NCBI GenBank assembly: GCA_038741495.1
Contig: JAVYKX010000002.1
Span: 446,541 to 510,540, forward strand
DNA length: 64,000 nucleotides
Direction of reading: 5' to 3'
From: Thermofilum sp.
GTDB taxonomy: Archaea; Thermoproteota; Thermoprotei; Thermofilales; Thermofilaceae
Part shown: piece by piece, positions 1 to 64,000 of the stretch
Layout: every line of letters starts with the position of its first letter
Numbering within the stretch: position 1 is the stretch's first letter
The notes under the pieces: generated by a model
Told to the model about the DNA's origin: nothing
The model's database searches: none
What the model saw: the letters and a program-made list of their open reading frames with translations, nothing else
Made by a program: the position numbers and the translations under genes

Positions 1-278
1 GGCACCCAACCCCCGTCGAGCTTGGCGGCAAGCTCTCTCAGCTTATTCATCATCGAGGCACCGGCCGTGCCGAGCTCGGAGGTACATTGCACGTTGCTCG
101 GCCTGCCGAACAGGCTTTCGAGGAGCTGGGCGTGATTCCTGCTTTCTCGAGCAACGAAGATGAGTGCGGCTGCCGCGTTCTTCCTTTTGAGAACACTCGC
201 TAACCTATCATAGAACTCCGCCACGGCCTCCTCGAGGAAAATCATGCACTGTAACGCAGCGATCACTCTATTCTCCAT
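1..278 (-). CDS. Ferritin-like/rubrerythrin-type protein (partial, runs off the window)
   Basis: About 92 residues are visible from ATG at 278; the C-terminus lies beyond the window. An all-helical pattern with EEAVAEFY and then ESRNHAQLL spaced about 27 residues later resembles the Glu...Glu-x-x-His metal ligands of a ferritin-like four-helix bundle. Such proteins bind a di-iron centre in oxidative-stress defence or iron handling. Only half the bundle is visible, so a non-catalytic ferritin-like fold is possible. A GGGGT stretch lies upstream of the ATG, and the 132 bp gap to the next minus-strand gene probably holds its promoter. Confidence 0.55.
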   Translation of the reverse strand, partial: MENRVIAALQCMIFLEEAVAEFYDRLASVLKRKNAAAALIFVARESRNHAQLLESLFGRPSNVQCTSELGTAGASMMNKLRELAAKLDGGWV

Positions 279-410
279 AATCACTCTACCCCTTACATTA
301 CGCTTTAATCTTTATCACCTTTTGGCTCTAGCCGTTAGTCCCCTCTCCGCTTTCCAAGGGTTCGGAAAGGTCCCGGCCACTACTGCGAGACCTCAGCTAG
401 CCTTGCGAGC
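279..410. other. Intergenic gap with a short hairpin
   Basis: This separates two minus-strand genes. CTTTCC and GGAAAG around 350-371 can form a short stem just downstream of the arginine decarboxylase gene, and an A/T-rich patch near 303-315 could be the promoter of the ferritin-like gene. Nothing else is recognisable. Confidence 0.35.
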
Positions 411-884
411 CTAGAGCTGCAGAGCTGCTAGCTCCGTGAAGACCAGAGCTGCTAGAACCGAGCCGTAGTGCCCTTCTGGAACTTCAAGCTCGTCGACCAG
501 GTAGCGCGGAGCCTCGAGCAGCACGCTCTCGCTCTCGACGATCTCTCTCCACATTTTCTCGAGTTCTCGCAGGGTATCAGCCGCCGAGCTACTGTTGTGG
601 TGCTCGAGAACATACCCGTGTGGAACTCCCCGAGCCCACGAGATGCCGGCGCTGATTTTCGCCGGACCCTTCACGCGCGTCTCGCTGAGCACTACGAAAG
701 CTATGGAGCCCGGCGGGAGCTCGCGGTAGCTCTCTTCCGAGGCATCCGAGGGCAGTATCGACGATACGGGAACTAGATTGAGGTGGTGGATTCCGGCATC
801 TCTGAGAGCATTGTTGAAGGCAACGAGGGGTGATGTTCTGCTCAACCCCTTTCCCTTAACTACGAAGTACTTACGTGGAAGCAT
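411..884 (-). CDS. pdaD: Pyruvoyl-dependent arginine decarboxylase
   Basis: Converts arginine to agmatine, the entry step of archaeal polyamine synthesis and also the source of agmatine for agmatidine in tRNA-Ile2. The 157 residues match the usual length of the family. The self-cleavage site is visible as VSSILP, with Ser41-Ser42: cleavage between the serines leaves a beta chain and an alpha chain whose N-terminal pyruvoyl group comes from Ser42. The ISAGISWA stretch and the Glu in the VLEHHN stretch (near residue 94) match the family core. The gene starts with ATG immediately before the PrmC gene stop, so it is probably co-transcribed with it. Characterised crenarchaea make agmatine with an AdoMetDC-like enzyme instead, so this type is notable here. 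Confidence 0.9.
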   Translation of the reverse strand: MLPRKYFVVKGKGLSRTSPLVAFNNALRDAGIHHLNLVPVSSILPSDASEESYRELPPGSIAFVVLSETRVKGPAKISAGISWARGVPHGYVLEHHNSSSAADTLRELEKMWREIVESESVLLEAPRYLVDELEVPEGHYGSVLAALVFTELAALQL

Positions 885-885
885 T

Positions 886-1515
886 TCACGCTGAAGGTTT
901 CAGAGTGCAGCGGAGTATATATAGCCGCTCGAACAGGCCGAGGGGCTTTTCACCAGCGATATCGACCTCGTACCCGAGAGACGTCGCGTGCTCGAAGAAG
1001 CCCTGCAGGTCCGAGAGGGAGGAGAGGATGAGGACGAGCGACCCGCCCCTCCTGAGCTTGAGGCTTGCCTGCTCAGCAAGGCTTGCCGCGAACTCTATTC
1101 CCCTCTCTCCGCCGCACCAGAGCGGCTCTCCGCAGTAGTCGCACGGGAGGTACGGCGGGTTGCTGATAACACTGTCAAGTGACCTGTCCCTGATCGGGAG
1201 AAGCCTGTCGGCGACTATAACGTCTGCGAGGGCCCTCCCCGCGAGGAGCTGCTTAGCGGTGCTCGCTGCCTCGCAGCTCAAGTCGATCGCCAGACTGTAC
1301 TCGCACCTGCTTGAGAGGCTGAGCGTCGTTAGGCCGCTCCCACACCCTACATCCGCTGCGACGCGAGCTGAAGGCATGCGCTCAACGTAGCTCATAAGGA
1401 AGAAGGTGTCCTCAGCAGGCCTGTATACCCCCTCGCTCCTCAGCTCGGTGCAGCTGAGGAGGTCTAGAGGCCGAGGAGGCGGCGGACCTCTGGCGCCATC
1501 CTGTCGGGAGTCCAT
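886..1515 (-). CDS. prmC: HemK/PrmC-type glutamine methyltransferase (probable aRF1 methylase)
   Basis: A class I SAM methyltransferase of 209 residues with the SAM-binding motif VGCGSG and the diagnostic NPPY motif (SNPPYLP) that binds the target glutamine amide. The archaeal members, like eukaryotic Mtq2/HemK2, methylate the Gln of the GGQ motif in release factor aRF1; that assignment comes from family knowledge. The ATG at 1515 overlaps the upstream SufT-like gene by 52 bp and adds a proline-rich leader. The conserved part begins near YRPAEDTFF, so a start further in is possible, though no obvious ATG or GTG lies between. Confidence 0.85.
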   Translation of the reverse strand: MDSRQDGARGPPPPRPLDLLSCTELRSEGVYRPAEDTFFLMSYVERMPSARVAADVGCGSGLTTLSLSSRCEYSLAIDLSCEAASTAKQLLAGRALADVIVADRLLPIRDRSLDSVISNPPYLPCDYCGEPLWCGGERGIEFAASLAEQASLKLRRGGSLVLILSSLSDLQGFFEHATSLGYEVDIAGEKPLGLFERLYILRCTLKPSA

Positions 1516-1769
1516 GGCGGGTCGAGCACCAGTTCTACCTCTACTTCTTCGACGCCTGGAACTCTCTCCTTAATTACCTCTTCAACCATGTCTATGAGGT
1601 AGCTTGCAAGCGGGCAGCCTATAGCGGTGAGCGTCATTCTGACCTTCACTTTGCTGCCGTTAACCTCCACTCCGTATACGAGTCCCAGGTCAACTACGTT
1701 GAACGGCAGCTCCGGGTCGTAGACTTCTCTAAGAGCGTTTATCACTTCTTCTTCGCGCACCCCCGCCAT
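1464..1769 (-). CDS. MIP18/DUF59 (SufT-like) iron-sulfur assembly protein
   Basis: A compact 101-residue DUF59 protein. The motif DPELPFNVVDLGLVY near the N-terminus, the single conserved cysteine in TAIGCPLAS and the C-terminal DPPWTPDRM are typical. Family members (SufT, MIP18/CIA2, PaaD) help mature Fe-S proteins. ATG at 1769 lies 14 bp after the XPF stop, and the gene overlaps the PrmC reading frame, so the run from XPF to arginine decarboxylase is likely one transcript. The exact Fe-S client cannot be read from the sequence. Confidence 0.9.
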   Translation of the reverse strand: MAGVREEEVINALREVYDPELPFNVVDLGLVYGVEVNGSKVKVRMTLTAIGCPLASYLIDMVEEVIKERVPGVEEVEVELVLDPPWTPDRMAPEVRRLLGL

Positions 1770-1783
1770 TTCTTATTCCTATG

Positions 1784-2515
1784 TCATAGGCTACCTGAGC
1801 TTTTATCTCTTTCTTCGCTCTCTCGCTCCTCCTCGCCTGCGCCCCCGAGAAAGCTGTCGAGAGCACCGGTGAAGTCCGTGTCGAGAATCTCCAGGATCCT
1901 GCTAACCTTCTTAGGTCCAAGTCCGGCTTTCCGTAGCTCAGCTGGGGTGGCTTGGAAGAACTTTCTCGGTGTTCTAAAGAACGTTAGTATCTGTCTCGCG
2001 GTGGCGTAGCTGATGCCGGGAAGGGACGAGACGAGGTTAAGCTGCACATCCTGAACGCTCGCGCGCCCTTTCCTCAAAGCTCTCCTCTTAGCGGGCGGCA
2101 CGTAGCTGCTATCCTTCTCCAGCCTCCTCGAGAGGAGGTATATCAGCAGTGCTGTGCGCTGGGGGTCTGAGACCTGGAGCACTGGAACTTTCATCTCGGT
2201 TAGAGCTAGCAGCGCTCCGAGAAGCTGGTTTATCGAGACTCCGCGTGTGGCTGCCACTTCCTCGAGGTCTCCCTCTACGACAATGAGAGGTTTCTCGTAA
2301 GCTTCTCGTAGAAGCCGCGCCTGCTCGAAGAGACGCTTATCGATTATAGAGTTCGCGAAATCGTCCACCGTCTTTCTCTCAATGCCGTAGACGTTGCCGA
2401 CCACGTAGTCAGCTACTTCTAGTCTCTCTATCTGCAGCTTAAGCCCTAAGCGGATGAGCTCGGGTAGAACGGGTGCCTTGCGCTCCCGATCGTCTACCCG
2501 CACCACTGAAACCAT
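1784..2515 (-). CDS. xpf: XPF/Mus81-family structure-specific endonuclease (short archaeal form)
   Basis: The N-terminal nuclease domain (about 1-140) contains the ERK-type catalytic motif in GIERKTVDDF (residues 45-54) and VDDRERK near the start. A tandem helix-hairpin-helix domain follows (about 155-220: SSLPGISYA and KAGLGPKKV). There is no helicase domain, as in crenarchaeal XPF and unlike euryarchaeal Hef. The enzyme cuts 3' flaps and fork structures with PCNA. The tail GALDSFLGG looks like a weak PIP box, followed by an acidic, Ser-rich end. ATG at 2515 sits under an A/T-rich promoter-like patch, so this gene may start the downstream operon. Confidence 0.92.
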   Translation of the reverse strand: MVSVVRVDDRERKAPVLPELIRLGLKLQIERLEVADYVVGNVYGIERKTVDDFANSIIDKRLFEQARLLREAYEKPLIVVEGDLEEVAATRGVSINQLLGALLALTEMKVPVLQVSDPQRTALLIYLLSRRLEKDSSYVPPAKRRALRKGRASVQDVQLNLVSSLPGISYATARQILTFFRTPRKFFQATPAELRKAGLGPKKVSRILEILDTDFTGALDSFLGGAGEEERESEERDKSSGSL

Positions 2516-2561
2516 AAGACTTACCTGCCGCTAAACCTTTTTCATATTTCCCCGCCGCCCT

Positions 2562-3758
2562 TCAGCGTTCCGCGCCAGCGCTACCGGCGCTGCCGACGCC
2601 GGCAAGCACTCCTCTTAAGCCCAGCCTAGCGAGCAACCTGGGCACAGATTCCCTAGGGTCGAGAGGACCCACTGCAGCTACGTATACTCTGAGTGGGCCG
2701 TTAAACCTTAACAAGCCGGCGTCGTGGAGTTTCTGGAGAGCTTCATCTCTCTCCTCTCTCGGTATTCTCTCTCCGAGCTGCCTTGACAGGGCCTCGAAGT
2801 TTTCCTCTATCAAGGCTAGAGGTATGCTCAGCTGTCCGAGCTGCTCAACGCTTAGCAGAGCAGCAGCGAGAACTATCCTCTCCGCTCTCGTCAGGCCTCT
2901 AATCGTCTCCTCCGAGATGTAGCCGCTCCCAGTGACTTGGGCGAGCGCCTTCTCGACGTGTTTCAAGCCGACGCGCCTCGCCCCCTCGGACTCTGCGATG
3001 AAGCCGGCGTAGAGTAGCAGGTCGAGCGCTGCTCTCACGTCGCCGCCGAAGAGGTCGAGTGTAGCTCTGGCCACGTGCTCGGCCACTCCCTCCTCTAGGG
3101 CTCCGCCTCTGAAGGCCTCGGAAGCCCGGTAGGTGATGATGTCCACTAGCTGCTCGAGCGTGTAGGGTGGGTACCTGATCACCACAGAGCCTAGCGTGCT
3201 TTTCTCTTCTTCAGCCAGCCCCATGCACCACTCTGCTCTCCTCGCGATGAAAACAACAGCGGCTACGTTCTTGGCTCCGAGCTCGGGGAGGCGGGTGAGA
3301 TTGTAGACGACTCTGCCCCCCTTCAATGACTTGACTCCTGTCAGCTCGTCAGCCTCGTCTACTGTTATCACGTACCGCTTGGAGTCATCCTTCTCGAGAA
3401 GCTTAACCAGCTTGAGGAACGCTTCACCAGCACTAATGCTGCGCGATAGCCTGGCCCCCACCTGGGAGGAGATGAACGAGAATATCAGCCACGGGGAGGG
3501 CTCGCTGAGCGAGCGCAGATTCACGTAAAGGTGGCTTAGGCTTGGCGCCTCCTCTCTAAGTCTCTGCACGACGAGGAAGTCGGAGGAGGTCTTCCCCGTG
3601 CCCACGGGGCCAATTAGCTGGATTACCTGGAGGAACGTTTTCCCTACAAGAGGCTCGCGGATCAGCGAGTAGAGCCGGGATAGTTGCTCGTCCCTATGCG
3701 GAAGGCGCGAGGGAACATACCTGCTCGAGAGAGCTTGGGGGTTGATGAGTAGGCTCAC
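2562..3758 (-). CDS. cdc6: Orc1/Cdc6-type replication initiator
   Basis: An AAA+ ATPase of 398 residues. Walker A is GPVGTGKT (50-57) and Walker B lies in VITVDEADEL (about 131-140). The remainder fits the lid domain and a C-terminal winged helix (about 285-370) that binds origin DNA. The GTG at 3758 gives a natural N-terminus with the RDEQL segment that precedes the P-loop in this family. The last 15 residues are low-complexity Gly/Ala/Ser. Archaeal cdc6 genes often sit beside origins. The adjacent intergenic region is foldable but not A/T-rich, and no origin recognition box could be identified by eye. Confidence 0.93.
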   Translation of the reverse strand: MSLLINPQALSSRYVPSRLPHRDEQLSRLYSLIREPLVGKTFLQVIQLIGPVGTGKTSSDFLVVQRLREEAPSLSHLYVNLRSLSEPSPWLIFSFISSQVGARLSRSISAGEAFLKLVKLLEKDDSKRYVITVDEADELTGVKSLKGGRVVYNLTRLPELGAKNVAAVVFIARRAEWCMGLAEEEKSTLGSVVIRYPPYTLEQLVDIITYRASEAFRGGALEEGVAEHVARATLDLFGGDVRAALDLLLYAGFIAESEGARRVGLKHVEKALAQVTGSGYISEETIRGLTRAERIVLAAALLSVEQLGQLSIPLALIEENFEALSRQLGERIPREERDEALQKLHDAGLLRFNGPLRVYVAAVGPLDPRESVPRLLARLGLRGVLAGVGSAGSAGAER

Positions 3759-3842
3759 GGCTCCCTGCTCGCGACGCAGCTTGCCTAAGTATGCTTTTCT
3801 CGAAGAGTGTCATTGGCGAAAGTGATGCGAAGCATCGAGGTA

Positions 3843-3924
3843 GGTGCTCCAGCACTGTGTGAGGAAAGCCTGAAGAGGGGATCTCCCGCTGCGAGTCCGA
3901 AAGTTTGATCTTTCCTCGAGCACC
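3843..3924. other. Strong bipartite hairpin in the cdc6-thpR intergenic region
   Basis: Two perfect stems nest around the same axis. GGTGCTC (3843-3849) pairs with GAGCACC (3918-3924), and GAGGAAAG (3861-3868) pairs with CTTTCCTC (3910-3917). The 3' arms are contiguous, so 15 base pairs form with one 11-nt bulge on the 5' side. A smaller hairpin, GATGC-GAA-GCATC, lies just upstream at 3824-3836. The element could be a small structured RNA, a 5' leader element of thpR, or a replication-linked inverted repeat. No tRNA, C/D or RNase P assignment fits well. Confidence 0.4.
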
Positions 3925-3942
3925 TTTCCAGGTGTCCGTCAG

Positions 3943-4464
3943 ATGGGAACCTACTTCATAGGTTTCCCCGCACCCCTAAGGGCGCTGGACCGCTTCATCC
4001 CTCCCGGCTACACGCCGATCCCTGTTGAGCACAGACACATGACGCTATCGTACCTCGGCCCGCTGCGTAGATTGGACGAAAACTGCTTAGGCTTGCGCAC
4101 ACTAGTGGTGGAAAGCTTCTCTGTTGAATTCAAGGGGCTGCAGCCGTTTCCTTCCGCTGTCAAGCCGCGTTTCCTCGCGGCGGTGCCAGTAAAGGGCGAT
4201 GAAGTCCTTCTCCGAGATCTCCGCGAGAAGCTTTCGCTACTTTTCAGCCCCACCGCTGACCGCTACTCTGAATTCAGGCCTCATGTTTCCATTGCGTTCA
4301 CGAGGAGGAAGCCTGACCCAGAGCTCCTGAAAGCTGTGAAGAAAGCCGTGAAAGCCAGTTCGGCAGCAGCTGAGCGCCTACTAGTCGACAAGCTTTGCTT
4401 AATGGTTGCATCCGGAGGTGCCGTGGAACCAGTATGCTGCATCAGCCTTGCAGCGCTCCCATGA
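3943..4464 (+). CDS. thpR: RNA 2',3'-cyclic phosphodiesterase (2H phosphoesterase, LigT type)
   Basis: The two 2H motifs are present: HMTLSYLG near residue 32 and HVSIAF near residue 112. These histidines act on 2',3'-cyclic phosphates, and some family members also ligate tRNA halves with 2'-5' bonds. At 173 residues the length is normal. It is divergent from cdc6 and begins right after the hairpin segment at 3843-3924, which could lie in its leader. Its stop codon lies 4 bp before a decayed TnpB-element end, so the original 3' flank has probably been disturbed. Confidence 0.9.
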   Translation: MGTYFIGFPAPLRALDRFIPPGYTPIPVEHRHMTLSYLGPLRRLDENCLGLRTLVVESFSVEFKGLQPFPSAVKPRFLAAVPVKGDEVLLRDLREKLSLLFSPTADRYSEFRPHVSIAFTRRKPDPELLKAVKKAVKASSAAAERLLVDKLCLMVASGGAVEPVCCISLAALP

Positions 4465-4467
4465 AGC

Positions 4468-4540
4468 CCGCTCTGGTCATCCCTCGCGGAGGCCGGGGCT
4501 CCGAGGCTTAAGCCGAGGAAGGGGAAGTGAGCCGGCGCGG
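4468..4540 (+). mobile_element. Decayed right end of a TnpB element
   Basis: This segment aligns with the right ends at 15618-15697 and 20222-20300. Shared blocks are the GC-rich hairpin remnant (CTCGCGGAGGCCG), then GGCTTAAGCCGA, AAGGGG, and the terminal CCGGCGCGG at 4532-4540. It carries several substitutions and deletions, and no left end or tnpB lies upstream because thpR ends at 4464. It is best read as the relic of an older insertion of the same family. Confidence 0.65.
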
Positions 4541-4677
4541 ACCTTAGAGGTGAGAGATGCTCTGCACCGCAGCTAGCAGCAACCGGCGCAGAACCGGAGT
4601 GTCAGATCGTCGCGAGGCAGTCACAGCTCCTTTACGACTGGAGCGGCCTCATCATCCACGTACTAGACTCTCCACGT

Positions 4678-4686
4678 ACTTATAAG
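4678..4686 (+). promoter_or_regulatory. TATA-like box before a structured intergenic RNA candidate
   Basis: ACTTATAAG sits about 25 bp before the GGGCTGGGCG stretch at 4705, the spacing expected for an archaeal TATA box and transcription start. No open reading frame starts there, which suggests a non-coding transcript. Confidence 0.45.
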
Positions 4687-4704
4687 GCTGCGTCGCTAGG
4701 AATC

Positions 4705-4800
4705 GGGCTGGGCGATCGTATCTGCGGCGATCACCGGGCTTTGCGAAGGCGGCCGGTGAGCCTCGCAAGCGACGAGGGCACCGGCTGACTTGCGAGAACG
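4705..4800 (+). ncRNA. Candidate structured non-coding RNA
   Basis: Three consecutive hairpins are visible on the plus strand. GATCG (4714-4718) pairs with CGATC (4728-4732). CACCGG (4732-4737) pairs with CCGGTG (4753-4758), enclosing an inner CTT-TGCG-AAG tetraloop hairpin. CTCGCAAG (4762-4769) pairs perfectly with CTTGCGAG (4789-4796). A TATA-like box lies upstream at 4678-4686. No T-loop, C/D box, SRP or RNase P motif was recognised. The rest of the 4541-4845 gap holds no gene; ACTTTAATACC at 4807-4818 looks like the promoter of the next gene. Confidence 0.38.
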
Positions 4801-4845
4801 GGGATACACTTTAATACCGCAAGCGAGCTCCTCCCGGGAGAGCGG

Positions 4846-5112
4846 ATGAAGGCGAAAGCCCTGCTGGTGGCGGCTCTCTCGTTTGCAGCGATAGCGCTGT
4901 ACTGGTCTCCCATTCCCTTAAAACTCGGTGACTACATTCTCGGCGGCTACCCGTGGGTTGCTCCTGAGGGGTCGAGGACTGCGATGATGGTTCTGGGCGG
5001 TTTTCTCTCAGCCATCTTCCTGGGGCTTACCGCGCTGATGTTCTACCTTTCGAGCCAGGCGGAAGCCTCGGGAAACCCTGAGCCCGAGGAGGTGGAGGAC
5101 CTCTCCTGGTGA
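4846..5112 (+). CDS. Small two-span membrane protein of unknown function
   Basis: An 88-residue protein. A hydrophobic helix spans residues 5-21, a short outer loop contains Tyr, Trp and Pro residues (GGYPWVAPEG), and a second helix spans 47-69. The tail is acidic (PEPEEVEDL). A TATA-like ACTTTAATA lies about 30 bp upstream, so the ATG at 4846 probably starts a short-leader transcript. The DUF354 gene begins 30 bp downstream on the same strand and may share the transcript. I do not recognise a family; the topology suggests an inner-membrane accessory subunit. Confidence 0.7.
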   Translation: MKAKALLVAALSFAAIALYWSPIPLKLGDYILGGYPWVAPEGSRTAMMVLGGFLSAIFLGLTALMFYLSSQAEASGNPEPEEVEDLSW

Positions 5113-5142
5113 CCGGCTCGCAGCAAGCTTCGGTGCACCGGC

Positions 5143-6201
5143 ATGAAAGTTTGGGTAGAGGCGCTGACCCCGAAGCAAGTACTGCTTTTCTCCTACCTTC
5201 AGGGCGAGCTCCCCGGCGAGGCTTTTCTCACGACTAGGGACTACGACCTCAACGTTGAGCTCGCTCAGGCTCTCTGGCGCCGCTTCTACGTTGTGGGAGC
5301 TTACGGCGGCGCGAGCCTCGAGGGAAAGCTCCGACAGAGCTTGTACCGCTCGAGAAGGCTCCTAGAGATAGTGAAGTCCGAGGAGCCGGACGCGCACGTG
5401 ACCTTTGCTTCACCGGACTCGGTTCGGGTGGCTTTCGGGCTCCGGATACCTATCGTTGCAGCAACGGATTCTCCGCACTCCGACGCTGTGTCTCGCCTCA
5501 CACTGCCCCTCAGCAGGGCTGTCGTCGTTCCCAAGTTCCTTGAGAGCAGTTTTTCAGCTTACGCAAAGCTTACAGAGATCGTCAAGTTTGAGGGGCTTTT
5601 CGAGCTCGCCCGCATCCTACGCGGAGAGCCGCGCGAGAAGCACGTGGTGGAGCTCGGCCTCGAGCCTTACCGGTACGCGCTGGTCAGGTTCGGGGAGCAG
5701 AAGTCGTACTACTACCCGAGTGCGGAGCGCGCGCTCAGCGACCCGCTGAACATCACAAGGTGGATCCTGCAGAAGACTGATCTGAAGGTTCTAGCGTACC
5801 CGAGGTATCCCGACCAGAAGGAGGCGGTGAGGAGGGCGCTGGAAAGGTGGAGCCAGCGCGTCATCGTGCTAGAAAGGCCGGTCGACTTTCTTAGCCTGGA
5901 GTTCTACGCCGCGCTCGTCGTCACGGGTGGGGGAACGCTGGCTACGGAGGCCTCGCTAGTAGGGACGCCCGCGCTCAGCACGTACCCAGGCAGGCTGGAA
6001 GTTTTCGAGTACTTGAAGTCGCTGCGTTTCCCGCTCTACCAGCTCCCCCAACCCGCCTGGAGGCTGGACAGTCTTCTCTCGCGCGGAGCCGAGCCAAGGG
6101 ATTGGCGCGCTGTACGCCGCAGGCTGCAACAGCTCTTCGAGGACCCGGTCAAGGTCATCGTTTCGGCCGTATTGTCTGCTGCAGGCAGTAAAAGTTTTTA
6201 A
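5143..6201 (+). CDS. DUF354 protein (GT-B glycosyltransferase-like fold)
   Basis: A 352-residue protein of the archaeal DUF354 family. It has a Rossmann-like N-terminal half (about 1-170, with VTFASPDS and IPIVAATDSPHSDAVS) and a C-terminal half with TGGGTLATEASLVGTPAL (about 268-285), which resembles the nucleotide-sugar binding turn of GT-B enzymes such as WecB and MurG. The family is common in archaea, but its reaction has not been settled to my knowledge. It sits between a small membrane protein and the aL12 gene, a context that does not reveal a substrate. Confidence 0.85.
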   Translation: MKVWVEALTPKQVLLFSYLQGELPGEAFLTTRDYDLNVELAQALWRRFYVVGAYGGASLEGKLRQSLYRSRRLLEIVKSEEPDAHVTFASPDSVRVAFGLRIPIVAATDSPHSDAVSRLTLPLSRAVVVPKFLESSFSAYAKLTEIVKFEGLFELARILRGEPREKHVVELGLEPYRYALVRFGEQKSYYYPSAERALSDPLNITRWILQKTDLKVLAYPRYPDQKEAVRRALERWSQRVIVLERPVDFLSLEFYAALVVTGGGTLATEASLVGTPALSTYPGRLEVFEYLKSLRFPLYQLPQPAWRLDSLLSRGAEPRDWRAVRRRLQQLFEDPVKVIVSAVLSAAGSKSF

Positions 6202-6232
6202 GAGGCTGGCCTCGAGCACAACGGCGGTGGGA

Positions 6233-6562
6233 ATGGAGTACATATACGCGAGCCTGATACTCTACCACAGTGGCCGCGAGATTACGGAGGAGAGCGTCAG
6301 GAGAATACTCGAAGCCGCCGGTATCCAGGTCGACGAAGTTAGGCTGAAAGCGATGGTTGCAGCGCTCAAGGAGGTCGACATCGGAGAGGCTCTGAAGACG
6401 GCCGCGCTGCCAGCCGTAGCTGCAGGACCGACCGCTCCGGCAGCCGCACCGACCGCTGAAGCTCAGCCAGCGCAGAAGGAGGAGAAGAAGGAGGAGGAGA
6501 AGAAGGAAGAGGTAGCGGAGGAAAGCATCGAAGAGGGTCTCTCCGCACTCTTCGGCTTCTAG
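6233..6562 (+). CDS. rpl12: Ribosomal stalk protein aL12 (P1 family)
   Basis: The acidic stalk protein recruits translation factors to the large subunit. The helical N-terminal dimerisation domain (MEYIYASLILYHSG onward) is followed by an Ala/Pro hinge (about 65-82), a Glu/Lys run and the conserved C-terminal GLSALFGF motif that contacts GTPase factors. ATG at 6233 is preferred over the in-frame GTG at 6227 because GGCGGTGG lies just upstream and the family begins MEY. It normally clusters with L1 and L10; here the neighbours are unrelated, so the stalk operon has been separated. Confidence 0.95.
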   Translation: MEYIYASLILYHSGREITEESVRRILEAAGIQVDEVRLKAMVAALKEVDIGEALKTAALPAVAAGPTAPAAAPTAEAQPAQKEEKKEEEKKEEVAEESIEEGLSALFGF

Positions 6563-6582
6563 GGCTAGCTCGCCGATGCTGT

Positions 6583-7272
6583 ATGGGCACTGATTTGTTA
6601 TTTCTCGCTGATTTAGCTAGGCGCGCAGTTGTTGCTGGAGTCTTGCTGCTCTCTGGCTGGAGCGATTACAGGACTCGCGAGGTTAGCGACTCCTACTGGG
6701 TAGCTGGGGCAGCCGCAGCGGGCCCTCTGCTCGCCTACCTCTACGTTCACCGCTACTATTATTGGCAGCTCCACCTGCTCTCTATCCTGTTTGCTGCGCT
6801 GCTATCCGCGGCCGTTTGGAGGCTGAGAATCACCGGTGAAGCGGATGCTCTTGCCTTCATCTTCATAGGGGTTTTCGAGCCGCCTACATGCTATCACCCA
6901 CTCACGTTATTCCCCCTTGCCTCTACGGTTCTCTTCTCAGGAGTTGCGGCGCTCGCGATATCTCTCTACAATGCTATCGAGAATGTGAGCCGTGGAGCTC
7001 TACACGAGCTTAGAGGGTACTCGGTCTTCAGCAAGGCTGCCTTCCTTCTGGCGTTGCGGTACGTCACGAGAGAGGAGTTCGAGAAGAAGTCCTACATGTT
7101 CATCCCGTCTACCAACGAGAAGGGGGGGCCGCAGCTCACGCTGACGACAGAGCCTGCAACCCCTCCCCCCGGCCTAGAGAAGTTCTGGGCTTCAGTGCTC
7201 CTACCCTATGTTAGCCTGCTCGCGATCGGCTTTCTCGCGTACATGCTCCTCGCCCTCCTCCTCTGCCCTTAG
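6583..7272 (+). CDS. A24-family prepilin/preflagellin peptidase-like aspartic protease
   Basis: A polytopic membrane protein of 229 residues. The two catalytic aspartates of A24 peptidases are in place: Asp28 in SDYRTREVSD after the first helix, and Asp88 in GEADAL, the archaeal form of the GxGD motif. Family members (FlaK, PibD) remove the class III signal peptides of archaellins and pilins at the membrane. A long soluble insert near 150-200 is unusual and could bind substrate. Its last 72 bp overlap the convergent GTPase gene on the other strand. Confidence 0.75.
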   Translation: MGTDLLFLADLARRAVVAGVLLLSGWSDYRTREVSDSYWVAGAAAAGPLLAYLYVHRYYYWQLHLLSILFAALLSAAVWRLRITGEADALAFIFIGVFEPPTCYHPLTLFPLASTVLFSGVAALAISLYNAIENVSRGALHELRGYSVFSKAAFLLALRYVTREEFEKKSYMFIPSTNEKGGPQLTLTTEPATPPPGLEKFWASVLLPYVSLLAIGFLAYMLLALLLCP

Positions 7273-8055
7273 CCCGTAGTCCTCCGGCTCGAGGTAGAAC
7301 CTGTTCCTCCCGGTTTGCCAGTCTCTCAGCAGGATCCTCGCAGCCTCCTCCACCTGCGGAACCCCGCCCTTACCCAGCAGCCCACGCTTAACCGCGAGCT
7401 CCTCGATGAACTTGTAGAGGCTGCCGCTGTCCGAGCTTGAGGGAGCAAAGCCGTAAAGCTCGACTAGAACCTCGGGCCGCTTGCGGGCAACGATTTCGAG
7501 GAAGCGCATCGCCGCCGGAACAGGATCTTCGAGCGCTTCAGGCCTCAAGGCGCTGCGGAGCGCTAACTCCTCCTCGCTCAGCCTCGGCACGATCCCTGGA
7601 GTGTCTACGACGCGAAGCCACCGAGAAGCTCTGACTCTCTTCGGGCTAGTCGTGAAGCCGGGAATGGGTGAGGTGCCCGCACTGCGCCGTCCCCGCAGGT
7701 AGTTGATGATAGTTGACTTGCCGACATTAGGCAAGCCCACCACCGCGACGGTGACGGGGCGTTTTCGCGTTGCTCTTCTGATCTCAACCCAGAGCTTCCT
7801 GGTCCCCATCCTTTCCCTAGCGCTTAGAAACACAGTCCTCCTCTCTCGCCTCAGGAGCTTGGCCCAGCGCTCTAGGATAGCTCTCGGAACTAGATCTGCC
7901 TTGTTGACTACGATCACCAGCGGTTTTCCCAACTTATCTGCCAGCTTCTCTACCTCCTTCACTCTGGTCCCCCAAGGGTCTCGTGCGTCGACAACCTCCA
8001 GGATCACGTCGGCGCTCTCGATGATAGAGCGCACTTGGCCCCACTTCTCGCTCAT
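7201..8055 (-). CDS. Circularly permuted GTPase (YlqF/MMR1-like)
   Basis: A 284-residue GTPase whose motifs run in permuted order: G4 as NKAD near residue 51, G1 as GLPNVGKS near 107, a G2-type Thr in PGFTTS and G3 as DTPG near 152. YlqF/RbgA and Lsg1-type proteins of this layout help assemble the large ribosomal subunit; that role is inferred here from the family. The C-terminal helical domain (about 165-260) is expected for RNA contact. The acidic tail lies within the 72 bp overlap with the convergent peptidase gene. Confidence 0.92.
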   Translation of the reverse strand: MSEKWGQVRSIIESADVILEVVDARDPWGTRVKEVEKLADKLGKPLVIVVNKADLVPRAILERWAKLLRRERRTVFLSARERMGTRKLWVEIRRATRKRPVTVAVVGLPNVGKSTIINYLRGRRSAGTSPIPGFTTSPKRVRASRWLRVVDTPGIVPRLSEEELALRSALRPEALEDPVPAAMRFLEIVARKRPEVLVELYGFAPSSSDSGSLYKFIEELAVKRGLLGKGGVPQVEEAARILLRDWQTGRNRFYLEPEDYGLRAEEEGEEHVREKADREQANIG

Positions 8056-8113
8056 ACACGCTACGCTTCAGTCAAAATGCGGATAAAAAGAAGCTCTTTC
8101 CCCAGACAGGAGG

Positions 8114-9127
8114 CTAAATTACCTTCACTTTATCCAGCGGGCGCACCGAGAGCACTTCCTTGTTGACCAGCGCGGGCGGCATCTCTCCCTTAAGGACGGC
8201 GACGATGTTTCTCGCCGCGAGCTCTGCCATCCTCTGCCTGGCCTCGATAGTCGCGCTGGCGATGTGAGGCGCAAGCACGACATTGTCGAGCTTGGTGAGC
8301 GGGTGATCTTTCGGCAGCGGCTCTTGCTCGAACACGTCCAGCGCAGCTCCCGCGATCCAACCTTCCTTCAGCGCCTTAACGAGAGCTTCCGTGTCGACCA
8401 CAGCGCCTCTCGCAGTGTTAATCAAGTACGCGGTTCTCTTCATCTTCTTCAACCTCTCCTCATTGATCAGGTGGTAGGTCTCCTTCGTGAGCGGAGTGTG
8501 AAGCGAGACTATGTCAGACTCCTTGAGGACTGTGTCGAGGTCAGCGTACTGGATATTCAGCACAGTCTCCACGTCCCATCTCCTCTCGATGTCGTAGTAG
8601 AGGATTCTCACGTCGAAGGATGAAAGCCTCTTCGCTACAGCCACTCCGATGCGCCCGAGCCCGACGAGGCCTATGGTCTTACCTTTGAGCTCTGGCCCCG
8701 TGAGGAAGTACGGGTGCCAGGGTTTGTCCCAGCCTCCTGACCGGATGAGCTTGTCGGCTTCCACGATCCTGCGCGTGATCGCGAGGATAAGCCCCACGGT
8801 GAACTCGGCAACGGCGTCGGTGAGGACTCCAGGCGTGTGCGTCACGTAGATGCCTCTTCGCGTAGCTTCGTTCACGTCGATGTGGTCGAACCCCACGCTG
8901 TACGTGCTGACAACCTTCAAGTTAGGTGCAGCATCGAAAAGCTCCCTATCGATCTTGTCGGTCAGCAAGCAGAGCAGGCCATCCTTATCCTTAACTTTCT
9001 CGAGCAGCTCCTGCCTGCTCGGCGGGAACTCCCTAGAGGGGTGAACCTCCACGTCACAGTACTCCTTAAGAATCGAGAGGCCGGGCTCAGGGATCACTCT
9101 AGTCACGTAGACCTTAGGCCGAGGCAT
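8114..9127 (-). CDS. gyaR: D-2-hydroxyacid dehydrogenase (glyoxylate/hydroxypyruvate reductase type)
   Basis: A 337-residue D-isomer-specific 2-hydroxyacid dehydrogenase. The NAD(P) Rossmann motif GLGRIG lies near 157-162, followed by NTARGAVVD with the catalytic Arg, the EQEPLP Glu and the APHIASAT His. It most resembles archaeal glyoxylate reductase, although phosphoglycerate dehydrogenase cannot be excluded. It lies directly downstream of the inositol-type genes on the same strand and could act on a 2-keto acid from that pathway, which is inference. A TTTTATTATC box lies about 27 bp before the ATG, so it has its own promoter. Confidence 0.9.
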   Translation of the reverse strand: MPRPKVYVTRVIPEPGLSILKEYCDVEVHPSREFPPSRQELLEKVKDKDGLLCLLTDKIDRELFDAAPNLKVVSTYSVGFDHIDVNEATRRGIYVTHTPGVLTDAVAEFTVGLILAITRRIVEADKLIRSGGWDKPWHPYFLTGPELKGKTIGLVGLGRIGVAVAKRLSSFDVRILYYDIERRWDVETVLNIQYADLDTVLKESDIVSLHTPLTKETYHLINEERLKKMKRTAYLINTARGAVVDTEALVKALKEGWIAGAALDVFEQEPLPKDHPLTKLDNVVLAPHIASATIEARQRMAELAARNIVAVLKGEMPPALVNKEVLSVRPLDKVKVI

Positions 9128-9187
9128 ACAGGCTAAAATGGCGGAAGATAATAAAATTTTTTCTTTATTTACTAGTTTATAAAATGC

Positions 9188-10111
9188 TTAGTATTTAAAG
9201 TCTCCCGGGTTAGGCCAGACCTGAGGTACAACGCCCGGCGGGTACGTCCTGTGAAGCCAGTCCACGAACTCGACCAGCCTCTGAATGACTGTCTCAACGA
9301 TTACCTCGCCCTTCTCCCTGCTGGCCTTGCTCGGGTAGCCAACGCTCCCCTTCGGGTAATGGTGTATCTCCATGTAAGCGCTCACGTCGTACCAAGCTAG
9401 CGGCCTGTTGTAGACGTTCCCAGCCCTATCGATCCACTTGTCCGGGATTACGCCGACCATCCTCTCCGCGTCAGACTCTTTCAGCTTCGTCGGGTCTACG
9501 AGCTTAGGTGCAACGTACCAGAGCACGCTCCCCTCAACTTCATCAGCGTGGATGAAGGGGGTTTCGATGAACAAGCCGGGTTTCAGCTCAGTACCGACCT
9601 GCAGCTTGTCGACAGCCCAGCGCCACCAGCTGGTAACCAGTATGAGAGCTTTCACCCCCTCCTCGATGATCGCCTTATCCTTAACTATCGGGAGCACGTA
9701 CTCCTGGCCGTGGCTGTTGAAGAGAATGATCTTCTTGAAGCCAGCGTTGCTCAGCCACTTAACAACGCTCGTAACGTAGTCGATGTACGCCTCCTTCTTC
9801 ACGGGAATCGTGCCCGGCATCCCGTAGTGGTGGCTAGGGTGGCTGCCGTAGTAGATAGGTGGAGCGACCGTCACGCCAGTCTCGAAGGCCACGCGCTCCG
9901 CGATGTACGTTCCGATTATCGTGTCCTCGCCTATAGCCTGAGCCAGGCCGTGCGACTCTGTGGAGCCGCAGGGAACCATCACGATATCGTTCTTCTTCAC
10001 CCTTTCAAGGAGCTCAGCCATCGTCATCTGGTCGAGGTAGATTTTCTCGCCGAACTTGTTATAGACGGGACGCGCGAACCGGGACTCGTACTCGACCATG
10101 ATTTTTCCCAC
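9188..10111 (-). CDS. iolN: Creatininase-family hydrolase, probable 3-dehydro-scyllo-inosose hydrolase
   Basis: A creatininase/ArfB-fold metal amidohydrolase of 307 residues. Predicted metal ligands are in GSTESHG (Glu52, His54), IGED (Asp63), NSHGQE (His134) and HADEVEGS (Glu191 or Glu193). The family also holds creatinine hydrolase and FAPy deformylase, but the neighbours match the Thermotoga maritima myo-inositol cluster, in which IolN opens the diketo ring to 5-dehydro-L-gluconate. A TATA-like ACTATAAG at 10140-10133 lies about 27 bp before GTG 10111, so a leaderless start is likely; ATG at 10099 is the alternative. Confidence 0.78.
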   Translation of the reverse strand: MGKIMVEYESRFARPVYNKFGEKIYLDQMTMAELLERVKKNDIVMVPCGSTESHGLAQAIGEDTIIGTYIAERVAFETGVTVAPPIYYGSHPSHHYGMPGTIPVKKEAYIDYVTSVVKWLSNAGFKKIILFNSHGQEYVLPIVKDKAIIEEGVKALILVTSWWRWAVDKLQVGTELKPGLFIETPFIHADEVEGSVLWYVAPKLVDPTKLKESDAERMVGVIPDKWIDRAGNVYNRPLAWYDVSAYMEIHHYPKGSVGYPSKASREKGEVIVETVIQRLVEFVDWLHRTYPPGVVPQVWPNPGDFKY

Positions 10112-10147
10112 TTATTACGTTGTCAAGTCTAACTTATAGTTTTCTTT

Positions 10148-11353
10148 TCATGGCTTAATAGTTATCTTTCCATCAATCCTCTGGTGCGCTCTCTCGAAAG
10201 CCTTGTAGACGTCGTCCAAGCTGAACCGGGAGGTTATCACCTGGGTCATATCTATCCTGCCTGCAGCCATGAGCCTGATCACGTTTCTGAAATTCCCGAA
10301 GCCCGAGTGGCCCTGGCTCCCGAAGAGCTGGCTCCTCCGCACCTGGAAGACCTCGAGGTAGATAGGCACTTCTTTCGGAGCCCTACCGATCCAAGCGATC
10401 TTACCATCTATAGCGAGGCTTTTCTGCATCTGCGGCAGAGTGTGCTCCGGTGCTCCAGCGGCCTCGACGTGCATCTCCGCACCGGAGCCCCCCGTAACCT
10501 CCATGATCTTCTCCCAGGGTTCTACGCCATTCTTTCTGAGCTCAACAGGGTTGAAAACGTAGTCGGCACCCACCTTCTTCGCCAGTTCTCTTCTCACCGG
10601 GCTCACCTCGAAGACAATGATTTTACCGGAACCTGCGGCTTTCGCCAGCGCGATAGCCGCCAGACCGATGGGGCCAGCCCCCCAAACCACCACGTAGGCG
10701 CCCGGCTTGAACCCTCCGGCTCTCGTGAACATTGCGTGGTAAGCTACGCTCGTCGGCTCCACGAGGCTCCCTGCCTCGAACGCTTTGTCTTCGCTGCCGT
10801 ACCTTTCGAGGAGCGAGTCTATCTTCCAAACGTACTTCGCCTTAACGACCACGTAGTCGGCCATAGCGCCGTCGTGCGTAAACCCGAGCTCCCCGAACTC
10901 CAGGTCAGCCGGGTCGTTCAGGCGGGTGCAGTGGTTGAAGTCCACGCTGCGGCATGCGTCACACTCTCCACACCAGAACATCTCCTCGGAAGTCACCATG
11001 TCGCCAGGCTTCAGCGTCTTCACGTTCGTTCCTACTTTCTCTACTACCCCGCTGAACTCGTGGCCGATCACTACGGGGAACTTCGTCAGCCCCGGGTAGA
11101 GAATGTACCCGTCCTCGTCAGTCTCCAGGAAGTGAACATCGCTGCCGCAGATCCCGACAGCTTTAACTCTGATCAGAACCTCGTCAGGTCGAGGCTCGGG
11201 GATAGGGTAGTCCGTCCTCAGAACGAGTTTCGGGTTCTTCCACACCATGCTGCCTTCTCTGACTTTCCTAGTCCTCAGCTCATCCTGGCTGAGCTTGTAA
11301 CCCGGTCTGGGAGCAAAGTCAGCGCTAACTAAAGCGGCTCTCATATTTGCCAT
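10148..11353 (-). CDS. iolM: Zinc alcohol dehydrogenase, probable scyllo-inosose 3-dehydrogenase
   Basis: A medium-chain Zn dehydrogenase of about 400 residues. Catalytic zinc ligands are Cys69 (GICGSD) and the GHE pair (98-99). A structural zinc site is seen in CGECDACRS...HC, and the NAD site is GAGPIG. The segments GYILYPGLT, FQVRRSQ and GSQGHSG are features I recall from Thermotoga IolM (TM0412). It would oxidise scyllo-inosose with NAD. ATG 11353 fits the TATA box at 11390-11383 better than the TTG at 11362. It is divergent from iolO and lies upstream of iolN. Confidence 0.83.
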   Translation of the reverse strand: MANMRAALVSADFAPRPGYKLSQDELRTRKVREGSMVWKNPKLVLRTDYPIPEPRPDEVLIRVKAVGICGSDVHFLETDEDGYILYPGLTKFPVVIGHEFSGVVEKVGTNVKTLKPGDMVTSEEMFWCGECDACRSVDFNHCTRLNDPADLEFGELGFTHDGAMADYVVVKAKYVWKIDSLLERYGSEDKAFEAGSLVEPTSVAYHAMFTRAGGFKPGAYVVVWGAGPIGLAAIALAKAAGSGKIIVFEVSPVRRELAKKVGADYVFNPVELRKNGVEPWEKIMEVTGGSGAEMHVEAAGAPEHTLPQMQKSLAIDGKIAWIGRAPKEVPIYLEVFQVRRSQLFGSQGHSGFGNFRNVIRLMAAGRIDMTQVITSRFSLDDVYKAFERAHQRIDGKITIKP

Positions 11354-11484
11354 TCGTGTCAACTACCTTGAGCTTATCACTACCTATAAGTAAGCCGCAT
11401 AAAGCTTAAATTTGGAGCCCGAAAGGGGTTAAGCACCTCCGTTAATAATCTCCGCCTTTATGGGGATACACCTGTGTGTGAGCG
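11354..11484. promoter_or_regulatory. Divergent promoter region between iolM and iolO
   Basis: For iolM, CTTATAGG reads leftward at 11390-11383, about 33 bp before its ATG. For iolO, CTTTATGG reads rightward at 11456-11463, about 26 bp before its ATG, with another A/T box TTAATAAT at 11442-11449. On the minus strand GGTAGT occurs twice, 18 bp apart, between the iolM box and its start. A similar GGTAGT/AGTAGT pair flanks the TATA box of iolG, so a shared regulator is conceivable. Confidence 0.5.
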
Positions 11485-12327
11485 ATGATTGGGCCTTTCA
11501 AAGTCTCAATGGTAGCGACGCCGGTAAGGGCGAAGTTCGAGGCTGTGGTTCAGGAGACGTTCGCCAGAGTAGTTGACCTCCTGAAAGAGCTCCAGTTCGA
11601 CGGTGTTGAAGTATCTGTACTCGAGCCTGAGGAGCTCTTGGAGGCAGCGAAGCTCGCGCGCGATAGAGGCTTAGAGATCCCCGCCGTAGGAACGGGTCTC
11701 AACTTCCTGCACTACGGCCTAAGCCTAACGCATCCCGACCCCGGCGTCCGGGAGAAGGCTCTCGCCAAGCTGAAAAAACTAGTCGATGCTGCTTCATCGG
11801 CAGAGGCTGGAGGAGTTATCGTAGGCCTGATCAGGGGCAAGGGGGAGGAAGCCCCGAGCTTGGAGAAAGCTCGAGAACTGCTCCACGCCTCACTGCAGGA
11901 CCTTTGCAGGTACGCTGCGCTGACCGGGGTGAAGATCTTCCTGGAACCGCTCAACCGCTACGAGAGCAAGCTGGTCAACACTGTTGCAGAAGGTCTAGCG
12001 GTGATCGAGGAAGTGGGTTGCGAGAACCTGCTCCTCCTACTCGATACTTTCCACATGAACATCGAGGAGAGAGTTATCGAGGACTCTATCAGGCTGGCGG
12101 GCGGCAAGATAGGCCACTTCCACATCGCGGACAGCAACCGCCTAGCACCCGGCCTCGGGCATCTGGACTTCGCCAGCATCCTGCACGCGCTGAGCGACAC
12201 AGGCTACGCTGGCTACGTTTCGGCTGAAGTCGTAGTGAAACCCGATCTCGAAACCGCGGCACGCCTCACGATAAACACCGTGCGTATCGCCGCCGTAGGC
12301 TTAACGGTTTACCTCGACCACGCCTAG
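11485..12327 (+). CDS. iolO: TIM-barrel sugar epimerase, probable 5-dehydro-L-gluconate epimerase
   Basis: An AP-endonuclease-2-type TIM barrel of 280 residues. Metal-ligand motifs are EPLNRYE, LDTFHMNIEE and HFHIADSNR with GLGHLDF following. AIGTG-like and LSLTHP motifs in the first third match Thermotoga IolO (TM0416) as I recall it. That enzyme converts 5-dehydro-L-gluconate to D-tagaturonate, the step after IolN. The family also includes hydroxypyruvate isomerase and tagatose epimerase, so specificity rests on gene context. It is transcribed divergently from iolM and ends 16 bp before the convergent nreA gene. Confidence 0.8.
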   Translation: MIGPFKVSMVATPVRAKFEAVVQETFARVVDLLKELQFDGVEVSVLEPEELLEAAKLARDRGLEIPAVGTGLNFLHYGLSLTHPDPGVREKALAKLKKLVDAASSAEAGGVIVGLIRGKGEEAPSLEKARELLHASLQDLCRYAALTGVKIFLEPLNRYESKLVNTVAEGLAVIEEVGCENLLLLLDTFHMNIEERVIEDSIRLAGGKIGHFHIADSNRLAPGLGHLDFASILHALSDTGYAGYVSAEVVVKPDLETAARLTINTVRIAAVGLTVYLDHA

Positions 12328-12343
12328 ACCCGCCGGGGCCTTT

Positions 12344-13612
12344 TCAGCTGGTGGCGAAGAACTCGAGCAGGCTCCTCTGGGCTCTGAGGCTTCTGAGCAG
12401 CACGCTTCGGCTGAGTATCTCGCTGATAGGAGTGAGTGTGAGCTGACTCACCTCTTGCAGCGCCTCCTCGAGGGTGCGCGCCCTCAGGGGGCTGCCCCTC
12501 AGCGCGTTTCTCACCCCCTCTCTTATCTGCCAGTTTCCGACCGGAGCGAAGTACTCAGGTGTGATCTCCCTTATGGCTAAGCACGCTGCCTGCTTCCCCC
12601 TCCTCGCAAGGTTCTCGAGGACTGCGAATCTGATCGCCTGGTAGCCGCCATCCTCCCCCGAAGCCCTTCCGTCGCTCCACTCGTGAATCGCGTAAATGTG
12701 GGCTCTCTCGCTCGGCACCCACACGCTGTGCGGCATCCAGACTTCCACCATCTCCATTGCCCAGCTCCCCGGCATCAGGAGGATTACGTACCTGTTCCCG
12801 ATGTAGCTGGAGTGGTAAACCTCGTACTCCGAGATTTCGGGGTAGCCTCTGACTCTTCCGAGGAGGTAGTCGCCCAGGGTTTTATCAACAGCAGTGATCG
12901 CCCACCTCGTCGGTACCAGCCTCTTCTCAACCCCCAGGAGCCCTGAAGTGAGGAGGCGCTGAAGGTAGTACACGTCGAAGCCGTAGCTGTAAAGCTCGAT
13001 TAGAGCTCGCCTCGCCTTCACGCGGTCCTCGGCGAGCGAGTCCACGCGCCTGGGTATGGAAGGGTTACTAGCGAGCTGCAGCTTCTCGACATGCCCCGAA
13101 AGTCCTACGGGCTTCAGGAGAGGGTCGAACCGCAGCCTGAACACGGGAGGCTTCCGGAAGAAAGCCTCCGAGTCCACGGGCTTCACCGACGCAGCCGCCT
13201 CCCGGACAGCTTCCAGAGCTGCTGCCGCCGCGCTGCCCACGTGAACCACTTCGTACGAGAAGACGAGCTTCGCCCTGAGCCTGACGATCTCGTAGAGGCT
13301 TAGCTTACCCCACCACGAGCTGGGATCCTCGAAGAGGGCTGGCTCACTTTCGTCCGAGAGGGGTAGGTTCGCGCCCACCCGCACGTGAGGGTAGCCGTGC
13401 TCCCCGACGAGAACGGAGGGCGGGGTTGCCGACTGCAGCTCTCTCAGCCCCTGCAGCTTCTCGAGCTTGAGCTGCTCCCGTATCTTCACGAGGATGGGGC
13501 ACTCGGGTAGGCCGCAGAGCCTCCTAGACCCTTTGCAGGACGTGCACAGCTCTGGGGACCTCCGGGTTAACACAGCCTCCGCTGCTCTCTGCTCTCTCCC
13601 CCGCAAATACAT
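12344..13612 (-). CDS. nreA: DNA repair protein NreA
   Basis: A 422-residue Nre-family protein. The N-terminal zinc-binding pattern CTSCKGSRRLCGLPEC (residues 23-38) and the central WAITAVDKTLGDYL motif are diagnostic. The C-terminus AQRSLLEFFATS is a good PCNA-interacting (PIP) box. In haloarchaea Nre proteins protect against DNA cross-linking damage with PCNA and UvrA-type repair; a repair role here follows from the family. It is divergent from the kptA remnant, with a 26 bp gap between starts. Confidence 0.92.
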   Translation of the reverse strand: MYLRGREQRAAEAVLTRRSPELCTSCKGSRRLCGLPECPILVKIREQLKLEKLQGLRELQSATPPSVLVGEHGYPHVRVGANLPLSDESEPALFEDPSSWWGKLSLYEIVRLRAKLVFSYEVVHVGSAAAAALEAVREAAASVKPVDSEAFFRKPPVFRLRFDPLLKPVGLSGHVEKLQLASNPSIPRRVDSLAEDRVKARRALIELYSYGFDVYYLQRLLTSGLLGVEKRLVPTRWAITAVDKTLGDYLLGRVRGYPEISEYEVYHSSYIGNRYVILLMPGSWAMEMVEVWMPHSVWVPSERAHIYAIHEWSDGRASGEDGGYQAIRFAVLENLARRGKQAACLAIREITPEYFAPVGNWQIREGVRNALRGSPLRARTLEEALQEVSQLTLTPISEILSRSVLLRSLRAQRSLLEFFATS

Positions 13613-13638
13613 AACGCCGTTTACAGCGAAAAGATGCG

Positions 13639-14020
13639 ATGAAGCCGATCTACCGCTGCCGCAGGTGCGGTGTCCTCACAGAGGAGGAGTTGCACTGCAG
13701 AACTCCAGCCGAGCTAGTTCTCGAGGGGGACAGGCGGGAGAGACTGAGCAAGCTTATGAGCGGCGCGCTCAGGCACTTCCCCAAGGCGCTGGGGCTCCAC
13801 ATCGACGAGGAGGGTTTCACAGCCGTGAGCCAGCTCGCCGCCGCACTGAGGAGCGTAAAAGGCTTTGAGTGGGTGACTGAGAACCACGTGCGAGCTGTAG
13901 CTGCGATGGACCCTAAAGGGCGCTTCGAGCTAGCCGGCGAGGCGATACGAGCCCGATACGGGCACTCTCTTCGCGTCAGGATAAGGTACGCAGAGGAGTA
14001 CCCCTCCACACCACTCACCC
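13639..14020 (+). pseudogene. kptA: 5' half of kptA (tRNA 2'-phosphotransferase), split by a TnpB element
   Basis: KptA/Tpt1 removes the 2'-phosphate from spliced tRNA using NAD+. This half holds an N-terminal zinc ribbon (CRRC...HC) and the Tpt1 N-lobe, including RLSKLMSGALRHFP, DEEGFTAVSQL, DPKGRFEL and IRARYGHSLRV. It breaks off after YPSTPLTP, where the sequence becomes the left end of the element; the frame then runs a few codons to a stop at 14046. The rest of the enzyme resumes at 15698. Neither half has internal stops, so the insertion looks recent. Two independently made halves reassembling is possible but unsupported. Confidence 0.88.
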
Positions 14021-14149
14021 CGTGGCGAAGGCTGTGTACACGGTGAGCCACCCGCCCCTCAAGCGCGCCAGCACCACTCTCCCGGGGGCAACGCCCCCGC
14101 GTCCCTTGCGGCCATAAATAGGGTTTGGGCAAGTGAAGCTGGGGAGCGG
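14014..14149 (+). repeat. Left end (LE1) with terminal palindrome and tnpB promoter
   Basis: It shares about 92% of positions with LE2. CTCACC-GTG (interrupted by two bases) pairs with CACGGTGAG about 12 nt later to form the subterminal hairpin. A second stem, GGGGGC-AAC-GCCCCC, is also perfect in LE2 although all three loop bases differ. ATAAATA at 14114-14120 is a TATA box 30 bp before the tnpB ATG. Confidence 0.75.
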
Positions 14150-15667
14150 ATGGGGGCCAGCACGGCGAGGGGAGTCCCCGAGAAGAAGGCCCCCGGGGAG
14201 GGCTTCAGGGTCTTCAGGGTGGAGTTGAACAGGAGAGTGAGGGGAGAGCTCGCGAAGCTCTACCGGCGTCTCGTGAGCAGGGATCCTTCGCTGCCGAAGG
14301 GCGCCTTCTACTACCACGAGAGCTGGGAAAACGAGGATGCGAACGTGCGGGAGCTGCGGGAGCGGGCGGGGAAGCGATCCCCGCCGAAGCGCGATCCACC
14401 GTACTACCTGCGGGTCAAAATCACCAAGGACGGGAAGAGAATCCACGGCAGCAAAGGCGCCCCCGCCGTGGTCGACCTCAGCAGGGGCGAGCTGCGGATC
14501 CCCTGCGCTGGGATCCGGATCCCCCTGAAGCCCTCGCTGCTGAGGGCGCTGGAGGAGGATCTGTCCCTGGTTCCGAAGCCTGAGCTCGTCGCACAGCTGA
14601 CCTGCAGGGGCAGGCTGCGCATCGTCGCTTTCAGGAGCCCGCCGAAGTGGTGGCTCTACAGGGAGGAGTGCGCGGACCTCGCTGTCACCCGCCTCCAGCC
14701 GCCCGTCAGGGTGGTAGCAATGGACGTGAACAGCGTGTACGGCCTCACCATCGTCGTCTTCGACGTCACCGAGGGCGGCGTGAGGGTGCCGAAGTCGCCG
14801 ATGCGGTGGCAGCCGCCGAACGACACCCTATTCCTAACGATGGCGAGCGTGCTCCGGAAGATCGCCCAGGGCCTGCCGCCGGAGCCGCCTAGGGGCGCCA
14901 GCGAGGAGGAGCTCCAGCGCTGGCAGTGGGCGCTCGAGAGGGTGAGGAGGCTGGAAACGAGGGTTGGAGCGCTGACCACTGAGAGGGCTGACAGGCTCCG
15001 CTGCCAGCTGGAGCGGGCGGCGAGGATAGCGAGGAAGCGCTGGGCCCGGAAGGTGGTGCACGAGCTCAGGCAGCTCGTCCGCGAGGCGGGCGGCAGGGCA
15101 GTAATCACTATCGACGCCCCCGACCCGGAGAGCCTCAGGAACAGTAAGCTGCAGAAGACCTACCTCAGGGTCGAGAAGCTCGTCAAGAACCTCTGCGCTT
15201 ACGAGGGGGTGCTCTACCGGAGGGTGAGGGCTTCCGGCAGGGCGTGCCCCCTCTGCAACCGGTGGTGCGAGGAGGTGGGGCACCGGTACTACAAGTGCCC
15301 GAGGTGCGAGCTGGTGTTCGACCGGGACTACGGTGGAGCTTTCAACGCAGGCCTCGAAGCCCTACCGCCACTGCTCGCAGATGAGCTGAGGAAGTGGCTC
15401 AAAGCCCACCCCAAAGCGCTGGCGCCGAACTACGGCAACAAGCCCAGCCAGAGCCCCCGCTTCCCGGGACACCCGCCCGGACGTCGAGCCCGTTCGGGGG
15501 GCGCTCCCGGGGGGCCGCGCGCGCGAAGAGGGGACGTGACCCCGCCCGCAGGCGCACCGGCGACGGGCGCCGAGGGGCGGGCGAGCAGGCTGCCGACGAG
15601 GCGGCCGGCCCCCATGACCCGCCCCGGTCTCCCGCGAGGAGGCCGCAGGGCGGGCCCCAAGGCTTAA
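14150..15667 (+). CDS. tnpB: TnpB RNA-guided nuclease 1
   Basis: A 505-residue TnpB. Wedge and recognition segments occupy the first 185 residues. RuvC-I is VAMDVNS (Asp192). The RuvC-II position reads TIDAPDPES (Asp322, with Glu327 five residues on) rather than the usual Glu. A CPLC/CPRC zinc finger lies at 366-386, and RuvC-III is DRDYGGAFNA (Asp393). TnpB nucleases use an omega RNA to cut DNA next to a TAM, favouring retention of the element. The last 60 or so residues are Pro/Gly/Arg-rich and are simply the translation of the hairpin-rich right end; the second copy stops before it. Confidence 0.9.
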   Translation: MGASTARGVPEKKAPGEGFRVFRVELNRRVRGELAKLYRRLVSRDPSLPKGAFYYHESWENEDANVRELRERAGKRSPPKRDPPYYLRVKITKDGKRIHGSKGAPAVVDLSRGELRIPCAGIRIPLKPSLLRALEEDLSLVPKPELVAQLTCRGRLRIVAFRSPPKWWLYREECADLAVTRLQPPVRVVAMDVNSVYGLTIVVFDVTEGGVRVPKSPMRWQPPNDTLFLTMASVLRKIAQGLPPEPPRGASEEELQRWQWALERVRRLETRVGALTTERADRLRCQLERAARIARKRWARKVVHELRQLVREAGGRAVITIDAPDPESLRNSKLQKTYLRVEKLVKNLCAYEGVLYRRVRASGRACPLCNRWCEEVGHRYYKCPRCELVFDRDYGGAFNAGLEALPPLLADELRKWLKAHPKALAPNYGNKPSQSPRFPGHPPGRRARSGGAPGGPRARRGDVTPPAGAPATGAEGRASRLPTRRPAPMTRPGLPRGGRRAGPKA

Positions 15668-15697
15668 GCCGATGAAGGGAGATGAGCACCGGCGCGG
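15440..15697 (+). ncRNA. Probable omega (guide) RNA scaffold of TnpB element 1
   Basis: Successive hairpins line up with the other copy: GGCGC/GCGCC at 15551-15571, GGCTGCC-GACGA-GGCGGCC at 15588-15606, and a long stem CCCGCCC (15618-15624) with GGGCGGG (15648-15654) enclosing GGTCTCC/GGAGGCC. The palindrome GGCTTAAGCC follows at 15661-15670. Stem sequences differ from copy 2 in ways that keep pairing. In known systems the guide is the flank just past the right end, which here is kptA sequence from 15698. The 5' boundary is a guess. Confidence 0.55.
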
Positions 15698-15993
15698 GCC
15701 TCTTCCACGGAACCTCGAGGTCTAAGCTCGCCAGCATCCTGAAGAGAGGGCTCCTGCCGATGCGCAGACTCTTCGTCCACCTCACGGTAGCATACGAGGA
15801 TGCGCTGGCGAGGGCGCTGGCCCACCCGGACCCTGTAGTGCTCGCTGTGAACCCTGACTGCATGAAAGGAAGGGTGAAGCTCTTCCGAGCGAGCAAGACG
15901 GTCTACGTAGCTCCCTACGTGCCGAGCGACTGCATCAGCGTCGCGAGCGGGGATCGAGAGCTATCCCTGCCGGAGCGCGCCGGCGAGAGCTAA
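15698..15993 (+). pseudogene. kptA: 3' half of kptA (tRNA 2'-phosphotransferase)
   Basis: It begins with LFHGTSRSKLASIL and continues with GLLPMRRLFVHL and VYVAPYVPSDCI, the NAD-binding C-lobe of KptA/Tpt1, including the Arg of GTSR. The open frame begins at ATG 15682, which lies inside the element's right end, so the fragment could be translated as a 103-residue protein. It ends overlapping the convergent aldo/keto reductase stop. Together with 13639-14020 it makes one full-length enzyme. The host therefore either lost KptA activity or has another copy. Confidence 0.88.
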
Positions 15994-16823
15994 GCGGGAA
16001 GCCGCCTGAACTGCTCGGAGATCAGCCGCCAGTCCTCATCGCTGAGTCGCCAGCCGGCAGAGCCTATGTTCTCCTCGAGGTGCCAGATGCTTCCAGCCTT
16101 CGGTATCGGCACGACGGAGGGGAACCTCAGCAGCCAGTTGAGAGCTACCTGAGCGGCTGTCTTACGGTACTTCGCGCCGATCTGAGCCAGGAAACGGTTC
16201 TTGGCCAGCTCCCCCTCCTCTAGCGGGGAGTAGGCGATGTAGAGCATCCCCTCCCTCTCCGTGTAGGGTACAACGGTTTCCTCGTCGCCTCTATCAAGGA
16301 GGCTGAACTTGTTCTCGACAGCCGCAACATCCTCCCTGCTCAGGCAGGCCCTCGCCTCCTCGATAAGCTCTAGGCTGAAGTTGCTCACACCGATAAACCT
16401 CGCGATACCTCTCGCCACGACAGCTTCGAGAGCGCGCATGGTCTCGCAGAGAGGAGTATCCGTAGGCGGCCAGTGAATCAAGTAGAGGTCGATGTGCGTT
16501 CCGAGGCGCTTCATGCTCGCCTCAGCGCTCTTAAGCACATCGTCGTACCTCGCGTGAGTTGGCCAGACTTTCGTCACGATGAAGACCTCCTCCCTGGGAA
16601 AAGCCTTCACAGCCTCGCCCACAAGCTCCTCCGAGTGCCCCCCTCCGTACATCTCGGCAGTGTCTATCAGAGACGCCCCCAGCTCGATCCCCCTCCTCAG
16701 GATAGCGATCCACTCCTCGTCCCTGCTCCTATCAGGGCTCCAGAACCCTCCACCGATACCCCACGTCCCCATTCCGAGAGCCGGGAGGCTCATCCCGAGC
16801 TTCGGGAAGTACTTCTTTTCCAC
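15990..16823 (-). CDS. Aldo/keto reductase
   Basis: A 277-residue NADPH-dependent TIM-barrel reductase. The catalytic tetrad is visible: Asp54 and Tyr59 in DTAEMYGGG, Lys84 in VTKVWP and the His of YLIHWPP. The cofactor-binding IPKAGS motif lies near 240. Substrate cannot be predicted; relatives reduce sugars, ketoacids or aldehydes. ATG at 16823 is used. The upstream region up to 16937 is shared with the divergent thymidylate synthase-like gene. Its stop overlaps that of the kptA 3' fragment by 3 bp. Confidence 0.92.
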   Translation of the reverse strand: MEKKYFPKLGMSLPALGMGTWGIGGGFWSPDRSRDEEWIAILRRGIELGASLIDTAEMYGGGHSEELVGEAVKAFPREEVFIVTKVWPTHARYDDVLKSAEASMKRLGTHIDLYLIHWPPTDTPLCETMRALEAVVARGIARFIGVSNFSLELIEEARACLSREDVAAVENKFSLLDRGDEETVVPYTEREGMLYIAYSPLEEGELAKNRFLAQIGAKYRKTAAQVALNWLLRFPSVVPIPKAGSIWHLEENIGSAGWRLSDEDWRLISEQFRRLPA

Positions 16824-16937
16824 AAGCCTCGGCTATGCCAGCCGGATAAATATCTGCTTTCCTTCGTAGTACGAAGGTAGTTTCGCCGAACTTGCACGCA
16901 TTCATAAAAACGCGCGCTCGCGCGGTGAAGAGCAGGG

Positions 16938-18329
16938 ATGCGCAAAGACGTCGCCTTCATCAACCCCGAGTCCAACGTCGCCGTGGTTACTCTTTGGACT
17001 AAGAAGGAGGTGGTCCTGGAGAAGCTTCGCGAGCTCGGCGTGGAGGAGCGTGTTCACGCGGTAGGCACGCTGTACACCGCCTACGGGGTGAACTACCTCC
17101 TGCACTCGCTAGCGCGCAACCCGAGGATCGACACGCTAGTTGTTTTCGGGGCAGACCTCTCGGATAGCGGTGACGCTCTAGTGGGCCTCTTCCAGGGGAG
17201 GCCCCCGCCCTCCCTGAAGCTCATGTGGCCTCTCGAGGTGCTGAAACCTCTCCTGGAAGCGGTTCGCGTGGTGGACCTCAGGGAAGCTTTCAAGCGCGGT
17301 GACTGGGCTGCACTGCGCGAGGCCGTGCTCGAGAGCTATAAGCCGGGCGCCTCCAGGCATGTGCTCGGCCTGGAGCTTGAGGAAGTTAAAGTGGATTCTT
17401 GGCCTCTGCAGGCGGCCGGGGCTTACGTCGTGGAGAGCGACCTGCTGAGGGCCTGGGTGAAGCTCCTCGACTCGGTAATGCGATGGGGCCGGGTCAAACC
17501 GTCCGAGTACGGTGAGAGGCAGAAGCAGCTGCTGGGCGCCCTGGCCGTCCTCAGGGCTGAGGAGGCGCTGCGCAGCGCCGTGAGGCTTCAAGCCTACATA
17601 CCTGCTGAGGAGCTGGAGAAGCATGCGCGCAGCCTGCTGGAGGGGGCTCGCGGCGCATCGTACTCCTACGGGGATAGGCTGAGGGCGCACAGGGAGGCTG
17701 GCGACCAGCTGTCCACTTTCATCGCGAAGCTTTCCTCGAGCCCGGCCACCCGCCGCGCAGTGATGCTGACATGGGATTTCGCAGCCGACCCGGCCTCTCC
17801 CGACCCCCCGTGCCTGCTGCTCGTCCAGGGGGATCTCACAGACCGCGTGTACAGCCAGGTTGCGTACTTCAGGAGCCATGACGCGTTTGGCGCTTGGCCG
17901 CTGAACGCCTACGCTCTCCTGCGGCTAATGGAGGAAGTGAAGATGAAGCTAGAGTCGGAAACCGGTGAGAGCATCCGGCTGGGGAACTTGCTGATTTTCA
18001 GCGCCAGCTTGCACGTCTATGAGCACGACTGGCCGAGGGCTAGGGATCTGCTCGAGAAGAACCTCGAGGCAGCGCTCCACGCTTTCGTCAGAGACGATAA
18101 GGGCGACTTCCTCGTGAGGGTGGAGGGCGGCGAGATAGTACTCGAGCTCAGAGATCCTAGTGGAGCTCTCGCCTTCTCCGCGAGAGGATGCAGCGCGAGG
18201 GATGTGCTGAAAAAGATCAACCTAACCCCCTTGATGCCCAGCCACGCAGCCTACCTCGGACGCGAGTTGGCGAGAGCCGAGCACGCTCTGAAGCATGGGC
18301 TCGCGTACACTCAGGACGACTCAGGATAA
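16938..18329 (+). CDS. MtrA-like domain fused to an archaeal thymidylate synthase domain
   Basis: A 463-residue fusion. Residues 10-90 (VAVVTLWT, VGTLYTAYG, NPRIDTLVVFGADLS) resemble DUF4346 and the MtrA subunit of methyl-H4MPT:CoM methyltransferase. Residues 270-400 carry the ThyA core: catalytic Cys292 in DPPC, the phosphate-binding RSHD (312-315), Asn323 in WPLN, and HVYEHDW (His359, Tyr361), matching Cys146, Arg166, Asn177, His207 and Tyr209 of E. coli ThyA. It should make dTMP from dUMP; the MtrA-like domain suggests a tetrahydromethanopterin-type C1 carrier, which is inference. It is flanked by TnpB elements. Confidence 0.83.
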   Translation: MRKDVAFINPESNVAVVTLWTKKEVVLEKLRELGVEERVHAVGTLYTAYGVNYLLHSLARNPRIDTLVVFGADLSDSGDALVGLFQGRPPPSLKLMWPLEVLKPLLEAVRVVDLREAFKRGDWAALREAVLESYKPGASRHVLGLELEEVKVDSWPLQAAGAYVVESDLLRAWVKLLDSVMRWGRVKPSEYGERQKQLLGALAVLRAEEALRSAVRLQAYIPAEELEKHARSLLEGARGASYSYGDRLRAHREAGDQLSTFIAKLSSSPATRRAVMLTWDFAADPASPDPPCLLLVQGDLTDRVYSQVAYFRSHDAFGAWPLNAYALLRLMEEVKMKLESETGESIRLGNLLIFSASLHVYEHDWPRARDLLEKNLEAALHAFVRDDKGDFLVRVEGGEIVLELRDPSGALAFSARGCSARDVLKKINLTPLMPSHAAYLGRELARAEHALKHGLAYTQDDSG

Positions 18330-18356
18330 GGTCACACTATACGTCTCTAGACATCT

Positions 18357-18478
18357 CCTGATCCTGCCCCCTATAGGGAAACGTGGAGGGGGCGGGTATG
18401 CGGGTTCGCGGCAGGGAACAGGCGGCTGCAACCCGGAGAGCGTGGAGTGAAAACCTCCGCGCGGAGTGGGCAGCATCT
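18357..18478. other. Foldable intergenic segment without a gene
   Basis: GATCCTGCCC near 18357-18367 can pair, with one mismatch, with GGGCAGCATC near 18468-18477, closing a segment of about 120 nt. Inside are GTGGAG/CTCCGC and the palindrome CTCCGCGCGGAG. It resembles a structured RNA in size but matches no family I can name; it may also be debris around the truncated gene that follows. Confidence 0.25.
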
Positions 18479-18600
18479 AGGGGGTGAGCGCCCCCTCGAG
18501 GGCCTTGTTGAGCTCCTCGTCGAAGCTCAACCCCTCCCGCCTCGCCCCCAGCTCCCTCATGCCCTTGCTGCTTGCGAGCTCCTCCATCAGCCTCACCCTG
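18477..18600 (-). pseudogene. 3' fragment of an unidentified gene truncated by TnpB element 2
   Basis: The minus strand reads about 40 codons without interruption into a TAG at 18477, ending LSFDEELNKALEGALTP. Codon use looks native (C/G third positions). Its upstream (5') part is replaced abruptly by the left end of TnpB element 2, and no continuation appears beyond the right end, where sufS ends at once. The fragment is amphipathic and Glu/Arg-rich, perhaps the tail of a small DNA-binding or antitoxin-like protein; no family is claimed. Confidence 0.5.
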
Positions 18601-18727
18601 TGGCGAAGGCTGTGTACACGGTGAGCCACCCGCCCCTCAAGCGCGCCAGCACCATTCTCCCGGGGGCGCTGCCCCCGCGTCCCTTGCGGTCATAAATAGA
18701 GCTCGGGCAAGTGGAGCTGGGGGGCGG
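18592..18727 (+). repeat. Left end (LE2) with terminal palindrome and tnpB promoter
   Basis: Nearly identical to LE1, with about ten differences by hand count. The terminal stem CTCACC...GGTGAG and the stem GGGGGC-GCT-GCCCCC are kept, and ATAAATA at 18692-18698 lies 30 bp before the ATG. Immediately upstream of CTCACC the two copies differ for five bases, which places the boundary. Confidence 0.75.
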
Positions 18728-20056
18728 ATGGAGGTCAGCGTGGTGAAGGGAACCTCCGGGAAGAGCGAGGCCCCGGGGTTCGAGGGCTACCGAGTCTTCC
18801 GCATCGAGGTCAATGCCGCGCTCCGGCAGCGCTTGAAGGAGCTCTACGGCGAGGTCGTCAGGGCCTTGCAGGGTGCGGGAGGTGTCCCGAAGGGGCTGCT
18901 CTACTACGGGGAGGAGTGGGTGAGGGCACGCCTCGCCGCAGTGCTCAACCGCTTCAAGGCGGGGAAGCGCACGCCGCCGGAGAAGCTCCCGCCCATACCC
19001 CTGCTGGTTCGGTTCCGGTGGGGTGGGCGGGAGTACGGTGCAGGGGGTGCAGTCTGCGTCATCGACCTCGGCGCCTGCATCCTGAGAGTCTGGAACATCA
19101 TTGTTCCGCTGCCTCCAAAGCTGTGCAAGATGCTGGAGGGGGAGCTGGAGCTGAGCCCGCCTCCAAAGTTCACGCTGTTCCTCTGCCAGGACGGGGAGCT
19201 CAGGCTGGTGGCGTGCCGCAGCCCGCCGAAGTGGTGGGTGGCGGTGCGGGAGGAGTGCGACGACTACACCGACTTCTACTTCCCGCGGCCCTTCGCGGCT
19301 GTGGGGGTGGACGTGAACAGTAGGAACGGCATTACGGTGCTAGCCTTTGAGGTCGGCGAAAGCGGAGTGAAGAGAATCCTTAGGAGGAGGATCAAGTTCC
19401 CGAAGAAGGGGTGGAGGCTGGTGAAGATCTTGCAGCGCTACAGCAGCCTCGCCGCCAACGTGCGCAAGGGGCGCCAGTCGGCGCAGACCTATGCTCGACT
19501 ACGCGAGGCTTACGAGAAGCTCCGGGAGGAGTTCCCGGAGCTGCCGCCCACCCCGAGCAGCGCCGAAAAAGTCGTGCGCGTAATCCACCGGGCTCACAGG
19601 GCCCGAGTCATGAGGAAAGAACGCAAGCTGTCCGAGCTTGTGAGGAGGCTTGCCAGGGCTTACGGGGGAAGGGTTGCGGTCTTCGTGGACAAGCCCTCCC
19701 CCGAGAGCCTGAAGGGGAAGCCATGGCAGCAGAGCCTGCTGCGCGTTGCGAGGAGGATGCGAACGACGGTGCGCTACGAGGGAGGTTACTACAGGGAGGT
19801 GAGGGTTTCGGGGAAGCGCTGCCCTCTCTGCGGGGAGCGGGGCGTTCCCTACTCCCCTGAGGGGGAGGAGAGGAGGGCGAGCTACTTCTACTGCCAGGGC
19901 TGCAGGATCGCCTGGAACCGGGACTACGCTTCATCATTCACCGCCGTCGTCGAGGCGCTGCCATGGCTCGCCGAGGAGCTCCGGGAGTGGCTGCGCAGCC
20001 ACCCTACGGATCTCCTCGGCTCAGCGACGCTTACGCCGCCAACCCCCGGGGCCTAG
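18728..20056 (+). CDS. tnpB: TnpB RNA-guided nuclease 2
   Basis: 442 residues from ATG 18728, which occupies the same place after the left end as in copy 1; a longer open frame upstream is only the translated left end. RuvC-I is VGVDVNS (Asp195), the RuvC-II position VDKPSPES (Asp321, Glu326), the zinc finger CPLC...CQGC (365-392) and RuvC-III NRDYASSF (Asp399). The zinc loop is longer than in copy 1, with a Glu-rich insert. It is clearly homologous to copy 1 (shared RSPPKWW, DVNS, SPESL and RVSGKRCPLC-type blocks), but most positions differ, in contrast to the near-identical element ends. Confidence 0.9.
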   Translation: MEVSVVKGTSGKSEAPGFEGYRVFRIEVNAALRQRLKELYGEVVRALQGAGGVPKGLLYYGEEWVRARLAAVLNRFKAGKRTPPEKLPPIPLLVRFRWGGREYGAGGAVCVIDLGACILRVWNIIVPLPPKLCKMLEGELELSPPPKFTLFLCQDGELRLVACRSPPKWWVAVREECDDYTDFYFPRPFAAVGVDVNSRNGITVLAFEVGESGVKRILRRRIKFPKKGWRLVKILQRYSSLAANVRKGRQSAQTYARLREAYEKLREEFPELPPTPSSAEKVVRVIHRAHRARVMRKERKLSELVRRLARAYGGRVAVFVDKPSPESLKGKPWQQSLLRVARRMRTTVRYEGGYYREVRVSGKRCPLCGERGVPYSPEGEERRASYFYCQGCRIAWNRDYASSFTAVVEALPWLAEELREWLRSHPTDLLGSATLTPPTPGA

Positions 20057-20300
20057 GCCCCCGGGGAGAGCCCCGTTCCCGGGACGCGGCCGGGCTCTGC
20101 GCTCGGCCAAGTGCCCGGGTGCTCCGCGCGCGACCGAGGGGGAGAGCAGCCGGGAGGCGCTCCGGCGACGGGGCGCTGAAAGGCGTGAGCAGGCCGCCAC
20201 GAGCGGCCGCCCCCATGACGCCCGCCCCGGTCTCCCGCGAGGAGGCCGAGGGGCGGGCCCCAAGGCCTAAGCCGATGAAGGGGGATGACCCGGCGCGGAA
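20057..20300 (+). ncRNA. Probable omega (guide) RNA scaffold of TnpB element 2
   Basis: It starts at or just before the tnpB stop. Hairpins are GGCCGC-CACGA-GCGGCC (20192-20208), a 9 bp stem GCCCGCCCC (20222-20230) with GGGGCGGGC (20252-20260) enclosing GGTCTCC/GGAGGCC, and the near-palindrome GGCCTAAGCC (20266-20275). A further hairpin centres near 20167. The same order occurs in copy 1 with compensating changes. The expected guide would be the flank from 20301, which overlaps the end of sufS. Confidence 0.55.
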
Positions 20301-20312
20301 ACAGGACGAGGT

Positions 20313-21560
20313 CTAGCTGCGCACGAGCTTGAGGATCTTCTCCAGCGTGGCCTGGAAAGCGTCAACCTCCTCGAGAGTGTTGTAAAGGTAGAAGCTCGCC
20401 CTCACAGTTCCGAGGGGCGCCCCAAGGCGCTTAACAAGGGGTAGAGCGCAGTGGTGCCCGCTTCTGACGGCAATACCCCCCTCGACGTCGAGAAGCTGAG
20501 CCAGCTCGTGAGGAGTGAAGCCTTCCACTGTGAAGCTCACGACCCCTGCTCGGTCCCTTGTGTCGAGAGGTCCGTACACTCTCGCCCCCAAATCGTTGAG
20601 CACGGAGAGGATCCTCTCGGTCAGCTTCTTCTCGTGTGCCGCTATCTCCTCCATGCCTACTCTCCTCAAGTACTCGACAGCTGCAGCAAGGCCGACAGCG
20701 CCCGCGACGTTGGGTGTGCCAGCTTCGAACTTCTGCGGGGGGCTTAGCCACTCTGCCCTACAACTATCTTCCGTACAGTCGACTAGCGAGATCGCTCCTC
20801 CTCCCGGGAAGGGTGGTTCGAGCTTCTCGGCTAGCTCCCCCCTGATATAGAGCCCTCCGGTCCCCATGGGTCCGAGCATCTTGTGCCCCGAGAAGGCGAG
20901 GAAGTCCGCGTCCAGCTTCTTGACGTCTACGGGGAAGTGCGGCACGCTCTGGGCCCCATCCACCAGGCAGAGAGCTCCCCGCTCGTGAGCGATTCTGCAC
21001 ACCTCCTCTACGGGGTTCACAACCCCTGTGACGTTGCTCACGTGCGTTAGCGCGACAACTTTAGTCTTTCCGCTCAGCTTCCTCTCGAAATCATCCATGA
21101 GAAGTCTACCCTCGCTGTCCACGTCAACTACCTTAAGCTTGGCCCCGGCTATCCTCGCCACGGCCGCCCAGGGCAGGAGGTTGCTGTGGTGCTCCATTCT
21201 CGTGACCACGATCTCGTCCCCCTGCCGGAGCATCCCGCTGGCGAGAAGTGAGTAAGCTACCAAGTTGATAGACTCTGTAGCGTTCTTCGTGAAAACCAGC
21301 TCCTCGGGGAGCGCGCCTATGAAGGCGGAGACCACTTTCCTGGACTGCTCGTAAGCCTCGGTAGCTCTCAAAGCTAGCTCGTGGATGCTTCTCCCAATGT
21401 TCGCGTTCATGCTCCTGTAGAAGTTTTCTACAGCCTCGAGCACCTGGACGGGTCTCTGGCTCGTGGCTGCGTTATCGAAGTAGATGAGAGGCTTTCCGTG
21501 AACTTTCTTCTCGAGTATGGGGAAGTCCCTCCGGATAGCGCAACTGTTCAGCACGTGCAA
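20313..21560 (-). CDS. sufS: Cysteine desulfurase (SufS/Csd type)
   Basis: A PLP enzyme of 415 residues that releases sulfur from cysteine for Fe-S clusters and thio-modifications. The PLP lysine is in FSGHKMLGP, the substrate-binding DNAATSQRP lies near the N-terminus, and the persulfide cysteine sits in RSGHHCALP, the arrangement of group II (SufS) enzymes. The first codon is TTG 21560 or GTG 21554; no ATG is available. SufBCD are not in the window, so partner genes lie elsewhere. The 3' end is only 13 bp from the TnpB element 2 boundary, yet the reading frame is complete. Confidence 0.93.
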   Translation of the reverse strand: MHVLNSCAIRRDFPILEKKVHGKPLIYFDNAATSQRPVQVLEAVENFYRSMNANIGRSIHELALRATEAYEQSRKVVSAFIGALPEELVFTKNATESINLVAYSLLASGMLRQGDEIVVTRMEHHSNLLPWAAVARIAGAKLKVVDVDSEGRLLMDDFERKLSGKTKVVALTHVSNVTGVVNPVEEVCRIAHERGALCLVDGAQSVPHFPVDVKKLDADFLAFSGHKMLGPMGTGGLYIRGELAEKLEPPFPGGGAISLVDCTEDSCRAEWLSPPQKFEAGTPNVAGAVGLAAAVEYLRRVGMEEIAAHEKKLTERILSVLNDLGARVYGPLDTRDRAGVVSFTVEGFTPHELAQLLDVEGGIAVRSGHHCALPLVKRLGAPLGTVRASFYLYNTLEEVDAFQATLEKILKLVRS

Positions 21561-21672
21561 ACTACCTTGTCATCTCAATAAAAATGTTAGAGTGGACAGC
21601 GCAGCTCGCGGGTAAAACGATATATCACTCTCAGCAGCAGGCTAAGGGAAGCTTTAAAGGGTGTGCTAGGGT

Positions 21673-23214
21673 ATGCATCCCGGTGAGCATGGAGCGCCAA
21701 TTTACCTCGTTGAGAGGCAGCGCAGAATAGCTCTCGAGGCTGTGAAGAGGAGCGTCGACGTCGACGAGCTCGCGCGCAAGCTGGGCGTCCCCCGAGAGAA
21801 CCTGATGCGGGACATCGAGGAACTGAGAGCTAAGGGCTTGATTCTCGTGGAGAGAGTCGAGGAGCCCGCCCTCGTTCTAAGCGAGGAAGGCGAGAGGTAC
21901 CTCCGCGAGGGGCTCCCGGAGAGAAGAGTGCTGGAGGTGCTCAGGAGATTCAGGAGCCTGGACAGGCGCGAGGTGGTAGCTCGGGCCGCGGAGCTCGGGC
22001 TGAAGCTTACTCCGCAGGAGGCGGAGATCGGCTTAGCGCAGCTTGCAGCCGCCGGAGCGGTCTCCTTTGCTGGGAGCGTGGTCTCGCTGAGCGAAGAGGA
22101 GCGGGGCGAGAGGAGAGTCAGGGAGGTGGAGGAGGCGCTCGAGGGCTTAGCGGGAGGGTTTGCACCCCGCGAGGATATAGCCGCGCTGCTGAGGCGCCGG
22201 AGGCTCGCAGAGCTCAAAAAGCGGGTTAAGCTGGTCTTGAGAGCCACCGAGGTTCTTTCGAAGCTCGCCAGCGAGGGCAGGATTCTCGAAGCGCGCGTAG
22301 TGACCGAGCTCACGCCTGAGCTCATTTCCAGCGGGGAGTGGAGGAGAGTTGTCTTCAAGCCCTTCGACCTGGCTGCTGAGCCTCCGACACCCTTCTTCGG
22401 CAGAAAGCACCCCTACCTCGAGTTCCTCGACTGGGTGAGGGAGATTCTCGTATCCATGGGCTTCGAGGAGATGAGGGGTCCTCACGTGGAGCTGGAGCTC
22501 TGGAACTTCGACGCCCTCTTCCAGGCCCAAGACCACCCAGCCCGGGAGATCCACGACACCTACTTCATCAAGGGGAACCTGCTGGGGCGGTGCGGCGACG
22601 AGGAGCTGCTCGAGCGGCTCGCGAGAGTCCACGAGGACGGCTGGGATACCGGCTCCAGAGGCTGGGGCTACAGGTGGGATCCGAAGCGCGCGCTCCGCCT
22701 GATACTCAGGACTCAGACCACAGCGGTGTCGGCCAGGACCCTCTACGCGAGAGGCGAGGGAGAATACATGTGCTTCGCGCTGGACAGGGTCTTCAGGCCG
22801 GAGAATCTCGACGCTAAGCACAGCATGGAGTTCTACCAGCTCGAGGGCATCATCGTGGGTAAGGATGTAACTTTCCGCCACCTCCTCGGCTTCTTCCAGG
22901 AGATTGCGAAGAGGCTGAACCTGGGCGAGGTGAAGGTGAAGCCGGCCTACTTCCCCTTCACGGAGCCCAGCGTGGAGGGCTTCATAAAGCACCCGAAGCT
23001 GGGCTGGATCGAGGTGTTCCCGGGAGGCATGTTCCGCCCCGAGATGCTGCGCGCGCTCGGCCTCAGGGGGGTGAACGTGGCGGCCTGGGGCATAGGCATT
23101 GACAGGATAGCGATGACTGTCCTGGGGGTGGACGATATCCGGCTGCTCTTCGCCCGCGACCTCTCGTTCATTCAGAGGGCTCCCAGGCCCGTGCCCGAAA
23201 GCCTCGTGAGGTGA
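21673..23214 (+). CDS. pheS: Phenylalanyl-tRNA synthetase alpha subunit
   Basis: A 513-residue class II aaRS catalytic subunit. The N-terminal 220 residues contain winged-helix-like repeats that bind tRNA, as in archaeal and eukaryotic alpha subunits. The catalytic core follows with motif 2 (the QTTAVSARTLY region), MEFYQLEG and the motif 3 segment GIGIDRIAM. It forms an alpha2-beta2 enzyme with the product of the next gene. ATG at 21673 is used; the stop lies 5 bp before the pheT ATG. Confidence 0.96.
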   Translation: MHPGEHGAPIYLVERQRRIALEAVKRSVDVDELARKLGVPRENLMRDIEELRAKGLILVERVEEPALVLSEEGERYLREGLPERRVLEVLRRFRSLDRREVVARAAELGLKLTPQEAEIGLAQLAAAGAVSFAGSVVSLSEEERGERRVREVEEALEGLAGGFAPREDIAALLRRRRLAELKKRVKLVLRATEVLSKLASEGRILEARVVTELTPELISSGEWRRVVFKPFDLAAEPPTPFFGRKHPYLEFLDWVREILVSMGFEEMRGPHVELELWNFDALFQAQDHPAREIHDTYFIKGNLLGRCGDEELLERLARVHEDGWDTGSRGWGYRWDPKRALRLILRTQTTAVSARTLYARGEGEYMCFALDRVFRPENLDAKHSMEFYQLEGIIVGKDVTFRHLLGFFQEIAKRLNLGEVKVKPAYFPFTEPSVEGFIKHPKLGWIEVFPGGMFRPEMLRALGLRGVNVAAWGIGIDRIAMTVLGVDDIRLLFARDLSFIQRAPRPVPESLVR

Positions 23215-23219
23215 GAAGA

Positions 23220-24896
23220 ATGCCGGTGATCGAGGTCGCTATTTGGGACCTGGAGCGCCTGGTGGGGCGCGCCCTTGATGCGGGCGAGCTGGCCGAGCTG
23301 CTCCCCAAGCTGAAGTGCGAGGTCGAGAGCATCGAGGGCAACCGGGTGAGCTACGAAGCTACCCACGACAGGCCCGACCTGTACTCTGCCGAGCTCCTCT
23401 CCGTCGCCCTGAAGGGGCTTCTAGGAGTCGAGCGGGGTCTGCCGAGGTTTGCCGTAGGTGATCCCGCGGGCGATGCACGCTTGGAGGGACCCCACTACAG
23501 GCCTTACGCATTCTTCGCTGTGGTTCAGGGGGTAGAGCTCGACGACGAGTCCATAAGGCAGCTGGTCCAGCTCCAAGAGAAGATTCACCTCACGTTCGGC
23601 CGAGACAGGAGAAAGGTCTCGATAGGCTTCTACGACTTGAGGGGTATCGAGTTCCCGATCAGGTACGTTGCCTGCGATCCAAAGTCCGTTAAGTTCAGGC
23701 CCCTCGGCTTCACAGTCGAGATGACGCCGGAGGAGGTGCTGAAGCAGCACCCGAAGGGCATAGAGTACCGCCACCTCGTCGAGGGACACGCTGCAGTTCC
23801 GCTAATCTTAGACGCTTCGGGGAAAGTGGTGAGCTTCCCGCCGATAACTAACAGCGAGGATTTCCGGGTCACCGAGGATACTAGGGACGTTTTAATCGAC
23901 GTTACAGCGACGGATCTCGAAGCAGGCAGGAGAGTGCTTTCGATAGTAGCTTCAGCGTTTGCAGCGAGGAAGGGAACTCTGAGGCCTGTGAGGATCCTGG
24001 GGGCAGGCCTTGAGGAGCTGTCCCCGAGGGTCGAGCCGGGCTCCATAACCTACGACAACGAGCTGACTAGGCGGCTACTCGGCCTCGACCTCTCAGTGGA
24101 GGAGGTGGCCGACCTCCTTCTCTCGATGCGGATGAGCCCGAGGCAGCTGGACCGGCAGCGCTTGGAGGTTCTTTACCCGTACTACAGGCTGGACATCCTC
24201 CACCCGGTGGACATCGCCGAGGAAATCGCGATGGCTTACGGTTACGAGCGGTTAGCCCCCGAGCCCCTGCCGCCGAAGCACCCCGGAAGAGAGCACCCGC
24301 TCGAGGTGTTCACGCGCGTAGCTCGCGAGGCGATGGTTGCTCTAGGCTTCACCGAGGTAAACAACTACATGATGTCGAGCAGGAAGCTCATGTTCGAGCT
24401 GATGAATCTGCCTGACCAGCCCATTATCGAGGTCGAGAACCCGAGGCACGAGGCTTACCAGGCGCTCCGAACGTGGATCGTGCCTCAGCTGCTACTCGTG
24501 ATGGCGAGCAGCAAGCACGCAGGCTACCCGCAGAGGATCTTCGAGGCGGGGGACATCGCAGTACCCGACGAGGCTTCGGAGAACCTCACCCGCGAGGAGA
24601 GGCACCTGGCCTTCGCGATCGCCGGGAGAGGAGTGACGCTGACTGACGGCTTGAGCACGCTTAAGGGCTTCGCCTCCCTACTTTCCCTCGAGCTGAGCCT
24701 ATCCCCCTTCGAGCACCCGAGCCTTATCCCGGGCAGAGCGGCTGCCGTGAGCTTCTGCGGGAGGGAGAGCGGCTTCGTGGGCGAAGTGCACCCGCAGGTT
24801 CTGGAGAACTTCGGCCTAGAAGTTCCCGTCGTCGTCTGCGAGCTGAACCTTGAGAGGGTGAGGGAATGCTACCTCTCGAGAAGGGCCTTCTCGTAG
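23220..24896 (+). CDS. pheT: Phenylalanyl-tRNA synthetase beta subunit
   Basis: 558 residues in the archaeal short form without the bacterial EMAP domain. Conserved features include the THDRPDLYS segment near 40, the B3/B4 editing domain in the first half, the B5 domain (YPYYRLDILHPVDIAEEIAMAYG) and a catalytic-like fold at the end. ATG 23220 is preferred to GTG 23211 because GAGGTGAG lies just before it. The 3' end overlaps the HAD gene by 31 bp, so the three genes are probably one operon. Confidence 0.95.
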   Translation: MPVIEVAIWDLERLVGRALDAGELAELLPKLKCEVESIEGNRVSYEATHDRPDLYSAELLSVALKGLLGVERGLPRFAVGDPAGDARLEGPHYRPYAFFAVVQGVELDDESIRQLVQLQEKIHLTFGRDRRKVSIGFYDLRGIEFPIRYVACDPKSVKFRPLGFTVEMTPEEVLKQHPKGIEYRHLVEGHAAVPLILDASGKVVSFPPITNSEDFRVTEDTRDVLIDVTATDLEAGRRVLSIVASAFAARKGTLRPVRILGAGLEELSPRVEPGSITYDNELTRRLLGLDLSVEEVADLLLSMRMSPRQLDRQRLEVLYPYYRLDILHPVDIAEEIAMAYGYERLAPEPLPPKHPGREHPLEVFTRVAREAMVALGFTEVNNYMMSSRKLMFELMNLPDQPIIEVENPRHEAYQALRTWIVPQLLLVMASSKHAGYPQRIFEAGDIAVPDEASENLTREERHLAFAIAGRGVTLTDGLSTLKGFASLLSLELSLSPFEHPSLIPGRAAAVSFCGRESGFVGEVHPQVLENFGLEVPVVVCELNLERVRECYLSRRAFS

Positions 24897-25567
24897 ATCT
24901 CTGGGGCACTCTCTTCTACCCCTCCGTCAGCCTAGAGGAGTACCACCTTCGCCGAGCTGAATGCCTATCCAGGGTGCTGGGCCTCCCCCTCGAGAGCGTC
25001 TACGAGGCTTACACGCATGCGAGAAGGCTCTCCGACGCTGTGAGAGCATGGTCGATGAGAGAGGTCGACGTTGTGGGGGAGGTTGTGATGATGCTCGCGA
25101 AGCTCGGCGTAGAGCCCGAGAGGAGGCTAGTCGAGAAGCTCGTGGAAGCGTACATGACCCCTTACGTGAACCTCCTTCAGGTCGCGGAAGGGGCTGCGGA
25201 GCTCCTCGAGAGCGCGCGGGAAGCAGGCTACAAAATCGTCTTAGCGTCCAACACGCTGAGCTCCAAGCACACAGTCCTGCTGCTACGGAGAGCCGGGCTC
25301 TACAGCTACTTCGACTTCATGGCTCTCAGCGACTCCATCGGCTTCCGCAAGCCGCACCCCCGCTTCTTTTCCCACGTAATACTTGGGGCCGGCATCTCGC
25401 CCCAGCGGAGCATCTTCCTGGGCGACGAGGAGTCGGATGTGGTCGGCGCGCAGCAGTTCGGTATGACCACGGTGGTTTACACGGGCTTCCACGAGTACAA
25501 GGGTAGCGCTAAGCCGAGCTTCGCAACCTCCCGTCTTCTCGACGTTATCGGCCTCCTGCGCGGCTAG
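24866..25567 (+). CDS. HAD-superfamily hydrolase
   Basis: A 233-residue HAD phosphatase-like enzyme. Motif I is LLVDLWGTL with nucleophile Asp; the usual second Asp is replaced by Trp, as in some dehalogenase-like members. Motif II is LASNT, motif III the Lys of RKPHP and motif IV GDEESDVVGA. A helical C1 cap lies between residues 20 and 95. The substituted acid/base residue suggests either an altered reaction or a phosphatase using another acid. It overlaps pheT by 31 bp, so translation is probably coupled. Confidence 0.85.
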   Translation: MLPLEKGLLVDLWGTLFYPSVSLEEYHLRRAECLSRVLGLPLESVYEAYTHARRLSDAVRAWSMREVDVVGEVVMMLAKLGVEPERRLVEKLVEAYMTPYVNLLQVAEGAAELLESAREAGYKIVLASNTLSSKHTVLLLRRAGLYSYFDFMALSDSIGFRKPHPRFFSHVILGAGISPQRSIFLGDEESDVVGAQQFGMTTVVYTGFHEYKGSAKPSFATSRLLDVIGLLRG

Positions 25568-25578
25568 CCTCGCCAAGC

Positions 25579-25586
25579 TTTTTAAA
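25579..25586 (+). promoter_or_regulatory. TATA box of the glucan phosphorylase gene
   Basis: TTTTTAAA lies about 33 bp before ATG 25616, which fits a leaderless or near-leaderless transcript. A tiny ATG-initiated frame (ATG AAG ATG CGT TGA) just ahead is probably not transcribed. Confidence 0.6.
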
Positions 25587-25615
25587 AAACGTTCAACAAT
25601 GAAGATGCGTTGACT

Positions 25616-27151
25616 ATGGCTAGCGATCCCGACGTGATAGTGAGTGTGACTCCCGAGATCGCTCTCGACATCGGCTGGACGTACTCCGGAGGCCTTGGAG
25701 TCCTCGAGGGCGACAAGTTCTACGCTGCAGCCCGGCTCGGCCTAAAGTACTTTGCAATCACGCTCCTCTACACCGGCGGCTACGTGGACTACGAGTACGA
25801 CGAGCAGAAAGGCTTTATCGCCAAGCACCAGGAGCAGAGCGACTTTATAAACTCCCTGGTTCGGAGCGGAGAGCTGGAGGTGGAGATCGGGGGGCGCCGC
25901 ACGCCTCTCAGCGTCTGGGAGTACAGGCGCGGCACCGCGACCGCCGTGTTCCTGAAACCCGAGGATCCCGAGCTGGCTAGGATAACCTCCAGGCTGTACC
26001 TGGAAGATAACGCGCGCGAGCGCTTCCTCAAGTACACTGTGCTCGCGAAGGGGGCTGTCGAGTACATTAAGAGCTTCGTGGGCCTCGACAGGGTCCGCTA
26101 CATTGACCTCCAGGAAGCGTACACCGCGCTGATTCCGCTCGCTCTGAAGATCCCTGGGCGCTACAGGCTGATCGTCCACACTCCAGGACCCTGGGGCCAC
26201 CCGGCGTTCCCCAGCGGCTTCTTCAGGGAGGAGTACGGCTACTACTTCATCGAGGACCCCGTGGTCCTCACCAGCATCGGCGCAGCGCTCGCCTGGGAGG
26301 TGATCTTCGTCTCCGCCAAGCACTACGACATCATGAGGAGGGTGCTGCCCCACTACATCGACAAAGCGCGCTTCGTCACCAACGGCGTCGAGCTAGAGCG
26401 CTGGATGCACCCCCAGCTGCTCAAGAGCCTGGCGAAAGGCGAGCTGGACGTCGAAACCCTAGCTAAGCTTAGAGGGGAGATGCGGGCAGAGCTTCTAAAG
26501 CTGCTGAAGTCGAGGAAGCCCGAGCTCCCAGAGGACGCGATGATCGTGACTTGGGCGAGAAGGTTGACAAGGTACAAGCGCCCCTACTTCGCGGCTAAGC
26601 TCATCGAGGAGACGGAGGGCAGAGACGTGATCTTCGTCCTGGGCGGTAAGGCCCACCCGCACGACGCGGAGGGCCTCGCTTACATGAAGCAGTTCAAAGA
26701 GCTGGAGAAGAGGTACCGGAACGTCGTCTACATCCACGACTTCGACGCGGGGAAAGCCAAGCTGGTTGTACAGGGCTCTGACCTCTGGTTGTTCACCCCG
26801 TTCCCAGGCTGGGAGGCTTGCGGGACGAGCTTCATGAAAGCCGCGGTGAACGGCGTCCCGTCCCTAGCCTCGAGGGATGGCGGCGCCGTGGAACTCATCA
26901 AAGACAACGTGAACGGCTGGCTGTTCGGAGTAGATCTCAGGGACCTCACCTCTCTCAGCAGCGCCCAGTCCCAGAAGATCGACGAGAGCGAGTACGCAGA
27001 GATGAAGGCGAAGTTCAGCAACATTCTCGCGAAGTTCAGAGACGAGAGGAACGAGTACATGCGAGTCTCCCTGAGCGCTGTGCTCACCTTCGCTCCTAGA
27101 GTCAGCATGGACAGAGTCATGCGGGAGTACTATCCCGACATGGTTCGTTGA
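25616..27151 (+). CDS. glgP: Alpha-glucan (glycogen/maltodextrin) phosphorylase, short archaeal form
   Basis: 511 residues of the GT35 type. It shortens alpha-1,4-glucans with phosphate to give glucose-1-phosphate. The signature EACGTSFMKAAVNG...DGGAVELI (about 402-427) matches the phosphorylase PLP site, the Lys of FMK being the PLP lysine. The TPEIALDIGWTYSGGLGVLEGD start is the substrate-side signature of the short phosphorylases. Bacterial and animal enzymes are about 800 residues, so this is the compact version. ATG 25616 is chosen from the TATA spacing. A glycogen synthase-like activity cannot be fully excluded. Confidence 0.85.
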   Translation: MASDPDVIVSVTPEIALDIGWTYSGGLGVLEGDKFYAAARLGLKYFAITLLYTGGYVDYEYDEQKGFIAKHQEQSDFINSLVRSGELEVEIGGRRTPLSVWEYRRGTATAVFLKPEDPELARITSRLYLEDNARERFLKYTVLAKGAVEYIKSFVGLDRVRYIDLQEAYTALIPLALKIPGRYRLIVHTPGPWGHPAFPSGFFREEYGYYFIEDPVVLTSIGAALAWEVIFVSAKHYDIMRRVLPHYIDKARFVTNGVELERWMHPQLLKSLAKGELDVETLAKLRGEMRAELLKLLKSRKPELPEDAMIVTWARRLTRYKRPYFAAKLIEETEGRDVIFVLGGKAHPHDAEGLAYMKQFKELEKRYRNVVYIHDFDAGKAKLVVQGSDLWLFTPFPGWEACGTSFMKAAVNGVPSLASRDGGAVELIKDNVNGWLFGVDLRDLTSLSSAQSQKIDESEYAEMKAKFSNILAKFRDERNEYMRVSLSAVLTFAPRVSMDRVMREYYPDMVR

Positions 27152-27200
27152 GCTCCGCGTTAGGAAATACGCTTTTTAGCACCCCGCGCTCCTACTCTCG

Positions 27201-28328
27201 ATGATCAGCTTCACGCACTTCCACCCGACCCGCGTCCTTTTCGGCCGGGGAGCGCTGAAAGAGCTCGGGAAAGCCTCCGAAGGCTTGGGCAGAAGAGCTC
27301 TAGTGGTCACGGGCAGAACCTTCGCGGTCAAGCACGGCTACCTGGACTTGATCAGGAAGCAGCTGGAAGAGAAGGGTGTGCAAGTATCCAGCTTCTCGGA
27401 TGTCGAGCCCAACCCCACCCTTAGCACTGTGATGCGGTGCGCCGAAGCAGCGCAGAGAGCTTCAGCAGACTTCTTCGTAGCTTTCGGGGGTGGCAGCGTC
27501 CTCGACACAGCTAAAGCTGCTAACGTCGTGTACACGCTCGGGGGCCGCGTAGAGGACTACCTCTACCCGAAAACTGTCAGCGGGGAGCTCCGCCCGCTTA
27601 TCGCTATCCCCACTACGCACGGCACAGGGAGTGAAGTCACAAAGTACGCGGTGCTCGTCGACGAGAAAACCAAGATGAAAGTAACTGTGTCTGGCGAAGC
27701 ACTCTACCCCACGGTAGCACTCCTCGACCCTGAAGTTCTCGTGCATCTCCCGCGGGACCAGGCTGCAGCCACAGGGCTCGACGCGCTAAGCCACGCAGTA
27801 GAAGCGTACTTCAGCAGGCGCGCCACCCCGCTTTCAGACATGTTCGCGCTCGAGGCTTCGAGAATCGCAGCACGCTACCTTCCGTGTGCTGTCGAAGGCA
27901 TCCTGGAGTGCAGGGAGTGGTTGCTCTACGCGAGCCTTCTTGCGGGCTATGCGATCAACTTCACCGGAACCAACGTCGGGCACGGCCTAGGCTACCCTCT
28001 CACCACGAGGTACAACCTGCCTCACGGCTTAGCGAACGCGATGATCCTTCCCGGAGCTGCAGTCTACTACGAAGCCTACATGCCCGGCAGGGTTGAAACC
28101 TACCTCGAGTACCTCGGCCTAAAGGGCATGCTCGGCGGGCTCCGCGAGCTCCTTACAGAGCTCAAGCGGTTGGTTGGAGCACCGCTCAGGCTGCGAGAGC
28201 TGGGTATCAGCGAGAGAGACCTGGAGAGCCTGGCGAGCGAGGGGCTCCGGTACCAGAGGAACCTGCAGAACTCGCCTTTCGACTTCCGCGAAGAGCACGC
28301 GAAGAGAATTCTGGAGATCGTCTACTAG
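27201..28328 (+). CDS. Iron-containing (type III) alcohol dehydrogenase
   Basis: 375 residues. The NAD(P) turn GGGSVLDTAK lies near 96, IPTTHGTGSEVT follows, and metal ligands fall in GLDALSHAVE, HGLGYPLT and NLPHGLANA. These enzymes interconvert alcohols and aldehydes or ketones; substrate is unknown. It follows glgP by 49 bp in the same direction and could be co-transcribed. The 3' end lies 1 bp from the convergent THEP1 gene. Confidence 0.9.
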   Translation: MISFTHFHPTRVLFGRGALKELGKASEGLGRRALVVTGRTFAVKHGYLDLIRKQLEEKGVQVSSFSDVEPNPTLSTVMRCAEAAQRASADFFVAFGGGSVLDTAKAANVVYTLGGRVEDYLYPKTVSGELRPLIAIPTTHGTGSEVTKYAVLVDEKTKMKVTVSGEALYPTVALLDPEVLVHLPRDQAAATGLDALSHAVEAYFSRRATPLSDMFALEASRIAARYLPCAVEGILECREWLLYASLLAGYAINFTGTNVGHGLGYPLTTRYNLPHGLANAMILPGAAVYYEAYMPGRVETYLEYLGLKGMLGGLRELLTELKRLVGAPLRLRELGISERDLESLASEGLRYQRNLQNSPFDFREEHAKRILEIVY

Positions 28329-28329
28329 C

Positions 28330-28881
28330 CTAGCCGCCGCTGACCAGGCTCGCTATCGTCTTTGCCAGCTCGTACGGCAAGCGCTCCCGCACCTCGAGAG
28401 TGATCGTGTAGAGCTTCACGTCCGAACGGGAGAGTATCCTCCTACCTACATCGGTCTCGCCGGCCCTCACGTGGATCGTCGCGAGGACAGGCTTAGGAGA
28501 GTCTAGCGCGGCGAAAACAGCGTCAACGAACCGCCGGCTCAGCAGCTCCATCGGGCCGATCTCGTCGATCAGGATGACCTGTGCTTCCCTCATCGCCCTC
28601 TCTATAGCTCCCACACCAACACTCTCCAGGTCGGCCAGGTTGACGACGTACCTCCCGATTCTCGGCCCGGAACCCCCACCGACGCTGGCCAGCGTGCCCA
28701 CGCGCCTCCCCGCAACGTCCCTGACCTCGAAGCCAACCCTCACCCCACCCTCCCGCCTCTCGAGCGTGATCATCCCGCCGACCCTCACCCCCCTGCTGAC
28801 CAAGAGCTCCGCCGTCCTCTGGACGCACGTAGTCTTCCCGATACCCGGCCTCCCTGTCACGAGAAGGTTCTTCGCAGTCAC
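28330..28881 (-). CDS. THEP1-type nucleoside-triphosphatase
   Basis: A 183-residue P-loop NTPase with Walker A GRPGIGKTT (10-18) and Walker B LIDEIGPMEL (about 103-112), the signature of the THEP1/human NTPCR family. These hydrolyse NTPs slowly and are thought to be linked to RNA or nucleotide metabolism. ATG at 28881 overlaps the surE stop by 4 bp (ATGA), so it is the last gene of a coupled operon with surE, the FTHF cycloligase and a nucleotidyltransferase. Confidence 0.9.
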   Translation of the reverse strand: MTAKNLLVTGRPGIGKTTCVQRTAELLVSRGVRVGGMITLERREGGVRVGFEVRDVAGRRVGTLASVGGGSGPRIGRYVVNLADLESVGVGAIERAMREAQVILIDEIGPMELLSRRFVDAVFAALDSPKPVLATIHVRAGETDVGRRILSRSDVKLYTITLEVRERLPYELAKTIASLVSGG

Positions 28882-29669
28882 GCAGCCTCCCTCTGCAACC
28901 GCTTAGCGATGCTCTCGATGAAAGCTGAGAAAGCCTCATCTCCTGTCGTGAACAGGGAGCTGAGCGCGAGAGGGGTGATCGCTACTTTCCCTTCCTCTAG
29001 CACAGCACGAACGTCGGTACCCTTCTCCGCCTCGACGGGCTGACCGTACAGCCAGTAGTACGGCCTGCCCTGCGGGTCCACGCGCTTCACAACCGCCGCC
29101 GAGAACCTTCTCCTAGCTGGAGGCACGACAACAACCTCGCTGGAAATAACGGGTGGAATGTTCACGTTCAGGACGTCTATGCCTCTCGGGAACCCCAGCT
29201 GGGTGATCGTGCCGAGAACTGCGCGGACAACCTCGCTGACGAACCTGCGGTAACCCGGCTCCTCCAGCTCACCTGGCTCCCTCACAGCAGCGCTGAATGC
29301 CACTCCGGGAACGCCCTCGATAGCGGCCTGGAGAACCGCCCCAAGGGTGCCCGAAGTGAGCATCACCTGGATGCTCAGGTTATCCCCCACGTTCACCCCT
29401 GAGAGCACGAGGTCGGGCCTACCGACGACAACGTTCATCGCGATGTATATCACGTCGCTCGGCGTCCCGCTCACGAGGTAGGCGAGCTCACCGCTAAGGT
29501 TCAGCTTGTTTACCCGAACAGGCTTGTGTAGGGTGAGGCCCAGCCCCGTCGCGGACTTTGGGGTTTCAGGCACCACTACGAATACCTCGCCGAAAGACCT
29601 GGCGACCTCCGCGAGAATCCAGAGGCCCGGGCTGAACGGGCCATCGTCGTTTGTCACGATAAACCTCAT
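28878..29669 (-). CDS. surE: 5'/3'-nucleotidase SurE
   Basis: 263 residues. The metal site opens with TNDDG, and the family motifs TGLGLTLHKPVR, SGTPSDV and SGVNVGDNL follow. SurE dephosphorylates nucleoside monophosphates and short polyphosphates. It is middle-to-distal in an operon with THEP1 (4 bp overlap) and the cycloligase (23 bp gap), an arrangement that suggests nucleotide salvage. Confidence 0.95.
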   Translation of the reverse strand: MRFIVTNDDGPFSPGLWILAEVARSFGEVFVVVPETPKSATGLGLTLHKPVRVNKLNLSGELAYLVSGTPSDVIYIAMNVVVGRPDLVLSGVNVGDNLSIQVMLTSGTLGAVLQAAIEGVPGVAFSAAVREPGELEEPGYRRFVSEVVRAVLGTITQLGFPRGIDVLNVNIPPVISSEVVVVPPARRRFSAAVVKRVDPQGRPYYWLYGQPVEAEKGTDVRAVLEEGKVAITPLALSSLFTTGDEAFSAFIESIAKRLQREAA

Positions 29670-29692
29670 CCTGCTTGATGGCTCCCGCGCAG

Positions 29693-30421
29693 CTAAAATG
29701 CTTTCCTGCGCTCGAGAAGAATCTTCAGCAGCGGGATCGCCTCGACCTCCTCCTTCCTGAGGATCGCCGGAATGATGCCCGGAGGCCTCGGCTTATCCCG
29801 CGTGCAGCGTATAGCCCTGGTCGGCGTGAAGATCCAGTCCACTGGCACGTCGTGCTCGCCCATCGGAACCCTCTCCACAACCTGTAGGTCATGAACCGTG
29901 GTGACGATAGGAGTATCCTCGCCCACCAGGCCCAGCTCCCGGAGAATCGCGTACTCTAAATCCGAGTAGCCGCCGCCTTTCCCCACCCTTCCGCCGCGAG
30001 CGTCCACGGCAACGCTCCCCGCAACCTTCAAGTCTACCGGCGGCGCGTCGAGCCTAGTTTCACCGAGGGAGAAGGCTCCCCGAATGGTTGCAGCGAAGCT
30101 GTACTTAGACGGGCTGATGCGCCTCGGGTCCACTATGATGAAACCTCTCCTGAGCCTTGGGGACGCCATCACGAGAAGCTTCCCATGCCTCAGCACGGCC
30201 TCCCTCACGGGTCTCTGCGGCGAGTCAGGGTTCGAGAAGACTACCTCCGCCTCCTCGAACACCTTCTCCTGGGTGAGTCGCCTCGCGGCTACCTCGGCTC
30301 CAACGAAGTTCGGGATTCTGCCTTCGATGGGGAACGGCGGCCTGGCTACGCGGCGCTCTAAGAGGAGGGAGTAAACCCGCCTGCGGAGCTCCTCCTTCTC
30401 CTTCGAGAGGCTTCCGCTCAT
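29693..30421 (-). CDS. 5-formyltetrahydrofolate cyclo-ligase family protein
   Basis: 242 residues. The ATP/substrate motif GKGGGYSDLEYA and the C-terminal HDVPVDWIFTPTR are diagnostic of the FTHF cyclo-ligase fold. In bacteria the enzyme recovers 5-formyl-THF as methenyl-THF; archaeal members may act on another pterin or in an unrelated ligation. ATG overlaps the upstream nucleotidyltransferase stop by 4 bp. Confidence 0.85.
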   Translation of the reverse strand: MSGSLSKEKEELRRRVYSLLLERRVARPPFPIEGRIPNFVGAEVAARRLTQEKVFEEAEVVFSNPDSPQRPVREAVLRHGKLLVMASPRLRRGFIIVDPRRISPSKYSFAATIRGAFSLGETRLDAPPVDLKVAGSVAVDARGGRVGKGGGYSDLEYAILRELGLVGEDTPIVTTVHDLQVVERVPMGEHDVPVDWIFTPTRAIRCTRDKPRPPGIIPAILRKEEVEAIPLLKILLERRKAF

Positions 30422-31248
30422 GATCTGGTGCGCCTCGCTACGGGAACGCTGGTGTCGATGGTCTCCTTATCCTTGCCGACCCCCTTGACTGCCATGTAGA
30501 GAACCCCGCCCTCTTCCCTCAGCGTAACATCCGAAACGAAGAGAGCCTCAACCTTCCTCAACGCCTCCCACCACTCGGCGCGCTCGTAGCCCAGCAGCTC
30601 GAGAACCGCGTTGTAGCAGCTGGCGAGAAGCTCGTGGAGCTCGCCGGCCTCGACACCCACCCTCCTGGCTTCCCTCACTCTAGCGAAGACGTGCACAGCA
30701 CTGCCTGCAGGTTTGAGAGCCTCCACTACCTCATCGTCCGAGAACGGGAGCACTCCTCTACAAGCTGCGTAGAACCTGGCTGCGCTCCTCACCGCCCTGT
30801 ACGCGTAGTTGACGCTCCAGACGTATCTGCCGGCTGAGAGGTTCTCGATGGAGAGGGCGAGGCACGCAAGCGCGTGGCGGCGCAGGTACTCTAGAGTCCT
30901 CTCGTTGATCGGCGGTTTGCACGCACGCAGGTTCTCGAACTCCTCGTCGCTGTATATCACCTTCCCCCCGCTCAGCACCTCGTGGGCGAGGTACTCTCCC
31001 TCGCTCACCATCCTCCTGAAGCTCTCCAGGTCTAGCACTATGGTAGACACGTTGGAGCCCAGCATCTCGGCTATCTGCCCCCTAAGCGCCGCGGGGACCT
31101 TTTCCTTGACGAGTATCAGAAGGTTCAGCTCGCTGACCTGAGCCCTGTCCTCTGGCCTGATCATGGAGCCGTAGGCGATCACCGCGGAGAGGTTCTTCCC
31201 GAGAACGTTCCTCAGAGCTTCGTGAACCGGGAGCAACTGCGACGACAC
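30418..31248 (-). CDS. Nucleotidyltransferase-like protein with HEPN-like C-terminus
   Basis: The N-terminal part (about 5-85 from the GTG at 31248) resembles a minimal nucleotidyltransferase: VIAYGSMI has the Gly-Ser of the fold, but the following acidic pair reads SELNLLIL, so one metal-binding Asp seems lost. Residues 120-240 are helical, with YVWSVNYAYRAVRSAARF, typical of HEPN domains. MNT-HEPN pairs often act as toxin-antitoxin or RNA-modifying units; this is a fused, possibly inactive version. The GTG 31248 start is chosen because a longer frame from 31299 would run through the shared promoter. Confidence 0.55.
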   Translation of the reverse strand: MSSQLLPVHEALRNVLGKNLSAVIAYGSMIRPEDRAQVSELNLLILVKEKVPAALRGQIAEMLGSNVSTIVLDLESFRRMVSEGEYLAHEVLSGGKVIYSDEEFENLRACKPPINERTLEYLRRHALACLALSIENLSAGRYVWSVNYAYRAVRSAARFYAACRGVLPFSDDEVVEALKPAGSAVHVFARVREARRVGVEAGELHELLASCYNAVLELLGYERAEWWEALRKVEALFVSDVTLREEGGVLYMAVKGVGKDKETIDTSVPVARRTRS

Positions 31249-31310
31249 GCTTGTTCTACGCGAGAAGTGGTGAGGGGAAAGATAAAAGCTTTCACACACC
31301 GCTATTTCAC
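31249..31310. promoter_or_regulatory. Shared divergent promoter with a symmetric TATA element
   Basis: GATAAAAGC at 31281-31289, preceded by GGGGAAA, reads as BRE-TATA for the HIT gene, whose GTG is 25 bp downstream. The same box read on the other strand (GCTTTTATC) serves the nucleotidyltransferase gene, with its GTG 38 bp away. One element may feed both genes. Confidence 0.5.
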
Positions 31311-31721
31311 GTGCACTGCGTCTTCTGCAGGATAGCGAGAGGCGCGGAGCACGCGTGCATCGTGCACCGAGGCGAGAATGTCATCGCTTTCCTGGACAAG
31401 TACCCCGTGAGCCTTGGGCATACTCTCATCGCACCTCTCGAGCACTACTCCGATGTGTTCGAGGTGCCCGAGCGCGTTCTCGCCGAGATGATTGTAGCAG
31501 CGAAGCTTGTAGCAAGCGCGCAGAAGCTCTCGCTGGGCGCTACCGGCGTGAAGCTGGTGATGAACAACGGCCGCGAAGCAGGACAGGAAGTTTTCCACGC
31601 ACACCTCCACGTCATACCCTACGGGGTCGCCCGCCTCGGCAGGCGCGAGCTGAGGGCTGAGGAGTGCGAGGAGGTGGCGGGCGCTCTACGGGAGGCCATC
31701 GGCAGGCTGTCTCGCAGGTGA
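31311..31721 (+). CDS. HIT-family nucleotide hydrolase
   Basis: 136 residues from GTG 31311 (MHCVFCRIARG). The catalytic histidine triad HAHLHVIP lies near residue 95, and an N-terminal CxxC is typical of Hint/HIT proteins. These cleave nucleotide phosphoramidates or dinucleotides. The in-frame TTG at 31251 would extend through the TATA box and is rejected. The last 36 bp overlap the convergent Dph6-like gene. Confidence 0.92.
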   Translation: MHCVFCRIARGAEHACIVHRGENVIAFLDKYPVSLGHTLIAPLEHYSDVFEVPERVLAEMIVAAKLVASAQKLSLGATGVKLVMNNGREAGQEVFHAHLHVIPYGVARLGRRELRAEECEEVAGALREAIGRLSRR

Positions 31722-32399
31722 GCTGGTTTTGCTGGCCAGTGCAGCTTTCTCGATGAAGAGAGTGGCGTCGTAGCCTCCCCCCTCAACCCTCCAGCTCAGG
31801 GGTACGATCCTCTTCGTGAAGAGCGGGGCGTCGAGCACGAAAGTCTCGTACTCGCCCCCCTCGCCCGAGGGGTTAACGTAGTTCTTTAGGCGCACGAGTA
31901 GGTCGACGGTCTCCCGGTCTATCTGCCTCCCGAGCAGCGACCTGGTCAGGGGGTAGCCTGCTACGCGCGTGATTATAGCTTCTATCCGCCTCTCCACGAT
32001 CTCTCGCAGGAGGGATTCCTCGTCCTCCCCCCACAGGGGGTTAACGCTCCTCAACCCCTGGCTCTCGCAAACCGCCGAGAAGCGCTCCAGCTGGTACCGC
32101 GATTTCACCGCACCGGTAACCAAGGCCTCCACCCTGTAGGCGCGCCGCGCTGCCGCCAGGGCTTTACGCAGAGCTTCGATGCCGCTAGGCTCGTCATCCC
32201 CGGTGCGCGCTTTCACGAGCGGTAAGTTCAGCGCGCGCGCCTGAAGCTCCGTGAGGTGAGCGTTGGGGAAGTGGAAGAGCGCGCTCTCAACCGAGCTGGG
32301 CAGCAGGGTGACGAGGCAGGCGACCTCGTGCTCCTCTTTAACCCGCACCATGGCGAGAGTGGAGTCCTTGCCTCCCGAGAAGAGCACCGCGACCCGCAA
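31686..32399 (-). CDS. dph6: Diphthine-ammonia ligase-like ATP pyrophosphatase (Dph6 family)
   Basis: 237 residues. The PP-loop SGGKDS is at 8-13, and the family motif EGGEYETFV near 195 is diagnostic. Dph6 performs the final amidation of diphthamide on elongation factor aEF2. TTG at 32399 follows a GTTATAAG box by about 30 bp and is likely leaderless; GTG at 32387 is an alternative. The C-terminal tail is overlapped by the HIT gene on the other strand. Confidence 0.88.
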   Translation of the reverse strand: MRVAVLFSGGKDSTLAMVRVKEEHEVACLVTLLPSSVESALFHFPNAHLTELQARALNLPLVKARTGDDEPSGIEALRKALAAARRAYRVEALVTGAVKSRYQLERFSAVCESQGLRSVNPLWGEDEESLLREIVERRIEAIITRVAGYPLTRSLLGRQIDRETVDLLVRLKNYVNPSGEGGEYETFVLDAPLFTKRIVPLSWRVEGGGYDATLFIEKAALASKTSSPARQPADGLP

Positions 32400-32481
32400 G
32401 TCTGCTCGGCCGCGGGCACTGCTGCGCGGCTTATAACCCTTCCGCGCGCGGAGAGCGGAAGATAGTAATAGCTGTCTAGTT

Positions 32482-33057
32482 ATGGAGAGGTGGATGGCGA
32501 AGAAGGTTCGGAAACGCTCGGGCAGCCTCGAGGACTTCGACCCTCGGAAAATCTACAGCGCCTGTATCGCTGCCGGCGCACCGGAGGAGATAGCTGGCGA
32601 GATAGCCAGGGAGGTTGAGCAGAGAGCTTACGACGGGATGACGACAGACGAGATACGCCGCTACGTGCTGGTGAGGCTCAAGGAGCTCGCGCCTCACGCT
32701 TACGAGGCCTGGACGTTCTACGATAGAGTCGCGAAGGGGCGCATAACCTTCGAGGAGGGGAAGGCGGTCGCTGTCGAGAAGGGCCGCCTCTACCTGGGAC
32801 GCGAGGTGAAGGACGTTGGTCCGAAGGGCTTGTCCAGCAGCGAGGAAGTGGAGGGCATCTTGAGGGAGCTCGAGGAGGATCTCCGCTACGGTGTATCGAA
32901 AGCGACGATAAACGCGAGGCTCTACGCCCTCTTCATGGGGGTTCTCAAGTCGAGGCAGATGCCGAAGGAGGAGAAGGAGAAGTCTGTGCAGCTCATTAAC
33001 CGGTTTCGCGAGAAGCTTGGCTGGAAGCCTTACGAGCTGAAGAAGCCGATCGAGTGA
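32482..33057 (+). CDS. ATP-cone domain protein
   Basis: 191 residues. The first 95 (KVRKRSGSLEDFDPRKIY...YEAWTFYDR) form an ATP-cone, the nucleotide-sensing domain of ribonucleotide reductases and of NrdR. No zinc ribbon is seen, so it is not a canonical NrdR. The rest is charged and helical. Stand-alone ATP-cone proteins occur across archaea and are presumed to sense ATP/dATP; a regulatory role is inferred. ATG 32482 is used, with an ATG at 32494 as the alternative. Confidence 0.75.
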   Translation: MERWMAKKVRKRSGSLEDFDPRKIYSACIAAGAPEEIAGEIAREVEQRAYDGMTTDEIRRYVLVRLKELAPHAYEAWTFYDRVAKGRITFEEGKAVAVEKGRLYLGREVKDVGPKGLSSSEEVEGILRELEEDLRYGVSKATINARLYALFMGVLKSRQMPKEEKEKSVQLINRFREKLGWKPYELKKPIE

Positions 33058-33088
33058 GCGGGGCCGGCTCGGCGGGAGCCCCGCCAGC

Positions 33089-34048
33089 TCACGCTACTCC
33101 AGCTTCTCGGGATTTCCTCTCCGGGCTGAGCGCCCGCCGACTAAGCGCCAGGTGCGTGCCATCACAGGAGATCCCGGGGTCGATTAGCTCGGGGAACCCC
33201 TCTCTGCACTGGGCGAACGTCAGGTTGAGCCTGTGCGCTTGCTCTCTAACTCTCGCGAGAGTTCTGTAGCGGTAGGCGGCCGGAGCGTAGAGGTAGCCGT
33301 GGATTCGCTCACCCCCCTGAGCGTACAGCTCTCGCAGCCGCGGTATCAGGTCGGGGAAGGCCTCCGAGAGTCTCCTCAGGCTCTCTGGCCTCGCCTTGTA
33401 AGTGCTGCTCACCACGTGCCTGGCGCCCGCGGCCGCTACGGCTTCTAAGACCTCCTTCACTGATTCTGGGGCATCGTTAAGGCCTGGGATTAGGGGGTCG
33501 ACCCTAACCACTACCGGGATGTCGTTCTCAGAGAGTTTTTCAACAGCCCTGAGCCTCCGCCCTGGGGGTGGTGCTCGCGGCTCTAGCCTGGCGGCCAGCG
33601 ACTCGTCCAGCGTGGTGATCGTCAGCGAAACCACGCTGGGGCCTCTCGCCAGCAAGTCCACATCCCTGATGACGAGGTCTGACTTCGTGACCACCTCGAC
33701 CACGTAGCTGCCTGAAGCTAGCTCCAGCAGCCTCCTCGTGTAGCCGTGGGTAAGCTCTAGCGGCTGGTAGGGGTCGCTGCTGCTCGAGATGTTCAGTATC
33801 GAGCCTCGGGGCACTTTTCTCAAGTCTTCCGCGGCGAGCCTCAGGAAGTTGGCTTTAGGCCTGGGCTCGAAGAACCGCTTGATGTAGCTGCTAGCGTAGC
33901 AGTAGAGGCAGCCGTGCGCGCAGCCCGTGTACGGGTTGACAGTGTACTTGAAGGGGCATGTGCACAGGCTGGTGGCGCGCCACGGGTCGAAGGGCTTGAG
34001 GTAGCGGGGGGTTCGGGGCATCTTGCGGAAAGCGGCGTTCCGGCTCAA
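33089..34048 (-). CDS. SPL-family radical SAM protein
   Basis: 319 residues. The [4Fe-4S] motif GCAHGCLYCYA (about 43-53) is the CxxxCxxC radical-SAM signature, and NISSSSDPYQPLE is typical of the COG1533/SplB-like group. Members are related to spore photoproduct lyase but most have unknown substrates, and archaea do not form spores, so the reaction is open. It is divergent from iolG; the 90 bp between them holds the iolG promoter. Confidence 0.88.
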   Translation of the reverse strand: MSRNAAFRKMPRTPRYLKPFDPWRATSLCTCPFKYTVNPYTGCAHGCLYCYASSYIKRFFEPRPKANFLRLAAEDLRKVPRGSILNISSSSDPYQPLELTHGYTRRLLELASGSYVVEVVTKSDLVIRDVDLLARGPSVVSLTITTLDESLAARLEPRAPPPGRRLRAVEKLSENDIPVVVRVDPLIPGLNDAPESVKEVLEAVAAAGARHVVSSTYKARPESLRRLSEAFPDLIPRLRELYAQGGERIHGYLYAPAAYRYRTLARVREQAHRLNLTFAQCREGFPELIDPGISCDGTHLALSRRALSPERKSREAGVA

Positions 34049-34101
34049 CTAGTTTTCTCCCGCGCAGTGTCTCGACTTTTATTTATCCATTTTGAGGGTA
34101 G

Positions 34102-34109
34102 TTTAAAAG
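34102..34109 (+). promoter_or_regulatory. TATA box of the iolG-like gene
   Basis: TTTAAAAG, flanked by GGTAGT and AGTAGT, lies 33 bp before ATG 34139. The flanking repeats resemble the doubled GGTAGT ahead of iolM, which could mark a common operator. Confidence 0.5.
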
Positions 34110-34138
34110 TAGTTATATGGAGTTTGGACACGGTTGCC

Positions 34139-35155
34139 ATGAGGCCGATTGGAGCGGCTGTAGTCGGGCTGGGCAGGATCGGTAGAGTTCACGCCGAGAT
34201 CATCGCTACGAAGCTGAGCGGTGCCCGCCTCGTCGCGGTCTCCGACGTGATCGAGAGTTTCGCGCGGGAGGTTGGTGAGAAGCTCAAGGTGAAGTGGTAC
34301 ACCGACTACGATAAGCTTCTCAAGGATCCTGAAGTGGACGCGGTGTTCATCACTACTCCAACTTACCTTCACGGGGAGATGATAGTCAAGGCTGCAGAGT
34401 CCGGGAAACATGTGTTCACCGAGAAGCCTATCACGGTGACGAAGCCCGAGGCCGTTGAAGCCGTGAGGGCTGCAAGGAAAGCGGGAGTGAAGCTGATGGT
34501 TGGCTACATGCGCAGGTTTGACGACGCTTACAGCGAGGCTAAGAGGAGGATAGAGCAGGGGGCGATCGGGAAGCCGCTAGTATTCGTTAACGTTGCCCGC
34601 GACCCGGCTCCACCGCCCGGCTGGGCTGCAGACCCGAAGCTCAGCGGGGGGATATTCCTCGACATGCTCAGCCACGATTTCGACATGGCGCGCTTCCTCC
34701 TAGCTTCCGACGTGAAGAGCGTGTACGTTCTGGGCGGCGCGATGCTGTACGACGAGATACGGCAGAAAGGGGATCTCGACGTGGTCACTGTAAACTTCGA
34801 GTTCGAGAGCGGCGCATTCGGCATGCTGCACGGGAGCAGGAAGAGCGTTTTCGGCTACGATCTACGGACCGAGGTTATGGGCACGGAGGGCACGGTATAC
34901 GTGGGGTCTCAGGTGGACCCCAACCTCGCTGTAGGGTCTAAGGAGGGGCTGGTCTACAGGGGTGTGCAGTGGTTCTGGGCGAGGTTCTACGAGGCTTACG
35001 TGCGGGAGGATCAGGCGTTCGTAGACTCTATCGTTAACGATAGGGAGCCTCCCATAACCGGTGTGGATGGGCTGCGTGTCGTGGAGATAGCCGAGGCGTG
35101 CTGGCAGAGCTGGCGGGAGAAGAGGCCTGTGGCCGTCGAGAAGACACCGGTGTAG
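34139..35155 (+). CDS. iolG: Gfo/Idh/MocA dehydrogenase, probable inositol 2-dehydrogenase
   Basis: 338 residues from ATG 34139; an in-frame upstream extension only translates the complement of the radical-SAM gene. The Rossmann site is VVGLGRIGRVHAE, the catalytic Lys96 is in TEKPI, and Asp175/His179 in GGIFLDMLSHD complete the triad of inositol 2-dehydrogenases. It would oxidise myo-inositol to scyllo-inosose, the substrate of the IolM-like enzyme at 10148. Related family members act on other sugars, so the pathway context 23 kb away is the main support. Its stop is 2 bp before the convergent lhr stop. Confidence 0.82.
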   Translation: MRPIGAAVVGLGRIGRVHAEIIATKLSGARLVAVSDVIESFAREVGEKLKVKWYTDYDKLLKDPEVDAVFITTPTYLHGEMIVKAAESGKHVFTEKPITVTKPEAVEAVRAARKAGVKLMVGYMRRFDDAYSEAKRRIEQGAIGKPLVFVNVARDPAPPPGWAADPKLSGGIFLDMLSHDFDMARFLLASDVKSVYVLGGAMLYDEIRQKGDLDVVTVNFEFESGAFGMLHGSRKSVFGYDLRTEVMGTEGTVYVGSQVDPNLAVGSKEGLVYRGVQWFWARFYEAYVREDQAFVDSIVNDREPPITGVDGLRVVEIAEACWQSWREKRPVAVEKTPV

Positions 35156-35157
35156 AC

Positions 35158-37977
35158 CTAGTCCTCCCAGTACTTTCGGTTTTTTGTGTAGTTGAGCTCA
35201 GCTTCTAGGATGTTCCTCAAGAGGTCTTCTTCGTCCGAGCTCTTGGAGAGGATGTTCCTCGCGGTGGAGGGGCCGATACCGTGCCCAGCCAGTGCTAGCA
35301 CAGCCCTGTAGCCGTAAGACATGTAGAGGTTGGCCGACTGCCTGACCTTCTCGACGAGTTTTTTCTCCTCCTCGCTCAGCACCCCTCCTCTCCTCCACTT
35401 CTTGAAAGCGGTGATCGCGCTTAACTCGTAGCTCCTTAGCACGGCGAGCGCCCTCGAGCCGCACTTCGGGCAGGAGCCTACGCTCTTAGCGTCAGCTACC
35501 TTCACCTCTGCCTGCCACTCGTTGCACAGCGCGCAAAACAGCACGACTTTAGAGCTCTCAAGCCTGCGCTTCACCGCCATCAGCACGGCTTCTACCGGTA
35601 TGCCGGAGGCCATGATGCCGACCCTGACCGCGGGCTTCTCGAAGATGAGCTGGGAGAGGGGGCTGAGCTCAGGTGTCTCGGCTATCACGAAGAGGCCTCT
35701 CGAAACTTTCTCCGCGAAGCGCTCTACGCTCTCGAGGTCGAAGTGCTCCACGAAGCAGCTCTGGAGAGCTTCCTCGTCAGCCGGGGTCCCCCTCAGCCTC
35801 TTCTTCAGTATTTTTAGGTTGATGTTCAGCTCTTTGAGCCTCCTCCTGTCTATGACCCCCACCCTACCAGCCGTGTGTAGGAGCTCGAGCTCGTAGGCGT
35901 AGCTTTCTCTCACAGCCTCCCCGCAGTTAGCGAGAGCTAGCTGCAGCCCGCTCTTAAGGATGCTCTCTAGGTCTGCTCGAGAGAGCGGTCTCTGAGCGAT
36001 CAGGAGAACCCTGTAGGGGTCTGAGAAGTACTTTACTGTCACTCCGAGTGCGGCGCGCGCAGCGTAAGCGAGCAGGATGGCCAGCAAACTGTTCCCCCGT
36101 GTGCCGAGGTACGAGTGAACGACGACGAACACCCTGCCTTTCTGCCGCGTAACCTCGATTGTCGGGTAGTTCTCGTGGGGTACGAAGCCGAAACCCCGCA
36201 CTTGCTTCTCCAGGAGGCTTACGAGCCTGCTAAACCCCTGCGGCGGCAGCATGTACTCCTTGCGAAGCTTTTCGAGTTTCACCGGGTCGCCTAAGGCCTC
36301 CGCCACTCTCCTGTAGAGGGAGCCGACCTCTCTCGCGGCTCTCCACTCCACTGGGAGGGACGCGCCGGTCCAGACCGGAGGCTCCCCGAGCTCTTCGAAG
36401 AGCTCGCGCACGATCACCTTACCGCTCTCCACGTCGACATCTTCTACGAGCCACGTGCGCCCCCCGAGGATTACCGATTTCCCGCGGTCTAGGAGGGAGG
36501 CGAAGGAGTAGTCCAGGTGCCCGATAGTCCTGCGCGACGCGGCGTCAACTACTTCCAGCGAGGGTGTATCGGGGATCATGGAAGCCGAGCTGAAGTAGTA
36601 GCTGATCGTCCTCCTACCCATCTTCACGTGCTCGCCGTCGAAGCGTAAAACCCCCAGCTGCTCAAGGAAGCGGAGCAGCCGGGCGAGCCTGCCCGCGGAA
36701 AGGTTCTCGTAAGGGTGGGCTCTGGTCACGATCCGGTAGAGCTTCTCGAAGGGGAGAGGCCCGTGCTCCATGATAAGCCCTGCCACCTGGTGCGCCAGCA
36801 CGTCGAGGGGCTCCTGGAAGAGCCGGGGCTGCTCCAGGTTCTTCCTCAGAGCTCTCCTCGCCAGCACCGCAGCCTCCACCATGTCCTCGAGTCCCAGCGG
36901 GATCACAACGCCCCTGGAGGTCTCGTGAAGCTTGTGGCCCGCCCTGCCTACGCGCTGTATGAGCTTCACGGCTTGCTTCGGTGAACCGTACTGCACGACC
37001 AGCTTCACGTACCCTATGTCTATGCCCAGCTCCAAGCTTGAAGTCGCTACAACCGCTTTCACAGCTTCACTCCTGAATAGGTGCTCAGCTTCCTCTCGCT
37101 CTGCGCGCGAGAGGCTGCCGTGGTGGACGCGAACCTCGAGAGAGTAGTCCTTAGAGAGCACTCTCCCGAGGAGCTCCGCCGTGTCGCGCGTGTTTGTGAA
37201 CACCAGCACTCCACCGCTCTTCGCGAGCTCTGCTATTTTCGCTGCAGCCTCGCCGAAAGGATCGAGTGCCTCGCCGTCGCTAGACGCCGGCGGCTCCTCG
37301 ATGGATATAGCGAAGCTCTTCCTCTCCTCCCACTCGACCACCTTGCCCGGTCTGCTGCCGACGAGGAAGCGAAGGGCAGCGTGGGGGTCCCGGAGCGTGG
37401 CGGAAAGCCCGATGACGCGGAGCTTAGGCGCGATCAAGCGCAGGCGCTCAAGCGCTAGCGCCAGCTGGGTCCCCCGCTTATCGTCGAGGAGTTCGTGGAG
37501 CTCGTCTACGACTACCCACTTCACGTTGCGCAGAGCGGGCCTAAGCTTCTTGTCGACGAGAAGGTACTGGAGCGTTTCAGGAGTCGTGATCAGCAGGTGT
37601 GGTGGCTTCTCGGCTATCCGCCTCCTAGCAGATTGCGGCGTATCACCGTGCCTAATCTCTGCGGAGAAGCCGAGGAGCTCTACCAGCTCCTTCACCCTGT
37701 AGTGGATGTCCCTGTTCAGCGCTCGAAGAGGGGTCACGTACAGGGCGTTCACAGGTTCTCCCCCATCCTTCAGCAGGGCCTCCAGGATCGGCAGGAGAGC
37801 AGCTTCTGTCTTGCCGGAGCCTGTGGGAGCCACGAGCAGCAGGTTCTCGTAAGCTCTCGCGAAGTCCAGGCTCGCCACTTGCAGGGCGTTCAGCTGCCTG
37901 TAGCCTAGCCTTCTCAATGCCTCTCTGAGCCGCTCGGGGATGTCGGCAGCGTCCACCGCCAGCCAGGGAAACGACAC
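35158..37977 (-). CDS. lhr: Lhr-type superfamily 2 DNA helicase
   Basis: 939 residues. Motif I APTGSGKTEAA is near 51, motif II VVDELHELL near 157, motif III SATLRDP near 194, and motif VI VQRVGRAGH-like QRVGRAGHK near 340. A winged helix and the Lhr core domain follow, and near the C-terminus a Cys4 zinc site (CALC...CPKC) is followed by a helix-hairpin-helix-like segment, as in crenarchaeal aLhr2. Lhr unwinds forks and RNA:DNA hybrids in repair. GTG at 37977 shares a short divergent promoter region with the gene at 38036. Confidence 0.93.
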   Translation of the reverse strand: MSFPWLAVDAADIPERLREALRRLGYRQLNALQVASLDFARAYENLLLVAPTGSGKTEAALLPILEALLKDGGEPVNALYVTPLRALNRDIHYRVKELVELLGFSAEIRHGDTPQSARRRIAEKPPHLLITTPETLQYLLVDKKLRPALRNVKWVVVDELHELLDDKRGTQLALALERLRLIAPKLRVIGLSATLRDPHAALRFLVGSRPGKVVEWEERKSFAISIEEPPASSDGEALDPFGEAAAKIAELAKSGGVLVFTNTRDTAELLGRVLSKDYSLEVRVHHGSLSRAEREEAEHLFRSEAVKAVVATSSLELGIDIGYVKLVVQYGSPKQAVKLIQRVGRAGHKLHETSRGVVIPLGLEDMVEAAVLARRALRKNLEQPRLFQEPLDVLAHQVAGLIMEHGPLPFEKLYRIVTRAHPYENLSAGRLARLLRFLEQLGVLRFDGEHVKMGRRTISYYFSSASMIPDTPSLEVVDAASRRTIGHLDYSFASLLDRGKSVILGGRTWLVEDVDVESGKVIVRELFEELGEPPVWTGASLPVEWRAAREVGSLYRRVAEALGDPVKLEKLRKEYMLPPQGFSRLVSLLEKQVRGFGFVPHENYPTIEVTRQKGRVFVVVHSYLGTRGNSLLAILLAYAARAALGVTVKYFSDPYRVLLIAQRPLSRADLESILKSGLQLALANCGEAVRESYAYELELLHTAGRVGVIDRRRLKELNINLKILKKRLRGTPADEEALQSCFVEHFDLESVERFAEKVSRGLFVIAETPELSPLSQLIFEKPAVRVGIMASGIPVEAVLMAVKRRLESSKVVLFCALCNEWQAEVKVADAKSVGSCPKCGSRALAVLRSYELSAITAFKKWRRGGVLSEEEKKLVEKVRQSANLYMSYGYRAVLALAGHGIGPSTARNILSKSSDEEDLLRNILEAELNYTKNRKYWED

Positions 37978-38035
37978 GGGAGGCCTGGCGCGCGCAAACG
38001 TAAATATCTTGGCTTGCCCGCAGACCTAGCAGGGC

Positions 38036-38809
38036 ATGGCAGAGTTCGAGGGTTACCGGAGCGAGCTCATCGAGTTTGTGAAGCGGAGCGGCAGGGTGTC
38101 TGCTGAAGACCTCGTGAGGTGGGCTAGGGACAAGGGCCTGACTATGCTCACCCTCTACATCCTGGTGGAGGAGGTGCTGGAGACCGGGGAGCTGAGGGGA
38201 AGCGGTGATAAGCGCGTGATCGACGAGATCTTCAACCTGGAGATACCCTCCACTCTGGAGCCGGCCCAGCCCGCTCCCCAGCTTCAGCAGCCCGCGCTCA
38301 CGAAGAGGGCGCCCGCAACCTCGCATGCCGAGAGGAGGGAGAAAGCAAGGGGGCGGCGGAGAGCTGTAGCTGAGCGAGGAAGCTTGCTGAAGTTCATCGC
38401 CCAGGAGCGTGAAGAGCAGCCGCTGCCCGAGAAGGGTTCTGCCGAGCGCCCGGAGGCCGAGGAAGTTGGGGAGGGTGGCGTGCAGCAGGAGCCCGTTGAG
38501 ACTTCCCTCGAGCTGGCAGCTGAGCTTAGAGAGCTTTTAGCAGACGAGGACTTAGTAAAGGCTGTAAGGTACCTGGAGCGCTACTGGAGCGTCGGCAAGC
38601 TGAGGCTGATAGAGGACTTGGAGAGTATGGGAGTTAAAGACCCGAGGCGTGTTCTCGAAGATCTTCTGAGAAGAGGGCTAGTAGAGGTCGTGGAGCCCGG
38701 TATCGACGGAGCGGGTGTGGTGAACGCTAAAGAAGAGCTTCTCGCGCTCGCTAAAAGAGTTCGGCCTAGCTCTACTCAGCTCTCAGAAGTCTTTCGAAGG
38801 AAGGATTAG
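38036..38809 (+). CDS. Unknown protein with two winged-helix-like ends and a charged linker
   Basis: 257 residues that I do not recognise. Residues 1-65 and 165-250 each look like small helical/winged-helix domains (SGRVSAEDLVRWARDKGL; MGVKDPRRVLEDLLRRGLVEVV). The linker (80-165) is rich in Pro, Gln, Glu and Arg and probably disordered. RGSLLKFIAQE near 117 is loosely PIP-box-like. A TATA-like AAATATC lies about 30 bp before the ATG. It is divergent from lhr with a 58 bp gap, so a link to DNA or RNA processing is plausible but unproven. It overlaps the eS25 stop by 4 bp. Confidence 0.7.
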   Translation: MAEFEGYRSELIEFVKRSGRVSAEDLVRWARDKGLTMLTLYILVEEVLETGELRGSGDKRVIDEIFNLEIPSTLEPAQPAPQLQQPALTKRAPATSHAERREKARGRRRAVAERGSLLKFIAQEREEQPLPEKGSAERPEAEEVGEGGVQQEPVETSLELAAELRELLADEDLVKAVRYLERYWSVGKLRLIEDLESMGVKDPRRVLEDLLRRGLVEVVEPGIDGAGVVNAKEELLALAKRVRPSSTQLSEVFRRKD

Positions 38810-39129
38810 GATGAGGCGGGCACGTATATCGGGACGCGGTGGTTCAGGTCGTAGGGGACCAGCACCCCCCGCGCTGCCAGCTCCCTGAGGACCCTCTTCG
38901 CCCTGCTGATGGTGATCCCGAACCTGCTGCTTACCACGTAAGGAGTCACGTACTTCATTTTCCTGACTTCCTTGATAATGGACTCGAGCGAAGCCTCCGA
39001 GAGTTCGCCGGTGGAAGCTTGAAGCTTCATCTGGGGCTTACGGCTTTCCTCCTTCTTCTCCTTCTCCTGCTCTTTCTTCATTCTTTTCTCGAGCTGCGAG
39101 ACCGTGGGCCTCTTCTTCCCTCCACCCAC
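38806..39129 (-). CDS. rps25e: Ribosomal protein eS25
   Basis: 107 residues. A lysine-rich, disordered N-terminus (GGGKKRPT; KEQEKEKKEE) is followed by a winged-helix domain (YVTPYVVSSRFGITISRAKRVLRELAARGVL). This matches S25e, a small-subunit protein of eukaryotes and of TACK-type archaea, generally absent from euryarchaea. It is convergent with the unknown gene at 38036 and 48 bp downstream of radA on the same strand. Confidence 0.88.
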   Translation of the reverse strand: MGGGKKRPTVSQLEKRMKKEQEKEKKEESRKPQMKLQASTGELSEASLESIIKEVRKMKYVTPYVVSSRFGITISRAKRVLRELAARGVLVPYDLNHRVPIYVPASS

Positions 39130-39176
39130 TTACCTCCCCCTCACCACTGCCCCCAATCGGCCTTTAAACCTTTCAC

Positions 39177-40256
39177 CTAGACGTCGACAACGCCGTCCTC
39201 CGTGATCGCGAAGGCGACTTCCTTCTCAGCGTGCTTAGGGCTGTCGATGATCCTGGCGATGCGCCGCCCCTCCTTCCCCTTCCTCAACCACACCCTGTAC
39301 GTGAAGCCGTGTGCCATGATGTTTCCTCCAGCGGGCTTCAGCGGGTTCCCGAAGAATACGTCCGGGGAAGCCATGACCTGGTTGGTGGCTACGACGGCGA
39401 GGTTGTAGATGCCTGCGAGCCTGTGCAGCTGGCTGATGTGCCTGTTAAGCTTCTGCTGCCTTGAAGCCAGGTTCTCGCGCCCCGGGTACTCCGACCTGAA
39501 GTGGTTGATTAAGCTGTCGATCACCACCAGCCGTATGTTCAGCTTCTCGATGTACTTCTTCGCCTCATCCACCAGGAGCATCTGGTGGTCGCTGTTGTAT
39601 GCTCTTGCGTAGAGGATGTTTTCGAGGGTTTTTTCGGGGTCGAGGTTGCGGTACCTTGCGATCTGGATGATTCTCTCGGGCCGGAAGGTGCCTTCGGTGT
39701 CGATGTAGAGCGCCCTGGCGGAGAGGCCCCCCTTCTCCCTGGGGAGCTGGACCATCACCGCAAGCTGGTGGCAGAGCTGAGTCTTCCCAGCACCAAACTC
39801 CCCAATAAACTCCGTCAAACTCCCCACCTCCACACCACCCTCAAGCAGCTCATCCAAACTCCTCACACCAGTAGAGATGTACTCGAGGCTTTTCCTCTTC
39901 TCGAAGAGTGTTTTCGCGGTGATGAACTCCTCTCCTCTGCTCACTAGCCTCTGAGCGGCCCTGATGATGGCCATCGCTCTCTCCTCCGACCCCAGGATTA
40001 CCGCCAGCTCGTGAGCTGACGCGAAGGCGATATCGGTGACAGTGTAGTAGCCCGCGCTGCGAAGCTTCTGCGCAGTTATCCTGCCTACACCTTCGAGGTC
40101 CTCGAGCCTGATTTCCTCCCCTTCGGCAGGAGGAGTGTACTCCTCGAGCTCGCTCTCCACCCCCTCTTCCTCCTCCGAGAGTATCATCTCCCGCGTGAGC
40201 TCTGTAACGTCCACATCCTCCTCTTGGGGAGCCTTCGCCTTACCCCTCCTACCCAT
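39177..40256 (-). CDS. radA: RadA recombinase
   Basis: The archaeal Rad51/RecA homologue that assembles on ssDNA and performs strand exchange. An acidic N-terminal extension (about 1-45) leads to an HhH domain ([19 protein letters not shown]), the polymerisation motif FITA, Walker A GEFGAGKT (about 152-159) and Walker B LVVIDSL; the C-terminus ends GVVDV. ATG 40256 follows GAGGGTGG and is preferred to GTG 40262. Codons around the Walker A site (39782-39870) are unlike the rest of the gene. Length is normal for the family. Confidence 0.96.
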
Positions 40257-40262
40257 TACCAC

Positions 40263-40377
40263 CCTCTCTGGGTTTATCTTCCCTGGCGGTGATATAAAGG
40301 TTGCACGATGAAATATAGGACGCTGAAACTGCAGTTAGCAGCGCAAGGTTTTATGCTAGTGCTGCATTTGAAGGAGT
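40263..40377. promoter_or_regulatory. Divergent promoter region between radA and the gene at 40378
   Basis: GTTTTATGC near 40346-40354 is a TATA-like box for the rightward gene, which also has GAAGGAG just before its ATG. ATATAAAGG near 40291 and ATATAGG near 40311 are A/T-rich, and one probably serves radA on the other strand. No inverted repeat stands out. Confidence 0.4.
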
Positions 40378-40914
40378 ATGACACCCGGTTACCTTGAAGC
40401 TGGCGAGCTGAGAAGTGCTCTCACCGTTTTTCTGAGCGAGCTTGTGGAGACAGCCTCGAAAGCGGGCTTGCGCGCCACGCCGGGAGGAGTGGTGAGCGGT
40501 ATGGGTTTCGACTACGCGGTTCCTTACCTCATCGTTCAGGGTCTCTACGCGAGAGGTATGCTCCGCAGGCGAAACGGTTTCTTCGAGCTCACTGAGAGCG
40601 GGCGGGAGTTCGTGAGGATATCGGTAGAAATCGCTGCTATGACTATCGGAGCATCCGAGTTTCCGGAAGCCGACAGCGGCAGGCTCCTGGGCGCCGTGGT
40701 TTACGCGCTATTCGACTGGAGTAACACTCGCAGAACGGCTTCAGAGCACCTAGAGTACGCGAAAAGGGTTCGGGACGAGCTGGTCAAGCTCAGGGAAGAG
40801 CCTGAGCTCTTCAAGCTCGCAGCCGTGCTTCTCCCCCGCATGTACTACGAGAACGGCTACACTCCTCTCAAGCTCATCGAGTCCATAAGGAGGGTTTTAG
40901 GCAACAAGGCGTAG
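40378..40914 (+). CDS. Unknown helical protein with winged-helix-like segment
   Basis: 178 residues with no family recognised. Residues 1-85 are helical, with GLYARGMLRRRNGFFELTESGREFVR resembling the recognition helix and wing of a small winged-helix domain (split: RRRNGFFELTESG). The rest is a helical bundle with NTRRTASEHLEYAKRV. A clear Shine-Dalgarno-like AAGGAG precedes ATG 40378. It is divergent from radA and upstream of the tandem HTH gene, so the two may form an operon. Confidence 0.65.
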   Translation: MTPGYLEAGELRSALTVFLSELVETASKAGLRATPGGVVSGMGFDYAVPYLIVQGLYARGMLRRRNGFFELTESGREFVRISVEIAAMTIGASEFPEADSGRLLGAVVYALFDWSNTRRTASEHLEYAKRVRDELVKLREEPELFKLAAVLLPRMYYENGYTPLKLIESIRRVLGNKA

Positions 40915-40937
40915 AAGCGCGGGGCGTCGCAGCCGCG

Positions 40938-41966
40938 ATGAAGCTCGCAGAGCTCGAGTACGCGCTTTTAAGGAGTATCCCCCAGGCACGCACAGCGTCT
41001 AGTGCTGCGAAGCTCGCCGGAGTATCACCTTCTTACGTGCTGCGGAAGCTCCAAGCCCTGAGGGGTCGCTTCACGCTGAGAGGAGTGTTCGACTACAAGG
41101 CGCTCGGCCTCGAAGAGCACATCCTCACGACGAGATTCTCTGCCAGGCTCTGGGAGGAGAGTCTCCCCTACATCTCCCTCAAAGTGGCTCTCCAGACTGG
41201 CATGCAGCCCGAGAGTCTGCTTCTCGCGATCCTCGTCCCGCGCGGCAAAGCGGGGGACGTCGCCGACATCCTGGGAGTATCTCAAGACAGCTTAAGGCCA
41301 GCAGTGTCCTACAGGCTGAGACTGGATGCAGCGATCCTAACAGAGTACCTGAACGGCGAACTCGTACCGCTTCTAGACAATCTCCCCGAGGTGGTAGACT
41401 CCGGGAAAGCTCCACGGCTGGAGGGCATACCCCCGAGGAGAGTCGACGAGATTGACCTCTGGCTCGTGGCAGAGCTCTCCAGAGATCCCTTCGCGAAGCT
41501 CTCTCGAGCTGGAGAGCAAGTAGGCTTGAAGCAGCAGGTAGTGAGCTACCACCACGTCTACCACGTGCGCCCGCTGCACCTCTACAACGCTACCATCCCG
41601 CGGCTCTACTCGAACCTGCCTGGGAGGCTTCTGCAGCTGAAAGTCAGAGAAGGTTTCGAAGAAGCAGTAGCTTGGGCACTGTCGAGCCTACCATTCTCGT
41701 TCACCAGCATCGCCCAGCCGGGTGAGGGCCGAGTAGAGCTTCTAGCTTACCCTGGGGCCTGGGAGCTGAGCTTTCTCAGGAGACTGTCAAGGTGCAGAAT
41801 CATCCTGGACTACAAGATCCTCGGCTACACTCTCGAGAAGCCACGCGAGTACACAAACCCCTTCGGGAAGGTGATGAGTCGCGGAGAGTACCGGCTAGAC
41901 ATCCTTTACGAGGCTCTCTACACGCCTGAGAAAGCGGAGCGATCCTGGAGGATCTACGAGCTGTGA
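40938..41966 (+). CDS. Putative transcription regulator with two HTH-like domains
   Basis: 342 residues. The N-terminus (LAELEYALLRSIPQARTASS; AKLAGVSPSYVLRKLQAL) is an Lrp/MarR-like helix-turn-helix, and a second copy begins near 170 (VDEIDLWLVAELSRDP; AGEQVGLKQQVVSYHH). Beta-rich segments follow each HTH, giving a duplicated architecture seen in some uncharacterised archaeal regulators. No ligand-binding motif is recognised. It overlaps the convergent nuclease gene by 13 bp. Confidence 0.65.
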   Translation: MKLAELEYALLRSIPQARTASSAAKLAGVSPSYVLRKLQALRGRFTLRGVFDYKALGLEEHILTTRFSARLWEESLPYISLKVALQTGMQPESLLLAILVPRGKAGDVADILGVSQDSLRPAVSYRLRLDAAILTEYLNGELVPLLDNLPEVVDSGKAPRLEGIPPRRVDEIDLWLVAELSRDPFAKLSRAGEQVGLKQQVVSYHHVYHVRPLHLYNATIPRLYSNLPGRLLQLKVREGFEEAVAWALSSLPFSFTSIAQPGEGRVELLAYPGAWELSFLRRLSRCRIILDYKILGYTLEKPREYTNPFGKVMSRGEYRLDILYEALYTPEKAERSWRIYEL

Positions 41967-42451
41967 GCCGCGCGCTGCAGAGCGGAGAGGGCGATGCTCT
42001 CCCAGTCGAGGACCTCAACGAGCTGCTCAGGAGTCCTCAGGTAAGCCCTGGGCTTAGAGAGGAGGTTCAAAGACGCGAGGAGCGCGTAGAGCGAAACCTG
42101 GACACGCTCGCTACCTCGCACACCCACATAGCTCTTCACCTCGATCACCGCGGCCAGCTCTCCTCTAAAGAACAGGACGCGGTCCGCCACCCCGTAGAGC
42201 CAGCCGAAGCGGAAACGCCAGGCGAGGGGGAAAGGCGCCTCAGCGACCTCGCGCTCAAGGAGCCAGTCCGGCTCGCCGAAGAGCTCCGCGTGAACCTGCA
42301 CCCCCTCCCCAGCTCCCCGGCCCCGCCCCCTCCCGAACCGGCGCGCCACTTGGGTCACAGTGTACTTCGGCTCTCTGGACTCCAACGCGGCGAAGAACCG
42401 CTCCACAGCCGCTCTCAGGAGCTGCAAGCGGAAAAGCGTGTCACTTGACAT
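41954..42451 (-). CDS. Cas4/RecB-like PD-(D/E)XK nuclease
   Basis: About 165 residues. The core GVADRVLFF...AAVIEVKSYVGV followed by RVQVSLYALLA matches motifs II, III and the QxxxY helix of RecB/Cas4/Dna2-type nucleases: Asp, Glu-x-Lys, then Gln and Tyr. No Cys cluster for a Fe-S centre is present, unlike canonical Cas4. ATG 42451 (MSSDTLF) is preferred; ATG 42466 is in frame and would extend the overlap. Either way the start lies within the last bases of the RadA-paralog gene, so the two are translationally coupled. It may process ends for the recombinase. Confidence 0.7.
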   Translation of the reverse strand: MSSDTLFRLQLLRAAVERFFAALESREPKYTVTQVARRFGRGRGRGAGEGVQVHAELFGEPDWLLEREVAEAPFPLAWRFRFGWLYGVADRVLFFRGELAAVIEVKSYVGVRGSERVQVSLYALLASLNLLSKPRAYLRTPEQLVEVLDWESIALSALQRAAHSS

Positions 42452-43397
42452 CTCGAAGCCCGTCATCCGCTATGAGGAACGAGGCCGCCGCCCCCCTCGG
42501 GATACGGGGGGAGTCTAGGCACTCTACAGCCCACACGTCACCTGCTTTCCTCATGAAGAAGCGGTGGGTAGAGGCGTGCGCTATGATGTTCCCTCCAGCT
42601 GGCAGCTTAAGCGTCACGCCCCAAGAGCTCGGCACCGCGACAACCTGGTTCGTTACCACGACCGCAGCGCTGTGGACTCTAGCAGTCCTCTTGAGCCAGT
42701 CGAGAAGGTAGTTGATTCTCTGCTGCCTCGCTGCCAGCCACTCCCGCCCCTTGAACTCGGCCCTGTAGAGCGCTATGATTGAGTCAACGATCACCAGCCG
42801 CACACCCTCCCGCATGAGCTCCGGCAGTTTCCTCACAACAAGCTCCTCCATCTCGTCAACGTTGATGGGTCTCCCCACGAAGATCCCGGAGAGAGGGTCC
42901 TCGACGCCGAACCGCCTCGCAATTGCCTCCACCCGCTCCGGGCTGAACGTCCCCTCAGTGTCGATGTAGACCGCCCCTCCCCCCAGCCCTCCCCTCGCCG
43001 GAGGCAGCTGGACCGTCACGGAGAGCTGGTGGCAGAGCTGTGTCTTACCGCTGCCGAACTCGCCTGCGAACTCGTAGATATCGTAGACAGCGATCCCCCC
43101 GCCGAGGAGCTCGTCGATATCCTTAACCCCGGTGGTGAAAGTGTCCCGCCTCGCGAGCTGCTCAGCGTACTCCCTGCCCCTCACCACCCTGGCTTCCCAG
43201 CCCAGCAGGCGCCTAGCAGCGCGTATAACCTTCGCAGCTTTCTCACTCTCGATTCCAGCGAGCTCTTCGAGCTCCTCCGGGTTGTAGACTACTAGATCCT
43301 CAAGGTAGTTGATGCCTGCGCTCTTCAGCCTCGCGACAGTCACGCGGCCTATGCCTTCGATGTTCACGAGTTCGTCTACGCTCCTCGACATTTGCAT
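42441..43397 (-). CDS. RadA/RadB-family recombinase paralog with N-terminal HhH domain
   Basis: About 318 residues. An HhH domain (VNIEGIGRVTVARLKSAG) precedes the RecA core with Walker A GEFGSGKT, Walker B LVIVDSI and the LPAGGNIIAHAS loop close to that of RadA. Unlike euryarchaeal RadB it keeps the HhH domain, but it has no acidic extension. The start is ATG 43397, overlapping the upstream stop as TGATG; ATG 43391 has better Shine-Dalgarno spacing from GGGTGA. Rad51 paralogs modulate RadA filaments; here the partner genes suggest a dedicated complex. Confidence 0.9.
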   Translation of the reverse strand: MQMSRSVDELVNIEGIGRVTVARLKSAGINYLEDLVVYNPEELEELAGIESEKAAKVIRAARRLLGWEARVVRGREYAEQLARRDTFTTGVKDIDELLGGGIAVYDIYEFAGEFGSGKTQLCHQLSVTVQLPPARGGLGGGAVYIDTEGTFSPERVEAIARRFGVEDPLSGIFVGRPINVDEMEELVVRKLPELMREGVRLVIVDSIIALYRAEFKGREWLAARQQRINYLLDWLKRTARVHSAAVVVTNQVVAVPSSWGVTLKLPAGGNIIAHASTHRFFMRKAGDVWAVECLDSPRIPRGAAASFLIADDGLRDVK

Positions 43398-43948
43398 CAC
43401 CCGCAGAGCTTTTCCCCGTCCACGAAGCAGAGCACCCTTCCCTCCTCCTTCGTGCAGATGATCCGCTTCACGTAGCCCCTCCATTCCTCGCTTGCCCGCC
43501 CACCGAAGACGACTACAGGAACCCTGTAGGCGGAGGCCACGCGGGAAAGTATGTCTAGAGCGTAGCGGATCCCCTGCTCCTCATGCTGGGTGAAGCGGTC
43601 GTCCAAGTCCTCCACCAGCACCGCGCGCCTCCCCTCCTCGAGCACTCGAGGGAGGTCGAAGAGCAGGTACTCTAGGAAGTCAGCGTCAAGGAGCCCCGGC
43701 ACCGTGAGAGCTCCAGGCACCGCGAGCGCAGCACCCCTGACGTAGGTTAGCCCCGGGGCGAGCAGCACCTCCCTGCCGCACACCTGAGCCCTGACCGCTA
43801 AGGGTGCGAGGAGCAGCAGGGCCCGGCTAAGCTCCCTCTCGATGCTTGGAGCCAGCTCGCCGAAGATAGCTTCCAGCTCTTCGCGCCTGAACACCTTCAA
43901 GTGCCGCAGAGTGAACGCCTCCTTCCCGACAACCACCACCAAGCTCAT
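43397..43948 (-). CDS. Degenerate RecA-like protein (no Walker A)
   Basis: 183 residues. No P-loop is present, but the succession LLFDLPRVL, RRAVLVEDLDDRF (a Walker-B-like strand ending in acids), YALDILSRVASAYRVPVVVFGG and VKRIICTKEEGRVLCFVDG follows the strand order of a RecA core after Walker A. Its position between a winged-helix gene and the RadA paralog, with both junctions overlapping, supports an accessory subunit of the recombinase, like non-catalytic Rad51 paralogs. The fold assignment is inference from pattern only. Confidence 0.55.
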   Translation of the reverse strand: MSLVVVVGKEAFTLRHLKVFRREELEAIFGELAPSIERELSRALLLLAPLAVRAQVCGREVLLAPGLTYVRGAALAVPGALTVPGLLDADFLEYLLFDLPRVLEEGRRAVLVEDLDDRFTQHEEQGIRYALDILSRVASAYRVPVVVFGGRASEEWRGYVKRIICTKEEGRVLCFVDGEKLCG

Positions 43949-44298
43949 AGCCCCACCCGCGACCTACCCCGCTGCGCGAGGATGCTGAACCACGGGTTAC
44001 CGGCGACGAAGCTCGGCAGCTCGCCCGCCGCTTCCGGCTCCACGGCCACGGCAGGAAGGGGGCCCTGGGTTTCGAGAAGCTCCCGAGCGCGCTTCAGCAA
44101 GCTCAGGATCTCGAGCCCCTTCTCGTTAAGCGAGACGATAGTTAATCGCCCCTTCTTCCTCACGTTGACGACGCCGCGAGCCCTCAGGAGCTCGAGAACC
44201 TCGTGAGCTTTCCTCGAGTTACGGGAGATCTCGCTCAGCAGTACTTCCTCCTCACCAATCTTCATCACCCAGCCGAGGATCCTCAGCAGCTCGTTCAC
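43945..44298 (-). CDS. Small winged-helix protein
   Basis: 117 residues. Residues 12-75 form a MarR-like winged helix (EEEVLLSEISRNSRKAHEVL; KKGRLTIVSLNEKGLEIL). The C-terminal 40 residues are Pro/Glu-rich, then NPWFSILAQRGR. It is the first gene of the four-gene minus-strand operon; its stop overlaps the next start by 4 bp. It may autoregulate the operon or contact DNA as part of the repair complex. Confidence 0.7.
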   Translation of the reverse strand: MNELLRILGWVMKIGEEEVLLSEISRNSRKAHEVLELLRARGVVNVRKKGRLTIVSLNEKGLEILSLLKRARELLETQGPLPAVAVEPEAAGELPSFVAGNPWFSILAQRGRSRVGL

Positions 44299-44406
44299 AC
44301 TAACGCTGTGATGATGGAGTATAAAGCTGTTATGCTTTACTGCCCGGCGAGCTGAGCTTTAGAAAAAGTTATCAGATCATGCCTCGAGCGTTACACAGTG
44401 GCTGTT

Positions 44407-44988
44407 ATGCCTCGGAGGCGTTCCGAGCAGAGTCTGCAAGCGGTCGCGTACGCCATGATCTTTCTCGCAGTCGCCGCCTTCGCCGCCGGGTACTTCCTGG
44501 GGAGAGGCTCGGCAGCCCCGTCGCCCTCTGCAGCTGTTCAGGGCGTCAGCGTGGAGCTGCTGAACGACCGGGACTACTACCCCACCTTGCTCGATCTAAT
44601 TTCGCGCGCAAACCGGTCAATCTACATCATGATGTATGTTTTCAAGAGCGATACCGACACTATCATGAGGATCACGAATCTCCTCGTGAGCAAAGCCAAG
44701 CAGGGGCTGGACGTGAGGGTGATTCTAGAGAACTCGATAGAGGATAACTCGTACGCCTACCAGTTGCTCAAGGAGGGCGGCGTGAGGGTAGTCTACGACT
44801 CGCGCTCAGTGACAACGCACTCCAAGCTTGTGATCATCGACGGCTACATCATTCTCGTGGGCTCGCACAACTTCAGCTACATGGCGATGATGCGCAACCA
44901 CGAATCAAGCGTCTTGATCATCAGCCCCGAGCTGGCCGCGAGGCAGACAGAGTACTTTATGAGCGTCTGGACTGAGAGCACAGGCTGA
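44407..44988 (+). CDS. Membrane-anchored phospholipase D-family nuclease (single HKD motif)
   Basis: 193 residues. A transmembrane helix (about 10-32) follows a positively charged start (PRRRSEQ), so the catalytic domain probably faces outside. One HKD motif, THSKLVIIDGYIILVGSHN (His138, Lys140, Asp145, Ser153, Asn155), indicates a Nuc-type PLD enzyme working as a homodimer. Substrates could be DNA, RNA or phospholipid; Nuc-type members are often extracellular nucleases. ATG 44407 is favoured over GTG 44398. It is followed after 10 bp by another small membrane protein. Confidence 0.85.
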   Translation: MPRRRSEQSLQAVAYAMIFLAVAAFAAGYFLGRGSAAPSPSAAVQGVSVELLNDRDYYPTLLDLISRANRSIYIMMYVFKSDTDTIMRITNLLVSKAKQGLDVRVILENSIEDNSYAYQLLKEGGVRVVYDSRSVTTHSKLVIIDGYIILVGSHNFSYMAMMRNHESSVLIISPELAARQTEYFMSVWTESTG

Positions 44989-44998
44989 GGTGGCGAGC

Positions 44999-45298
44999 GT
45001 GGATAAAGACAGGCTTGCCGGCGCCATACTGCTTCTCACTGCCCTCACCCTGGGGGCGGCGTACGTCTACTTCCTTTTCTTCGGCAGCGACTCCGTCAGC
45101 ATCTTCGTCCTCAAGCTCACAGCGCTGGGCACCGTCGGGTCTTTTCTCCTGCTCATGGGCTGGATAGGCTTCTCGCTCCTTACATCACCCCCGCGAAAGA
45201 AGATCGAGGAAGTTGAGCGGAGGCTCGCGGAGGAGCTGAAGAAGCTGCGCGAGAAAGGCTACCCCTTCCCGTGGGTCGATGCGAGTGGAGGTGGGTAA
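44999..45298 (+). CDS. Small membrane protein with a cytoplasmic coiled coil
   Basis: 99 residues from GTG 44999, chosen because GAGGTGG lies 6 bp upstream. Two transmembrane helices (about 7-27 and 33-58) are followed by a charged helix (KKIEEVERRLAEELKKLREKG) that could form a coiled coil. No family is recognised. It sits between the PLD nuclease and the ThiN fusion and overlaps the latter by 20 bp, so all three may be co-transcribed. Confidence 0.7.
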   Translation: MDKDRLAGAILLLTALTLGAAYVYFLFFGSDSVSIFVLKLTALGTVGSFLLLMGWIGFSLLTSPPRKKIEEVERRLAEELKKLREKGYPFPWVDASGGG

Positions 45299-46670
45299 GC
45301 TCGGCTTAAGCCGCCTGCGCCCCCTTCTCGAGAGAGCCGGCGTGAGAGCCGAGCTCGACGCGAACGAGGTAGAGGGCTTTCTCGTCACAGTGAACCCAGC
45401 GGTTGGCGTGCCCGACGAGCTGCTCGGCTTCTTCGCTTTTCACTACTCTGCCTCCAACATCGCTGCTGCATTCGGCAAGCCTGAGTACTCGCTGCTGGAT
45501 CTCACCCTGCCGCCCGGCTACCCCCCGGAGAAAGCGGAGCTAATCCTATCCACCTTCATTGAGGAGTGCCGGAAGTACGGCGTCAAGCTCGTAGGAGGCC
45601 ACACGGGAAGGTACGAGGGAGTAGAGTACCCTCTGGCCTCGTCCACGATGCTGGGCCGCAGGCTCCGCCCCAGGCTGGCTCCAGAAGAGGGCGACAGAGT
45701 CTACTTGCTAGGTAAGGTGGGCTCTGAAGCCGCCTGGCTCGCTGGCGCGCAAGTAGAGCTGGAGGAGCTTACCCCTCTACCTAAAGCTCTGAAGCTGGCC
45801 GAGATCGGTGGGGTAAAGCTGGCTCACGATGTCTCCGAGGGAGGTTTGCTCGGCGCCTTGCTCGAGGTGAGCGCGTTTTACAGGCGAGTCATAGAGGTGG
45901 ATAGGGGTAGCGTTCCAGTGGAAGAGCGCGCGCCGCGTGTGAGCGAGCCTCTAGCGCTGCCATCCTACGGGGCTCTGATCGCCGTGGGCGATGCTACCGT
46001 GAGGCGTGACGCGGCGAGCCTAGGCTTAGAGTGCTACGAGATAGGCCGTGTCCTTTCGGAAGGCACCGGAGTCGTCGTCGACGGAGCCCTCGTGCAGGAA
46101 GCTCCCATAAGCGAGGTCGTCGCCCTCTATGCTCCTGGCGTGGCCGGGAAGGGAGAGCTGGCGGCGGTGGCGCTCGCAGCTGAAAGGTTCTGCAGTCTGA
46201 GAGGGGTGGAGCGCCTCATCCCAGAAGTGGGAGTGAACATCGCTTACGCTAGACCGGGAGCGGAGTCGCCCGACGATGTTGCTGCGATCGAGGGCCGAAT
46301 AGTCAGGACGTCGAGAGGGGTGCGAGCCTGCGGGAAGCCTGCTTTCGGGGCTTCAAGGCACCTTGCGGGGGTTCTGCTCGCAGTCTCGGCTCGGAGACCG
46401 CACATCAGGGCTGCTCTCAACCTCAAGCCGGAGCGGGAGCTCCTCGAAGCTCTAGGGCGGCTCGGCCTTAGAGTTGCGAGAGTGGAGCCAAGCAGCGCCT
46501 GCCCTATCGCTGAAGCCGCTAAGAAAGGCTTGGAGGCTGACGCCTACTATTACGAGGCTGCGCCGGGGCTGGAGCCCTCGCTGGTCATCCTCGCTGAAGA
46601 CCCGCTAAAGCTGATCGAGCTGCTCGAGGAAGCGCTAGCGCTGCTGGAGCGGCGGGCCAGCGGCTTCTGA
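45279..46670 (+). CDS. AIR synthase-related domain fused to ThiN (thiamine phosphate synthase)
   Basis: 463 residues. The first 285 follow the AIRS/HypE/ThiL plan: GGHTG at 106-110, GDRVYLLG near 138 and HDVSEGGLLGAL at 183-194, all ATP-site elements. The last 160 are a ThiN domain (IPEVGVNIAYA 314-324, DDVAAIEGRIVR, FGASRHLAG 356-364, RAALNLK). ThiN joins hydroxymethylpyrimidine-PP and thiazole phosphate to TMP and is normally fused to ThiD kinase. If the first domain acts as ThiL (TMP kinase), the fusion would make and phosphorylate TMP in one protein; that is inference. Confidence 0.83.
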   Translation: MRVEVGKLGLSRLRPLLERAGVRAELDANEVEGFLVTVNPAVGVPDELLGFFAFHYSASNIAAAFGKPEYSLLDLTLPPGYPPEKAELILSTFIEECRKYGVKLVGGHTGRYEGVEYPLASSTMLGRRLRPRLAPEEGDRVYLLGKVGSEAAWLAGAQVELEELTPLPKALKLAEIGGVKLAHDVSEGGLLGALLEVSAFYRRVIEVDRGSVPVEERAPRVSEPLALPSYGALIAVGDATVRRDAASLGLECYEIGRVLSEGTGVVVDGALVQEAPISEVVALYAPGVAGKGELAAVALAAERFCSLRGVERLIPEVGVNIAYARPGAESPDDVAAIEGRIVRTSRGVRACGKPAFGASRHLAGVLLAVSARRPHIRAALNLKPERELLEALGRLGLRVARVEPSSACPIAEAAKKGLEADAYYYEAAPGLEPSLVILAEDPLKLIELLEEALALLERRASGF

Positions 46671-46746
46671 GGTTGCTGCCGCTGCGAAAAACCCGCGCCC
46701 TCAGGCCTCAAAAGGCTTTAATTACCCCTCAAAGCAGCTTCCCCGG
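46671..46746. other. Intergenic sequence before the sRNA candidate
   Basis: It contains AAAGGCTTTAATTACCCC near 46710-46727, a TATA-like patch that could drive the sRNA candidate at 46747. No open frame or repeat was found. With 46747-46865 it makes a 195 bp gap between the ThiN fusion and alaX. Confidence 0.3.
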
Positions 46747-46798
46747 ATGATGTGAGCTTGCCCCCCGGCGAGCGGTGAGCCTCATTACCGCGTGCTGA
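46747..46798 (+). ncRNA. Candidate C/D box sRNA
   Basis: ATGATGT (46747-46753) differs at one base from the C-box consensus RUGAUGA, and CTGA (46795-46798) is a perfect D box 52 nt later, the usual span of archaeal C/D sRNAs. ATTACCGCG just before the D box is complementary to CGCGGUAAU of the 16S rRNA 530 loop; by the N+5 rule it would point to the C equivalent to E. coli 528 (own count). D' and C' boxes are poor (GCGA, GTGAGCC). No stem is obvious. Confidence 0.38.
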
Positions 46799-46865
46799 CG
46801 CACCTCAAACTTCTCCCTCATCGAGCGGGCAACGCTCAAATACGGCCTAGGGCTCAGTCTACGCG

Positions 46866-47588
46866 ATGTCAAAGCTCCTCTACCAGCTCGACAGCTATCT
46901 GCGCGAGTTTGAAGCCCAGATCACGCGCGTAGAGAGCGGTAAAGTCTACCTCACCAGCACCGCCTTCCACCCGGGCCCCAGCGGGGGGCTGGACACGGAT
47001 AAGGGATGGCTGATACTGCCGGACGGCTCGAGAGTCGAAGTCCTCCAGGCTGTCGAGGAGGCCGGGGATGTTGCTCACGTAGTCAGCGACTCGTCGCGGC
47101 TTACAGCGGGGATGACTGTGCGCGGAGTGATCGACTGGGAGAGGCGGTATCGCATGATGAGACTTCACACCGCGAGCCACGTTCTCGCGGCAGTTCTCTA
47201 CAGAAAGTACGGCGCGCTCGTGACGGGAGGCCACATCGAGCCGGACGCCGCTAGGGATGACTTCGACCTGCCGGGCGTGGAGGATTGGAAGGCTGCGCTT
47301 CTGGAGGCCGTTAGGGAGAGCAACGAGATCCTGAAGAAGTGCATCGAGGTGAGGGTCTACTGGCTCCCCCGAGAGGAGGCCTTGAAGATCCCCGGCATAG
47401 TGAAGCTCGCGGAGCGGTTACCGCCCGATGTGGCTGAGATAAGGGTAGTCGAGATACCGGGCGTCGACATACAGGCGGATGGAGGGCCTCACGTCAAGAA
47501 CACGTGCGAAGTTGGCGAGATCGTGGTGCAGAAGCTCGAGAGCAAGGGTGCCAGGCGGAAAAGAATAACCTATACGCTCTCCCCGTAG
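46866..47588 (+). CDS. alaX: Alanyl-tRNA editing protein AlaX
   Basis: 240 residues. The zinc-site motifs of the AlaRS editing domain are present: HTASHVLAAVL (HxxxH, about 98-102) and DGGPHVKNTCEVG (Cys and His, near 200-213). The N-terminal GG-containing barrel (HPGPSGGLDTDKG) fits AlaX-M. It hydrolyses Ser or Gly mischarged on tRNA-Ala. ATG 46866 is 9 bp past a CTCAGTC stretch with no strong Shine-Dalgarno. Confidence 0.94.
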   Translation: MSKLLYQLDSYLREFEAQITRVESGKVYLTSTAFHPGPSGGLDTDKGWLILPDGSRVEVLQAVEEAGDVAHVVSDSSRLTAGMTVRGVIDWERRYRMMRLHTASHVLAAVLYRKYGALVTGGHIEPDAARDDFDLPGVEDWKAALLEAVRESNEILKKCIEVRVYWLPREEALKIPGIVKLAERLPPDVAEIRVVEIPGVDIQADGGPHVKNTCEVGEIVVQKLESKGARRKRITYTLSP

Positions 47589-47601
47589 CCGCAGCTTAAG
47601 C

Positions 47602-47609
47602 GATATAAG
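47602..47609 (+). promoter_or_regulatory. TATA box of the methyltransferase gene
   Basis: GATATAAG lies about 25 bp before GTG 47630, consistent with a leaderless transcript starting at the codon itself. Confidence 0.6.
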
Positions 47610-47629
47610 GGCTACAGCCTATTGCAGCC

Positions 47630-48301
47630 GTGCCTCACCGCGCCAGGATTATCCAGCTGTTTGACTCAGTCGCGAAAGCTTACGACGCGTGGTACGCTCA
47701 GCCCGCGGGTAGAGTAGTCCTCGAGACGGAAGCCCGCATGCTGGGCTCCGTGCTCCCGGCCGGGGTGGGGGCGGAAGTCGGCGCAGGGACTTGCGTTTTC
47801 GCGCAGGTGCTCTCCAGAGACCGCGAAATCGTGTGCTGCGACCCCTCTCTGGAGATGCTCGAGCTGGGCAGGGAGAGGTGCCCTCACGTGCTCGCGTCGA
47901 CAGCCGAGGAGCCGCCCCTGCGCCCTCGCTCGCTGGATTTCGCGTACCTGGTGACGGTCATCGAGTTCCTGGAGGAGCCGGGGCTGGCGCTCGCGCAGCT
48001 CAGCAGTCTCGTCAGGCGGGGCGGCGTTCTCGCCGTCCTTTTCATCGAGAGGCAAAGCCGCTGGGGGCGGCTCTACGAGGAAGTGGGGAGGAGGGGGGAG
48101 GACCCCGTGCTGGCTTCAGCCCGGCTCTACAGTTTCGAGGAAGTTGAGGATCTACTGCGCCGGTCAGGCTTACGGGTGAGGAGGGTGCTGCAAGCTCTCG
48201 ACTACGAGCCGCTCTCCGTGCCTTCAGAGGAGCCGAAGATTTACGAAGGGTTATCTTGCGCTGACTGCGGGGTCACTCTGATCGCTGCCGAGCCGCAGTG
48301 A
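47630..48301 (+). CDS. Class I SAM-dependent methyltransferase
   Basis: 223 residues of the ubiE/type-11 pattern: FDSVAKAYDAWY at the start, the SAM turn VGAGTCVFA near 51, CCDPSLEML and LVTVIEFLEEP. Four cysteines occur near the C-terminus and in the SAM domain, with CADC near 212 perhaps binding a metal. Substrate unknown; small molecules such as quinones are usual for this subgroup. GTG 47630 fits the TATA box. The 3' end overlaps the convergent GGR gene by 29 bp. Confidence 0.85.
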   Translation: MPHRARIIQLFDSVAKAYDAWYAQPAGRVVLETEARMLGSVLPAGVGAEVGAGTCVFAQVLSRDREIVCCDPSLEMLELGRERCPHVLASTAEEPPLRPRSLDFAYLVTVIEFLEEPGLALAQLSSLVRRGGVLAVLFIERQSRWGRLYEEVGRRGEDPVLASARLYSFEEVEDLLRRSGLRVRRVLQALDYEPLSVPSEEPKIYEGLSCADCGVTLIAAEPQ

Positions 48302-49313
48302 GCCACCTGGGACCCGCTACCTTGGCGAAGAAGCCGGGCCACTTAGCAGCTGCCCTGGCGAGGTAGCTGGGCGTCAGGTTGCCGGCGGTCACCCGCTCGA
48401 GAATCTCTCTTGGGGCTGTGCGGTAGAGGTTGGCCCGTCCCTCAGGGGAGAGGCTCTCCAGCCTGCGCACTATCGCAAGCTGCACCTTGATGTTGAAGGG
48501 TAGCCCCGTCCTTCTCAGCTCCTCACTAAAGCTGCGCTCACTCCGCAGCGACCTGAAGAGGGCTAGCGAAGACAGCATACCGGGCCTGATGCCCTCACCG
48601 CTCAGGGGCTGCACAGCGCCGAGAGCCTCCCCGATCTTCACAGCCCCTGCCCTCCAGATTATGCCTCCCGCCGCTATGCTCCCTCCTTCGAGCCGCCGAA
48701 CCTCAGGGTTACCGTGAAGCTTGAGCAGCCAGCTAAGGTAGCTTCGAAGGGTCTCAAAGTCCGCCAAGCCCCCCACCCCGGCCTTCGCCCTGGAGCCCCC
48801 GAGCGGGAAGATCCAAGCGTACCCGGTGAACCCCGTGAGCAGGTGAACCTCAATGCTGTCGGAGCTGGCTACCCCCTCAACGATCGCCTGCAGCGCGCTA
48901 GCCCGCCTCCCAGGGTAAGATGAGACTCCCCGCGCGTCGACGACGAGGTCGTAGCCTTCCAGCTTCCCGAGCTCTCTAACTCCTCTCCTGACGACCTCGA
49001 CCCCTTCCAGGAAGTGCTCGAGCAGCCTCTCCTTGTCGACAATATACCCGTACTTCACTCCCTTGCTCTCCAGGAGCTTTTCCTCATCGATGTACACTCT
49101 GTACCCATGCACTTCGCTGATGATGTAATCCTCGGGAATCTTGACGACTCTATCGATAGTGAAGGGCACCCCCCAGCCGCACGGCTTCACCGCCAGTTTC
49201 GGCAGCGCTTCGAACACGGTCACTTTGTACCCCGCGTCGCTGAGCAGCCTTGCGAGAAACGCGCCCGAGGGGCCGGCGCCGACGATAGCTACTCGGTCTG
49301 TCTGCATCATCAT
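48273..49313 (-). CDS. Geranylgeranyl reductase family flavoprotein
   Basis: 346 residues. The FAD-binding GAGPSGAFLA is at the N-terminus, the KPCGWGVP motif resembles the conserved Cys-Gly of GGR enzymes, GYAWIFPLG matches the PxxYxWxFP-type motif, and SGEGIRPGM closes the FAD site. Family members saturate isoprenoid chains of archaeal lipids or quinones. It follows a small gene with a 4 bp overlap (ATGA), so the two are translationally coupled. Confidence 0.88.
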   Translation of the reverse strand: MMMQTDRVAIVGAGPSGAFLARLLSDAGYKVTVFEALPKLAVKPCGWGVPFTIDRVVKIPEDYIISEVHGYRVYIDEEKLLESKGVKYGYIVDKERLLEHFLEGVEVVRRGVRELGKLEGYDLVVDARGVSSYPGRRASALQAIVEGVASSDSIEVHLLTGFTGYAWIFPLGGSRAKAGVGGLADFETLRSYLSWLLKLHGNPEVRRLEGGSIAAGGIIWRAGAVKIGEALGAVQPLSGEGIRPGMLSSLALFRSLRSERSFSEELRRTGLPFNIKVQLAIVRRLESLSPEGRANLYRTAPREILERVTAGNLTPSYLARAAAKWPGFFAKVAGPRWLTAARQRSE

Positions 49314-49567
49314 CCCAGCCCGCGTAGCTCGCTCTCCAGCTCTTCGATCGATATTTTCGCGAACTGTAGAATCACTTGAAGCTTGTCCGGCTTCACCAGC
49401 GTGACTATAGCGTCCTTGTAGACGCCTTTGAGCAGGGGGCCGTACTCGGCGGTGACTCTACCTTTAGTCTTCAGGAACTCGGCCACCTTGTCCACGCAAT
49501 CCTCTCTTATCTTAAGCACGTAAGTCTTAGAGGAGGCGCAAACAAGGCTTCTCGAGATTACGCACAT
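49310..49567 (-). CDS. Small unknown protein coupled to the GGR-family gene
   Basis: 85 residues with native codon use. ATG 49567 lies about 30 bp after GAAATAAATAAG (49606-49595), and the stop overlaps the GGR start by 4 bp. The body (KTYVLKIREDCVDKVAEFL; YKDAIVTLVKPDKLQVILQF) is alpha/beta and has no known motif. It may be a partner or regulator of the reductase. A plus-strand open frame covering the same region is rejected. Confidence 0.65.
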   Translation of the reverse strand: MCVISRSLVCASSKTYVLKIREDCVDKVAEFLKTKGRVTAEYGPLLKGVYKDAIVTLVKPDKLQVILQFAKISIEELESELRGLG

Positions 49568-49660
49568 GCTTTCCGCTATGTACTCTCATTCTCTCTTATT
49601 TATTTCGCAGAAGCACCTAAGGTAACGCTAATTTACCATGCTGTCTACGTAGCTGCTTCT
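49568..49660. promoter_or_regulatory. Divergent promoter region of the GGR operon and lctP
   Basis: An A/T-rich core, CTTATTTATTTC (49595-49606), can be read as a TATA box on both strands. Leftward it is about 30 bp from ATG 49567; rightward it is about 60 bp before GTG 49661, so that start may have a short leader or lie slightly upstream. Confidence 0.4.
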
Positions 49661-51007
49661 GTGAATGCTTCAGCGCTTCACGGGGTAGCGGTACTGCTGC
49701 TGCCTGTGCTCGTGATCGCTGTCCTGAAGCGGGATGCTGCTCAAGCATCGGTAGTCACGCTCACCTACGCGCTTCTAGCTTTCACTTCGAGCAGGGGTTT
49801 AGCCGGAGTCGTGGATGCTTTGCGCAGCGGCCTGACGACGGGGCTCCAGATATCCTCCATCATCCTTTCCGCGATATACTTCTACAACGTGCAGAGGGAG
49901 CTCGGCACGGAGGACAAGCTGAAAGCGAGCATGGGTAGCGCGGCAGGGTCGGCACTGTACCTAGCGGTTTTCTTCTCAGGCTTTGTCGAGAGCTTCTCAG
50001 GTTACGGCGTTTCTCCAGCTGTCGCAGCACCCCTGCTCCTCAGCACTGGGCTTCCCCCGCTCAGCGCAACCGCGAGCGCTCTCGTGGGGCACACGTGGGC
50101 GGTCCCCTTCGCTAGCGTAGGCGTCCCGACCGCTGTGCTCGCGGGGCTAGCTGAAGTGGATGTCGGCGCGCTGGCTGAGCTCACCGCAGTTTTTGCCTCG
50201 TTTTCCTTAGCTGCGATAGTGTTTCGCGTTGGCCGCGGGTACATCAGCTGCAGCTACAAGGAGCTGGTCCCCGCGCTGCTTCTCTCTCTTTCACTCGTCC
50301 TGCTCGCACCCTTCACGAGGATTTACTCGGCAGCTGTCATGGGCTTCCTGGGGGTGGCTGCAGGCTTACTGCTGGCTAGTGGAGCGCATAAAGTGGCAGA
50401 AGCGCTGAGCGTGCTCAAGTACTACCTGCTGCTAGTGGCTATGCTTCTCCTAGCGAATCTCGCCGGCTTCGGCGGACTGCAGTACACCTTCGTCGTGATT
50501 CTCGCTGCAGCCCTGCTCTCGCAGCTCATCGAGCGCAAGCTGGCTAGGGAGGCTCCGAGGAGGACGGTCGCCATGACCTTCCGCTCAGTCGTGGCTGTAG
50601 TCTTGTTCGCGATCGTGGCGGAGATCGTCAAGCGCGGCGGCTACATGAAGAGCCTAGCCATCCTGCTCGCTCAGAGCACGGGGACGCTCTACGCACTTTT
50701 CGTCCCCGTCGTAGGAGCTCTCGGAGCATACGCTACAGGGAGCGCGACCACGAGCAACTTGATCTTCTCAGCCCTGCAGAAGAGCTACGCCGAAGCTGTG
50801 CAAGTCAACACCTACGCTCTACTTGCCCTGCAGAATGTGGGGGGCGGCTTAGGCGGCATGGTGTCGCCAGCAAAGATCTCTGTCGCGGCGTCAACCACCT
50901 CAGGGAAAGAGCTCGAGCAGCAGCTCTTCAGGGAGGGCTGGAAGTCGCTGATAGTAGCCGTTGCCCCTCAAGTGATTATCGCAGGGTGGATCCTCCCCCA
51001 GCGATAA
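49661..51007 (+). CDS. LctP-family lactate/glycolate permease-like transporter
   Basis: 448 residues from GTG 49661 with about 12 hydrophobic segments. The motif ESFSGYGVSPAVAAPLLL...ALVGHTWAVPFASVGVP and the later GSATTSNLIFSALQ and SPAKI are characteristic of the L-lactate permease family, which imports lactate or glycolate with protons. A much longer open frame starts at 49376, but its first 95 codons complement the small gene at 49310-49567 and are not coding-like. The precise start is uncertain. Confidence 0.85.
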   Translation: MNASALHGVAVLLLPVLVIAVLKRDAAQASVVTLTYALLAFTSSRGLAGVVDALRSGLTTGLQISSIILSAIYFYNVQRELGTEDKLKASMGSAAGSALYLAVFFSGFVESFSGYGVSPAVAAPLLLSTGLPPLSATASALVGHTWAVPFASVGVPTAVLAGLAEVDVGALAELTAVFASFSLAAIVFRVGRGYISCSYKELVPALLLSLSLVLLAPFTRIYSAAVMGFLGVAAGLLLASGAHKVAEALSVLKYYLLLVAMLLLANLAGFGGLQYTFVVILAAALLSQLIERKLAREAPRRTVAMTFRSVVAVVLFAIVAEIVKRGGYMKSLAILLAQSTGTLYALFVPVVGALGAYATGSATTSNLIFSALQKSYAEAVQVNTYALLALQNVGGGLGGMVSPAKISVAASTTSGKELEQQLFREGWKSLIVAVAPQVIIAGWILPQR

Positions 51008-51092
51008 GCCAGGCAGCGTTAAGCCCTCTCTTTCTCCCGGCTGCGGCGTGTGTCGTCTACAGCAGCCTCCGACACTAACGGAGAGCCGTTTT

Positions 51093-51815
51093 CTACCTTT
51101 CTTTGCAGGAAACGGGCGAGAAGCGCAGCCCCGCTATCTCAAGCACTTCCTGGGGCGGCGGCGAGCATCCCGACCAGACCACCGACCCCGAGCTGAGGAC
51201 CACCGCCTCGTCCGCTACCTCCTCGGCGAGCTTAACATCTTGAGTTGCCACGAGGACCCCTTTCCCCTCAGCTTTAGCCTTGCAGAGTAGCGAGAGGAAG
51301 AGCTCCGACGATTGCGGGTCGAGGTTGGCTGTCGGCTCGTCTAGGAGGAGCACTTCGGGCTCGTACACCAGAACCGATGCCAGAGCAACTCTCTTCTTCT
51401 CACCCATGCTCAGGGCGAAAACCGGCCTCTCGAGAAGGTGCGCTATGTGCAGGAGCTTCGCCACGCGCTCAACTCTCTCGCTCTTCTCCCGCTCCGCCAA
51501 GCCGAGCTGGTTCAGCGCGAACAGAAGCTCGTCCCGCACCGTGGGGTTGAAGAGCTGGTCGTCGGGATCCTGGAAGAGAAGCCCTAGGTGGCGGCGCGCC
51601 TCGGGCAGCTGCTTCCTCAGCTCCTCCCCCTTGAAGAGCACTACTCCCCTCTCAGGCTCCAGCAGTCCCGCGAGGGCTAGGAGCAGCGTAGTCTTCCCGG
51701 AGCCGTTAGGCCCCAGAAGCGCAGTTACCTTGCCGAGCTCAACTCTCACGGTCACCCCGCGCAGAACGGTGCCGAAGCCAGGGTAGGCTACCCACAGGTC
51801 TCTGCACTCGAGCAT
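51093..51815 (-). CDS. cbiO: Cobalt/nickel ECF transporter ATPase
   Basis: 240 residues, an ABC ATPase. Walker A GPNGSGKTT is near 35, the Q-loop FQDPDDQLF is the ECF/CbiO form, the signature is LSMGEKKRVALA, and Walker B is VLLLDEPTANLD. It is the last gene of a cbiM-cbiN-like-cbiQ-cbiO run on the minus strand. The transporter would import Co2+ or Ni2+, for cobalamin or nickel enzymes. No hydrogenase or cobalamin genes are in the window to decide the metal. Confidence 0.94.
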   Translation of the reverse strand: MLECRDLWVAYPGFGTVLRGVTVRVELGKVTALLGPNGSGKTTLLLALAGLLEPERGVVLFKGEELRKQLPEARRHLGLLFQDPDDQLFNPTVRDELLFALNQLGLAEREKSERVERVAKLLHIAHLLERPVFALSMGEKKRVALASVLVYEPEVLLLDEPTANLDPQSSELFLSLLCKAKAEGKGVLVATQDVKLAEEVADEAVVLSSGSVVWSGCSPPPQEVLEIAGLRFSPVSCKER

Positions 51816-51818
51816 ATC

Positions 51819-52565
51819 TCACGCGCCAGCGAAGAAAAGGAGCGTGCATAAAAGAGTGTAGGCGGCGAGCGCTGCAGCACCCCGCTTTTCACCTAAGCTC
51901 GCCGCGGTTCCCGCGGAGCTTCGCGCGAGAGTCCTAGCCTCAATAGCCATCGAGAGCACCCTCGCCCTCCGGTAGCTCAGAACCAGAATATCCCCCACCG
52001 TGCTCGCAGCTACGAGCCTCGCGGGCACCCCTCCCTTGGCCACTAGGCGCGCCTCCCTGGCAGCCAGCATTCGCGCAATGTCCCTTGCCTGCAGGGGGAT
52101 CATCCTGAGCGTCAGCCAAAGCTCCCAAGCGACAAAGTTACCCAGTTTCAGCCGCCGCAGCCCCTCGAGCGCCCAGAACCAACCTAGAGCTGCGAAAGCC
52201 CCGGTGAACGCTCCCGCCCCTCCTGCTGCGCGCGCGACGAGGAGAGCAGCGGGCACGCAGCTACCGGACACGGCAGCTGGAGCGGCGACAACAGCCGAGA
52301 AAGCAGCGACGAGAAGCGTTGTTGAGAGCCAGCTCCTAAGCTTACCCGAAGCCGCGGCGAGAGCGCCTCCCAGAGCAGCGGCGGCAACCGGTACTCCGAA
52401 CCCCCGCGAAAATGAAGCTTCCACGCTTAAAACCAGGCCTGCCGCCAGCACCGCGGAGGGGTGCGCGGGAGGTGCTGCGGTTTCGCACAGCTTGTCGAAG
52501 ATTCTGCTGAGTGTTTTCAGGTAGGCGGCTGCGATGGAGGAGAAAGAGGGAGAGAAAGGTGTCAT
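51819..52565 (-). CDS. cbiQ: ECF transporter transmembrane (T) component
   Basis: 248 residues with about 5 transmembrane helices. The coupling motifs near LRMIPLQARDIARMLAAREAR and SYRRARVLSMAIEAR match the two Ala-Arg helices by which CbiQ contacts the ATPase. The first hydrophobic segments are Ala-rich. It lies 3 bp before cbiO and 16 bp after the PDGLE gene. Confidence 0.88.
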   Translation of the reverse strand: MTPFSPSFSSIAAAYLKTLSRIFDKLCETAAPPAHPSAVLAAGLVLSVEASFSRGFGVPVAAAALGGALAAASGKLRSWLSTTLLVAAFSAVVAAPAAVSGSCVPAALLVARAAGGAGAFTGAFAALGWFWALEGLRRLKLGNFVAWELWLTLRMIPLQARDIARMLAAREARLVAKGGVPARLVAASTVGDILVLSYRRARVLSMAIEARTLARSSAGTAASLGEKRGAAALAAYTLLCTLLFFAGA

Positions 52566-52581
52566 GGTTGCGCTCCGCTCG

Positions 52582-52878
52582 CTACTTGACGATTAGGTAG
52601 CCTAGGGCGAGAACTAGGGCTACACCGATCAGCCCCGAGACGATGTACCCGAGCCAGCTCGGCAAGCCTGGCACCGTGTAGTCCAGGAAGGGAGTCCAGT
52701 TGACTTCTTCCGTCACTTCGCTCAACCCCAGTATCTCGGCAGCTATGTCCAGCGGCTCGTGGTAGCCGGTAAGCTCGGCTAAGTAGATGCCGAAGAGGGG
52801 GCTGACAACAACTAGAGCTAGAGCCACCAGGAGCGCTCTCTTGTACTTCCGGTAGATCTCCCCGAGCATGCTTCTCAC
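52582..52878 (-). CDS. cbiN: PDGLE/CbiN-like component of the Co/Ni ECF transporter
   Basis: 98 residues with two transmembrane helices (about 14-33 and 75-96). The extracytoplasmic loop contains YHEPLDIAAE and FLDYTVPGLP, the hallmarks of the PDGLE domain that replaces CbiN in many archaea. It stabilises metal loading of CbiM. GTG 52878 overlaps the cbiM stop by 4 bp; ATG 52869 is an alternative. Confidence 0.88.
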   Translation of the reverse strand: MRSMLGEIYRKYKRALLVALALVVVSPLFGIYLAELTGYHEPLDIAAEILGLSEVTEEVNWTPFLDYTVPGLPSWLGYIVSGLIGVALVLALGYLIVK

Positions 52879-53489
52879 CCCCTCAGCAGGGCCGGCGCGC
52901 GCTGCCTGAGGTACGAGTAAACAGCAGCTGTTATCGCTCCCTCAATGATTCCCAGCGCGGCGTGCCACCCAGCCATGACGGGGACAGCGACCCCTAGGCC
53001 GTAGAGGAACTGGCTGGACAGCCCGAGCTCAACTCCGCAAGCTAGACCTGCCAGCGTTACGCTAAGCCATCCAGCAGCGAAAGCCCCCAGCGCTTTCAAG
53101 CGCGCTGGAAAAGCCCTGTACACCAGGTAGCCCGCCAGCACCGCGATAATAGCCATGTTGAGCATATTCGCGCCTAGAGCAGTGATCCCCCCGTCGTGGA
53201 AGACGAGCGTCTGGACCAGCAGGACGAGAGCCATCGCGAGGAAGCCTAGCCAAGGTCCCAGCAAGATGCCGGCCAGGGCCCCTCCAACGAAGTGAAGAGA
53301 CGTGCCTCCAGGCAAAGGCCAGTTGATCATCTGCGCTGCGAAGATGCCCGCTGCGAGAACCGGGACCAGGTGCCTGCTCTCCCCCTTCTCGATCCTCGCT
53401 TTTCGTACAGCGAGCAGGCCGTAGCCGAGAAACAGAGCGTACGTCGCAGCACTGGTCACTGGGTCGAGGAAACCATCGGGTATGTGCAT
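52875..53489 (-). CDS. cbiM: Cobalt/nickel ECF transporter substrate-binding S component
   Basis: 204 residues. The N-terminus MHIPDGFLDP is diagnostic: the free amino group and His2 coordinate Co2+ or Ni2+, with a further His in TSLHFVGG. About six transmembrane helices follow. The ATG must be the true start because the metal site needs it. The upstream region has a TATA-like box (53520-53513) and a possible operator. Confidence 0.95.
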   Translation of the reverse strand: MHIPDGFLDPVTSAATYALFLGYGLLAVRKARIEKGESRHLVPVLAAGIFAAQMINWPLPGGTSLHFVGGALAGILLGPWLGFLAMALVLLVQTLVFHDGGITALGANMLNMAIIAVLAGYLVYRAFPARLKALGAFAAGWLSVTLAGLACGVELGLSSQFLYGLGVAVPVMAGWHAALGIIEGAITAAVYSYLRQRAPALLRG

Positions 53490-53524
53490 ACGCTACACTT
53501 TACGAGGGACTGCTTATTAATTTA

Positions 53525-53546
53525 TTACTGTATTACCAAAAAGTAA
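53525..53546. promoter_or_regulatory. Possible operator upstream of the cbi operon
   Basis: TTACT (53525-53529) and AGTAA (53542-53546) form an inverted repeat with a 12 bp spacer, directly before the cbiM TATA-like box. A metal-responsive repressor would bind at such a place. It does not match the GTATGA-type NikR site. Confidence 0.3.
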
Positions 53547-53630
53547 GAACAGGGGAAGAGCGGAAGCCGCAGCCGCCCTGGTTTTCTTCGCCGAAAGCTT
53601 TTAAGGAGTACCTCCCAGTTGCTTGCGCGT

Positions 53631-54530
53631 ATGGGCAGGGCAAAGGGCTGGTTCATCGCGACCAGGCCATGGTCCTTTACGATGACGTTCGTCTCGGTGA
53701 CTGGAGCCGCCGCTTACGCCTACACCACAACCGGTGTTTTCGACGTGCTCCTCTATCTCGCGACGCTCGTGGGCGTGCTGCTGCTTCACGCTGCCGCGAA
53801 CGTCCTCAACGATTACTACGATACAAAGAGGGGTGTCGACGTCCCCGGCGCACCCACTACGGTTTACAGACCCCACCCCGTTATCACGGGCTTCGCTTCT
53901 CTCAGCGAGGTGAGGAACTTCGGCCTCGCCCTGCTCGCTGGCGGGCTCAGCATCGCTCTAGCTCTAACTCTGCTGAGAGCCTACGTGGTTCTCCTGCTTG
54001 CTCTCGTGGGCGTAGTGCTGCTATTCACGTACTCCGGCCCTCCGGGCTTAAAGTACAGGTCTCTCGGCGAGCTGGGCGTGTTCCTGAGCTGGGGCGTGTT
54101 CATGTGGGTAGGCACGTTCTACGTGCTCACTGGAGTGCTCGACGCGGCGCCAGCTCTCGCAGGGGCCCCTGTGGGGGCTCTCGTGGCAGCTGTGCTCACC
54201 GCGAACAACCTTAGGGATATCGAGTTCGATAGAAGCCGGGGAGCTATAACGCTCGCAGTGCGCTTAGGTAGAGAGCGGGGTCTAGCCTTCTACACGGCTG
54301 AGATACTTCTCGGCTACGTGGCGGTCCTGGCTCTCGCGCTGGCAGGCTTGGTGCCCCTCTACACTCTTCTCGTGCTTCTAACCCTACCCAGCGCGCTAAG
54401 AATCATCAAGGAGTTCAGGAAGAGGATACCCGAGAACGCGGACCCCATAACGGCGCAGCTTACACAGACGTTCGGCTTACTCTACATCGCGGGTATTCTT
54501 CTCGGGAAAATCTTCCCGGTGGCTTTCTAA
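53631..54530 (+). CDS. UbiA-family prenyltransferase (MenA-like)
   Basis: 299 residues with about eight transmembrane helices. The two Asp-rich motifs, NVLNDYYDTKRGVD (about 64-77) and NNLRDIEFDRSRG (about 189-201), bind the Mg-prenyl diphosphate. Similarity to MenA suggests prenylation of a naphthoquinone or related head group for respiratory quinones. A BRE-TATA element (CCGAAAGCTTTTAAGG, 53591-53606) sits about 30 bp before ATG 53631, preferred over TTG 53619. It is convergent with ctaB. Confidence 0.88.
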   Translation: MGRAKGWFIATRPWSFTMTFVSVTGAAAYAYTTTGVFDVLLYLATLVGVLLLHAAANVLNDYYDTKRGVDVPGAPTTVYRPHPVITGFASLSEVRNFGLALLAGGLSIALALTLLRAYVVLLLALVGVVLLFTYSGPPGLKYRSLGELGVFLSWGVFMWVGTFYVLTGVLDAAPALAGAPVGALVAAVLTANNLRDIEFDRSRGAITLAVRLGRERGLAFYTAEILLGYVAVLALALAGLVPLYTLLVLLTLPSALRIIKEFRKRIPENADPITAQLTQTFGLLYIAGILLGKIFPVAF

Positions 54531-54547
54531 ACCCTAATCCCCTATTT

Positions 54548-55411
54548 TTAAAACATTAAAACGCTGTTGACAGCTACGCACAGGAACACGACAGCCATGT
54601 ACATGTTAACCACCTTGAACGCCTTGTAAGCGTGTACTTTGAACTCGCCTGTCTTCAAAGCCTTCGCCAGCAGCCCAGCGCTCAAGGAGAGTATTGCGAG
54701 CGAAACGACAGCCCCCCCAGGTCCGAGGAGGCCTGCGGGCACAAGCAGAAGCGTTACTATAGCAATTGCGAGGACGGCGGCAAGCGAGCCCACGACGCCG
54801 GCTTTGTCGCCGTAGACCACCGGCAGCATGGGGACACCCGCTCTCCTGTAATCCTCGGAGTAGTAGGTCGCGAGGGACCATATGTGCGCGCAGCTCCATA
54901 AAGCTACCAGCAGCATCAGCAGCAACCCCCCGGTGCCGAAGCCTCCCGTAGCTGCGGCCCACCCACCTAGCGCCGGCATTCCTCCCGCGAAGCCCCCTAC
55001 CACGACGCTCCACGGGCTACTACGCTTCAGCAGAACAGTGTAGGCTAGAATGTCGATCAAAAACCCCATGAGCCCGGCTACCAGCACGAAAGGGTTCACG
55101 GCATAGGCGAGCAGCAGCCCCGCGGCCAGAGCGGAAGCGCTCGCAGCTGTTGCCTCCCGCTTCGTCATTCTGCCCGCTGGGAGGGGTCTACCGCGCGTCC
55201 GGAACATCGCCGCGTCAATGTCCGCGTCGAGAACCATGTTAAAGCCGGTAGTCCCCGAAACCGATAGGAAAATTGAGAGCGAGGTTAAAAGCAGCGTGGT
55301 GAAGTCGATTCTCCCGTGGCTGCCTGCAACGTACGCGAAAACCCCCGTCAAGAGCAGCAGAAGCGTCTGCTTGATCTTGAATAGCTGTGAAAGGTCTCTT
55401 ACCAGTGTCAT
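54548..55411 (-). CDS. ctaB: Protoheme IX farnesyltransferase (heme O synthase)
   Basis: 287 residues with about eight transmembrane helices. The motif NMVLDADIDAAMFRTRGRPL (about 58-77) and the later TYYSEDYRRAGVPMLP are specific to CtaB/Cox10. It adds a farnesyl-type chain to heme B to form heme O for heme-copper oxidases, implying O2 respiration or a relative of it. Stop codons of this gene and the UbiA gene are 17 bp apart around CCTATTTTTAAAAC, a T-run that could end transcription on either strand. Confidence 0.9.
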   Translation of the reverse strand: MTLVRDLSQLFKIKQTLLLLLTGVFAYVAGSHGRIDFTTLLLTSLSIFLSVSGTTGFNMVLDADIDAAMFRTRGRPLPAGRMTKREATAASASALAAGLLLAYAVNPFVLVAGLMGFLIDILAYTVLLKRSSPWSVVVGGFAGGMPALGGWAAATGGFGTGGLLLMLLVALWSCAHIWSLATYYSEDYRRAGVPMLPVVYGDKAGVVGSLAAVLAIAIVTLLLVPAGLLGPGGAVVSLAILSLSAGLLAKALKTGEFKVHAYKAFKVVNMYMAVVFLCVAVNSVLMF

Positions 55412-55448
55412 CGCGCCGTGTTGACTGCGCTACTCTAAAAAACTACTG

Positions 55449-56093
55449 TTAGGGTTTAACGCTCACCGGTACATCGAAGCTAGTGACCTTGTAGTTCAGC
55501 TTCGCGATACTCCCGTTGCTCTCGAAGTCTAGGGTGAGCTCCAGGGGGGTGCACCCGCTCGCGATAAATCGACCAGAGTAGCTTTCAGGTTCTGGAGCAG
55601 AGGACTGGGCGAGGCTTCTAAGCTCGGAGAACAAGCTCAAGCAGAGGCTCCTGCAGGGGCCTCTGAACTCGACGACTCTAGTATCTCCCAGAGCGTGCGC
55701 ACTCCTCTCGGGCGAGTCCCTGGCGAGAAGGAGAAGCCTGTAGAGAACAGTGTCCTCTAGGCGCCAGCCCCCGCGGCGCGAAACCCAGCCTCCCTCGACG
55801 AGAACCATGGAGTGCGTTGCGTTAGAGTACACGATGCGGTTTTCGGCAGCCGCAGCCCTCCAAGCTGTGATGCTTGTGAGTAGCTCCTGCGTAGCTAGGC
55901 TCACGTTTCCGACAACGAGAACTTTCACGTCGCCGAAGTCGATGATCTCCTCAAACCTCCACCCCCTAGCGGAAGCGAGCCTCTCGAGCGCGCACGATGC
56001 GGGATCCCGCCCCAGCGTCGTCACGAAGACCACGGCTAGAGCAGCGGCCGCCAGCAGAGCGCCCAGCGCTAGCGCTACTTTCACAGGCTTCAC
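55449..56093 (-). CDS. Unknown single-span exported protein
   Basis: 214 residues from GTG 56093, about 25 bp after a symmetric GGTTATAACC box (56124-56115). A membrane anchor (about 4-26) precedes a soluble domain likely outside the cell. Four cysteines (CALER, GPCRSLC, SGCTPLEL) could form disulfides. A longer in-frame start at 56138 would begin upstream of the TATA box and is rejected. No family recognised; divergent from the MFS gene. Confidence 0.65.
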   Translation of the reverse strand: MKPVKVALALGALLAAAALAVVFVTTLGRDPASCALERLASARGWRFEEIIDFGDVKVLVVGNVSLATQELLTSITAWRAAAAENRIVYSNATHSMVLVEGGWVSRRGGWRLEDTVLYRLLLLARDSPERSAHALGDTRVVEFRGPCRSLCLSLFSELRSLAQSSAPEPESYSGRFIASGCTPLELTLDFESNGSIAKLNYKVTSFDVPVSVKP

Positions 56094-56156
56094 GCTACAT
56101 ACGCTCAGCGGCTGGTTATAACCGTTCTTTAGGATCAATGAATTTAAGTTTCCCGG

Positions 56157-57425
56157 GTGCTGCGCGAGTCCGTGACCCTGAGAAAGCTCGCGGACAGCTA
56201 CAAGAGGCTGCCGAGGAACATCAAGGTTCTAGCGCTCGGCTGGCTGGTGTGGTCCCCCACCCAGGCGATGGCGGGACCCTACACTCAGCTGTACCTGAGC
56301 GAGCTGGGAGCGAATCCCGAGAAGATTTCCGCGGTTCAGTCGGCGCACAACGTGGCTAACGCTATCGCTAGGCTCGTGGGAGGCTACTACGCGGACAAGC
56401 AAGGTAGGAAGAAGCTGATCTGGCAGGGAACAGTTCTCGTAGCGCTAACATACGTAGTTATGGCTGCCGTGGCTAACTGGGCTGTCTACGCTGCCGCCTT
56501 TATCGCTAACGGCTTCGCTCTCTACTACCAGCCAGCGCTTGAGAGCATTCAAGCCGACTCGGTCAGCATGCTGCTGAGGGGCCGCACTTACGCTCTGCTG
56601 AACTTTCTCTCAGGAGCGCTAACGTCGGTAGCACCGGCGGCGGGAGCTGCGCTCGTCAGCACCTTCGGGTTGATGGACGGCGTGAGAATCGCTTTCGCAG
56701 TATCAGCGATAACGGGATTCGCGATCGCGGCCGCCAGGTACGCTTGGCTCGAGGAGACGCTGAGCGAGGCGGGAACCAAGGAGTCTATAGTTCGTGCGTA
56801 CGTTGAAGCCCTGCGCGAGACGAGGAGAGAGGTGAAAGGCATCCTTTCGGTGGACCTCGCGTTGAACTTCACGGGAGGGTTAACGGTCCTCTCAACCTAC
56901 TACACTTTCTACCATCTCGGCCTAGATGCGGCCTACGTCGGCCTCCTCTCGGCTGCCGGCGGGCTAGCAGGGCTCGCGGCAAACATCCCTGCAGGCTACG
57001 TGGTGGACAAGAAGGGGCGCGGCTACGCGCTGCAGCTGGGTCTTCACCTAGGGACGCTCTCGCTCCTAATCTTCGTCCTCACTCCTCCGAGGAGCAGCGC
57101 AACCCTCGCGCTCCTACTCGCCAGCAGCCTCGTGGGCTCGGTCGGCGGCCCCTTCTACGGGCTCGCCTACTCGGCGCTCCGCGCCGACCTGGTGCCGGAG
57201 AGGAGCAGGGGGAGGGTTTACGCCATACTTGGCCTTCCGCCCGCCGCAGCCTGGTCTATCGGCGCGCTGCTCGGAGGCTGGCTCTACAGCGCAGTAGGGC
57301 CCCGGGCCCCCTTCGCAGCATCTCTCGCTTTGAGAGTCGCGCTGACCCCCCTCCTACTCACTGTAGTGAGAAGCCTGACCAGGAGCGTCGACTCCGTGGT
57401 AGTTGCGGCTAACGGAGCACGCTAG
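56157..57425 (+). CDS. Major facilitator superfamily transporter
   Basis: 422 residues with 12 predicted transmembrane helices in two halves. The loop 2-3 motif GGYYADKQGRKKLI (about 75-88) and its repeat GYVVDKKGRGYAL (about 280-292) are the MFS motif A. Substrate cannot be told; drug or sugar export and uptake are both possible. GTG 56157 lies about 20 bp after AATTTAAG. It is convergent with nadE, overlapping by 4 bp. Confidence 0.88.
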   Translation: MLRESVTLRKLADSYKRLPRNIKVLALGWLVWSPTQAMAGPYTQLYLSELGANPEKISAVQSAHNVANAIARLVGGYYADKQGRKKLIWQGTVLVALTYVVMAAVANWAVYAAAFIANGFALYYQPALESIQADSVSMLLRGRTYALLNFLSGALTSVAPAAGAALVSTFGLMDGVRIAFAVSAITGFAIAAARYAWLEETLSEAGTKESIVRAYVEALRETRREVKGILSVDLALNFTGGLTVLSTYYTFYHLGLDAAYVGLLSAAGGLAGLAANIPAGYVVDKKGRGYALQLGLHLGTLSLLIFVLTPPRSSATLALLLASSLVGSVGGPFYGLAYSALRADLVPERSRGRVYAILGLPPAAAWSIGALLGGWLYSAVGPRAPFAASLALRVALTPLLLTVVRSLTRSVDSVVVAANGAR

Positions 57426-58228
57426 AAGTCGAGGACGTCCGGCAGGGGCAGCGGCAGCACGGGCGGAGGCCTCCTCTTGTGCTCGCTCCTCCTATGCATC
57501 TCCATAACCCGCTCGACAACCTCCTCGCTGACTCCGGCTTCTCGCGCCGCCTCGCTCGGCTCCAAGCCCCTGTCGAAGACTAGGTACAGCACCTCGTCGA
57601 TAACCTCGTAGCTCAGCCCCAGCTCCCCTTCCGCGGTCTGCCCGGGCCACAGCCTAGGGCTGCTCGGCTTGAGCGCAATGCGCTCAGGGATGCCTAAGTG
57701 CAGGGCGAGCTGCCGGACCCAGGTCTTGTAGAGGCTCCCCAGAGGCATCACATCCACCCCTCCGTCACCGTACTTCGTGAAGTAGCCTATCAGCAGCTCG
57801 CTCTTGTCGCCGCTGCCTACGACGAGGTAGCCTCGCCTGTACCCCCGCTGGTGGAGGATGATCATACGGATCCTCGCGGCGACGTTCCCCCTCTCGACGG
57901 GAGTCATGCTGCCCAGCCTTTCGTCGAAGCTCCTGAGCAGGGGCTCGATGTCGATTACCTCGATGTTCCGCTCTGGCACGCCGGCTACTTCAGCTACGCG
58001 CATCGCGTCCTCGATATCCTCTCTAGGGGTGGCAGCCGACGGGAGTACGAGCAGCAGGGTGTTCTCGGCTCCGAGGGCTCGAGCAGTGAGAACTGCCGCA
58101 ACTGCGCTGTCTACACCACCGCTTACGCCGACGACGCCACCCCTCTTCCCGGCCTCTTCGAGCACGTACCTGCGTAGACCAGCGGTGAGCAGCCGCTCAA
58201 CCTTATCCGCCTTGATCCTCGGCAGCAT
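57422..58228 (-). CDS. nadE: NAD+ synthetase (ammonia-dependent)
   Basis: 268 residues. The PP-loop is SGGVDSAVA (about 36-44), and GSGDKSELLIGYFTKYGDGG (about 139-158) is the deamido-NAD site. No glutaminase domain is present, so it should use ammonia. It performs the last step of NAD synthesis. The C-terminal tail is Arg/Pro-rich. ATG 58228 faces a small unknown gene across a 50 bp divergent region. Confidence 0.95.
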   Translation of the reverse strand: MLPRIKADKVERLLTAGLRRYVLEEAGKRGGVVGVSGGVDSAVAAVLTARALGAENTLLLVLPSAATPREDIEDAMRVAEVAGVPERNIEVIDIEPLLRSFDERLGSMTPVERGNVAARIRMIILHQRGYRRGYLVVGSGDKSELLIGYFTKYGDGGVDVMPLGSLYKTWVRQLALHLGIPERIALKPSSPRLWPGQTAEGELGLSYEVIDEVLYLVFDRGLEPSEAAREAGVSEEVVERVMEMHRRSEHKRRPPPVLPLPLPDVLDF

Positions 58229-58278
58229 GCCCTCTCTACTCGGGAGAGGTTAATATACGTCGTGCGCATTAAGCTATC

Positions 58279-58554
58279 GTGAGCGTTTCGAGAGCCAAGC
58301 TCTACTCCTTCCTGAGGAGCGTCGGCCTCTACGAGGCCACCGAGAGGGAGGGGGTGGTGACCATCAGGTTCTCCTCGATGGACCTCGAGGGAGCTATAGG
58401 GGGAGTAGCTGAGATCGTCATCACTGGGCTGGTGAAGGGGGAGAGGGTGGAGGTAGCGAGAGTGGTCATCGTGAAGAACGGTGCCTCCGAGGACGTGACC
58501 CCGGAGGTTCTTGGAGGCTGGCTCAACTACATTGAGCGCTACGAGCATGCCTAG
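58279..58554 (+). CDS. Small unknown alpha/beta protein
   Basis: 91 residues. Two beta strands (VVTIRF; VAEIVITGLVKGERVEVARVVI) and flanking helices; native codon use. GTG 58279 is the likely start, with A/T-rich TTAATATACG about 30 bp upstream. No family recognised. It is followed by the phosphoglycerate mutase gene 86 bp downstream; no enzymatic motif is visible. Confidence 0.65.
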   Translation: MSVSRAKLYSFLRSVGLYEATEREGVVTIRFSSMDLEGAIGGVAEIVITGLVKGERVEVARVVIVKNGASEDVTPEVLGGWLNYIERYEHA

Positions 58555-58640
58555 TGTGCCGGCCGGGCTCTTTTAGACTAATTGAGTGTATAACCGTAAG
58601 TACAATAAGTGCCCGCTCCTCAGTGTGCTGGGCCTGCGAG

Positions 58641-59915
58641 ATGAAGCTAGTTTACCTGGTATTGGACGGAGTGGCGGATAGGCCGGAGGACGGCCCCACC
58701 TCTCTAGAGGTTGCGAAGAAGCCCGCGCTCGACGCGATTGCAAGGCGGGCCCGCTGCGGCCTCATGTACGCGATTGAGCGCGGAGTAGCTCCCGAAAGCG
58801 ATGCGGCTGTCATGTCGATTCTCGGCTACAACCCCCACGAGGAGTACACCGGCAGGGGTCCTCTGGAGGCTGTCGGCGCCGGGCTCTCGCTCCGGGAGGG
58901 CTACGAGGTCGCTTTCCGCGCCAACTTCGCGACGGTGGATCCGGATACGCGGAGAATCGTCGACAGAAGGTGCGGCAGGAACCTCTCCAGCGAGGAGGCG
59001 AGAGAGCTCGCCAGGGCGCTGGACAACCTCCAGCTCAACGTGTACGATGCTTACGCTCGCGTGATTGCGACGGTTGGGCACAGGGCTGTAGTTGTCATCG
59101 GGAGCAGGAGCTTCCCCCTCTCCGACGCGGTCGACAACACTGATCCAGCTTACGAGAAGAGGGGGTACGTCTCCGAGGCGAGGTCCTCCTTCGAGCCCTT
59201 CATCGCCAGGGCAAGGCCTCTCGATAAGTCTCCCGAGGCGCTTCGCACAGCGGAGCTCGTCGACATGTTCACTGAGCTGTCGATCAGCATCCTGAAGAAC
59301 CACCCTGTCAATCTCAGGAGGGCTGCCGAAGGCAAGCTCCCGGCTAACGCTATACTGCTGAGAGACGCCGGGGGGAGGCTGCCCAGGCTGCAGAGCATCA
59401 GCGCCAAGTTCGGCCTTAGGTTCGGCGCAGTTGCCGAGATGCCTGTCGAGGTCGGGATCTCCAAAGTGCTGGGGATGGAGATTGCCAGCGTCCCGCCGCC
59501 TACAGAGGATAAGGCTGCCGACTACGCGGTCAGGCTCGAAGCCACATTGAAGCTCCTCGACAGGGTTGACGCCGTGTACGTGCACCTCAAAGGTCCGGAC
59601 GAGCCGGGCCACGACGGGGACCTTAAAGCGAAGGTCAAGGCGATCGAGCTCATCGACCAGCACTACGTCTCGAAGCTTGCGAGAGAGCTGCCGAGCGACG
59701 CTGCGATCCTCGTCACGGCCGACCACGCGACGCCTTACACGAGGAAGGCGCACAGCGGCGACCCGGTGCCCGTCGTGCTTGCACACGAGAAGCTGGAGCC
59801 GGACGGCGTGAAGGAATTCACCGAGAGAGCTTGTGCCGGCGGTTCCTTGGGTGTGATCGAGCACGGCTACCAGCTCCTACCCACCGTGCTGTCCCTGCTG
59901 GGGTTGAGAAGGTAG
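58641..59915 (+). CDS. apgM: 2,3-bisphosphoglycerate-independent phosphoglycerate mutase (archaeal)
   Basis: 424 residues from ATG 58641 (MKLVYLVLDG). Metal motifs of the alkaline phosphatase superfamily are seen: LDGVADRP with Asp10, the ESDAAVMSILGY nucleophile region, GPDEPGHDGD and VTADHATPYTRKAHSGDPVP. It interconverts 3- and 2-phosphoglycerate in glycolysis and gluconeogenesis. An in-frame extension back to 58554 is Cys/Ser-rich and not typical of the family. Confidence 0.95.
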   Translation: MKLVYLVLDGVADRPEDGPTSLEVAKKPALDAIARRARCGLMYAIERGVAPESDAAVMSILGYNPHEEYTGRGPLEAVGAGLSLREGYEVAFRANFATVDPDTRRIVDRRCGRNLSSEEARELARALDNLQLNVYDAYARVIATVGHRAVVVIGSRSFPLSDAVDNTDPAYEKRGYVSEARSSFEPFIARARPLDKSPEALRTAELVDMFTELSISILKNHPVNLRRAAEGKLPANAILLRDAGGRLPRLQSISAKFGLRFGAVAEMPVEVGISKVLGMEIASVPPPTEDKAADYAVRLEATLKLLDRVDAVYVHLKGPDEPGHDGDLKAKVKAIELIDQHYVSKLARELPSDAAILVTADHATPYTRKAHSGDPVPVVLAHEKLEPDGVKEFTERACAGGSLGVIEHGYQLLPTVLSLLGLRR

Positions 59916-59970
59916 AGTAGTTTAGCTCTCTAAACGAAGAGAATTTTCTCGACGTCCCCTACTCTCCCCC

Positions 59971-60678
59971 GTGAAGAGGAGGTTAAAGTCCCTCGAAGTG
60001 GCTCTCAGCGCTATTTGCGCAGTGCTCTACGCGCTCGTAGGCTGGCTTAGCTACCTGGGCATCTTCACTCCTGTTTTCGGCGTTGTGCGCTTCTGGCCTT
60101 CAGTCTTCATCCCTGCAGTCTTCGCGGTGGCTTTCTCGCCGCTTGTGGGAGGGCTTGGAGCAGCGGTGGGGATCTTTATCAGCGACATGCTCATCCACGG
60201 CAACGCTCTTCTGAGCCTCACCGTCGGGGTTCCGGCGAACTTCCTCGGCTTCTACACCGTCGGCGAAGTTTACCGAAGGTTGAGGAGGGGGTCTGTCCCG
60301 CTTCTCGTCGGCGAGCTGGTGCTGTCCCTCGCTGTGCTAGCCATCCTGCACGCTTGGGGTGTCGTGCCGACAGACCTGCTGGTGGCAGGCTCGCTAGCTG
60401 GGGCTGTAACGCTAGCTTTCGCCGCGGTTTTCAGAGGAGATGACAGGAGCGTCGTTCTGGCCGGCTCCACCGGGCTGCTAGTAGGGTCGGCGGTGATCGG
60501 CGCAGGGGTGTGGGCGTTCAGCCAGTTCTTTACGCTGCCTACGGGTGAGAGCTCACTACCGCTCACGGCCGCGGCCGCCTGGTTCGTCTGGACGTACTTC
60601 ACTGAAGTTCCCTTCATCGCGGTGCTCACTCCCCCCATTGTCAGAGCGCTGCGGCACGCGAAGCTCGCGTGGGGCTAA
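59971..60678 (+). CDS. Multi-span membrane protein resembling an ECF S component
   Basis: 235 residues with six or seven hydrophobic segments. The N-terminal ALSAICAVLYALVGWLSY and the early GxxxxxxxxF pattern in RFWPSVFIPAVFAV recall S components for vitamins, and GAAVGIFISDML fits the conserved third helix. Which vitamin is unknown. GTG 59971 is used. It precedes pantoate kinase by 55 bp on the same strand, so a CoA-precursor link such as pantothenate uptake is possible but unproven. Confidence 0.65.
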   Translation: MKRRLKSLEVALSAICAVLYALVGWLSYLGIFTPVFGVVRFWPSVFIPAVFAVAFSPLVGGLGAAVGIFISDMLIHGNALLSLTVGVPANFLGFYTVGEVYRRLRRGSVPLLVGELVLSLAVLAILHAWGVVPTDLLVAGSLAGAVTLAFAAVFRGDDRSVVLAGSTGLLVGSAVIGAGVWAFSQFFTLPTGESSLPLTAAAAWFVWTYFTEVPFIAVLTPPIVRALRHAKLAWG

Positions 60679-60733
60679 CCTGGTTAACTATCGATTTTTA
60701 AGCGGTTTTCCCCACCCTCTAGGTGAGCTTTCC

Positions 60734-61630
60734 GTGAGCAAACGCTGCGCTGAAGCCTGGAGCCCCGCCGGTCTCTCCGGGCTATTCGAGGCTCACGTAG
60801 TGCCCGGCGACCTGCTCAGGACGGGAGCGAGGGGCGCAGGTCTCGCCCTGTCCGCTGGAGTCAGAGCGCGAGTCTGCCTCCGCGAGGAGCCTGGTATCGT
60901 AACGCTGCTTAACGGCGTGCAGGGGGATTACTTTGTAGCGAGGAGTGTTGCTGAGCTACTGCTGAGCAAAGCCTCCGAGGAAGCCGGACTGCTGGTAGAG
61001 CAGGAAGCTCAAGCTCCAGTGGGAGGAGGGCTCGGGACGAGCGGTGCTAGCGCTCTCGCTGTCGCACTAGCCTCGGCTAAAGTGCTCAAGCTGAAGCTCA
61101 CGTACCGGGAGGTCGCGCAGGCTGCCCACATAGCGGAGATCAAGTGCGGGACGGGTTTGGGGACGGTTTCCGGCTTGGTGGTGGGCGGCGCGGTGATAGT
61201 CGAGAAGCCTGGAGCACCGGGCTTCGACGAGGTTAACCGCATCCTCTTCGACCCGGCGCTCAAGGTCGTCGTGGGGTTCTTCGGGCCGATCGTGAAGAGC
61301 AAGGTGCTCCGGAGCGATGGCCTCTCGCTGGTCAACGAGCTGGGGAGGAGCGCGCTGCAGGAGCTCGTGCGGGAGCCAACGCTGGAGAAGTTTCTCGAGG
61401 TTTCGAGGAGCTTCACCCTGAAAGCGGGGCTCGCTACACCTAACGTTCTGCGAGCGTTCGAGGCTCTAGCGAAGCTCGACGTGGTGGGCTTCTCCCAAGC
61501 GCAGGTCGGCGACACAGTTTTCGCAGTAGCGGACAGCAGCTCCGCCGGCGAGGTCGAGAGCGTGCTGAGAGCTTTAGGAGCGCGCACCCTTACTGCTGAG
61601 ATCTCCTGGGCTCCAGCGCACCTGGTGTAG
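60734..61630 (+). CDS. Pantoate kinase (GHMP family)
   Basis: 298 residues from GTG 60734, which follows AGGTGAG at a 6 bp spacing; TTTTTAAG lies about 40 bp upstream. The ATP loop APVGGGLGTSGASALAVALA (about 96-115) is the GHMP motif, and SPAGLSGLF at the N-terminus fits archaeal pantoate kinase. It phosphorylates pantoate on the archaeal route to CoA, paired with phosphopantothenate synthetase elsewhere. A longer frame beginning at 60545 lies within the previous gene and is rejected. Confidence 0.88.
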   Translation: MSKRCAEAWSPAGLSGLFEAHVVPGDLLRTGARGAGLALSAGVRARVCLREEPGIVTLLNGVQGDYFVARSVAELLLSKASEEAGLLVEQEAQAPVGGGLGTSGASALAVALASAKVLKLKLTYREVAQAAHIAEIKCGTGLGTVSGLVVGGAVIVEKPGAPGFDEVNRILFDPALKVVVGFFGPIVKSKVLRSDGLSLVNELGRSALQELVREPTLEKFLEVSRSFTLKAGLATPNVLRAFEALAKLDVVGFSQAQVGDTVFAVADSSSAGEVESVLRALGARTLTAEISWAPAHLV

Positions 61631-61675
61631 CTCTGAGCGGGAAAGCATTTTACCGCGCGTTTTCCTCTTAAAGGC

Positions 61676-61957
61676 GTGGCAAAGCTGGTACGCGCGCACG
61701 TGTACGTTTCCGGCTACGTTCAGGGAGTCTTCTTTAGAGCTTCAATGCGCGAAGTCGCTCAGCAGTACGGCGTGAAAGGCTGGGTCCGCAACCTCCCCGA
61801 CGGGCGCGTCGAGGCAGTGCTCGAAGGCGAGGAAGATAAAGTGCTGAAGGTTATCGAGTGGGCGAGGCGGGGACCGCCCCTCGCCAGGGTAGAAGACGTG
61901 CAGGTGGTTTGGGAGGAGTACAAGGGAGAGTTCAAGGACTTCAGGATAAGGTGGTAG
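61676..61957 (+). CDS. acyP: Acylphosphatase
   Basis: 93 residues. [32 protein letters not shown] contains the phosphate-binding loop with Arg (FFRA) and the catalytic Asn (WVRN); the family motif is split here between residues 13-23 and 37-42. It hydrolyses acyl phosphates such as acetyl or carbamoyl phosphate. GTG 61676 is 30 bp after TTTACCGCG. It is immediately followed by moeA. Confidence 0.95.
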
Positions 61958-61959
61958 TT

Positions 61960-63171
61960 TTGCGGAAGCTCCACAGAGTATCTGAAGTTCTCCAGCAGGC
62001 GCGCTCCTACGCAGCGTTACCGCCTACAGTGCGCGTACCGGTGCAGGAGGCGCTGGGCCGCTACTCAGCCGAGCTCGTGGTCAGTTCGTTCAAGCTGCCC
62101 CCGTGGCCGAAAAGCGTGGTTGACGGCTACGCTCTCAGAGCTGAAGACGCGGAGGCTGCGGGCCCCTCCTCTCCCGTCGCCCTGAAGCTGAAGCCGGGCG
62201 TGGTGAGGCCTGGGAGCGAGCAGCGGGAGAGGCTGAGCCCTGGGGAGGCTCTCATGGTCGAGACGGGCGCGCCACTCCCCGAGGGGGCGGACGCTGTCCT
62301 ACCCGTCGAGGACGCTGAGGAGAGAGAGGGCAAACTGCTCGTTTTTAGAAGAGTTGCGAAGTTCGAGAATGTTTCGCTGCCGGGTGAGGAGTACGATGAA
62401 GGCTTAGTGATCGCTGAGAAGGGGTCGAGGGTGACGCCAGCCGCGCTCGGCGCGCTGATTCTCGAAGGCAGGCGGGATATCCTCGTCTACGACCTGCGCG
62501 CTAGGCTCCTGAACGTTGGCGACGAGATCGTGAGGGGAACCTACTTCAGGCCTTTCACCCACTACGTGATCGCGGCGTGGCTGCAGCACCACGGGATCCG
62601 CGTGGAGGAGATCTCGGTGGCTGGCGACGACGAGGAGGAGGTGAAGCGCTGGATCTCGAGAGGGGAAGCCTACCTCACGCTGCTGGTGGGCGGCACGTCG
62701 ATGGGGGGCCACGACGTCACTGTGAAAGCGCTCGAGTCGCTGCACCCCGAGTTCCTGGCTCACGGCTTCGCCGTCCAGCCCGGGAAGACTGCTTGCCTCG
62801 CGATCCTGAAGGGCAGGCCCATCCTGGCGCTGAGCGGGCTACCCGTGGCAGCGATGTCCACGCTCGAGATCGTCCTCAAGCCCTTCCTCAGGGAGCTGGG
62901 GCTCAGGCTCCCGGAGTACCCGCGCGTACGCGCTCGGCTAACTAAGAGGCTAACCGTGAAGACGGGCGTGGTGGGCTTCGCTCGAGTCAGGGTCTACGAG
63001 GAGGGCGGCATACTCTACGCTGAGCCCCTAATGGTCGGCGGCTCGGGCTCGCTCGCGAGCTTGCTCCGCGGAAACGGGTTTGTCATCGTCCCGGAGGACG
63101 TGGAGGGATTCGACGAAGGGGAAGCCGTGGAGGTGCAGCTCTACGGAGAGGTGGCGAAGCGGCATGGCTGA
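61960..63171 (+). CDS. moeA: Molybdopterin molybdenumtransferase MoeA, copy 1
   Basis: 403 residues from TTG 61960, chosen because AAGGTGG lies about 5 bp before it; the AcyP stop is just upstream. Family motifs: PPWPKSVVDGYAL, TGAPLPEGADAVLPVE, LNVGDEI and GGTSMGGHD, then a C-terminal domain IV beta barrel. It inserts Mo or W into adenylylated molybdopterin. It overlaps copy 2 by 8 bp. Many archaea carry two moeA genes, one perhaps specialised for tungsten. Confidence 0.92.
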   Translation: MRKLHRVSEVLQQARSYAALPPTVRVPVQEALGRYSAELVVSSFKLPPWPKSVVDGYALRAEDAEAAGPSSPVALKLKPGVVRPGSEQRERLSPGEALMVETGAPLPEGADAVLPVEDAEEREGKLLVFRRVAKFENVSLPGEEYDEGLVIAEKGSRVTPAALGALILEGRRDILVYDLRARLLNVGDEIVRGTYFRPFTHYVIAAWLQHHGIRVEEISVAGDDEEEVKRWISRGEAYLTLLVGGTSMGGHDVTVKALESLHPEFLAHGFAVQPGKTACLAILKGRPILALSGLPVAAMSTLEIVLKPFLRELGLRLPEYPRVRARLTKRLTVKTGVVGFARVRVYEEGGILYAEPLMVGGSGSLASLLRGNGFVIVPEDVEGFDEGEAVEVQLYGEVAKRHG

Positions 63172-64000
63172 GCGTAAGATCTACCGGAAACTCGTCGCGG
63201 TTGACGACGTGCTCCCCACGATCGAGAAGTATGTGCCGCTGGAGCCGCTCGGAGAGGTGGAGGCGAGCCTGCAGGAAGCTGTGGGCCGCGTGCTAAGCAG
63301 GAACGTTTACGCTCCTACCAACTACCCTCCCTACACTCGCTCGCTCGTCGACGGCTACGCGGTGATCAGCGAGGACGTCGCCGGCGCCTACGAGGACAGG
63401 CCTAAAGAGCTGAAGCTCGTGGGTACTGTCAAGACGGGGGAGACGGTCCTGCTCCGGATCGGGAGAGGTGAGTGCGCCGGCGTGTCCACTGGAGCCGTGC
63501 TACCCTACCCTGCTGACGCCGTTGTCCCGGTGGAGTACACACACGCGCGCCCGGGCGTAGTTGAGATCTACAGGTCTGTGGCGAAAGGCGAGAACGTCGA
63601 CCCAGCTGGGTCGGACATCGCTGAGGGTGAAGTGCTTGCCTGGAGAGGGGATATCGTAACGCCAAGCCTTGCAGCTCTGCTGGCGGCGGTGGGGGTCAGC
63701 AGAGTCCACGTCTTCAGGCCGGTGAGGGTCGGGGTCGTCCCCACGGGCAACGAGCTGCGGGAGCCGGGGGAGGGGCTGGAGTACGGCCAGGTGTACGACT
63801 CGAACTCGTACCTGGTCTACGGTGTCGCGAAGATGCTTGGGGCCGACGCGCGAATCTATCCCCGTGCCCCCGACGTCCTGGAGGAGGTCGAGGAAGCGAT
63901 CCACAGGGCTCTCGGGGAGAACGATATCGTGGTCACCATCGGCGGGACATCGGCCGGCGAGGAGGACCTCGTGTACAGGGTGCTGTCCAGCCTCGACCCG
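63164..64000 (+). CDS. moeA2: Molybdopterin molybdenumtransferase MoeA, copy 2 (partial)
   Basis: About 279 residues are visible before the window ends. Motifs are NYPPYTRSLVDGYAV, STGAVLPYPADAVVPVEY, VPTGNELREPG and IGGTSAGEEDL. GNELREPGEGLEYGQVYDSNS gives the T-G-(D/N)-E-L site of MoeA seen in two pieces (VPTGNEL; YDSNSY), a motif that copy 1 has in reduced form (LLNVGDEI). Overlapping genes imply coupled translation with copy 1; the full protein probably continues with domain IV or a periplasmic-binding-like extension outside the window. Confidence 0.9.
   Translation, partial: MAERKIYRKLVAVDDVLPTIEKYVPLEPLGEVEASLQEAVGRVLSRNVYAPTNYPPYTRSLVDGYAVISEDVAGAYEDRPKELKLVGTVKTGETVLLRIGRGECAGVSTGAVLPYPADAVVPVEYTHARPGVVEIYRSVAKGENVDPAGSDIAEGEVLAWRGDIVTPSLAALLAAVGVSRVHVFRPVRVGVVPTGNELREPGEGLEYGQVYDSNSYLVYGVAKMLGADARIYPRAPDVLEEVEEAIHRALGENDIVVTIGGTSAGEEDLVYRVLSSLDP

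What the first reader, a model, noticed from the sequence alone, without database searches (positions are those of the whole stretch)
14014..20300. Two TnpB elements with near-identical ends but strongly diverged nucleases
The left ends match at roughly 120 of 130 positions (hand count) and the last 80 bp of the right ends are about as similar. The TnpB proteins share only scattered blocks; I estimate well under half of residues identical. Ends and gene thus have different histories. Either both elements use the same trans-acting TnpA and have had their ends homogenised, or tnpB cassettes have been exchanged between conserved ends. Both would be informative about how TnpB guides and nucleases co-evolve.
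Basis: partly seen in the sequence, partly recalled or inferred. Interest (0 to 1): 0.85.

Follow-up and report, generated by a model that had tools for sequence, protein, structure and literature searches.

The report
Mosaic TnpB elements sharing swapped ends
Two jumping-gene relics that carry very different RNA-guided nuclease genes have nearly the same ends because they belong to a large family whose copies appear to keep exchanging end segments, so ends, nuclease genes and two other passenger genes have been reshuffled in a genome with no recognisable transposase.

Summary
LE identity is 92% over 136 bp, tnpB is about 55% nt and 40% aa, and the last ~97 bp of RE is 90%. E1 (win 14015-15700) splits the genome's only KptA/Tpt1 gene; E2 is win 18593-20301.

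They are two of at least seven tnpB-bearing and about ten tnpB-less copies. The same LE precedes tnpB type I (E1,E3-E5), type II (E2,E6) and an unrelated canonical TnpB (E7). The same ends also flank an antisense ORF "A", whose last ~20 codons are the LE itself, or remnants of ORF "B".

Alternative LE states occur across cargo classes, including a 2-nt deletion found with all three tnpB types. E1 RE resembles E2 RE (85%) more than the REs of E1's own tnpB type in E4/E5 (78/72%). In two congeners LE and tnpB distances are nearly uncorrelated (e.g. LE 99%, tnpB 73%). Constraint alone does not predict this; exchange between copies does.

No Y1 or serine TnpA was found in this genome. Shuffling between IS605 copies and mobilisation in trans are already described (Halanaerobium). 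New here are the span of cargos under one set of ends, and an unknown ORF in the slot where IS605 carries tnpA.

The parts
14015..15700 (+). element E1 (TCACCCC...GGCGCGGGCC); left boundary uncertain between about 14004 and 14016
   Evidence: KptA frame restored across it; RE end consensus; LE and RE matches
14015..14076 (+). E1 LE-a: antisense copy of the last ~20 codons of ORF A; carries the E1/E2-specific tract (sites 14039-14070)
14077..14149 (+). E1 LE-b: tnpB leader with GC-rich palindrome and TATA-like CATAAATA, shared by E1-E7
   Evidence: promoter reading is inference from the sequence
14150..15667 (+). E1 tnpB type I (505-aa frame; the TnpB-like part ends near 15424, the rest runs through the right end)
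   Evidence: PF07282 match; alignment with E2-E6
15526..15700 (+). E1 RE, presumed omega-RNA scaffold
   Evidence: alignment of 17 RE copies; consensus fold
13639..14014 (+). KptA/Tpt1 gene, 5' part, interrupted by E1
   Evidence: PF01885 positions 2-87; homologues
15701..15993 (+). KptA/Tpt1 gene, 3' part
   Evidence: PF01885 positions 103-175
18593..20301 (+). element E2 (TCACCCT...GGCGCGGAAA)
18593..18727 (+). E2 LE
   Evidence: 92% to E1
18728..20056 (+). E2 tnpB type II (442 aa)
   Evidence: 40% aa to E1; E2 model matches Cas12f and TnpB structures
20127..20301 (+). E2 RE, presumed omega-RNA scaffold
18369..18592 (-). left flank of E2 shared with E7 (88% over 223 bp), contains the start of ORF B

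Best explanation
E1 and E2 are two mosaic copies of one IS200/IS605-like (TnpB/omega-RNA type) element family with at least 7 tnpB-bearing and about 10 tnpB-less copies in this genome. The copies exchange segments by homologous recombination or gene conversion. LE and RE are common to all cargo classes, so they recombine freely and stay similar; tnpB types I and II (about 55% nt identity) are too diverged to recombine and go on diverging. Occasionally the whole inside is swapped, giving E7 (an unrelated canonical TnpB behind the same LE) or elements with antisense ORF A or remnants of ORF B between the same ends. Mobility needed a transposase that is now absent or unrecognised. Shown: shared ends, cargo diversity, cross-cutting end states, KptA interruption, no Y1 or serine TnpA found. 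Inferred: recombination as the agent, past mobilisation in trans, omega-RNA function of RE.
For: LE states cross-cut cargo classes: TACAC in E1 (I), E2 (II), N1 (A); TAGAG in E3-E5 (I), E6 (II), E7 (III), N13 (A). A 2-nt LE deletion separates E3-E7 from E1 and E2 and so splits types I and II. Sites joining E1 with E2 are clustered at 14039-14070; all sites from 14077 on join E1 with E3-E5. E1 RE is 85% to E2 but 78% and 72% to E4 and E5, whose tnpB is 84% to E1. E2 and E7 share left flank, LE and 15 nt of ORF, then unrelated nucleases. In G001/G006 LE-tnpB distance correlation is -0.03 to 0.17, with one pair at LE 99% and tnpB 73%.
Against: Ends carry functions (promoter, presumed omega-RNA and transposase sites), so part of the conservation may be selection. 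Few informative sites lie in LE-a, and the tract's left limit rests on a single site (14021). A star-like history would also lower the correlations. No strain series is at hand to watch exchange happen.
Confidence: 0.75

Rival explanations
1. Pure constraint: the ends evolve slowly because one TnpA acting in trans and the promoter and omega-RNA functions fix them, while tnpB diverges vertically; no exchange.
For: All seven LE-b segments are 75-97% identical, and the RE scaffold has many invariant columns.
Against: Does not predict end states that cross-cut tnpB types or an unrelated TnpB behind the same LE and flank. No Y1 or serine TnpA found in the genome. In G001/G006 ends are not more conserved than tnpB.
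Confidence: 0.15
2. Site-specific insertion: tnpB elements repeatedly inserted into the 3' end of a repeated host gene A-B, so the shared 'LE' is really target sequence.
For: LE-a encodes the last ~20 codons of A in antisense, and most copies also have ORF B to the left.
Against: E1 has the A-tail inside KptA, so it moved with the element. The rest of A is not found right of the RE in any copy. N1 and a locus of another genus have the RE just upstream of A.
Confidence: 0.05
3. Recent local gene conversion of the LE between the neighbours E1 and E2 explains the whole observation.
For: Five clustered E1/E2-specific sites at 14039-14070; the elements are direct repeats 4.6 kb apart.
Against: LE-b and RE similarity is family-wide, including copies on other contigs, so a local event covers only part of LE-a.
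Confidence: 0.05

Closest known systems
IS200/IS605 elements of Halanaerobium hydrogeniformans (PMC7290912)
   Same: Conserved ends, tnpB types that do not form clades, recombination between copies inferred, decayed and ends-only copies, transposition in trans proposed.
   Different: There a tnpA is present and the tnpB copies are one lineage differing by inserts; here tnpBs are 40% identical or unrelated, two further ORFs share the ends, and no TnpA was found.
PATE/MITE-like and passenger-carrying derivatives of IS elements (from own knowledge; PATE-like element also in PMC7290912)
   Same: Copies with ends but no transposase (N1, N2, N4, N9).
   Different: Here the tnpB-bearing copies themselves lack a transposase, and ORF A coding overlaps the LE.
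TnpB RNA-guided nucleases with omega-RNA from the right end (PMC8612924)
   Same: RuvC-like fold match, zinc-finger cysteines, ORF running into a structured right end.
   Different: Weak match to curated TnpB models (17.5 bits against a cut-off of 100); Asp at the position aligned with the RuvC-II Glu; activity untested.

Membership tests
IS200/IS605 family (tnpB-bearing) | TnpB protein with RuvC nuclease and zinc finger | tested here: met
   PF07282 for six of seven copies over the cut-off, E2 below it; E2 model matches Cas12f and TnpB structures, E about 1e-7 to 1e-5; RuvC-I and -III Asp conserved
IS200/IS605 family (tnpB-bearing) | Y1 (HUH) TnpA in the element or in the genome | tested here: not met
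   no PF01797 match in the genome; one in congener G005 only
IS200/IS605 family (tnpB-bearing) | insertion without target duplication next to a short motif (TAM) | tested here: inconclusive
   the KptA join needs no duplication, but the boundary is ambiguous and the TAM could not be fixed
IS200/IS605 family (tnpB-bearing) | subterminal hairpins in LE and RE | tested here: inconclusive
   LE folds no better than shuffles (z 0.15 and 0.35); E2 RE z -2.35, E1 RE z 0.01
IS200/IS605 family (tnpB-bearing) | omega-RNA made from RE with the guide taken from the flank | not testable with these tools
   the RE consensus fold has many invariant pairs and only one pair with changes on both sides; no RNA data
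IS607 family | serine recombinase TnpA | tested here: not met
   no PF00239 match in the genome
sliding clamp (PCNA) for ORF A | profile similarity to PCNA | tested here: not met

The most novel reading that the evidence does not exclude
ORF A (204 aa, no known family) is an unrecognised mobility protein that takes the place of TnpA: it lies where IS605 carries tnpA (antisense, 3' end inside LE), A plus RE without tnpB recurs in a second genus, and the tnpB copies are its non-autonomous partners.
Probability: 0.07. Interest if true: 0.8.

Novelty: new variant of a known kind. Interest (0 to 1): 0.5.

Why it matters
The family is a natural experiment on modularity. Nearly the same right end, presumably the guide-RNA scaffold, sits behind nucleases that are only 40% identical, so one can ask directly whether diverged TnpBs still accept one scaffold. 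It also shows that trees of TnpB proteins need not be trees of TnpB elements, and it raises the question of how such elements multiplied in genomes with no recognisable TnpA.

Tried and rejected
ORF A as a sliding clamp: the motif resemblance was from memory; the profile comparison gave no support. No relatives of E2 tnpB, the A1 profile or ORF A in the collections scanned (genome contigs; viral contigs). No Rfam family at the elements. Distant homologues of A or B by Pfam, NCBIfam, PHROGs or PDB: none convincing. 'Ends more conserved than tnpB' as a rule of the genus: not so in G001/G006. Coding signal for A from N1 versus N13: substitutions 5/9/11 at codon positions 1/2/3, too even to show current purifying selection. 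The RE distances printed used a fixed offset and are unreliable; re-anchored them on the RE tip. ORF A could not be folded under the structure tool's stated limits and was not submitted.

Full report
**Observation.** E1 and E2 have the reported anatomy. LE identity is 92% over 136 bp, the last ~97 bp of RE is 90%, and tnpB is around 55% nt in a global alignment and 39-40% aa. Similarity on the left runs a little way into the ORF.

**Boundaries.** E1 lies inside a KptA/Tpt1 gene: the N part matches PF01885 positions 2-87 and the C part positions 103-175. These two pieces are the only KptA matches in the genome. Homologues read ...EYPAQPLYHGTS. All RE copies share the end GGCGCGG, in nearly all followed by RAC or a close variant (N10 has GGCACGG). 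The join ...ACACCAC|TCTTCCAC restores ...STPLFHGT, which gives E1 = 14015-15700 and, by the same rule, E2 = 18593-20301. One puzzle remains: CTCCAC-N5-TCACC occurs with the same spacing left of the LE in E1, in N2 and, as CTCCAY, in most copies flanked by ORF B. So the LE may reach about 11 nt further left, or the target may carry a motif.

**The family.** In this 1.6 Mb genome, 12 LE copies by search, and 13 LE and 20 RE copies by profile in the regions fetched, were found; counts are lower bounds. Seven copies carry tnpB. Type I: E1, E3 (C3:2181), E4 (C1:471907), E5 (C2:148370), about 84% nt to E1 along the element. Type II: E2 and E6 (C4, minus strand), 66% nt over most of the element. Type III: E7 (C2:327821), a canonical 403-aa TnpB with no nucleotide similarity to the others beyond LE. 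tnpB-less copies include N1 (C1:398690-397717), which holds antisense ORF A between LE and RE; N2 and N4 with A-tail, the end of ORF B and RE; N7 and N8 with B fused to RE; and N9, a ~130-bp LE-RE miniature. ORF A's last ~20 codons are the LE itself. A homologue of A (about 35% identity, frameshifted) with RE just upstream exists in G012, another genus.

**Exchange.** (i) LE states cross-cut cargo: TACAC in E1 (I), E2 (II), N1 (A), N9, N14, N15; TAGAG in E3-E5 (I), E6 (II), E7 (III), N13 (A), N2. (ii) A 2-nt deletion in LE-a is present in E3-E7 and absent in E1 and E2, so it splits both type I and type II. (iii) The five sites joining E1 with E2 against E3-E5 lie together at 14039-14070; every site from 14077 on joins E1 with E3-E5. 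If 5 of the 38 listed sites were placed at random, the chance that they are contiguous is 34/501942, about 7e-5 (own arithmetic). The left limit of the tract rests on one site within the element. (iv) E1 RE is 85% to E2 but 78% and 72% to E4 and E5, which carry E1's tnpB type. (v) E2 and E7 share 223 bp of left flank at 88%, the LE and the first 15 nt of the ORF, then unrelated nucleases.

**Congeners.** Related tnpBs occur in G001 (13 matches), G006 (20), G014 (13), G004 and G012, though none of the congeners has this LE. In 21 copies of G001/G006, LE distance is almost unrelated to tnpB distance (rho -0.03 to 0.17), and quarters of tnpB relate only weakly to each other (0 to 0.28). One pair has LE 99% and tnpB 73%. 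This points to widespread exchange along the whole element, although a star-like history would also lower these values. There, ends are not more conserved than tnpB. The pattern at E1/E2 therefore needs two ingredients: exchange, and tnpB types too diverged to take part in it.

**Mobility.** No Y1 TnpA and no serine recombinase was found in this genome. G001 and G006 also gave neither. Whatever moved these elements is lost, too diverged to detect, supplied from outside, or is one of the unknown ORFs. ORF A occupies the slot that tnpA has in IS605 (antisense, 3' end at LE; PMC7290912), but it has no detectable relatives of known function and its two better copies show no clear purifying selection.

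**Nuclease.** The E2 model (pLDDT 64, so modest) matches Cas12f and TnpB structures. RuvC-I and RuvC-III Asp are conserved in nearly all relatives, and the residue aligned with the RuvC-II Glu is Asp in all 29 relatives. Whether it is catalytic is unknown; the sequence alignment with canonical TnpB is uncertain at that place.

**Known or new.** Recombination between IS605 copies with conserved ends is published for Halanaerobium. New here are how different the cargos under one set of ends are, the absence of a recognisable TnpA, and ORF A overlapping the LE. I rate this a new variant of a known kind.

Noticed in passing
window 13639-15993: E1 disrupts the only KptA/Tpt1 (RNA 2'-phosphotransferase) gene found in this genome; four of the five near-complete congeners gave no match and G002 has one.
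   Followed up: partly
window 15110-15150 and 19685-19715: In TnpB types I/II and all 29 relatives the residue at the RuvC-II position is Asp in place of the usual Glu.
   Followed up: partly
L059 (G000:C3:1-11000), 1897-3767: An RE copy on the minus strand (1897-1985) has the same downstream flank as E3's RE, so E3 lies in an inverted duplication near a contig end.
   Followed up: no
L067 (G000:C2), just after 329032: E7 has GGCGCGGAAC (the RE tip of the other copies) right after its stop codon but otherwise a different downstream sequence.
   Followed up: no
L056 (G000:C2:80840-81540): N2 is flanked by a near-repeat (CTCATGAGCGAT about 60 nt to the left, ATCATGAGCGAT at the right end), unusual for elements thought to make no target duplication.
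   Followed up: no
window 16938-18329: The gene between E1 and E2 matches thymidylate synthase and the DUF4346 pterin-binding domain.
   Followed up: no
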